Below the pieces are notes generated by a model. That model was not told the DNA's origin. It saw only the letters and a list, made by a program, of their open reading frames with translations, and made no database searches. A stretch of DNA of 32,513 nt from an uncultured Burkholderiales bacterium (GTDB lineage Bacteria; Pseudomonadota; Gammaproteobacteria; Burkholderiales; Burkholderiaceae_C), in the NCBI GenBank assembly GCA_903953985.1, contig CAJBLW010000298.1:1-32513 (forward strand), read 5' to 3'. A program made the position numbers and the translations under genes. Positions 1-32,513 of this stretch are shown here, in pieces (within the stretch, counting starts at the first letter, position 1; every line of letters starts with the position of its first letter).

Positions 1-304
1 GGATGAGATGTGCATACGAAGGTGATTTATGGATTCAACGATGTTTTTTATCAGTACAGAGAATACATTAATCAACTCTAGGAATATTATCTTTTACGCC
101 ATCTGCCCAGCGGCCATACTGGCCGTGACTTTGCTGTAATGCTGATCCAGTGTTTGTATTTCATTTCCGGCCAGAAGTTCCTGAGTGGCTTCGGTGTGCA
201 ACGTCTGTGCTATGGAAGTGAAGCGTAAAAAAATCCATGCACAAGGCGCACCAACTGTCTCCTAACACTGGGCTGCAGCGGCAAGTTCGCTGATTTCTAA
301 CTGC

Positions 305-310
305 TATAAT
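305..310 (+). promoter_or_regulatory. -10 element (TATAAT) of the tRNA-Phe promoter
   Basis: Perfect TATAAT ending 9 nt before the tRNA 5' end; no convincing -35 seen. Confidence 0.5.
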
Positions 311-319
311 TTGCGGCTT

Positions 320-395
320 GGCCTGGTAGCTCAGTCGGTAGAGCAGAGGATTGAAAATCCTTGTGTCGGTGGTTCGATTCCGCCCCGGGCCACCA
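320..395 (+). tRNA. tRNA-Phe (anticodon GAA), CCA encoded
   Basis: Acceptor stem GGCCTGG/CCGGGCC, D-arm GCTCAGTCGGTAGAGC, anticodon arm GAGGA-TTGAAAA-TCCTT, T-arm GGTGGTTCGATTCCGCC, encoded CCA. Confidence 0.97.
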
Positions 396-400
396 CTTTC

Positions 401-430
401 AAAGCCCAACCCCTCTCGGTTGGGCTTTTT
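401..430 (+). terminator. Rho-independent terminator of tRNA-Phe
   Basis: Perfect 10-bp stem AAAGCCCAAC/GTTGGGCTTT with 8-nt loop followed by T run. Confidence 0.9.
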
Positions 431-634
431 CACATCTGTGCTTTCCCCACGCTGTGCGGGGATTCCGCCGATTTTGCGTGTGCCACAGGCCATATCGCGC
501 CGGCCAGAAAGCGCCCACCGACCCGCCAAGTTTGACTCTTTTCTGGTCTCTGTTCTCAAAAAATCGGCCAGAACTTCGCCAGCCGAGCACACGCAGAAAC
601 CCTTTCGTGACAAGTGGTTGCCATTGATGCGCCG

Positions 635-682
635 CATCGGGTTCGACGCATGGACCACTTACTGCAATAGTCGAACCCGATG
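635..682. repeat. Perfect 13-bp inverted repeat, 22-nt spacer
   Basis: CATCGGGTTCGAC (635-647) and GTCGAACCCGATG (670-682) are exact reverse complements. Confidence 0.9.
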
Positions 683-701
683 ATTTCAGGGCCAGCGATC
701 A

Positions 702-926
702 TCAGCCCTTGGGCGGGTACGGATCATTGCCGTAGCTGTTGCGCTCGCGGATGCGACCGTTCTCGCCATGAATCAAGACCTCGCTACGCTGGTTGATGGC
801 GATGTCACGAGCGGCCCGTTCGGCCTCGGACTGCGTGCGGTGATGCGAGGTGTCTCGCTGGTTGCCTGCGCCGCGCACAGCCCAGCCGTCGTCGCGCTTC
901 ACTACGTGTTGGTTTTTACCGGCCAT
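702..926 (-). CDS. DUF2188-like small protein
   Basis: 74-aa ORF 'NQHVVKRDDGWAVRGAGNQRDTSHHRTQSEAERAARDIAINQRSEVLIHGENGRIRERNSYGNDPYP' matches the DUF2188 pattern from memory. Confidence 0.75.
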   Translation of the reverse strand: MAGKNQHVVKRDDGWAVRGAGNQRDTSHHRTQSEAERAARDIAINQRSEVLIHGENGRIRERNSYGNDPYPPKG

Positions 927-982
927 TTCAAAATCCTTTCAAGGTTGGGTGGATGCTGGAAGTCGGGGTATTGGCTGTCGAG

Positions 983-1957
983 TCACCCCCTTTCCAGAAT
1001 CACGAAATCAGGCTTGAGCCAGTAGTGCCCTTTGTCGTCCTTGTCGACGAATGTGGCGTAGACCTGCTTGTGGCGTTTGAAAATTTCTGCCGTCCGGAAG
1101 CTGGCACCAGGTTCAAGGCCCAGCCCCACGGCAATGTGCCGTTTGTGCACTTCGTCGCCATCGGCGTCTTCCAGTATCTTCAGGAAGAGATACACCTGCG
1201 GTGAGAGATTGATCGGCTTACCATCGATCAGTGCCACGCGCTGGGTGTGCATCAGTCGCAGGGACGTCTCCGTCGATTCCTGCACCGGTGCTGGGCGGGT
1301 CAGATATGCTTCAAGGTTCTCGATCACCAGGCCGGATTTGCGGATGTGGGCAATGGCCCGCAGCGGCACCAACAGGCGATCGCCCAAGGCGGTACCGAGC
1401 AAGGACGCAGGCTCTCCCGCCGTGATGATCACCTCAGCGCCGGGCGCCACCAATTGCGCCAGCTTGGCGGCCACTGGATCGGACATCGCACTCAGGCGAC
1501 GTCCAAAGAAAACCGTGTGCCGCCGGCGCCGATGTTCGAACTCACCCAGCCGCCACAAGACGTTGTCGACGATCGGCTCGACGGCATAGCGCGGTGCCAG
1601 CCCCAATCCGGCTGACAACCACTTGGCCAACTTCTGCGGTTGCACCTGCCAATAATGCGCCTGTTGATTCGCCAGACCGACCCAGCCGCATTCCGGGCAA
1701 TAGCCGCGATAGGGTTGCGAATCTGGCGCGGCGTGTGGCTGTGGCCGCATGGCCTCGGTGCCGCACTCCGGGCAGAGGATGTCCAGTGCCCGCTCGCGGC
1801 TGACGGCGATGGCATCCAGGCCCAGCAGATGGCCATAGAACCCGGGCCGGCTCGAAAGCCAGACCGCGTCGGGGGAGATCAGCATGTCTTCACGCTCGAG
1901 CAGGCGGCAGATCTCGGCTAGCCCCTGGTCGTTCATGACCGCGACCGCCTCATTCAT
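983..1957 (-). CDS. Hypothetical protein with CPEC...CPEC zinc-binding pairs and a C-terminal winged-helix-like segment
   Basis: Start taken at 1957 (MNEAVAVMNDQ), overlapping the upstream gene's stop by 8 bp; 324 aa; CPECGTEA/CPECGWVG; 'VALIDGKPINLSPQVYLFLKILEDADGDEV' resembles a winged helix. Confidence 0.75.
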   Translation of the reverse strand: MNEAVAVMNDQGLAEICRLLEREDMLISPDAVWLSSRPGFYGHLLGLDAIAVSRERALDILCPECGTEAMRPQPHAAPDSQPYRGYCPECGWVGLANQQAHYWQVQPQKLAKWLSAGLGLAPRYAVEPIVDNVLWRLGEFEHRRRRHTVFFGRRLSAMSDPVAAKLAQLVAPGAEVIITAGEPASLLGTALGDRLLVPLRAIAHIRKSGLVIENLEAYLTRPAPVQESTETSLRLMHTQRVALIDGKPINLSPQVYLFLKILEDADGDEVHKRHIAVGLGLEPGASFRTAEIFKRHKQVYATFVDKDDKGHYWLKPDFVILERG

Positions 1958-3185
1958 GCATGACTCCTTCGGCCTCCTCCGCCAGCTTGGCCGTCGCGGG
2001 TGACTGCATGACACCCGGTGCGCGCAGCAGCGATTCCACCAGGCGGGCATCAGCCTCTTCCATGTCGCGCAGATTGCTGATCCCACTTTGCTTGAGATCG
2101 ATGTGCAGCACACGGCTGGCTTTGCCGGGCTGCAACGGCTCGAAGTAAAGCGAGACCACGGCGTCGATGATGTTGAAGCCTTGTCCCATCAGGATGGGAC
2201 TGATTTGCTGAGCAGAGAGACAGGCCAGCACATCGGGCGCATCTTTCTCCCCCGGCGGCTTGATCTGGTAGTCGCAGATCGGGGGATGGATGGCCCGCAC
2301 TTTCGCCTGTGACAAACGGATGCGCTCAACCCGGTGTGCCGCCAGGTCACATTCGCTGTCATCGAAAAGCTCGAAGCCATCCCGCAGACGGTTCAGTAAA
2401 AACATCGGCTTCTCGATGTCCTGGGGCTGCAGCACCTGCTTGAATACATGCTTGCCGAGGTGCTCCAGCAAGGTCTGCTGTGTCTTTGCACCACCGGGCG
2501 CCAGCACATCAATCACCCCGCTGGCCGGGTAGATGACGACATCCATGGCCATGGGTGGTCTGACGTCACGCCAGTGCGCCCGGTTGTCGTCGCCAAATTC
2601 CAGCTGACGCTGGGCGTTGTCCTCAATGAGGATGCCCAGTTGCACGCCACCATCCAGATGCCGGTCCAAGGTGTCGATCTGACAGGCGCGCGGCGTCCCC
2701 TTGCGCGGCGTGAATGCGGTGGCCAGTGCCACCTCGAGGGCGCGAATGTCTTCCTGGCCACGGAACAGCGCATCGACGGGCGGCACCTGCAAGCGTTTCC
2801 ACCCACGCTTGCCAATGCGCAGGCTCACCGCGTAGATGGCCTCGGCCGTGGCGAACAGGTCAGGCCAGTTGGCCATGACCCACAAGGCGCGCTCGGCATC
2901 GCTGGAGAATTTCGTGAAATCCTCATGGATCGCGGAGTCCGGTGGGGCGGTGTTGCGCAGGGCATCGACACCACGCCCGTTGGCCAAGTCGTGCACGCGC
3001 CGCAATTCGGCATAGACGGCTTCACCCTGTGCCGCAGGCAAGGCATCGATGATGTCGATGACGCTGCTGATCAGATTGTCACCGGCAAGCTGGTCAGGCA
3101 GTTCCAGCTTGCGAGACTGAAAGTAAAACTCCCAAGTCCGTGCAGGGATTTGGCGGATGAGTTGACGGTAGTTGAAGGCGGCCAT
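1950..3185 (-). CDS. Hypothetical protein, 411 aa, translationally coupled to the downstream gene
   Basis: Long ORF MAAFNYRQLIRQIPARTWEFYF...; RBS-like sequence upstream; no family recognised. Confidence 0.85.
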   Translation of the reverse strand: MAAFNYRQLIRQIPARTWEFYFQSRKLELPDQLAGDNLISSVIDIIDALPAAQGEAVYAELRRVHDLANGRGVDALRNTAPPDSAIHEDFTKFSSDAERALWVMANWPDLFATAEAIYAVSLRIGKRGWKRLQVPPVDALFRGQEDIRALEVALATAFTPRKGTPRACQIDTLDRHLDGGVQLGILIEDNAQRQLEFGDDNRAHWRDVRPPMAMDVVIYPASGVIDVLAPGGAKTQQTLLEHLGKHVFKQVLQPQDIEKPMFLLNRLRDGFELFDDSECDLAAHRVERIRLSQAKVRAIHPPICDYQIKPPGEKDAPDVLACLSAQQISPILMGQGFNIIDAVVSLYFEPLQPGKASRVLHIDLKQSGISNLRDMEEADARLVESLLRAPGVMQSPATAKLAEEAEGVMHE

Positions 3186-3452
3186 CTTGTTTTTCCTTTT
3201 TGCTGGGCCGCCGTGCCGATGACTTCTTGTGTGCGCGAGAGGCCTGGGTTGGTTACACTGTTCTCAACACCGTATCGCACAACAAAGCAAAATGTATTTG
3301 TTCGCTATATCGGGTGTTTGATGGAATTTAATGGTGGATGATTGTGTTGTCAAGTCGGTGCGGATTCGTTCGAAATAACGTAATATCTCGGTCTGTGCAA
3401 AACGCTACCCGTCCCCCTGTTCGCGTGGGGCTGAGAGAACACAGGAGAAACC

Positions 3453-3779
3453 GTGGCAACCCCACTGGGTGACAAAATTCGCAGGCTGCGCCGTGAGCAG
3501 AAGTTGAGTCTCGACGCACTGGCCGCCGCCGCCGGCATGAGCAAGAGCTATCTGTGGGAGTTGGAGAACAACGACGATGCCAACCCCACCATGGAAAAAC
3601 TGGCCAGCATCGCCGCCGTCTTGAACGTCACGCCTGAGTTTCTGGCGCACAACGAACAGGCCGATCAGCCCGAGGACGCCTTTGACAAGGCGTTCTTTCG
3701 GAACTACAAGACGCTCAAGCCCGAGACCAAGCATCAGCTCCTTGAGATCCTGAAGACCCTCAAGAAAACCCAAGGATGA
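3453..3779 (+). CDS. XRE-family HTH transcriptional regulator
   Basis: GTG start; GDKIRRLRREQKLSLDALAAAAGMSKSYLWELENNDDANPTMEKLASIAAVLNVTPEFL is a typical XRE HTH. Confidence 0.93.
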   Translation: MATPLGDKIRRLRREQKLSLDALAAAAGMSKSYLWELENNDDANPTMEKLASIAAVLNVTPEFLAHNEQADQPEDAFDKAFFRNYKTLKPETKHQLLEILKTLKKTQG

Positions 3780-4729
3780 GTGCCCCGCCCAACAAGCCGG
3801 CACCTTGGGCCAACCGGCTGAACAAGCTCTTAGATCAGTTTCACGCCGTCCATGGTGGCGACCGATTCCCGGTCGATGTGGAAGCGCTGATTCGGGAAGT
3901 GCCGGGCACTTTCCAGACCGGCGAGCCGATCACCATTCAGGGCGAGGCGATGGACCCGGAGTTCGAGGGGGCGCTGTTCAACCTGAATACCGATACGCCG
4001 GGCAAGGGCAACTGGGCCATCATCTACAACCAGGCGATCAGCTCACCGGGGCGAATCCGCTTCACGCTGGCACACGAGCTGGGGCATTACCTGGTGCATC
4101 GCCATCTGCAGACGTCTTTCAACTGCAGCGAGGTGGACACCACTCAGTGGGACAGCGACGAGCGGAAGATTGAGTCCGAAGCGAACACCTTTGCGTCGTA
4201 CCTGCTGATGCCTGCCGACGATTATCGTCGGCAAATTCAAGGTGTGACCATCGATCTGGATGTGCTCGGCGCGTGTGCAGATCGGTATGGTGTGTCCATG
4301 ACGTCGGCAATTCTCAAGTGGCTGGAGCTCACGCCCCAGCGTGCGGTGCTGGTCATGTCCCAGAATGGGGGCGTTCAGTGGGCTTGCGGCAGTGAGTCAG
4401 GCAAGTGGCTCTCCATGCATCTGAACAAACGGCTGGCCAACGGTCAGCGACGGCCACTGCCTGCCAGGAGTGCCACACGTTTGGGCACGGACACCAACGT
4501 CGATCGGCTGGGCACGTCGATCGATGCGAGCATCTGGTTTCCGCAGGAGCCCGAGGGCATGGTGGCGCGGGAGATGCGCATCGCGTCTGATTTCTACCGT
4601 CAAACGATGACGCTGCTGGTCCTACCGCCCGAGGTCAAGCCCTGGGAGCGCGACAAGATGGATGACGACGATGGCCTTGAAAACACCTTCGATCGTTTCG
4701 TGCGTAACGGTCAGCCGCCAGTGCGCTGA
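3776..4729 (+). CDS. ImmA/IrrE-family (DUF955) metallopeptidase
   Basis: HELGHYLVHR zinc-peptidase motif and 'ESEANTFASYLLMP'; ATGA overlap with the XRE gene. Confidence 0.93.
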   Translation: MSAPPNKPAPWANRLNKLLDQFHAVHGGDRFPVDVEALIREVPGTFQTGEPITIQGEAMDPEFEGALFNLNTDTPGKGNWAIIYNQAISSPGRIRFTLAHELGHYLVHRHLQTSFNCSEVDTTQWDSDERKIESEANTFASYLLMPADDYRRQIQGVTIDLDVLGACADRYGVSMTSAILKWLELTPQRAVLVMSQNGGVQWACGSESGKWLSMHLNKRLANGQRRPLPARSATRLGTDTNVDRLGTSIDASIWFPQEPEGMVAREMRIASDFYRQTMTLLVLPPEVKPWERDKMDDDDGLENTFDRFVRNGQPPVR

Positions 4730-4769
4730 CGGCACGGCAATTCCGACGGTGTTTTTTGGAGACCTGTGT

Positions 4770-5096
4770 ATGCAATTACCCGCTGATATTCACACGTGGC
4801 TGAAGGTTTTAGGCGCACTCACTACTGGCATTGGTTCCATCTTGTTGGCATGGCGGGTAAAGGCAATCCTCAAGTGGGTTGTTTACTGCCTGGTGGCCCA
4901 CGAACAGTCTATCGATCAGTTGGCCAGGATCGCTGCCAATCAACGGCAAAGCGACCCTATCGTTGGCGGCGTAACCAAACATCTGCTCGACATCGAAAGT
5001 AAACTTGGCTTCGTCCTTTTGATCTTGGGTTTTGCGCTTTTGGGCGTTGGCATGCTGACCACTGCGGCGAGCTATTTCGTGGCTACCGGCCTCTGA
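4770..5096 (+). CDS. Small membrane protein, two predicted TM segments
   Basis: MQLPADIHTWLKVLGALTTGIGSILLAWRV...LGFVLLILGFALLGVGMLTTAASYFVATGL; 108 aa. Confidence 0.65.
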   Translation: MQLPADIHTWLKVLGALTTGIGSILLAWRVKAILKWVVYCLVAHEQSIDQLARIAANQRQSDPIVGGVTKHLLDIESKLGFVLLILGFALLGVGMLTTAASYFVATGL

Positions 5097-5190
5097 TTGG
5101 CGATTACCCGCATTCGTCCGCAATTCCCTGCTCGGAATTCCTGTGGCTTGCCGGTGAAATGGTGGCAGTTTTTCATCATGAAAGCCTGCC

Positions 5191-5427
5191 ATGACACCTC
5201 TCGAACACCCTTCCAAATCCGCCCACCGCGATACTCCTGAGCTTGGGCGCTCGCCTTGCCAGGAAATCGCTCAGTTGCTCGCTGCCGGCATTCTCCGGGC
5301 ACGCACAGGCTCTGCTATGGCGAGCCCGTGTCAGCACGAAGCCACGGCTGGCGAGATATCGCTTGGCTTCACTGGCCACCAGCGCGTTCATACGAACCCG
5401 TCTCAACAAGAAGGAGTTTTCGTATGA
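5191..5427 (+). CDS. Small hypothetical protein upstream of and overlapping DUF2924
   Basis: 78-aa ORF ...ELGRSPCQEIAQLLAAGILRARTGSA...ISLGFTGHQRVHTNP; ATGA overlap with the next gene. Confidence 0.45.
   Translation: MTPLEHPSKSAHRDTPELGRSPCQEIAQLLAAGILRARTGSAMASPCQHEATAGEISLGFTGHQRVHTNPSQQEGVFV
5359..5385 (+). repeat. Dispersed leader motif copy 1 (TCGCTTGGCTTCACTGGCCACCAGCGC)
   Basis: Shares CTTGGCTT-N11-CAGCGC with four other copies; 38 nt before ATG 5424. Confidence 0.8.
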
Positions 5428-5894
5428 CGACACACGCAAGCAAAGAAACGGTCGCCGCGCGTCTCGCGCAATTGCCCTACCTGCCGATGGAAAACATCTG
5501 GGCGCTCTGGGATCAGTATTTTGATCGTCGCCCTGGCCACCATCACCGCACCTGGCTTGAAAGTCGGCTGGCTTACAAGATTCAGGAAGAGGCGTTTGGT
5601 GCCATGTCCTCATCGCTCAAGCGCCGCCTGGAAAAAATCGGTGAGACCGGCGAGGTGCCCAACCAGAAGCGCAGAGCAGAAAACCAGCTGGCGCCGGGTG
5701 CCACCCTGGTCCGCGAATACAACGGCATTGCCCATCAGGTCAAAGTCCTGGACGATGGGCGTTTCGAATACCAGGCCCGTGCCTACAAAAGCTTGTCTGG
5801 GGCGGCCAAGGCCATTACCGGCACCGCCTGGTCGGGACCGGCATTCTTCGGACTGCGCCAACCCGCGCCCAAGCGTCAGGGGGCATTGGCATGA
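5424..5894 (+). CDS. DUF2924 domain protein
   Basis: TWLESRLAYKIQEEAFGAMSSSLKRRLEKIGE...LAPGATLVREYNGIAHQVKVLDDGRFEYQARAYKSLSGAAKAITGTAWSGPAFFGLR; RBS aaggag. Confidence 0.9.
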   Translation: MTTHASKETVAARLAQLPYLPMENIWALWDQYFDRRPGHHHRTWLESRLAYKIQEEAFGAMSSSLKRRLEKIGETGEVPNQKRRAENQLAPGATLVREYNGIAHQVKVLDDGRFEYQARAYKSLSGAAKAITGTAWSGPAFFGLRQPAPKRQGALA

Positions 5895-7339
5895 GAAGAC
5901 CTGTCCATCACTCCAATACGCAAACGCCTGCCACTACACCCAAGCGGCGCTGTGCGGTCTACACCCGAAAGTCCACCGATGAAGGCTTGGACATGGAATA
6001 CAACAGCCTGGAGGCGCAGCGTGATGCGGGGCTTGCCTACATTGCCAGCCAGCGCCATGAAGGTTGGATCGCTGTGGCCGATGGTTATGACGACGGTGGC
6101 TTCTCGGGTGGCAACATGGAGCGGCCCGCGCTGCGCCGATTGATGGCTGACATCGAGGACGGAAAGATCGACATCGTCGTGGTCTACAAAATCGACCGCC
6201 TCACGCGCAGCCTGCCGGATTTCGCGCGACTGGTGGAAGTCTTTGATCGGCACGGAGTCTCGTTCGTGTCTGTGACCCAGCAGTTCAACACCACGACGTC
6301 GATGGGACGCCTGACGCTCAACATCCTGCTGTCTTTTGCCCAGTTCGAACGTGAGGTCACCGGCGAGCGCATCCGCGACAAGATTGCCGCCAGCAAGGCC
6401 AAGGGGATGTGGATGGGCGGCGTGCCTCCCTTGGGCTATGACGTCAAGGATCGCAAGCTGGTCGTCAACGAAAGGGAGGCGGCTCTGGTGCGCGAGATCT
6501 TCATGCGTTACGCGGAGCATGGATCAGCCGCGCGTCTGGTGCGCGAACTCCAGGTTGAAGGCCACACCACCAAGTCCTGGGAGACCCAGACCGGTAAGTT
6601 CCACCACGGTCGGATCATTGATCAGCAGTACCTGTTCAAGCTGATGCGCAATCGTCTGTACCTGGGTGAGATCACGCACAAGGGCGAGGTTTTCAAAGGC
6701 CAACACCAGCCCATCATCTCGACGGCGCAATGGGAGGCGGTCGACGCCATCGTTGCGCAACGCAAGCGCAGCACGACCCGTGACCGCTACAACGAGACCC
6801 CGGCGCTGCTGGCGGGATTCCTCTATGCCCCCGACGGCCAGCGCATGCTGCCTACATACACGCAGAAGAAAAACGGCAAGCGGTACCACTACTACGTTCC
6901 CTACCTGGAAAAGCGCCAGACCGCTGGTGCATCACGCATCCCTGGGCAGCGCAGCATGGGGCCCATGCCGGCCGCTGAAATCGAATCAGCTGTGCTGATG
7001 CAGGTCCTGCGCGTGTTGCAGGAGCCCGAGATGATCATCGGCGTGTGGCGCGAAGTGCTGGCAATGCAGGAGCAACCCGGACTCGATGAAGCCATGATCG
7101 TGGTGGCCATGCGCCGTATCGGTGACATCTGGGCGCAGATGTTCCCGGTGGAGCAGCACCGCATCATGCGGCTGCTGATCGAGCGTGTGCAACTGCACCC
7201 GAATGGCCTCGACATTGTCTGGCGTGAAGACGGATGGCACCGATTCCGGCGTGAACTGGCCCAGCACCCCTTTGTGGTGGAGCAGAAAGATGCGCCCGCC
7301 ATGGGGCGCCTCGGCCATGATGAAGAGGTGATGGCATGA
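5891..7339 (+). CDS. Large serine recombinase (resolvase/invertase N-terminal domain + recombinase domain)
   Basis: CAVYTRKSTDEGLDMEYNSLEAQRDA...DDGGFSGGNMERPALRRLMADIEDGKIDIVVVYKIDRLTRS; ATGA overlap with DUF2924. Confidence 0.95.
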   Translation: MRRPVHHSNTQTPATTPKRRCAVYTRKSTDEGLDMEYNSLEAQRDAGLAYIASQRHEGWIAVADGYDDGGFSGGNMERPALRRLMADIEDGKIDIVVVYKIDRLTRSLPDFARLVEVFDRHGVSFVSVTQQFNTTTSMGRLTLNILLSFAQFEREVTGERIRDKIAASKAKGMWMGGVPPLGYDVKDRKLVVNEREAALVREIFMRYAEHGSAARLVRELQVEGHTTKSWETQTGKFHHGRIIDQQYLFKLMRNRLYLGEITHKGEVFKGQHQPIISTAQWEAVDAIVAQRKRSTTRDRYNETPALLAGFLYAPDGQRMLPTYTQKKNGKRYHYYVPYLEKRQTAGASRIPGQRSMGPMPAAEIESAVLMQVLRVLQEPEMIIGVWREVLAMQEQPGLDEAMIVVAMRRIGDIWAQMFPVEQHRIMRLLIERVQLHPNGLDIVWREDGWHRFRRELAQHPFVVEQKDAPAMGRLGHDEEVMA

Positions 7340-7797
7340 GCCAATCCACCCCGCAACGTTGCAAGATTGAGATATCCGTATCGGGTCCGTCGCGTGAATA
7401 CCAGAGCCAGGGCTCGGCGGTGACCTTCGTCCCCCTGACCATCAAGCGTCGTCACACCCGCAAACTGCTGATTGCGCCGCCTGGCCAGGAAGATGCCAAG
7501 GTCCGCTCATCATTTGACCTGCCCATGATCCGAACGATCGGCAAGGCTTTTTACTGGCAAAAGCTGCTCGACAGTGGCGAGGTCGCCAACGCGACCGAAC
7601 TGGCGCGACAGTTGAAACTCGAGCCAGGGTGGGTCGCAGAGGTAATGCGGCTTACACGCCTGGCACCCGACATCGTGCAGGCTGTTTTGGATGGTCGCCA
7701 GCCGCGCCACCTCAATCTTCACGCAGTCCGGGGCCGCCAGGCGGACGTGCCTGTGGACTGGGATGAGCAGCGACGGTTGCTGGGCTTTTGTCTATGA
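7336..7797 (+). CDS. Hypothetical protein with HTH-like segment, recombinase-associated
   Basis: ATGA overlap with the recombinase; 'GEVANATELARQLKLEPGWVAEVMRLTRLAPDIVQAVLDGR' looks like a ParB-type HTH. Confidence 0.75.
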   Translation: MSQSTPQRCKIEISVSGPSREYQSQGSAVTFVPLTIKRRHTRKLLIAPPGQEDAKVRSSFDLPMIRTIGKAFYWQKLLDSGEVANATELARQLKLEPGWVAEVMRLTRLAPDIVQAVLDGRQPRHLNLHAVRGRQADVPVDWDEQRRLLGFCL

Positions 7798-7817
7798 AAC
7801 TAGCCTCGCAACGCAAA

Positions 7818-7900
7818 TTTCAACAATATTTTGTTGACTGTTGTATTTTATGGATTTATTTGACCAGTCTAAAGGCGTAACATACAAAAACTTGTTGAAA
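7818..7900. promoter_or_regulatory. Operator-like repeats around the ATPase-RloB promoter
   Basis: Palindrome TCAACAA-TATT-TTGTTGA (7820-7837) and outer 9-bp inverted pair TTTCAACAA (7818-7826)/TTGTTGAAA (7892-7900). Confidence 0.5.
7860..7888 (+). promoter_or_regulatory. Candidate sigma70 promoter for the ATPase-RloB operon
   Basis: TTGACC (7860-7865), 17-nt spacer, TACAAA (7883-7888), in an AT-rich 122-bp gap. Confidence 0.5.
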
Positions 7901-7919
7901 TCGCCCAAAGAGTCACGTC

Positions 7920-9104
7920 ATGCTTCGCTCGTTCACCCTGCAAAACTTCCAGTCGTTCAGAGAGCCCGTGCAGATATCGCTGGAACTGAACCGCCACACC
8001 CCTGAGGATGGCCGGTCCTGCACGTCTGCTCTTGGCACCCGCCTTTCCAAAGCCATCGCGGTCGTGGGCGCCAACGCAAGCGGTAAAACAACCTTGATCA
8101 AGTCGCTGGTCTTCGTCGACTGGTTCGTCAAGCACTCGTTTCATGCCAAGCCAGACGAACCGATTCCCCTGGCAGCCCACTTTTCGGCAACGACCGAGCC
8201 CAGCACCTTTGAGGTGGAGTTCGAGTTGGACGGCCGTGAATGGCGCTACCGTCTGGTTGCCTCAAGGGATCGCGTCTATCACGAGTCGCTTTACAGCAAA
8301 CAAAGCCGTGCATTCTCGTATGTCTTTACCCGCGAATGGAATCCTGAACGCAAGGGCTATACGGTCAAACAGCAGCAGTTCGGCATGCTTCAAAAGGAAG
8401 CTGAGAAGGTTCGCGAAAACGCATCGCTGATCTCGACGGCCGCCCAATACGAGGTTGGCCTGGCCTTGAAACTGGTGACGGCCAATGTCCTGAGTAACGT
8501 CCATGGTCTCGGTCGCCAGGCAATGGGCCAAGATCAGATCATGCGTGCCTCCGAGTTCTATGCCAAAAATACGGCCATTCGCGGCCAGATGGCGACCCTG
8601 TTGCATCAGTGGGATTTTGGCCTGTCGGATGTGCGTGTCGAGAAACACACGGTGACACGTGAAAGTGGCAAAATCGAAGAGATTCACATCCCCTTCGGCA
8701 TTCATCGCGTAGGCGACAAAGAACATCCTTTGATGTTTTTGCATGAATCCAGTGGTACCCAGGGCGCATTCATATTGCTGTCCCGCATCTTGCCGGCGCT
8801 GCAGCACGGTGGTCTGGTCGTGATCGATGAGCTTGAAGCAGATCTCCACCCGCACATGCTCACCCCTCTGCTGGATTTGTTCTTTTCTCCGAAAACCAAC
8901 CCGCACAATGCGCAGATCATTTTTACCTGCCACTCAATCGAGGTGTTGAGCCTGCTGCACAAGGCGCAAGTGGTACTGGTCGAAAAGGATGACAACTGCG
9001 AGAGCGATGCCTGGCGACTGGACAGCGTCAAGGGTGTTCGTGCCGACGATAACCTCTACGCCAAATACATGGCCGGTGCATACGGCGCCATTCCCCAACT
9101 GTGA
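7920..9104 (+). CDS. AAA/ABC-type ATPase, AbiLi/RloA-like
   Basis: Walker A GANASGKTTL, signature-like HESSGTQGAF, Walker B GGLVVIDELEADLHP, H-loop FTCHS. Confidence 0.9.
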   Translation: MLRSFTLQNFQSFREPVQISLELNRHTPEDGRSCTSALGTRLSKAIAVVGANASGKTTLIKSLVFVDWFVKHSFHAKPDEPIPLAAHFSATTEPSTFEVEFELDGREWRYRLVASRDRVYHESLYSKQSRAFSYVFTREWNPERKGYTVKQQQFGMLQKEAEKVRENASLISTAAQYEVGLALKLVTANVLSNVHGLGRQAMGQDQIMRASEFYAKNTAIRGQMATLLHQWDFGLSDVRVEKHTVTRESGKIEEIHIPFGIHRVGDKEHPLMFLHESSGTQGAFILLSRILPALQHGGLVVIDELEADLHPHMLTPLLDLFFSPKTNPHNAQIIFTCHSIEVLSLLHKAQVVLVEKDDNCESDAWRLDSVKGVRADDNLYAKYMAGAYGAIPQL

Positions 9105-9107
9105 GAG

Positions 9108-9620
9108 ATGGTGATGGCTCGAAAACAACATCAGGTTCGCAAAACGCTGTTGATCGTTGGCGAGGGGGATTCGGAGGAAGCGTTCCTCAAGCACCTGCGT
9201 GAACTTTATTGCTCCGGCGGCGCTGGAGTGGCTGTCACTGTGCGCAATGCGCATGGCAAAGGGCCGGAGAACGTCATCGATCATGCAACCCGACTGGCCA
9301 GAATCGCAAGCTTTGACAAACGCGTAGCACTGCTCGACACGGATATCCCCTGGACGGACAAGCTGAAAAAGGAAGCACGCAAAGCGAAGATCAACATGAT
9401 CGGCTCGATTCCTTGCTTCGAAGGGCTGCTGCTGGCGATCCTTGGGAAATATCCTGCCGCGCAATGTGCGGATTGCAAAAAAGCGATCAGTTTGCTGTTG
9501 GGTGTCGACCTGACGGAAAGGCAGAGTTATGCCAAGCATTTTCCGAAGCCGGTGCTCGATGCCGCCAGATTGAAGATCGTCGAATTGGACCAGCTGCTGG
9601 CGGTCTTCGAGGGGCGTTGA
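9108..9620 (+). CDS. RloB-family / TOPRIM-like protein (AbiLii-like)
   Basis: VGEGDSEEAFLKHL, VALLDTDIPW, IPCFEGLLLAIL acidic motifs; RloB-like length and position after the ATPase. Confidence 0.85.
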   Translation: MVMARKQHQVRKTLLIVGEGDSEEAFLKHLRELYCSGGAGVAVTVRNAHGKGPENVIDHATRLARIASFDKRVALLDTDIPWTDKLKKEARKAKINMIGSIPCFEGLLLAILGKYPAAQCADCKKAISLLLGVDLTERQSYAKHFPKPVLDAARLKIVELDQLLAVFEGR

Positions 9621-9646
9621 AAATTGAAACTGACCAGGGACATGCC

Positions 9647-9934
9647 ATGACCATTTCATCTGCCATCCACGACCGCCACCTACTGTCCTTCACCTATGAC
9701 GGATTCCCGAGGGTGGTTGAGCCCCACTGCTGTGGTACAGACAAAAAAGGACACCCGGCGCTTCGAGCTTACCAAGTGCAAGGCGGGAGTGAGTCCGGGG
9801 AGTACGTGGGCTGGAAGCTGTTCCACATCCGCGAGATTCGGCACCTCACGATTCTCCCCGGTAAATTTCCCGGGCCGCGTCCTGATTACAAACGGAACGA
9901 CAAAGCTTTCCTTCGCATCGAAGCGCAGATCTGA
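9647..9934 (+). CDS. WYL-like small protein
   Basis: MTISSAIHDRHLLSFTYDGFPRVVEPHCCGTDKKGHPALRAYQVQGGSESGEYVGWKLFHIREIRHLTIL resembles a standalone WYL-type fold. Confidence 0.65.
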   Translation: MTISSAIHDRHLLSFTYDGFPRVVEPHCCGTDKKGHPALRAYQVQGGSESGEYVGWKLFHIREIRHLTILPGKFPGPRPDYKRNDKAFLRIEAQI

Positions 9935-9996
9935 GCTCTACGTCCGAAATTTGCATGCGTTTTTCGGACTGAATATCCTCGCGCAGCGCGGAAAAT

Positions 9997-10023
9997 GCGC
10001 TTGGCTTCATTGCCAACCAGCGC
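9997..10023 (+). repeat. Dispersed leader motif copy 2 (GCGCTTGGCTTCATTGCCAACCAGCGC)
   Basis: Matches the five-copy motif; 34 nt before ATG 10058; foldable as GCGCTTGGC-TTCATT-GCCA-(ACC)-AGCGC. Confidence 0.8.
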
Positions 10024-10057
10024 CTCAATGGTGGTCATTCAACATCAATGAGTCACC

Positions 10058-10264
10058 ATGGAAATCCGACACCTGAATCAAAAGCAGCTGGCTGAACGCT
10101 GGCAGATCAGCGAAGCATCTCTTGAGCGTTGGCGCTCTGAAAAACTTGGCCCTGATTATCTCAAGCTGCATGGTCGGGTCTTATACCGACAACAAGACAT
10201 CGAAGCATTCGAGTCGCGCTGCTTGAGAAGCATGCGGCCTCAGGCCGACAGCGCAAGCCCCTGA
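10058..10264 (+). CDS. HTH (excisionase/MerR-like) DNA-binding protein, paralogue A
   Basis: LNQKQLAERWQISEASLERWRSEKLGPDYLKLHGRVLYRQQDIEAFE. Confidence 0.85.
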   Translation: MEIRHLNQKQLAERWQISEASLERWRSEKLGPDYLKLHGRVLYRQQDIEAFESRCLRSMRPQADSASP

Positions 10265-10394
10265 TCCAGGCCTCGCACGGCCGAATCTCCAAGAACATGC
10301 CCGTTTCGACCGGCACAGGCAGCCATTGCCCGATCTGCCCACCCTTTGCGTCCACCTTGCCCACCGGTTTGCCCACCCCCTGAATCCCAAACTG

Positions 10395-10438
10395 CACTCA
10401 CGTTTTCGCAATCACCTGAAAGGAGATCAACGTGAGTG
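10395..10438. repeat. 10-bp perfect inverted repeat spanning RBS and start codon of the second HTH gene
   Basis: CACTCACGTT (10395-10404)/AACGTGAGTG (10429-10438); RBS aaggag in the loop, GTG start in the 3' arm. Confidence 0.8.
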
Positions 10439-10644
10439 TCAAACACCTGAATCAGCGCCAACTGGCTGAGCGCTGGAATGTCGCGGAGGCCACGCTCGAG
10501 CGCTGGCGATCCGCCGGTATCGGGCCGGTGTATCTGAAATTGCAGGGTCGCGTCCTATACCGCGTCGAGGACATCGAGGAGTACGAGGCGAGGAGTCTGC
10601 ACAGCAGCACGTCGTCGCGCGTGGTGGCAGGAGGTGTGGCATGA
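10432..10644 (+). CDS. HTH (excisionase/MerR-like) DNA-binding protein, paralogue B
   Basis: LNQRQLAERWNVAEATLERWRSAGIGPVYLKLQGRVLYRVEDIEEYE; GTG start with strong RBS. Confidence 0.85.
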   Translation: MSVKHLNQRQLAERWNVAEATLERWRSAGIGPVYLKLQGRVLYRVEDIEEYEARSLHSSTSSRVVAGGVA

Positions 10645-11123
10645 ACCTGCCCCATCTGCCCTCTCAGCACGAAGATGTGCTGTCCATCCCGGCGACCGCA
10701 CTGGCCGCATTCGATGCCCGCAGCCTGTTCCAGCTGAAGACGCTGGCCGCCGACCGTCTGGCCACTGCCAAGGCTGAAGTCGATCACATCGAACACGCCC
10801 TGAACTTGAAGTATGCCGAGCGCGCTAAGCATCTGCGCATGGTCGCAGGCAAAGACAGCGGTGTGGTGCATTTCGACGATGGCGAGGTGCGCATCACGGC
10901 TGACCTGCCCAAGAAGGTCGAGTGGGATCAGGCGCTGCTGGCCAACCTGGATGCACGCATTGCCGCCAACGGCGACAACCCCCGCGAATTTATCGACGTC
11001 AGTTATCGCGTCTCAGAGACCAAGTTCTCCGCCTGGGCCAGTGCCCTGCGCGAGCAATTCATCCCCGCGCGAACCGTGAAGGTGGGCAAGCCCAGCTTCC
11101 GTCTCGCCCTGCTTTCGGAGTAA
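10641..11123 (+). CDS. Hypothetical phage protein
   Basis: 160 aa, ATGA overlap with the upstream gene, continuous operon. Confidence 0.8.
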   Translation: MNLPHLPSQHEDVLSIPATALAAFDARSLFQLKTLAADRLATAKAEVDHIEHALNLKYAERAKHLRMVAGKDSGVVHFDDGEVRITADLPKKVEWDQALLANLDARIAANGDNPREFIDVSYRVSETKFSAWASALREQFIPARTVKVGKPSFRLALLSE

Positions 11124-11128
11124 TCACC

Positions 11129-11413
11129 ATGTTCAAAAACCTCATCGAATCCCTGCGCAAAAAAACCTTGTCCCTGTCGGACCTGCCGGAAACCATCCGC
11201 GTCCCGGGTCACGCCGGGCAGACCGAGATCGACCGCCTTCCGCTCGACCAAGCATCGGTCGATGACCTCGCCTTTGCCATCCAGGGGCTGGAAGCCCGCT
11301 CGTCTGAGATCTCCTGCCAGTTGCATTCCCTGCGCCGCCTGCACGACCTGGCGCGCGCCCGGGGTGCGCTCGGCACGGACAAGGTCACCGAGATCTTTGG
11401 TGGGGAGGTCTGA
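11129..11413 (+). CDS. Hypothetical phage protein
   Basis: 94 aa, MFKNLIESLRKKTLSLSDLPETIRV.... Confidence 0.7.
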   Translation: MFKNLIESLRKKTLSLSDLPETIRVPGHAGQTEIDRLPLDQASVDDLAFAIQGLEARSSEISCQLHSLRRLHDLARARGALGTDKVTEIFGGEV

Positions 11414-11414
11414 T

Positions 11415-12218
11415 ATGAGCTTTCCCTTCATCACCGCCGAGCAGCGCCTCGCAGAAAAGCGTGGCTCCAAGGGCGTCATTCTTGGGCCATCAGGTGTGGG
11501 CAAAACCACGCTGCTCAAAACCGCCGATGCGACCCGCACCCTGTTCATTGACCTGGAGGCTGGCGATCTGGCCGTGCTGGATTGGCCTGGCGACAGCGTG
11601 CGGCCACGCACCTGGCAGGAATGCCGCGATCTGGCCTGCTACATCGGTGGCCCGAACCCCGCGCTGCGTGACGACCAGTCCTACAGCCAGGCGCATTACG
11701 ACCAAGTGTGTGCCTTGTATGGCGATCCCGCCATGCTGGCCAAGTACTCGCTGATCTTTGTGGACTCGATCACGGTTGCGGGACGCCTGTGTCTGCAGTG
11801 GGCCAAGGGGCAGCCGCAGGCCTTCTCCGAAAAAACCGGCAAGCCCGACACACGCGGTGCCTATGGGCTGCATGCCAGCGAACTGGTCGGGTGGCTCACC
11901 CAGTTGCAGCATGTCCGTGACAAGGACATCTGGCTGGTCGGGATCCTCGACGAAAAGCTCGATGACTTCAACCGCAAGGTGTTCAGCCCTCAGATCGAAG
12001 GCTCCAAAGCCGCGCTGGAACTGCCCGGCATTGTCGATCAGGTCATCTCGATGGTGGTGCTCAAGTCGGATGACGGCACCCCTTATCGCGCCTTTGTCTG
12101 CCAGCACATCAACCCCTGGGGCTACCCCGCCAAAGACCGTTCCGGACGACTGGAAGTCGTCGAGGAGCCGCATCTGGGCCGCCTCATTTCCAAGATCACT
12201 GCGCCGCGCGCGCAATAA
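11415..12218 (+). CDS. Phage nucleotide-binding ATPase (AAA_24/Sak4-like)
   Basis: ILGPSGVGKTTLLKT Walker A, YSLIFVDSITVAGRL Walker B; position before an SSB-like gene. Confidence 0.85.
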   Translation: MSFPFITAEQRLAEKRGSKGVILGPSGVGKTTLLKTADATRTLFIDLEAGDLAVLDWPGDSVRPRTWQECRDLACYIGGPNPALRDDQSYSQAHYDQVCALYGDPAMLAKYSLIFVDSITVAGRLCLQWAKGQPQAFSEKTGKPDTRGAYGLHASELVGWLTQLQHVRDKDIWLVGILDEKLDDFNRKVFSPQIEGSKAALELPGIVDQVISMVVLKSDDGTPYRAFVCQHINPWGYPAKDRSGRLEVVEEPHLGRLISKITAPRAQ

Positions 12219-12232
12219 GCAGGAGAGTATTC

Positions 12233-12853
12233 ATGAACAGCTACAGCAATAACGCCGCCTGGAATGACTTCAACGATGCCGAAGACCAGCGCGAGTACGC
12301 CCTAATCCCACCCAAAACCCTGGCCAAGGTCATCATGGCCATTCGCCCGGGTGGGTATGACGATCCAAGCCAAGGCTGGACTGGCGGTTACGCGACCCGT
12401 TCCGACAAGACCGGTGCGATCTATCTCAACGCCAAGTTCACCATTCTGGAAGGACCGTTTGCCAAACGCGTGGTGTTCGGGCTGATTGGCCTGTCCAGTC
12501 CCAAGGGCCCGGAGTGGACCCATATCGGGCGTAGCTTCCTGCGCGCCATTCTGAACTCGGCACGAGGCATACATCCGGCAGACAACTCGCCACAGGCGCA
12601 GAGTGCGCGCCGCATCAAGGGCTTTGCCGATCTGGATGGTGTGGAGTTTGTCGCCCGCATTGATGTCGAGAAGGATCAGAACGGCGACGACAAGAACGTG
12701 ATAAAGGCCGCCATTCAGCCGGATCACAAAGAGTATGCCGTGCTGATGGGGCAGCCGATGCGCACCCCAAGCCAAGCGCCTTCGGCTCCCACCGGTACGC
12801 CCCCTATGACATCGGCGCCGGCCGTTCCCACTCGTCCTGCCTGGGCGCAATAA
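12233..12853 (+). CDS. Putative single-stranded DNA-binding protein
   Basis: Follows the Sak4-like ATPase; Pro/Thr/Ala-rich C-terminal tail; 'GAIYLNAKFTILEGPFAKRVVFGLIGL'. Confidence 0.6.
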   Translation: MNSYSNNAAWNDFNDAEDQREYALIPPKTLAKVIMAIRPGGYDDPSQGWTGGYATRSDKTGAIYLNAKFTILEGPFAKRVVFGLIGLSSPKGPEWTHIGRSFLRAILNSARGIHPADNSPQAQSARRIKGFADLDGVEFVARIDVEKDQNGDDKNVIKAAIQPDHKEYAVLMGQPMRTPSQAPSAPTGTPPMTSAPAVPTRPAWAQ

Positions 12854-12865
12854 GGAGGACTACCC

Positions 12866-14548
12866 ATGATGCTGCGTCCTCGGCAGCGGGAATTCGTCAT
12901 CCGCTGCGTCACGGCCCTGAAAGCCCATGGCAACACCCTCGGTGTGGCGCCGACCGGTGCAGGCAAGACGATCTGCCTGTCCGGCACCGCCGGGGAGTTT
13001 CTTCAACATCCGGAGGCCAAGGCCTGCATCTTGGCGCACCGCGACGAATTGACCGCGCAAAACCTGGCGAAGTTTGGCCGCGTCAATCCGCACGTCAGCA
13101 CCTCGGTCTTCGATGCCCACCAGAAATCGTGGTCGGGTCAGGCCACCTTTGCCATGGTGCAAACCTTGGCACGCAACCTGGAGCAGATGCCCACGCTGGA
13201 CATGCTGGTGATCGACGAGGCTCACCACTGCGCGGCGCCCACCTACCGACAGATCATCGACTCGGTCTTGGCCAAGAACCCGCATGCGCTGATTTACGGC
13301 GTGACTGCTACGCCCAATCGCGGGGATGGCAAGGGCCTGCGTGAGGTGTTCTCCAATGTCGCAGACCAGATCAGGTTGGGCGAGCTGATCCGCTCTGGGC
13401 ATTTGGTGCCACCACGCACCTTCGTGGTCGATGTCGGAACGCGTGACGCACTCGACGGCGTGCGCAAACTGACCGATGACTACGACATGAATGCCGTGGC
13501 GTCGATCATGAACACCACGCCTGTCAATGCGGCGGTGGTCCAGCATTGGCAGGCGCATGCCGCCCGTCGCAAGACCATTGCATTCGCCGCCACCGTCGAT
13601 CATGCCCATGCCGTCTGCCAGGCCTTCAACGCGGCGGGGGTTCGGGCCGCAGTGGTTCATGGCGAGATGACACCTGCAGAACGTCAGTCCACGCTGAGGT
13701 CCTATGAATCCGGCGATGTAACGGTGCTGGTCAATGTCGCCGTGCTCACAGAAGGGTACGACTACACGCCCACCTCCTGCATCGTGCTGCTGCGCCCCAG
13801 TTCCTACAAGTCCACGTTGATCCAGATGGTCGGACGCGGCCTGCGCGTGGTCGACCCTGCCGAGCACCCCGGCGTCATCAAGACCGATTGCGTGGTGCTG
13901 GACTTTGGCACCGCCTCTCTGCGCCATGGCAGTCTGGAGCAGGAAGTCGATCTGGATGGTTTTGCCAGTGATGGCGAGGCGCCGACCAAGCGCTGCCCGC
14001 AGTGCGATGCAGAAGTGCCGATGGCCAGTCGCGAGTGTCCGCTCTGTGGCCACAGCTTTGCCAAGGCGATCGAGGAAGCGCGTCACCAAATCAGCGATTT
14101 TGTGATGACCGAAATCGATCTGCTCAAGCGCTCCAACTTCGCCTGGTGCGACCTTTTCGGCGACGACTGCGCGCTGCTGGCCACCGGTTTCAAAGCCTGG
14201 GCGGGTGTCTTCTTCCTAGGTGGGCGTTGGTACGCGGTGGGTGGTGCCGAAAAGTTGTCTCCTCGCTTGTTGGGTGCAGGGGAGCGCACGGTGTGTTTGG
14301 CCCAGGCCAATGACTGGCTCAACGACCAGGAAGTTGACGATGCCGCTCACAAGACCCGCCGCTGGTTGCAGGAGTCGCCCACACCTGGGCAACTGCGTTA
14401 CCTGCCTGCGCCGCTGCGCGCGGATTTCAGCCTGACCCGCTATCAGGTCTCAGCGCTGTTGACCTTTCAGTTCAACAAGGCGGCAATTCAGCGCCTGGTT
14501 GCCGCAGCCAACGATGCGGTGATGGCCGAGTTTCGGGAGGCTGCGTGA
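12866..14548 (+). CDS. DEAD/DEAH-box helicase with C-terminal zinc ribbon
   Basis: GVAPTGAGKTICL, VIDEAHHCAAP, YGVTATPNR, QMVGRGLRV; CPQCDAEVPMASRECPLCGHSF. Confidence 0.95.
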   Translation: MMLRPRQREFVIRCVTALKAHGNTLGVAPTGAGKTICLSGTAGEFLQHPEAKACILAHRDELTAQNLAKFGRVNPHVSTSVFDAHQKSWSGQATFAMVQTLARNLEQMPTLDMLVIDEAHHCAAPTYRQIIDSVLAKNPHALIYGVTATPNRGDGKGLREVFSNVADQIRLGELIRSGHLVPPRTFVVDVGTRDALDGVRKLTDDYDMNAVASIMNTTPVNAAVVQHWQAHAARRKTIAFAATVDHAHAVCQAFNAAGVRAAVVHGEMTPAERQSTLRSYESGDVTVLVNVAVLTEGYDYTPTSCIVLLRPSSYKSTLIQMVGRGLRVVDPAEHPGVIKTDCVVLDFGTASLRHGSLEQEVDLDGFASDGEAPTKRCPQCDAEVPMASRECPLCGHSFAKAIEEARHQISDFVMTEIDLLKRSNFAWCDLFGDDCALLATGFKAWAGVFFLGGRWYAVGGAEKLSPRLLGAGERTVCLAQANDWLNDQEVDDAAHKTRRWLQESPTPGQLRYLPAPLRADFSLTRYQVSALLTFQFNKAAIQRLVAAANDAVMAEFREAA

Positions 14549-14991
14549 GATGTGCTGTGTGTTCCCGTCAAGCCAAAGGCCTGGGGTATTTCAACCCACG
14601 CTTACGGCGTTCCGACCCCCGCCGCTACAACGACCGGTGGGTGTTCTGCTCCATGCGGTGCCAGAACGCCTTCTCCCGACTGATGGAGCGCCTGACCCCG
14701 CTTCAGGAGGAGGCCGTGATTGACCCCAGCGACATGGAGATCGCCGCTATGCGATCGGCACTCGGCCCCTTAGGCGAGTACGTCGCCTCCATCGGCATGG
14801 ATCGCCCTTTAGCCGACTACGGCAAGGACGAAGTCCTGCGCCTGGTGGAGGTCGTGGTCGACGCCTATCAGGCCCACATGTTGGCCGAGCACGAACGCAT
14901 GGTCGAGCGCGATCGCACTTTCTTTGAACAACTCGCCAGCCGCAAGGCCACTGCCAGCACGGGTGGCGATCACCACAGGATTCCATTTTGA
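14545..14991 (+). CDS. Zn-finger protein, DUF6511-like
   Basis: RCAVCSRQAKGLGYFNPRLRRSDPRRYNDRWVFCSMRCQNAFSRL; GTG start overlapping the helicase stop. Confidence 0.75.
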   Translation: MRCAVCSRQAKGLGYFNPRLRRSDPRRYNDRWVFCSMRCQNAFSRLMERLTPLQEEAVIDPSDMEIAAMRSALGPLGEYVASIGMDRPLADYGKDEVLRLVEVVVDAYQAHMLAEHERMVERDRTFFEQLASRKATASTGGDHHRIPF

Positions 14992-15773
14992 TGATCGACC
15001 TGAACCATCAACCCAAATTTCACGAGCAGGTGTCAATGCTGCTGGATGCAGCCTTGCAAGCCGAGCGCAGCCAGCAGGCCCGCCGGCGCTATCTGGGCGC
15101 CTCACGCCTCGGTGTCCCCTGCGAGCGCGCCCTGCAATACGAGTACGTCGACGCGCCGGTGGACGACGGTGCCGAGCTGCCTGGTCGCACGCTGCGGATC
15201 TTTGAAGTCGGCCATGTCATGGAGGACCTGGCCATTCGCTGGCTGCGCCTGGCTGGCTTCGACCTCTACACCCGCAAGCAGGATGGCGAGCAATTTGGCT
15301 TCTCCGTCGCGGGTGGCCGCATCCAGGGGCATATCGACGGCGTGATCGCTGGTGCTCCTGCCGACCTGGATTTGTCGTTTCCCATGCTCTGGGAGTGCAA
15401 GACCATGAACGACAAACACTGGCGCGACACTGCCAAAAAGGGCGTGACCGTGACCAAGCCGATCTACGCCGCGCAAATGGCGATCTATCAGGCGTACATG
15501 GAGCCGAGCATTCCTGGCATCGCATCTCAGCCTGCGTTGTTCACCGCCATCAACAAGGACACCCAGGAGCTTTGGTTGGAGCTGGTGCCGTTTGATGCAG
15601 CGCTTGCGCAGCGCATGTCTGATCGCGCTGTCAAAGTCATCCAGGCGACCGAGGCTGGTGAATTGCTGCCGCGCGTGGCGTCTGAGCCGAGTTTCTACGA
15701 GTGCAAGTATTGCGCCTGGGCGCGTCGGTGTTGGCGCGAGCAGGGTGTGAGCGCATCGGGGGTGCAGTCATGA
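14991..15773 (+). CDS. PD-(D/E)XK nuclease, Cas4/RecB-like
   Basis: GHIDGVIAG...MLWECKTM catalytic-type motifs; cysteines near the N-terminus (PCERA) and CKYCAWARRCW at the C-terminus. Confidence 0.85.
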   Translation: MIDLNHQPKFHEQVSMLLDAALQAERSQQARRRYLGASRLGVPCERALQYEYVDAPVDDGAELPGRTLRIFEVGHVMEDLAIRWLRLAGFDLYTRKQDGEQFGFSVAGGRIQGHIDGVIAGAPADLDLSFPMLWECKTMNDKHWRDTAKKGVTVTKPIYAAQMAIYQAYMEPSIPGIASQPALFTAINKDTQELWLELVPFDAALAQRMSDRAVKVIQATEAGELLPRVASEPSFYECKYCAWARRCWREQGVSASGVQS

Positions 15774-16114
15774 ATGCGCGTCTTCCTCAACCCGTCATCG
15801 AGGCATTGACGGTGACCACTCGTCGCCAGAAACCCCTGATCGGTGCATCCCTGCTGGAGCGTCTGCTACTTCGCCATGTCGCTGTCGTGTGTCCGGAGTC
15901 GCGACTGGTCGTGGCTGTCATCAAACAGGCATTCATTGACCTGTGTTCGCCCTCTAAACATCTGCGCACTGAGGCCAGACGTTTCTTTCGAGACGGGCGC
16001 CTGGAGCTGTGGTGCGACCAGGTCGGTCTGTCCCCCAACTTCATGCGAGAGATCGCGACCAAGGCTGGCTACTTGAATCCGGCAGACACCGATGAAGGAG
16101 GTGTCCATGCTTGA
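15770..16114 (+). CDS. Hypothetical phage protein
   Basis: 114 aa; ATGA overlap with the nuclease gene. Confidence 0.75.
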   Translation: MNARLPQPVIEALTVTTRRQKPLIGASLLERLLLRHVAVVCPESRLVVAVIKQAFIDLCSPSKHLRTEARRFFRDGRLELWCDQVGLSPNFMREIATKAGYLNPADTDEGGVHA

Positions 16115-18419
16115 TTTCAACGACCAAGACCCAGCTGTTTCATCGCCCACCGGGAATGCCGAGCGGGATGAACTGCGATCGGCCTTGATGGCACGGCTCG
16201 AGGGCGTGCTGTTTGCTTTATTTCCGGCGGGCAAGGTGACACACGGCAAATTCGTCGTTGGCGATGTGCTGGGCAGTCCAGGTCGCAGTCTGGAGATTGA
16301 GCTGGATGGTGAACGGGCGGGCCTGTGGATCGACCGCGCCACGGGCAATGGTGGCGATGTCTTTGCGCTCATTGCTGCGCACCGCCATTGGGACACGCAT
16401 CGTGATTTCGCGGCCGTCCTCGGTTTCGCCCGGGAACTGCTCGGCCGTGCACCCGCCGTGTCACCCGCCAAACGCAAGGCAAGCGCGCCGGTGGATGAGT
16501 TAGGTCCAGCCACCGCCAAGTGGGACTACCTGGCCGCTGACGGCACTCTGATTGCCTGCGTGTATCGCTATGAGCCCAGTCCTGGACGTAAGGAATTCCG
16601 CCCTTGGGATGCCAAGCGTCGCAAAATGGCGCCGCCCGATCCGAGGCCGTTGTTCAACCAGCCTGGCATTGCTCATGCCGACCGGGTGATTCTGGTCGAG
16701 GGCGAAAAATGCGCCCAGGCCTTGATCGACGTGGGCCACTGCGCGACCACCGCGATGCACGGTGCCAACGCACCGATCGACAAGACCGACTGGTCGCCCG
16801 TTCAGGGTAAGCATGTCCTGATTTGGCCCGACCGCGACAAACCAGGCTGGGAGTACGCCATGAATGCCGCCGAGGCGGTCATGGCAGCGGGTGCCCAGCA
16901 ATGCGCGGTGTTGATGCCGCCGTCCAATCCCACGGCGCAAGACCCCCAAGGGAGTGCGGATGGCTGGGACGCAGCCGACGCCATTGCTGAGGGCTTTGAT
17001 GTGGAGGCCTTCCTTGCCCACGGTGAGCGTATCCAGTTCCAGCCTTCAACGCCAGACATCACGCAGGCAGCAGATCCGACCGAGCAATCGGTGTGGGCCA
17101 CCGAAGACGCACTGGCGCTGACTTTCTCCGGTCGGTACGCCCAGGACTGGCGCTATGTCGCGTTGTGGGGAAAGTGGGTGTTCTGGACTGGCAAGCGCTG
17201 GCAAACCGAGGAGACTCTGGCGGCGCACCACCTGATGCGCCAGATCTGTCGGGAGGCCGCACTCAAGGCTGATTCTCACCGGGTGGCCGCCAAACTCGCC
17301 AGCAGTGGCACGGTGGCTGGCTTGGAGCGGCTCGCACGCTCCGATCGGCGTCATGCCGCCACCGCCGACGAGTGGGATGCCGACCCCTGGCTGCTCAACA
17401 CGCCAGGCGGCGTGGTGAATCTCAAGAATGGCGTGCTGCGCTCCCACGACCGTCTGGACCGACTGACCAAGATCACGACGGCCACCCCCGCGGGTGATTG
17501 CCCCATCTGGCGGCAGTTCATCCATGAGGTCACGGGCGGTGATCAGCCTCTGCAGGCCTATCTTGCCCGGATGGCAGGGTATGCCCTGACTGGATCGACA
17601 CGCGAGCACGCGCTGTTCTTCCTGTACGGCACGGGTGCCAACGGCAAATCTGTCTTCGTGAACACCCTGGCCACCATCCTAGGGGACTACGCCACCAACG
17701 CTCCCATGGACACGTTCATGGAAACCCGCACGGACCGGCACCCGACCGATATGGCCAGCTTGCGTGGGGCCCGGTTTGTCGCCGCCATCGAAACCGAGCA
17801 AGGGCGACGCTGGGCGGAGTCCAAGGTGAAGAGCTTGACCGGTGGCGACAAGATCTCTGCGCGCTTCATGCGCCAGGATTTTTTCGAGTTCATGCCGCAG
17901 TTCAAGCTGATCGTGGCAGGCAATCACAAGCCAGCCATCCGCAACATCGACGAAGCGATGAAGCGGCGCCTCCACCTGATCCCGTTCACGATCACCGTCC
18001 CACCGGAAAGGCGCGACAAGCACCTACAGCAAAAACTGCTGGCCGAACGGGATGGGATCCTGGCTTGGGCGGTTCAAGGCTGTCTGGAGTGGCAGCGTCA
18101 GGGCCGGCTCGACCCGCCCCAGCAGGTGCTCGATGCCACCGATGAGTACTTCGAAGAAGAGGACGCAATTGGTGAGTTCCTGGACGAGGACTGCCAGCAA
18201 TCGCCCGTGGCGCGGGAAGCGATTTCCGCGATCTACCAGCGCTGGCGTGAGCGCGCTGAGCGGCGTGGCGAGTACGTGGGCACCAGCCGGTGGCTGACCC
18301 AGCAACTCATCAACCGTGGGTTTGCGCGCACACGCCTGCATGGCGGGGCAAAAGCTCTGTCAGGCCTCTCGCTCAAACCCCGCGAGCCGGGCGGCTACAT
18401 GCCCTATCGCGACGACTGA
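16107..18419 (+). CDS. P4-alpha-type primase/helicase (TOPRIM + D5/SF3 helicase)
   Basis: VILVEGEKCAQALID TOPRIM; FFLYGTGANGKSVFVNTL; RQDFFEFMPQFKLIVAGNHKPAI; RBS gaaggaggt before ATG 16107. Confidence 0.93.
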   Translation: MLDFNDQDPAVSSPTGNAERDELRSALMARLEGVLFALFPAGKVTHGKFVVGDVLGSPGRSLEIELDGERAGLWIDRATGNGGDVFALIAAHRHWDTHRDFAAVLGFARELLGRAPAVSPAKRKASAPVDELGPATAKWDYLAADGTLIACVYRYEPSPGRKEFRPWDAKRRKMAPPDPRPLFNQPGIAHADRVILVEGEKCAQALIDVGHCATTAMHGANAPIDKTDWSPVQGKHVLIWPDRDKPGWEYAMNAAEAVMAAGAQQCAVLMPPSNPTAQDPQGSADGWDAADAIAEGFDVEAFLAHGERIQFQPSTPDITQAADPTEQSVWATEDALALTFSGRYAQDWRYVALWGKWVFWTGKRWQTEETLAAHHLMRQICREAALKADSHRVAAKLASSGTVAGLERLARSDRRHAATADEWDADPWLLNTPGGVVNLKNGVLRSHDRLDRLTKITTATPAGDCPIWRQFIHEVTGGDQPLQAYLARMAGYALTGSTREHALFFLYGTGANGKSVFVNTLATILGDYATNAPMDTFMETRTDRHPTDMASLRGARFVAAIETEQGRRWAESKVKSLTGGDKISARFMRQDFFEFMPQFKLIVAGNHKPAIRNIDEAMKRRLHLIPFTITVPPERRDKHLQQKLLAERDGILAWAVQGCLEWQRQGRLDPPQQVLDATDEYFEEEDAIGEFLDEDCQQSPVAREAISAIYQRWRERAERRGEYVGTSRWLTQQLINRGFARTRLHGGAKALSGLSLKPREPGGYMPYRDD

Positions 18420-18440
18420 CCGAATCGACAAACCTCAGTG

Positions 18441-18534
18441 GGTGACCGAAAGTGACCGGCATATCGTTATCTCTCTACACGTGTACGTGCGCAGGCGCGA
18501 GCGGATAACGAGAAACGGGTCACCTTCGGTCACC
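18441..18534. repeat. 31-nt inverted repeat with GGTNACC sites in the primase-RuvC gap (candidate origin/operator)
   Basis: Arms 18441-18471 and 18504-18534 pair at 26/31; contain GGTGACC, AGTGACC, GGTCACC, GGTCACC, each pair spaced 10 bp; spacer has palindrome TACACGTGTA. Confidence 0.7.
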
Positions 18535-18561
18535 AGATGCCAAAAACGCATGGAGTGACCA

Positions 18562-19035
18562 ATGAACACAATGACCATCCTCGCCCTTGATCTGGGCACA
18601 CAAACCGGCTGGGCACTGACCAGCCGCGACGGCAGCATCACCAGTGGCAGCCAATCCTTCAAACCCCAACGCTTCGAAGGCGGCGGCATGCGCTTTCTGC
18701 GGTTCAAGCGCTGGCTCACCGACATCAAGCAGTGCAACGACGGCATTGACCAGGTGGTGTTTGAAGAGGTCCGCCGCCACGCCGGTGTGGATGCCGCCCA
18801 TGCCTACGGCGGCTTCATGGGCCAACTGACAGCCTGGTGTGAGCACCACCCAATCCCGTACCAGGGCATTCCGGTCGGCACGATCAAGAAGCACGCCACC
18901 GGCAAGGGCAATGCCAGCAAGGACGAGATGGTCGCATCCGTCCGTGCCCGTGGCCACAACCCGGCTGACGACAACGAGGCTGACGCCATCGCCTTGCTGT
19001 ACCTGGCCCGTGAGATGACCATGGAGGGTGCGTGA
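18562..19035 (+). CDS. RuvC-like Holliday junction resolvase
   Basis: ILALDLGTQTGWAL, VVFEEVRRH, DDNEADAIALLYLA RNase H-fold acidic motifs. Confidence 0.88.
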   Translation: MNTMTILALDLGTQTGWALTSRDGSITSGSQSFKPQRFEGGGMRFLRFKRWLTDIKQCNDGIDQVVFEEVRRHAGVDAAHAYGGFMGQLTAWCEHHPIPYQGIPVGTIKKHATGKGNASKDEMVASVRARGHNPADDNEADAIALLYLAREMTMEGA

Positions 19036-19036
19036 C

Positions 19037-19246
19037 ATGAAAGTGCCGCAATACCGCTATCGCTGCCCTCTGGGCAACCTGCAGCCCACTACGCCAGACC
19101 TGGACGCCGTCAAACGCGAAGGCTGGCGCACCGATCACATCCTGGTGGTCAGCGAGCACGACGAACGGCTCGACTGGGTGGAGAAACAGTTCGTCCGTCG
19201 TCTGGGTGAACGCCTCTACGGTGAGGGAGGCAAGCGCCATGACTGA
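19037..19246 (+). CDS. Small hypothetical protein
   Basis: 69 aa in operon context; MKVPQYRYRCPLGNLQ.... Confidence 0.6.
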   Translation: MKVPQYRYRCPLGNLQPTTPDLDAVKREGWRTDHILVVSEHDERLDWVEKQFVRRLGERLYGEGGKRHD

Positions 19247-19631
19247 GGCCAGAACCGAATGGACTGTGGACGATGTGGCCGCCCGGTTTGCTGAGGCTGC
19301 CGAGATTGCACACAAGCTGCCCCGAGTCCGCCCGGGCGGCTACTACAACCCCTGGATGACGCTGGCCATGCAGGTGCCCGAGCGCTACCCCGACCCGGAG
19401 CGCCTGTACCGGCCCATGCCCCCCAGCCCCAAAGCGGTGGAGCGGATGCTCGAGACCATGCGCTGGGTGCAGTGGCTGGAGGTCGAGCAGCGGCATCTGG
19501 TGTGGATGCGTTCGAACCGGTATCGCTGGGAGCAGATCGGTCGGCGGTTTGCCTGCGCGGCAAGAACGGCACAGCGGCGGTACGACGCTGCCATCCATCT
19601 GGTCGCTCTGCACCTGAACAAGGGACACTAA
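19239..19631 (+). CDS. DUF6362-like protein
   Basis: WTVDDVAARFAEAAEIAHKLP...RYRWEQIGRRFACAARTAQRRY, HTH-like C-terminus. Confidence 0.75.
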   Translation: MTEARTEWTVDDVAARFAEAAEIAHKLPRVRPGGYYNPWMTLAMQVPERYPDPERLYRPMPPSPKAVERMLETMRWVQWLEVEQRHLVWMRSNRYRWEQIGRRFACAARTAQRRYDAAIHLVALHLNKGH

Positions 19632-19948
19632 CTGAAGTCGAGGCAAATCGATGGCGGGGGCGGGGTGGTGCGGGATGGTGATGACAGATGCCAAAACACC
19701 CCCTGTCGCGTTTTGCCCGGTTTGGGCCTACAGTTTCAGCTATGGTCAGGACAGCGGTGTGAGCAGCGGGCGTGATCTTCCGACCGTAACCTTGCACCCC
19801 GACAGATGCGAAGTGATGCAAACGCCTGATGGCTGGTGCCAATCAGATGAATGCGGAGTCCTGCGGACAATCGATGGGTCCTTCCTGGCCAAAATGGTAT
19901 GCGGGGGGCAACAGCGCGAGATTTCGATAGCGTCTGCCCTTAAAAACA

Positions 19949-20004
19949 GGTTACCACCCAGCCAGGTTACCGGCCCGTGGTTACCACCACCCCAGACAGT
20001 TACC
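19949..20004. repeat. Array of four (G/A)GTTACC sites upstream of methyltransferase 1
   Basis: GGTTACC at 19949, 19965, 19979; AGTTACC at 19998. Confidence 0.7.
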
Positions 20005-20021
20005 ACTTCCTGAATATTTCC

Positions 20022-20054
20022 AACCCGCCCGGCGGCAACGCTCGGCGGTTTTTT
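20022..20054 (+). terminator. Possible intrinsic terminator or attenuator before methyltransferase 1
   Basis: AACC(c)GCC ... GGCGGTT followed by T run; imperfect stem. Confidence 0.35.
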
Positions 20055-20061
20055 CAATTCC

Positions 20062-21486
20062 ATGACGCCCAACCTGCAGATCGAATACCGGCCGCTCGAC
20101 GCGCTGCTGCCTTACGCGCGCAATCCGCGCACGCATTCTCCGGCGCAGATCGCCAAAATCGCGGCCAGCATCGTGGAGTTTGGCTGGACGCAACCCATCC
20201 TGGTCGATGGCGACAACGGCATCATTGCCGGCCACGGACGCCTCGCGGCCGCGCGCAAGCTGGAGTTGCCCCAGGCCCCAGTCATTGAGCTGGGACACCT
20301 CACCCCGGCGCAAAAACGCGCCTACGTGATCGCCGATAACCGCCTGGCGCTGGATGCGGGCTGGGACGACGAGTTGCTGGCGCTTGAACTGGCCGAGTTA
20401 TCCGAGGCCGGATACGACCTGTTGCTTACGGGATTCGACGATGATGAGCTGGCCAGGATGCTGGCCGACTTGGGTGATGGTGAAGGCAGTGAGTCTGGAG
20501 ATGAGTCGGATGCCGATGAAGAAAGCGACGTTCCCGAACCACCCAAGCAGCCTATCTCTCGCTCGGGCGATGTCTGGCAGTTGGGCCCGCACCGCCTGAT
20601 CTGCGGCGACGCGTCCGATCCATCGGTGATCGCCACCCTGATGCAGGGCGAGCAGGCCAGTTTGTGTTTCACCTCGCCGCCCTATGGCAACCAGCGCGAC
20701 TACACCTCCGGCGGCATCGCCAACTGGGATGGCCTGATGCGCGGCGTATTCGCCCAAGTCCCCATGGCCGCCGATGGCCAGGTGCTGGTCAACCTCGGCC
20801 TAATCCACCGCGACAACGAGTTCATCCCGTATTGGGACGCATGGCTCGACTGGATGCGGACACAAGGCTGGCGGCGCTTTGCATGGTACGTCTGGGACCA
20901 GGGGCCAGGGATGCCCGGCGACTGGCAGGGGCGCCTGGCGCCGAGCTTTGAATTCATCTTCCACTTCAACCGGCAAACGCGCAAACCGAACAAGACGGTG
21001 CCCTGCAAGTTTGCCGGCCAGGAGACCCACCTGCGCGCCGACGGATCCTCGACCGCGATGCGTGGTAAGGATGGCCAAGTCAACGGCTGGACCGCTGCCG
21101 GTCAACCGACCCAGGACCACCGCATCCCTGACTCCGTCATCCGGGTCATGCGCCACAAGGGAAAGATCGGCAAGGACATTGATCACCCGGCCGTGTTTCC
21201 GGTGACGCTGCCGGTGGAGGTCATTGAGGCGTACACCGATGAAGGCGAGATCGTGTTTGAGCCCTTTGGCGGCAGCGGCACCACGCTGATGGCCGCGCAG
21301 CGCACCGGGCGTATTGGCCGCGCGGTGGAGATCGCGCCCGAGTACGTCGACGTGGCGCTGCTCCGTTTCCAACAGAACTTCCCTGGCGTGCCGGTCACCT
21401 TGGCCGCCACCGGAGAACCCTTTGAGGTTGTTGCTCAACAACGCAAAGCCGAGCATCGACAAGAGAGCGAACATGCAACTGTCTGA
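20062..21486 (+). CDS. ParB/sulfiredoxin-domain + DNA methyltransferase fusion 1
   Basis: PYARNPRTHSPAQIAKIAASIVEFGWTQPILVD...GHGRLAAARKL; FTSPPYG; FGGSGTTLMAA. Confidence 0.93.
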   Translation: MTPNLQIEYRPLDALLPYARNPRTHSPAQIAKIAASIVEFGWTQPILVDGDNGIIAGHGRLAAARKLELPQAPVIELGHLTPAQKRAYVIADNRLALDAGWDDELLALELAELSEAGYDLLLTGFDDDELARMLADLGDGEGSESGDESDADEESDVPEPPKQPISRSGDVWQLGPHRLICGDASDPSVIATLMQGEQASLCFTSPPYGNQRDYTSGGIANWDGLMRGVFAQVPMAADGQVLVNLGLIHRDNEFIPYWDAWLDWMRTQGWRRFAWYVWDQGPGMPGDWQGRLAPSFEFIFHFNRQTRKPNKTVPCKFAGQETHLRADGSSTAMRGKDGQVNGWTAAGQPTQDHRIPDSVIRVMRHKGKIGKDIDHPAVFPVTLPVEVIEAYTDEGEIVFEPFGGSGTTLMAAQRTGRIGRAVEIAPEYVDVALLRFQQNFPGVPVTLAATGEPFEVVAQQRKAEHRQESEHATV

Positions 21487-21922
21487 ACATTTCGAACTGG
21501 CCGAGTTTCTGGTCTCAGAAACAGCGGCTCGCCGTGGCATTGCCAACGAGCCCACACCCGAGGTCATCGAGAACCTGCGTCGGCTGTGTCAATCGGTACT
21601 GCAGCCGCTGCGCGTTCACCTCAAACGCCCGGTGGTGATCACCTCCGGCTACCGCTCGCTAGCGCTGAACCGCGCGATCGGCGGCAGCCCGACCAGCCAC
21701 CACATGCAAGGGCGTGCGGCGGACCTCATCGTGCCAGGCATGACGCCGTTGCTCGTATGCCAGGCCGCCCACCAGTTGAAGTTGCCTTGCTTGCAGATCA
21801 TTCACGAGTTCGGACGGTGGACCCATCTGGCAGTGGCGATCTCGAATGAGCGCACCCAGTTGCTCACGGCCAAGCTGAACCAGGGCAAGACCGTCTATGA
21901 AACGGGGTTGGTCCATGTCTGA
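21473..21922 (+). CDS. M15-family peptidase (D-Ala-D-Ala carboxypeptidase-like, possible endolysin)
   Basis: ITSGYRSLALNRAIGGSPTSHHMQGRAADL; HEFGRWTHLAV. Confidence 0.88.
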   Translation: MQLSEHFELAEFLVSETAARRGIANEPTPEVIENLRRLCQSVLQPLRVHLKRPVVITSGYRSLALNRAIGGSPTSHHMQGRAADLIVPGMTPLLVCQAAHQLKLPCLQIIHEFGRWTHLAVAISNERTQLLTAKLNQGKTVYETGLVHV

Positions 21923-23207
21923 ACCTTGGCTCTCCACCCATATCGAGCGCTGGCCCACCGAGAAACTGGTGCCCTACGCCCGCAATGCCCGTACCCACTC
22001 AGAGGAGCAGGTGGCGCAGATTGCGGCATCCATCGTCGAGTTCGGGTTCACCAATCCGATCCTGGCGGGGTCCGATGGCGTGATCGTGGCGGGCCATGGA
22101 CGTCTCGCCGCCGCGCAAAAGCTCGGTCTGGATACCGTGCCGGTGGTCGTCCTCGATCATCTGACACCCACCCAGCGCCGCGCGCTGATCATTGCGGACA
22201 ACCGCATTGCAGAAAACGCCGGCTGGGACGACACCATGCTGCGCATCGAACTGCAGTCGCTGCAGGAAGACGGCTTCAATCTGGATATCACCGGATTTGA
22301 CGCCGATGCCCTGGCCGAAATCATGGCAGGCGAAGAGACCACGGTCGATGGCCAAACGGATGACGATGCGGTGCCCGAAGTGCCCGTCACTCCGATTTCC
22401 CGCCCAGGCGATGTCTGGGAGCTGGGCAAGCACCGGCTGGTGTGCGGCGATGCCACCGACCCCAAGAGCTACGAGCTGCTGATGGCAGAAGCCCAGGCCG
22501 ACATGGTCTTCAGCGATCCACCGTACAACGTGGACTACGCCAACAGCGCCAAGGACAAGATGCGCGGCAAGGATCGCCCAATCCTGAACGACAACCTGGG
22601 CGATGGTTTCTACGACTTCTTGCTGGCTGCGATGACGCCGATGTTGTCGCGCTGTGGCGGAGCCGTCTATGTGGCCATGTCATCCAGTGAGCTGGACACG
22701 CTGCAGTCCGCCTTCCGGGCGGCTGGCGGCAAGTGGTCCACCTTCATCATCTGGGCCAAGAACACCTTCACGCTCGGCCGCGCCGACTACCAACGCCAGT
22801 ACGAGCCCATCCTCTATGGCTGGCCCGAAGGCCAGAACCGCCACTGGTGCGGTGACCGCGACCAGGGCGATGTGTGGAACATCAAGAAGCCGCAGAAGAA
22901 CGACCTGCACCCGACCATGAAGCCGGTGGAGTTGGTCGAGCGGGCCATCCGCAATTCCAGCCGGCCAGGCGACATCGTGCTGGACCCGTTTGGCGGTTCT
23001 GGCACCACACTCATCGCTGCTGAAAAATCCGGCCGCATCGGCTGGCTGATTGAACTCGATCCCAAGTACGTGGACGTGATCGTGCGTCGCTGGCAGGACT
23101 GGAGTGGGCAGGAAGCTTACCGGGAAGCCGATGCGGTCAAATTCAATGATTTGGCGGCAACAGCAAGCGTGCTGATATCAGCAGATCCAGAGGAGGCCGA
23201 CGAATGA
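21915..23207 (+). CDS. ParB/sulfiredoxin-domain + DNA methyltransferase fusion 2
   Basis: PYARNARTHSEEQVAQIAASIVEFGFTNPILAG...GHGRLAAAQKL; FSDPPYNVDY; HPTMKPVELVERAI; FGGSGTTLIAA. Confidence 0.95.
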   Translation: MSEPWLSTHIERWPTEKLVPYARNARTHSEEQVAQIAASIVEFGFTNPILAGSDGVIVAGHGRLAAAQKLGLDTVPVVVLDHLTPTQRRALIIADNRIAENAGWDDTMLRIELQSLQEDGFNLDITGFDADALAEIMAGEETTVDGQTDDDAVPEVPVTPISRPGDVWELGKHRLVCGDATDPKSYELLMAEAQADMVFSDPPYNVDYANSAKDKMRGKDRPILNDNLGDGFYDFLLAAMTPMLSRCGGAVYVAMSSSELDTLQSAFRAAGGKWSTFIIWAKNTFTLGRADYQRQYEPILYGWPEGQNRHWCGDRDQGDVWNIKKPQKNDLHPTMKPVELVERAIRNSSRPGDIVLDPFGGSGTTLIAAEKSGRIGWLIELDPKYVDVIVRRWQDWSGQEAYREADAVKFNDLAATASVLISADPEEADE

Positions 23208-23452
23208 AGCAGTCGCGCCTGATGTCCCTCGTGGAGTCGCTGGCCAATGTGCTGGTGGGTTATGTCGTGGCGGTGGCCACGCAGATGGCGGTGTTCCCGC
23301 TGTTCGGCCTGGCAGTGACCGTCACCGAAAACCTGCTGATCGGCTTGATCTTCACGGCCGTCTCGATCGTGCGCAGCTACGCGCTGCGCCGGGGCTTTGA
23401 AGCCCTCCGGGTGCGTCAGTCGGCCAGGGCCTCTTCGACGATCTCGCAGTGA
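23204..23452 (+). CDS. Small membrane protein (DUF7220-like)
   Basis: SLANVLVGYVVAVATQMAVFPLF...NLLIGLIFTAVSIVRSYALRRGFEAL; ATGA overlap with methyltransferase 2. Confidence 0.75.
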   Translation: MKQSRLMSLVESLANVLVGYVVAVATQMAVFPLFGLAVTVTENLLIGLIFTAVSIVRSYALRRGFEALRVRQSARASSTISQ

Positions 23453-23781
23453 ATCACAAAGCCCGTCAGGTAGGGCAGCCCCTTGGGGATCCCGTGCTGC
23501 TTGCTGGTCAGGCGGCCGATGGTCCAGCCCATCCAGCGTTGGGTGGCGGCGTGGATCGCATCCTTCAGATTCGATCCGGCGTGCAGGCCGTTCAACACAT
23601 CGTCGGCAAAGTGGCGACCGTGGCGGCTGTCCAGGAAGGTGCGGACCGATTCGAGAGGCTGGTTGGTGGCGTCCGAAATCGTGGTCATCGCGATCGGCCA
23701 GGCAGTTTGGGCTTGATCATTCATCGTGCCCCAAAAGCCCCAGGCTTCGTTCTGGGTGGCAGGGATGTGAGTGGTGGTCAT
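23416..23781 (-). CDS. Hypothetical protein
   Basis: 121-aa ORF preceded by leader motif copy 5; convergent 37-bp overlap with 23204-23452. Confidence 0.75.
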   Translation of the reverse strand: MTTTHIPATQNEAWGFWGTMNDQAQTAWPIAMTTISDATNQPLESVRTFLDSRHGRHFADDVLNGLHAGSNLKDAIHAATQRWMGWTIGRLTSKQHGIPKGLPYLTGFVIHCEIVEEALAD

Positions 23782-23820
23782 CGTCGGCTCCGTGTCTGTG
23801 TTGGCGATGACTCCATTGAC

Positions 23821-23847
23821 GCGCTGTAGGGCATGGAAGCCAAGGCT
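23821..23847 (-). repeat. Dispersed leader motif copy 5 (AGCCTTGGCTTCCATGCCCTACAGCGC)
   Basis: Part of a 24-bp exact repeat (GGCGATGACTCCATTGACGCGCTG, 23803-23826 = 24161-24184) and shared flanks; 39 nt before the start at 23781. Confidence 0.9.
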
Positions 23848-23874
23848 TTCTCGATCATTTTTTTGAGAGCGTGA

Positions 23875-24138
23875 TCATTTTGCGACGCTGGCCAGTTCGG
23901 CCTGTGCGTTGGCGATCAGGTCCAGACGCAGATTGGGCGTGATGTTGCAGGCCAGGGCGTTGAGCGCCCAGTTCATCACCTGCGATTTGTCGTGCGGGGT
24001 TTCGGCCGTGTCGAGCCGCTCGATGTAATGGTCCAACTCGCGCAGGCTGCGCTCCAGGGTGGATCGGGCGGTGAGCAAGGCGTCTTTGGCCTTTTGCTCG
24101 GTCATCTGGCGCATCAAGGTGTCGAGGTCGAGGGTCAT
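23875..24138 (-). CDS. Hypothetical protein, 87 aa
   Basis: MTLDLDTLMRQMTEQKAKDALLTARSTLERSLRELDHYIERLD; RBS aaggag. Confidence 0.75.
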   Translation of the reverse strand: MTLDLDTLMRQMTEQKAKDALLTARSTLERSLRELDHYIERLDTAETPHDKSQVMNWALNALACNITPNLRLDLIANAQAELASVAK

Positions 24139-24178
24139 GGTGAGGCTCCTTCAATCGTTGGGCGATGACTCCATTGAC

Positions 24179-24205
24179 GCGCTGCTGCGATGCAAAGCCA
24201 AGGCT
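24179..24205 (-). repeat. Dispersed leader motif copy 4 (AGCCTTGGCTTTGCATCGCAGCAGCGC)
   Basis: Shares 24 bp exactly with copy 5; 40 nt before the start at 24138. Confidence 0.9.
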
Positions 24206-24242
24206 TTGATGGAAGAAGATGGTCAGCGTGGCGGCAGAGCCA

Positions 24243-24602
24243 CTACCCCAGGCGGGCCGCGTAGCGGGCGTAGTCCCCGCCCGACGGATCGACATAGAGG
24301 TACGGGCGTCCGGGGGCATGGACTTCCACGCACAAACGTCCCTGGCCGACATAGCCACCTTTGCCGGCCAGCCAGTCGCGCGAGACCAGCAGGTTGGCAG
24401 CAAACCCATCGAACTCCTCGGGCGTCATGGTCCGGGTCTCGGTGACATAGACGAGGTAGTCGCCGCTGGCGCTCATGTCATGGATGTTCTCGGGCTTGCG
24501 CGCAAAGGGCAGCCGGATGCCGAGTTGCTCGACCTGGATATCTTGGCCCTCCCACTGGAGGGCCACCGGGGTGCGTTCAATGGTGATGGACATGCTGGGC
24601 AT
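24243..24602 (-). CDS. Hypothetical protein, 119 aa (start may be 24593)
   Basis: MPSMSITIERTPVALQWEGQDIQVEQLGIRLPFARKPENIHDMSASGDYLVYVTETRTMTPEEFDGF.... Confidence 0.7.
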   Translation of the reverse strand: MPSMSITIERTPVALQWEGQDIQVEQLGIRLPFARKPENIHDMSASGDYLVYVTETRTMTPEEFDGFAANLLVSRDWLAGKGGYVGQGRLCVEVHAPGRPYLYVDPSGGDYARYAARLG

Positions 24603-24936
24603 GACGGGCCTTTCTGGTTTGATTTGAAACCTGGTTGGTGGATCGGTGCTTGGGGCTGGCGGCCTTGGCCTGCGAGGCTTCGACGCCCGCCAGTGCCAGG
24701 GTGAGCACGGCGTTATGAAATGCCGCTTCGGCCAAACAGGGCGCGAGCCGCGCGTCTTCGAGCAGGCGGTCGATGCTTGGTGCCACCTTGCCCCGCATCG
24801 CGGAACACACCGCCTCCTGGCGCGCTGGGCTGGCGCTGCGGATTTCGGGGCAAAGGCTGATCAGGGTGCGAAACGCCTGGTCGGCCAGGCGCTGCCCGAG
24901 TTCATCGATCCGAGCAAAGTTGCGGCAGGCGTTCAT
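24577..24936 (-). CDS. Hypothetical protein, 119 aa
   Basis: MNACRNFARIDELGQRLADQAFRTLISLCPEIRSASPARQEAV...; ATGA-type overlap with the DUF3489 gene. Confidence 0.7.
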   Translation of the reverse strand: MNACRNFARIDELGQRLADQAFRTLISLCPEIRSASPARQEAVCSAMRGKVAPSIDRLLEDARLAPCLAEAAFHNAVLTLALAGVEASQAKAASPKHRSTNQVSNQTRKARHAQHVHHH

Positions 24937-25499
24937 GCAGCCTCCGAATTGATAGCGGTAGCGGTGCCTGCGGACGCGGACTCGATGCGGTAAACGCGCT
25001 GACCACCGGCCTCCTTGGCTGATGTGATGGTCAGCCCCAAACGCTTCTTGAGCGTGCCGGCCAGGGTCCCGCGCACGGTGTGCTGTTGCCACCCCGTGGC
25101 CTCCATGATCTGCGTGATCGTGGCGCCCTCGGGGCGCTGCAGCAGGCCAATGACCAGGGCCTGTTTGCTGTCGGCGCGGGTGCGAACCGGCTTGCCCTGG
25201 GCGGGCTGCTGCCAACTGGCCTCGGCACTGGCTACATCGGCCTCCAGCTCTGGATCGTCCAGCGTGATGGTCGGTGGCAAGGCGCCCGGTCGGGGCAGGC
25301 CCAAGGCGTCGTAGCCCTCGGCAGCCACCACCCAGTCATCGCCGTCAGGCGTGATCAGGGCACGTTTGAACAAGCCTTCGAGCACCTTGGCACGGGCGCC
25401 GCCCTTGATGTGCTCGGGGAACCAGACGATTTTGCCGCCGCTGTGTTGTACGGCGTGCTCCAGGATGGCCTGCTGGTTGGGGTTGAGTGCGGTGGTCAT
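24933..25499 (-). CDS. DUF3489-like winged-helix protein
   Basis: RADSKQALVIGLLQRPEGATITQIMEATGWQQHTVRGTLAGTLKKRLGLTITSAKEAGGQRVYRI. Confidence 0.9.
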   Translation of the reverse strand: MTTALNPNQQAILEHAVQHSGGKIVWFPEHIKGGARAKVLEGLFKRALITPDGDDWVVAAEGYDALGLPRPGALPPTITLDDPELEADVASAEASWQQPAQGKPVRTRADSKQALVIGLLQRPEGATITQIMEATGWQQHTVRGTLAGTLKKRLGLTITSAKEAGGQRVYRIESASAGTATAINSEAA

Positions 25500-25506
25500 G
25501 GCGCCC

Positions 25507-25782
25507 TCACGCTTGCAGGACGGCGGTGCTGCCGTTGCCGGGATGGGCCTTGCGCGTGCGGTGCACGGCCTGCTTCGGGCTTCCACCGGCTGCGCGCAGC
25601 CCAGCATCAAACGCGGCTTGCAGGGCGCTTTTGACACCCCAGACGCTCACGTCGTGGAAGTCCAGGCTGTCGCGGTGGCGAGTTTGCAGGGTTTCGATGA
25701 ACAGGTGGTCCAGGGCAATCGATTCGAGCAAGAGCTCGACTTCGTCGGGGGAGAGTGCGGTGGGTTGCTTGGGTTTGGCCAT
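25507..25782 (-). CDS. DUF6900-like protein
   Basis: MAKPKQPTALSPDEVELLLESIALDHLFIETLQTRHRDSLDFHDVSVWGVKSALQAAFDAGLRA; RBS aaggag before 25782. Confidence 0.8.
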   Translation of the reverse strand: MAKPKQPTALSPDEVELLLESIALDHLFIETLQTRHRDSLDFHDVSVWGVKSALQAAFDAGLRAAGGSPKQAVHRTRKAHPGNGSTAVLQA

Positions 25783-25828
25783 GTGGGGCTCCTTGGTGGG
25801 TTGCTTGTCAATCGACATCCGCATTCAC

Positions 25829-25855
25829 GCGCTGTGCGCCACAGAAGCCAAGCGC
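25829..25855 (-). repeat. Dispersed leader motif copy 3 (GCGCTTGGCTTCTGTGGCGCACAGCGC)
   Basis: Matches the five-copy motif; 46 nt before the start at 25782; inner perfect hairpin CTGTG-GCG-CACAG. Confidence 0.8.
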
Positions 25856-25939
25856 TTTTTAATCCCGGGTGATTCACTCGCCTTTGCATGAAAAACCGCA
25901 TACAGGAGGCCACCCACTTGCACTGAGTAGATCAACACC

Positions 25940-26515
25940 ATGGGACTGTCCATTCGCGCCTATGCGCGCCACCGAGGCGTGTCGCACGTGGCCGTCAAGA
26001 AGGCCATCGATACCGGGCGCATCAGCCAGTTGCCGGATGGCACCATCGATCCGGTGGTGGCCGATGCCCAATGGGCGGCCAACACCACGCCGACCCGGCG
26101 GTCGGCGACTGCTGAGGTCAGGGAGACTCCGCAGGTTCCCGTATCTGCCCGCGAGATTCCGCAGGCTTCCGCACGGCCACCACGGGAAACGACTGAGCCA
26201 CCCACCCCGGCGCTGTCCTCCGGTGGCACATCGCTGCTGCAGGCCCGCACCGTCAACGAAGTGGTCAAGGCGCAGACCAACAAGGTGCGCCTTGCCCGTC
26301 TCAAGGGTGAACTGGTCGATCGCTCACAGGCTGTGGCCCATGTGTTCAAGCTGGCCCGTGCTGAGCGCGATGCCTGGCTTAACTGGCCGGCACGCATCTC
26401 GTCACAGATGGCCGCTGGGCTGGGCGTTGATCCGCATGTCTTGCATGTGACGCTGGACGCCGCCGTGCGCCAGCAACTGCAGGACCTGGGCGACTTGCAA
26501 GCCAAGGTAGATTGA
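25940..26515 (+). CDS. Terminase small subunit-like HTH protein
   Basis: N-terminal HTH (RAYARHRGVSHVAVKKAIDTGRI), C-terminal helical domain, immediately before TerL. Confidence 0.75.
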   Translation: MGLSIRAYARHRGVSHVAVKKAIDTGRISQLPDGTIDPVVADAQWAANTTPTRRSATAEVRETPQVPVSAREIPQASARPPRETTEPPTPALSSGGTSLLQARTVNEVVKAQTNKVRLARLKGELVDRSQAVAHVFKLARAERDAWLNWPARISSQMAAGLGVDPHVLHVTLDAAVRQQLQDLGDLQAKVD

Positions 26516-26517
26516 CC

Positions 26518-28491
26518 ATGGACGAGCTGTATTACGAGGGCTGGGACGCGATCGAGCGCGCCTGGCGCGAAGGCCTAACTCCGGATCCGCTGCTCACCGT
26601 CTCCGAATGGGCCGACAAGCACCGGGTGCTCTCCAGCAAGGCCGCCTCGGAGCCGGGCCGCTGGCGCACCAGCCGAACACCTTACCTGCGCGAGATCATG
26701 GATTGCTTGTCACCCATGTCACCGATTGAGCGGGTGGTGTTCATGAAAGGCGCCCAGGTCGGTGGCACCGAACTGGGCCTGAACTGGGTGGGTTATGTGA
26801 TCCATCACGCCCCAGGCCCGATGATGGCGGTGTGGCCCACGGTCGAGATGGCCAAACGGGCTTCCAAGCAGCGGATCGATGCGCTGATCGAAGAGAGCCC
26901 CGCCATCCAGGAGCGTATTGCCCCGGCGCGCAGTCGGGACTCGGGCAACACCATCCTGGCCAAGGAGTTCCATGGCGGCGTGCTGGTGATGACCGGTGCC
27001 AACAGTGCGGTGGGCCTGCGCTCCATGCCAGTGCGCTACCTGTTCCTGGACGAAGTCGATGGTTACCCGTTGGACGTGGAAGGCGAAGGCGATGCGATCT
27101 CGTTGGCCGAGGCGCGTACCCGCACCTTTTCCCGGCGCAAGATCCTGATCGTCTCGACCCCCACGATTGCCGGGGCCAGTGCGGTGGAGCGCGAGTTCGA
27201 GGCATCGGACCAGCGCCGCTACTTCGTGCCGTGTCCGCATTGCGATCACCGCCAGTGGCTGCGGTTTGAGCAGCTTCGCTGGGAGCGTGGCCAGCCAGAA
27301 ACAGCAGCCTACGTCTGCGAAGGCTGTGGTGAACCGATTGCCGAGCACCACAAGACCTGGATGCTGGAAAACGGCCTGTGGCAAGCATGCGCATCTGAAC
27401 ATGCCGGGCGCACCGCTGGGTTCCACCTCTCCAGTCTCTACAGCCCGGTCGGCTGGCGCAGCTGGATCGAGATCGCGCGGGCCTGGGAATCGGCTGCGAT
27501 GTCAGACAGTCGGTCGGCGTCGGCCATCAAGACCTTCAAAAACACCGAACTGGGTGAGACCTGGGTCGAAGAGGGTGAAGCGCCGGACTGGCAGCGTCTG
27601 TTGGAGCGCAGGGAGGACTACCGCATCGGCACCGTGCCCGCGGGCGGCTTGCTGCTCACTGCCGGTGCCGACGTGCAGAAGGACCGCATCGAAGTCTCGG
27701 TCTGGGCCTTCGGGCGGGGCAAGGCCGCATGGCTGGTGGAGCACCGGATTCTGATGGGCGATACCGCCCGCACCGAGGTTTGGTCAGCCCTGGCCAAGCT
27801 CATGGGCGAGACCTGGACTCACAGTAGCGGTTGCCAGCTGAGCCTGGCGCGCTTGGCGCTGGATACCGGCTACGCCACCCAGGAGGCCTATGCCTTCGTG
27901 CGCAGCGTGCGCGATGTCCGGCTCATGTCGATCAAGGGAATTGCCGGGGGTGCCGCACTGATTGGCACGCCCACAGCGGTGGACGCCACCGCCAGTGGCA
28001 AGAAGCTGCGCCGGGGCATCAAGGTGTTCCCGGTGGCCGGTGGCATTGCCAAGCTGGAGTTCTACAACAACCTGCGCAAGAGCGCTGAAGTGGCTGACGA
28101 CGGCGTCACGTCGATCTACCCGGCCGGATTCGTACACCTGCCCAAGGTCGATGCCGAATACCTGCAACAGCTCTGTGCCGAGCAGCTGATCACCCGGCGA
28201 GACCGCAACGGCTTTGCCCACCGTGAGTGGCAAAAGATGCGCGAGCGCAATGAGGCACTCGACTGCTATGTCTACGCCCGGGCGGCGGCTGCGGCGGCAG
28301 GACTGGACCGGTTCGAAGACCGGCACTGGCAAGAACTCGAAAAACAACTCGGCACCGACCCACCAGTCGTTGCCAAACAAATCACAACCCCCGAGGTCAC
28401 CCGAGAACAGCAGTTCGACGGTGGCCTCGTTACTTCTGGCAGTGCCAAACCCAACCCGCGCCGGGTGGTGCGAAGCCGATGGATGACCTGA
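26518..28491 (+). CDS. Terminase large subunit, GpA family
   Basis: VFMKGAQVGGTELGLNWVGYVIHHAPGPMMAVWPTVEMAK, YLFLDEVDGYPLDVEGEGD, LLTAGADVQKDRIEV. Confidence 0.96.
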   Translation: MDELYYEGWDAIERAWREGLTPDPLLTVSEWADKHRVLSSKAASEPGRWRTSRTPYLREIMDCLSPMSPIERVVFMKGAQVGGTELGLNWVGYVIHHAPGPMMAVWPTVEMAKRASKQRIDALIEESPAIQERIAPARSRDSGNTILAKEFHGGVLVMTGANSAVGLRSMPVRYLFLDEVDGYPLDVEGEGDAISLAEARTRTFSRRKILIVSTPTIAGASAVEREFEASDQRRYFVPCPHCDHRQWLRFEQLRWERGQPETAAYVCEGCGEPIAEHHKTWMLENGLWQACASEHAGRTAGFHLSSLYSPVGWRSWIEIARAWESAAMSDSRSASAIKTFKNTELGETWVEEGEAPDWQRLLERREDYRIGTVPAGGLLLTAGADVQKDRIEVSVWAFGRGKAAWLVEHRILMGDTARTEVWSALAKLMGETWTHSSGCQLSLARLALDTGYATQEAYAFVRSVRDVRLMSIKGIAGGAALIGTPTAVDATASGKKLRRGIKVFPVAGGIAKLEFYNNLRKSAEVADDGVTSIYPAGFVHLPKVDAEYLQQLCAEQLITRRDRNGFAHREWQKMRERNEALDCYVYARAAAAAAGLDRFEDRHWQELEKQLGTDPPVVAKQITTPEVTREQQFDGGLVTSGSAKPNPRRVVRSRWMT

Positions 28492-28700
28492 ACATGACCT
28501 ACGCACCAGAACACCTGCAGGCCTTGCGCGAAGCGCTGGCCAGTGGCGAGCATCGCGTGACCTACGAGGGCAAGAGCATAGAGTACCGCAGCGTGTCCGA
28601 TTTGAAGGCTGCGATTGCTGAAGTCGAAGCCACCATGGCTCGTGATTCCGGCGCACCCAAATCCCGCCAGATCCGCGTGACCACGAGCAAGGCGCTCTGA
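28479..28700 (+). CDS. gpW-like head-tail joining protein
   Basis: LQALREALASGEHRVTYEGKSIEYRSVSDLKAAIAEVEATM. Confidence 0.9.
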   Translation: MDDLNMTYAPEHLQALREALASGEHRVTYEGKSIEYRSVSDLKAAIAEVEATMARDSGAPKSRQIRVTTSKAL

Positions 28701-30211
28701 TGGCCTGGTTCAAAAGTCTGCGTCGCCGCATGTTCGGCGGCACGCCGGTCTATGACGGCACCGGCGGTGGTCGCCGTGCCTTGGCCTGGATGCCCAGCAA
28801 CCCCGGTGCGGTGGCAGCCCTGTCGCTGGCCCAAGACGAACTGCGCGCCAAAAGCCGTGATCTGGTCAGGCGTAACGCCTGGGCAGCGGCTGGCATCGAA
28901 GCCTTTGTGGCGAACGCCATCGGCACCGGTATCAAGCCGCAGAGCATGGTCCAGGACCAGACCACCCGCGAAGCCATCCACAGCCTATGGTGGGACTGGT
29001 GCGAGCAGGCCGATGCGGCAGGGCTGACCGACTTCTACGGTCTGCAGGCACTGGCCACCCGCGCCATGCTCGAAGGCGGCGAGGCACTGATCCGACTGCG
29101 TTACCGCCGCACGGAAGATGGTCTACCGGTGGCGCTGCAGATCCAGGTGCTGGAAGCCGAGCACCTGCCAACCTCCATGAACCGGGATCTGCCTGGCGGC
29201 AATGTCGTCCGCTCTGGTATCGAATTTGACAATCTGGGTCGCAGGGTGGCCTACCACCTATACCGATCGCACCCCAACGATGGCTTGCTGGCCCCGATGT
29301 CCAGCAATGCTGGCGGTGGTGGCATGGAGACTGTGCGAATCGACGGCAGCGAGGTGATTCACCTGTTCCGCCCCTTGCGCCCTGGCCAAATACGGGGCGA
29401 GCCGTGGCTGACCCGGGCGCTCGTGAAACTCAACGAGCTGGACCAGTACGACGACGCGGAGCTGGTACGCAAGAAAACCGCTGCCATGTTTGCCGGCTTC
29501 ATCACCCGCATGGCACCCGAAGACAACCTGATGGGCGAGTCGGCGCCAGATGCCAACGGCGTGGCGCTCGCTGGCATGGAGCCCGGCACGCTGCAGATTC
29601 TGGAACCCGGCGAAGACATCAAGTTCTCGGCCCCTGCTGATGTCGGCTCTTCTTACGCTGAATTCATGCGCCAGCAGTTCCGCGCGGTGGCCGCCGCCAT
29701 GGGCATCACCTACGAGATGCTCACCGGCGACCTCACGCAAGTGAACTACTCCTCCATCCGGGCGGGCCTGCTGGAATTCCGTCGCCGCTGTGAAGCCTTG
29801 CAGCATGGCGTGATCGTGCACCAGCTGTGCCGGCCGATCTGGCGTGCCTGGATGGACCAGGCGGTGCTCGAGGGCACGCTCAATTTGCCTGGATATCGCC
29901 AATCTCAGCGCCAGTACCAGGCGGCCAAGTGGATCCCCCAGGGTTGGAAGTGGGTGGATCCGCAAAAGGAATACAACGCCATGAAGCTCGCCATTCGCGC
30001 GGGCCTTATGAGTCGCTCGGAAGCGATCTCTGGCAACGGCTACGACGCTGAGGACGTGGATCGGGAAATCGCCGCCGATAACGCCCGGGCCGATGACCTG
30101 GGATTGGTCTTCGATTCGGACCCTCGCTATGACCAACCCCTGACCATCCCACCACCGTCGGCCAGTGCAGGCACTGCGACCGACCTCTCAACCGAATCCT
30201 CTGTGGAGTAG
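28700..30211 (+). CDS. Portal protein, lambda gpB family
   Basis: RNAWAAAGIEAFVANAIGTGIKPQS...VIHLFRPLRPGQIRGEPWLTRAL...YEMLTGDLTQVNYSSIRAGLLEFRRRCE. Confidence 0.96.
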   Translation: MAWFKSLRRRMFGGTPVYDGTGGGRRALAWMPSNPGAVAALSLAQDELRAKSRDLVRRNAWAAAGIEAFVANAIGTGIKPQSMVQDQTTREAIHSLWWDWCEQADAAGLTDFYGLQALATRAMLEGGEALIRLRYRRTEDGLPVALQIQVLEAEHLPTSMNRDLPGGNVVRSGIEFDNLGRRVAYHLYRSHPNDGLLAPMSSNAGGGGMETVRIDGSEVIHLFRPLRPGQIRGEPWLTRALVKLNELDQYDDAELVRKKTAAMFAGFITRMAPEDNLMGESAPDANGVALAGMEPGTLQILEPGEDIKFSAPADVGSSYAEFMRQQFRAVAAAMGITYEMLTGDLTQVNYSSIRAGLLEFRRRCEALQHGVIVHQLCRPIWRAWMDQAVLEGTLNLPGYRQSQRQYQAAKWIPQGWKWVDPQKEYNAMKLAIRAGLMSRSEAISGNGYDAEDVDREIAADNARADDLGLVFDSDPRYDQPLTIPPPSASAGTATDLSTESSVE

Positions 30212-30214
30212 TTC

Positions 30215-31462
30215 ATGCTGCCTCATTTTGCTTCCCGCTTGTTCGGGACGCCCTTGCTCGTTCATCGGGCCAAACTCGACGTCATTCTGGCGGTGATGGG
30301 CGAACGCCTGGGGTTGGCCGTGCCGGCCGTTGACCTGGCTCTACCCCCGCCGAAACCTGCAACAGCAACGCCTGCCGGTATCGCGGTCATCCCGGTTCAC
30401 GGCACCCTCGTCAAACGCGCGCTCGGTATGGAAGCCGCTTCGGGTCTGACCTCCTATGGCGAGATCGCGGCCATGCTGGACTCCGCCCTGGCCGACCCGC
30501 AGGTCAGCGGCATCCTGCTGGACATCGATTCTCCTGGTGGCGAAGCTTCGGGCAGTTTCGAGTTGGCGCGCCGCGTGCGTGAGGCGACGGCCATCAAACC
30601 GGTCTGGGCGGTGGCCAACGATGCCGCGTACTCGGCGGCTTACGCGATCGCGGCCAGCGCCCAGCGCCTGTTCGTCACCGAAACGGGTGGTGTCGGCTCC
30701 ATTGGCGTCATCGCACTGCATGTGGATCAATCGATCAAAGATGCCAATGACGGGTATCGCTACACAGCCATCACGGCGGGCGCCCATAAGAACGACTACT
30801 CGCCACACGAGCCCTTGTCGGACAGCGCCAAGACTGAGCTGCAAAGCGAAGTCGATCGACTCTACGCGATCTTTACCGAACACGTCGCAGCCATGCGTGG
30901 CCTGAAGCTTGATGCGGTTCGCGCCACCGAGGCCGGCTTGTATTTCGGCGGTAATGCCGTGGCGCAAGGTCTGGCCGATGGTGTCCAAACGCTGGAGTCC
31001 ACGCTGGCCGAATTCCATCGATTCATCAACGCCCCAAAAAGCGCCCTTACCCATTCGCCGTCTCAGGTGCGGGGCGTCATCCGTGCTGAGGCGGCACATC
31101 CTCCACAGGAGTTACTCATGTCTGACCCACAAGACACCCCCGAAGAAACCTTGTCCGAAACCATCGGCGTCGACGAAGCCGCTGTTCTGGTTGCACAGGC
31201 CCGCCGTGAAGTGACCCAAAGCGCGCAGGCCATTGCCGAAGTGTGCATGCTGGCCGGTTGTCCCGACCGTGCGGCTCAATTCATCGCGGCTGGCAAGACC
31301 GAAGCCGAGGTACGCCGCGCGTTGATCGATGCACGTGCAGCCCAGACCGAAGCAACGGCCATCCGATCGACCATCACCGTCGATGCCGGCACGGCGACGC
31401 CGTCGCATACCGAGACTTCGCCCATCGTAGCTGCCGTCAAAAAACTCACCGGCACCGCTTAA
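30215..31462 (+). CDS. S49/ClpP-type prohead protease with C-terminal scaffold region
   Basis: ILLDIDSPGGEASGSFELA, VANDAAYSAAYAIAASA, GGVGSIGVIALH. Confidence 0.93.
   Translation: MLPHFASRLFGTPLLVHRAKLDVILAVMGERLGLAVPAVDLALPPPKPATATPAGIAVIPVHGTLVKRALGMEAASGLTSYGEIAAMLDSALADPQVSGILLDIDSPGGEASGSFELARRVREATAIKPVWAVANDAAYSAAYAIAASAQRLFVTETGGVGSIGVIALHVDQSIKDANDGYRYTAITAGAHKNDYSPHEPLSDSAKTELQSEVDRLYAIFTEHVAAMRGLKLDAVRATEAGLYFGGNAVAQGLADGVQTLESTLAEFHRFINAPKSALTHSPSQVRGVIRAEAAHPPQELLMSDPQDTPEETLSETIGVDEAAVLVAQARREVTQSAQAIAEVCMLAGCPDRAAQFIAAGKTEAEVRRALIDARAAQTEATAIRSTITVDAGTATPSHTETSPIVAAVKKLTGTA
31118..31462 (+). CDS. Possible internal in-frame scaffold protein (Nu3-like)
   Basis: In-frame ATG preceded by acaggag-ttactc; acidic, Ala-rich helical product MSDPQDTPEETLSETIGV.... 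Confidence 0.5.
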   Translation: MSDPQDTPEETLSETIGVDEAAVLVAQARREVTQSAQAIAEVCMLAGCPDRAAQFIAAGKTEAEVRRALIDARAAQTEATAIRSTITVDAGTATPSHTETSPIVAAVKKLTGTA

Positions 31463-31477
31463 GAAAGGAACTCCTAC

Positions 31478-31855
31478 ATGTCCGTCATCACTCAACCGAA
31501 CGACTTGGCCGACCTGCTGCGCTTCGAAGCCGAAAACCGCTATTCCCGCGAACGTGTGACGCTCGTCGCAGGCCACAACCTGACACTGGGTACCGTCATC
31601 GCCACCGATACGGCCAACGGCAAGATTGCCCCGCTCGATCCAGCCGACACCGGTTCACTCAACCAGGCATCAGGCGTCCTTCTCAACGACTGCGACGCCA
31701 CTACTGCCGACAACCCGGATGCCTTGGTGGTGGTCCGTCACGCCATCGTCTTGCGCGATGCCCTGATCTGGCCGGAGACCATCACGGCTGAGCAGAAGAC
31801 AGCTGCCATCGCGCAACTGCGTGATCTGGGCATTCTGGTTCGCGACGCTGCCTGA
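31478..31855 (+). CDS. Head decoration protein (gpD-like)
   Basis: DLLRFEAENRYSRERVTLVAGHNLTLGTVIATD...SGVLLNDCDATTADNPDALVVVRHAIV; position between protease and capsid. Confidence 0.9.
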   Translation: MSVITQPNDLADLLRFEAENRYSRERVTLVAGHNLTLGTVIATDTANGKIAPLDPADTGSLNQASGVLLNDCDATTADNPDALVVVRHAIVLRDALIWPETITAEQKTAAIAQLRDLGILVRDAA

Positions 31856-31894
31856 CCCCCAGCTACCTCACCAATTCCTTCCCGTCATCCCATC

Positions 31895-31918
31895 GGCCCG
31901 CCGGTCACCCCGCGGGCC
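31895..31918 (+). terminator. Hairpin in the decoration-capsid gap (terminator-like or RNA-processing)
   Basis: GGCCCGC/GCGGGCC perfect 7-bp stem, followed by GTTCCTTTTATT. Confidence 0.45.
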
Positions 31919-31941
31919 GTTCCTTTTATTGGAGCCCTCTC

Positions 31942-32513
31942 ATGCAAAACCCTTTCCAGAATCCCGGGTTCTCGATGGCCAGCCTCACCGCCGCCATCAA
32001 CCTCATTCCCAACCGCTATGGCCGACTGGAGGAACTCAATCTGTTCCCGGCCAAGCCGGTACGTACCCGCTCGGTGGTGATCGAGTCGCGCAATGGCACG
32101 CTCAATCTGCTGCCCAGCCTGCCGGTGGGCAGTGCCGCCACGCAGAACAAGCACGACAAGCGCCAGTTGCATTCCTTCGTGATTCCGCACATTCCGTTGG
32201 AAGACGTGGTCCTGCCGGAAGAAGTTCAGGGCGTGCGCGCCTTCGGCTCTGAGACCGAGATGGACACCGTGGCGCAGGTGCTGGCCCAGCACTTGGAGTC
32301 CATGCGCAACAAGCACGCCATCACCCTGGAGCATCTGCGTATGGGGGCATTGAAGGGCGTCATCCTCGATGCCGATGGCAGTGTGCTTCATGACCTGTTC
32401 GAGGTCTTCAAACTCAACCCGAGCACGGTAAATTTCCAGCTCAATGCGGACACCACCAATGTGCGCAACAAGTGTGCGGATGTGGTGCGCGGCATCACCG
32501 AGAACCTGCGCGG
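31942..32513 (+). CDS. Major capsid protein (gpE family), truncated by the window end
   Basis: MQNPFQNPGFSMASLTAAINLIPNRYGRLEELNLFPAKPVRTRSVVIESRNGTLNLLPS...; no stop before the window end. Confidence 0.9.
   Translation, partial: MQNPFQNPGFSMASLTAAINLIPNRYGRLEELNLFPAKPVRTRSVVIESRNGTLNLLPSLPVGSAATQNKHDKRQLHSFVIPHIPLEDVVLPEEVQGVRAFGSETEMDTVAQVLAQHLESMRNKHAITLEHLRMGALKGVILDADGSVLHDLFEVFKLNPSTVNFQLNADTTNVRNKCADVVRGITENLR

Follow-up and report, generated by a model that had tools for sequence, protein, structure and literature searches.

A 30-nt element, probably a phage-specific promoter, precedes recombinase operons and small-gene islets in prophages of proteobacteria

The stretch of 32,513 nucleotides from an uncultured Burkholderiales bacterium analysed here (the window) contains five copies of a 30-nt element, CTTGGCTT-N10-CAGCGCGT(T/G/C)(C/A)AT, which is present in hundreds of phage contigs and prophages of Beta- and Gammaproteobacteria with up to seven copies per contig. 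Judged from its sequence, the element is, on balance, probably a phage-specific promoter, i.e. a site for RNA polymerase acting with a partner or specificity factor of a non-standard kind. Each gene or small operon has its own copy, by which the recombinase operon, the HTH_17 genes and the reverse islet would come under joint control.

The five copies of the preliminary description were all recovered at their coordinates and strands (Table 1). They point at the downstream gene, the start codon of which lies 38, 34, 46, 40 and 39 nt past the core in copies 1 to 5, respectively. The N11 spacer proposed for them returned no match, the correct form being CTTGGCTT-N10-CAGCGC. The length of 27 nt counts three bases 5' of CTT, and the element continues as GT(T/G/C)(C/A)AT to 30 nt. 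The WW at -5/-4, ahead of CTT, also belongs to the conserved element (index 0 being the C of CTTGG). Copies 4 and 5 have the 24-bp exact block CAGCGCGTCAATGGAGTCATCGCC in common, and an in-frame TAA lies upstream of copy 3, both as described earlier. The exact pattern occurs seven times in the 3.7-Mb assembly, always on the 103-kb contig C298, and five of these copies fall inside the window. It was absent from the rest of the genome, and the reversed control pattern gave no match in the same 3.7-Mb assembly. The recurrence of seven copies is far above chance. Both additional copies on the contig, at 48034 (+) and 102279 (-) (loci L334 and L335), precede HTH_17-type genes; the latter is located outside the prophage region.

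Table 1 Element copies, leader hairpins and associated genes in the window
Feature	Position	Strand	Remarks
Element copy 1, 30 nt	5362..5391	+	CTTGGCTTCACTGGCCACCAGCGCGTTCAT; predicted +1 at 5398
Recombinase-operon leader hairpin over ribosome site	5392..5423	+	ACGAA 5392-5396 / TTCGT 5419-5423; DUF2924-leader covariation z 5.9
DUF2924 gene, gene 1 of recombinase operon	5424..5894	+	PF11149, 3e-45
Large serine recombinase	5891..7339	+	PF00239 and PF07508
Recombinase operon gene 3	7336..7797	+	phrog_14161
Element copy 2	10000..10029	+	CTTGGCTTCATTGCCAACCAGCGCCTCAAT; predicted +1 at 10036
Leader hairpin GGTGGTCATT/AATGAGTCACC, immediately 5' of HTH gene start	10030..10057	+	
HTH_17 (AlpA/excisionase-like) gene	10058..10264	+	Weak HTH_17 match (7.5e-06), just under cut-off; phrog_66 excisionase, 1e-05
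Element copy 3	25823..25852	-	Predicted +1 at 25816; in short divergent region opposite ORF 25940+
DUF6900 gene, gene 1 of reverse islet	25507..25782	-	PF21841, 3e-24; start 46 nt past core
DUF3489 gene, two predicted winged-helix domains	24933..25499	-	PF11994, 9e-31; elsewhere often with its own element copy
Element copy 4	24173..24202	-	Predicted +1 at 24166
Small gene behind copy 4	23875..24138	-	Without Pfam or PHROG family
Element copy 5	23815..23844	-	Predicted +1 at 23808
phrog_8020 gene behind copy 5	23416..23781	-	Present in 12/12 compared elements

Other features of the window were recorded alongside. A tRNA gene near the left edge (320-392) is a possible integration site. An XRE regulator followed by an ORF resembling an ImmA/IrrE peptidase (3453-4729) likely forms a lysogeny module. 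An imperfect inverted repeat with 31-nt arms, 84% complementary and 32 nt apart (18441-18534), is located between a primase-like ORF (16092-18419) and the ORF 18562-19035 and may act as a signal for replication or termination.

The collections were sampled by pattern, and the counts obtained from them are lower bounds that are also inflated by related copies; the key statistics were taken from non-redundant sets. Coding starts were inferred and do not derive from annotation. A scan of one genome per species yielded matches that included Burkholderiales, Rhodocyclales, Xanthomonadales, Thiomonas, Methylocaldum and Candidatus Nitrospira defluvii, and the Acidithiobacillus phage AcaML1 carries four copies. 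Within prophages from the family of the source bacterium, the recurring layout is an islet with two to five copies together with another copy at a DUF2924 gene, usually at a distance of 14-18 kb. A plasmid search gave short chance matches only, and a literature search with the motif strings CAGCGCGTTCAT, CAGAGCGTTCAT and GAAGCGTTCAT retrieved no phage paper describing the element among the hits listed.

GTTCAT directly follows the core in 262 of the 425 unique core matches listed, and most of the remaining true set continues with GTTACT, GTGAAT or GTCAAT. A Shine-Dalgarno/ATG start was found 31-49 nt downstream of 312 of the 357 full-element sites listed, compared with 8 of 62 cores that continue differently and 3.2% of random positions, which is a strong enrichment ahead of start codons. 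Downstream of the element, the genes group into 25 or more unrelated clusters, headed in size by DUF2924 (at least 111), DUF3489 (at least 79), phrog_8020 (at least 69) and DUF6900 (at least 69). These copies ahead of the starts of multiple gene families support the earlier proposal of one putative regulon comprising the recombinase operon, the HTH gene and the reverse islet. One small-gene family, represented in the window at 24243-24602, has the element in front at 27 loci elsewhere; in the window there is no exact copy upstream of it.

As a less biased sample, DUF2924 genes were gathered by family and not by motif. The exact core was present at 17 of the 39 genes inspected, and most of the others showed a divergent block in which the 30-nt spacing was kept. 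The divergent forms include CTTGGCTT-N10-CAGAGCGTTCAT, CTTGGCTT-N10-GAGCGCGTTCAT and CTTGCTAT-N10-CGAAGCGTTCAT, the part common to all versions being CTTG-N18-GCGTTCAT. Searching those genomes and viral contigs for the divergent forms revealed further islets. Within one stretch the variant is uniform (165 pure, 7 mixed), and since G538 and G596, which belong to one genus, carry different variants, the variant follows the mobile element and not the host. Seven loci (L563, L568, L579, L596, L608, L611 and L627) hold islets of the GAAGCG type with copies on both strands; an upstream palindrome (GAACGnnCGTTC) accompanies a few copies of this type, and a GCCGC/GCGGC stem occurs in many of the leaders. 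The presence of the same element ahead of unrelated genes, combined with a variable islet content, would also be consistent with a recombination linker, a boundary sequence conserved for promoting the exchange of small-gene cassettes between phages. This explanation is very unlikely, as it does not account for the single copies before DUF2924 operons, the divergent versions with conserved spacing and the geometry relative to the start codon.

The preliminary description favoured a nucleotide-level element over a peptide, partly on account of codon fixation, and neither of the two findings that it named as refuting this was made: the sites are enriched ahead of start codons, CTTGGCTT is hardly variable, the Leu and Gly codons occur without synonymous exchanges, and variation of the synonymous kind was not found. 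A profile search contributed 36 non-exact copies next to 417 exact ones among the matches listed; two copies contain an in-frame TAG and one a 1-nt deletion. A conserved leader peptide LGFxxxQRV could be suspected from one frame that is similar across many copies and that ends at an ATGA overlap in many DUF2924 leaders. However, in a set of 185 copies the real start is found in all three phases (74/65/46), stops lie upstream in 78 and an in-frame ATG is available in just 41; upstream, 107 copies keep the CTT frame open, compared with 83 and 109 for the other two frames. Together with the frameshift, the internal stops and the codon usage, this leads us to reject the peptide, which we regard as scarcely credible.

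In the promoter reading, TTGGCT would represent the -35 region, followed after 17 bp by a -10 region GTTCAT (or GTGAAT, GTCAAT, GTTACT), with CAGCGC as a conserved extended -10 block and the WW, then at -41/-40, as a proximal UP-type site. Transcription is predicted to start at index 36, 6-7 nt past the -10 region, which would begin a short A/C-rich leader with a Shine-Dalgarno site. The resulting 8-10-12 architecture is fixed across unrelated genes, and its spacing is also kept in the CTTG-N18-GCGTTCAT versions. Among 128 non-redundant copies, positions -5/-4 are occupied by AA in 51, TT in 34, AT in 8 and TA in 3 (W 86% and 80%, z > 9), and AA and TT replace each other inside one gene family (DUF6900, 7/8). 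Such a swap points to reading through the minor groove and hence to DNA, as it is not predicted for a single-stranded RNA. With TTGGCT as the -35 region, these bases fall at -41/-40, which is a known position of the C-terminal domain of the RNA polymerase alpha subunit. W peaks are found near -41, -52 and -62, the latter two being weaker; at 10.5 bp the power is higher than under a random-shift null (p <= 0.0015, -60..-4), with a best-fitting W period that varies between 9.5 and 12.25, so that the helical phasing is approximate only. The predicted start itself shows Y in 98% at -1, R in 75% at +1 and Y in 93% at +2 (128 non-redundant copies). An independent divergent set of 70 copies, collected with another pattern, repeats both features, with TT in 17, AA in 17 and AT in 13 copies and Y-R-Y at index 35-37. 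One divergent class of 16 copies has a hairpin that starts at the predicted +1, in which pairs 36-51 to 40-47 are formed in 14-16 of the 16 copies, pair 35-52 in 12 and outer pairs in at most 6.

Sigma-70 sites were not enriched upstream of the copies, and the window region 23200-26200 contains neither a sigma-70 site nor an intrinsic terminator by the definition of the tool used. The promoter of the reverse islet must sit in the short region of copy 3, because the islet diverges from ORF 25940+. In sigma-70 scoring, TTGGCT reached +4.4 with a spacing of 17, which agrees with the usual 16-18 bp, and GTTCAT scored -0.6, without an A at -11. A plain sigma-70 promoter is hence disfavoured on its -10 hexamer, and a further factor must be assumed. 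A more far-reaching version, possible though doubtful, is a promoter class of its own specificity (CTTG-N18-GCGTTCAT), for which a phage-encoded factor, perhaps DUF3489 or a sigma-like protein, would retarget the host RNA polymerase in many proteobacterial orders and which would drift with the prophage and not with the host. Besides the poor -10 hexamer and the varying W period, three observations count against a promoter: start codons follow the core at a distance (34-43 nt in most cases) that is held within narrower limits than a promoter requires; a purine occupies the predicted +1 in only 9 of 36 DUF2924 and 0 of 6 HTH_17 leaders; and the leader hairpin of the recombinase operon requires an RNA that starts upstream of the predicted +1.

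This hairpin is formed in the DUF2924 leaders by the bases right after GTTCAT, which pair with the ribosome-binding region. The pairs covary (ACAAC/GTTGT, GCGAAC/GTTCGC, GGACTCC/GGAGTCC and GCGGTCTCC/GGAGATCGC), and 33 DUF2924 leaders reached a mean score of 5.59 compared with 4.50 for permuted partners, none of 500 permutations being as high (z 5.9). The same test gave little or nothing in the other families, the main islet families included (best z 2.1). The HTH_17 leaders, including that of copy 2, fold over the start as judged by eye; few of them are independent. The hairpins noted earlier in copies 1 and 2 are assigned to this separate ribosome-site structure and not to the common element. 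Its 5' arm occupies index 29-38, for the most part the interval that separates the -10-like block from the predicted +1 (index 36), and we therefore propose that in the recombinase operon the hairpin would hide the ribosome site in read-through transcripts only.

The tight distance to the start codon, the A/C-rich leaders with Shine-Dalgarno sites and the existence of this covarying hairpin in the recombinase-operon leaders would also fit an RNA leader element, an unfolded mRNA block to which a phage protein or small RNA would bind to regulate translation of the gene set. We consider this unlikely. RNAalifold found no common structure in 146 diverse copies (-0.5 kcal/mol), which excludes one conserved RNA fold and bears out the doubt already expressed about a single structure. 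The MFE z is near 0 in most islet families, the AA/TT interchange and the upstream W phasing fit DNA, and no alternative promoter is apparent upstream. In Rfam, the only match in the window was the tRNA, with no described RNA family at the element.

Besides serving as a promoter core, the element might be the operator of a phage transcription factor, e.g. the tandem winged-helix protein DUF3489, next to a weak promoter. All compared elements that have a full islet region encode DUF3489, and it is also located near 55 of about 80 loci of the divergent type. Its model consists of two winged-helix domains joined by a flexible or disordered linker, which would suit a bipartite site, and the structures closest to it belong mostly to winged-helix DNA binders, none with E < 0.001. 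On the other hand, the site is without dyad symmetry, its spacing is promoter-like, and none of the DUF3489 columns follows the motif variant closely (the highest normalised score being 0.32, V/I); specificity residues that follow the motif type were not found. The operator is accordingly rather improbable in our view. The fragment G558c apart, DUF2924 and the recombinase are present in all compared elements. At locus L357, read by eye, a DUF3489-like gene ends immediately 5' of DUF2924 and a copy of the element is missing, and this adjacency suggests a DUF3489-DUF2924-recombinase unit in which DUF3489 and DUF2924 are functionally linked. The DUF2924 model shows no clear DNA-binding fold and no PDB relative. 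The DUF6362 protein (window 19239-19631) resembles sigma region 4 by eye and is encoded between recombination and methylase genes. As a reader it is weakened, since the corresponding place in AcaML1 is taken by a DUF6456 protein, none is seen in G404 and G400, and the search for a solved relative was negative. HTH_17 was undetected in G404, G400 and G344 and was dismissed as a universal reader.

The regulon proposed here brings together mostly uncharacterised genes (DUF2924, DUF3489, DUF6900, phrog_8020 and many small islet genes), and its 30-base signature can be used to predict gene starts and to find such islets in prophages across many proteobacteria. If the element is a promoter, the non-canonical -10 region implies a phage-encoded or hijacked specificity factor that can be searched for directly. 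The leader hairpin offers a possible mechanism for shielding excision recombinases from stray transcription.

The closest parallel is provided by the ESAS/SAS repeats of Cluster K mycobacteriophages, which lie in one orientation just 5' of unrelated, mostly small phage genes (PMC3203893, PMC11373665). ESAS consist of imperfect 15-17-bp inverted repeats with SigA-like hexamers and adjoin the 13-bp SAS at the ribosome site (PMC3203893, PMC11373665); the promoter-like -35/-10 hexamers are 17-18 bp apart (PMC11373665), and the motif varies between phage subclusters (PMC3203893, PMC11373665). Similarly, the element is multicopy, oriented with the gene and placed ahead of many gene families, its hexamer spacing is promoter-like, and its variant differs between phages. 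In contrast to ESAS/SAS, the 13-bp GGGATAGGAGCCC is missing from the ribosome site in a consensus of 146-316 copies, the core lacks a dyad (palindromic arms occur in some upstream flanks only), the -10 region is not sigma-70-like, the hosts are proteobacterial and the sequence is unrelated. The element hence appears to work like ESAS but is not one, because the inverted repeats and the SAS block are missing.

In PeSL cassettes of T4-type phages, a sigma-70 early promoter is accompanied by a terminator stem-loop. Like them, the element is a repeated regulatory cassette before small accessory genes and may favour gene shuffling, although its islet region has no sigma-70 or terminator match. In IS10 and IS50, a hairpin shields the ribosome site of the transposase mRNA in transcripts that start upstream. 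The covarying helix of the recombinase operon likewise covers the ribosome site, and a similar read-through protection is proposed; unlike IS10/IS50, this operon has no transposon ends, and its hairpin is indicated by covariation. Finally, AlpA activates the integrase gene of CP4-57. The window recombinase is of the serine type, whereas the CP4-57 integrase is a tyrosine recombinase, yet here as well an HTH_17/AlpA-like gene and a recombinase operon are joined in the same regulon.
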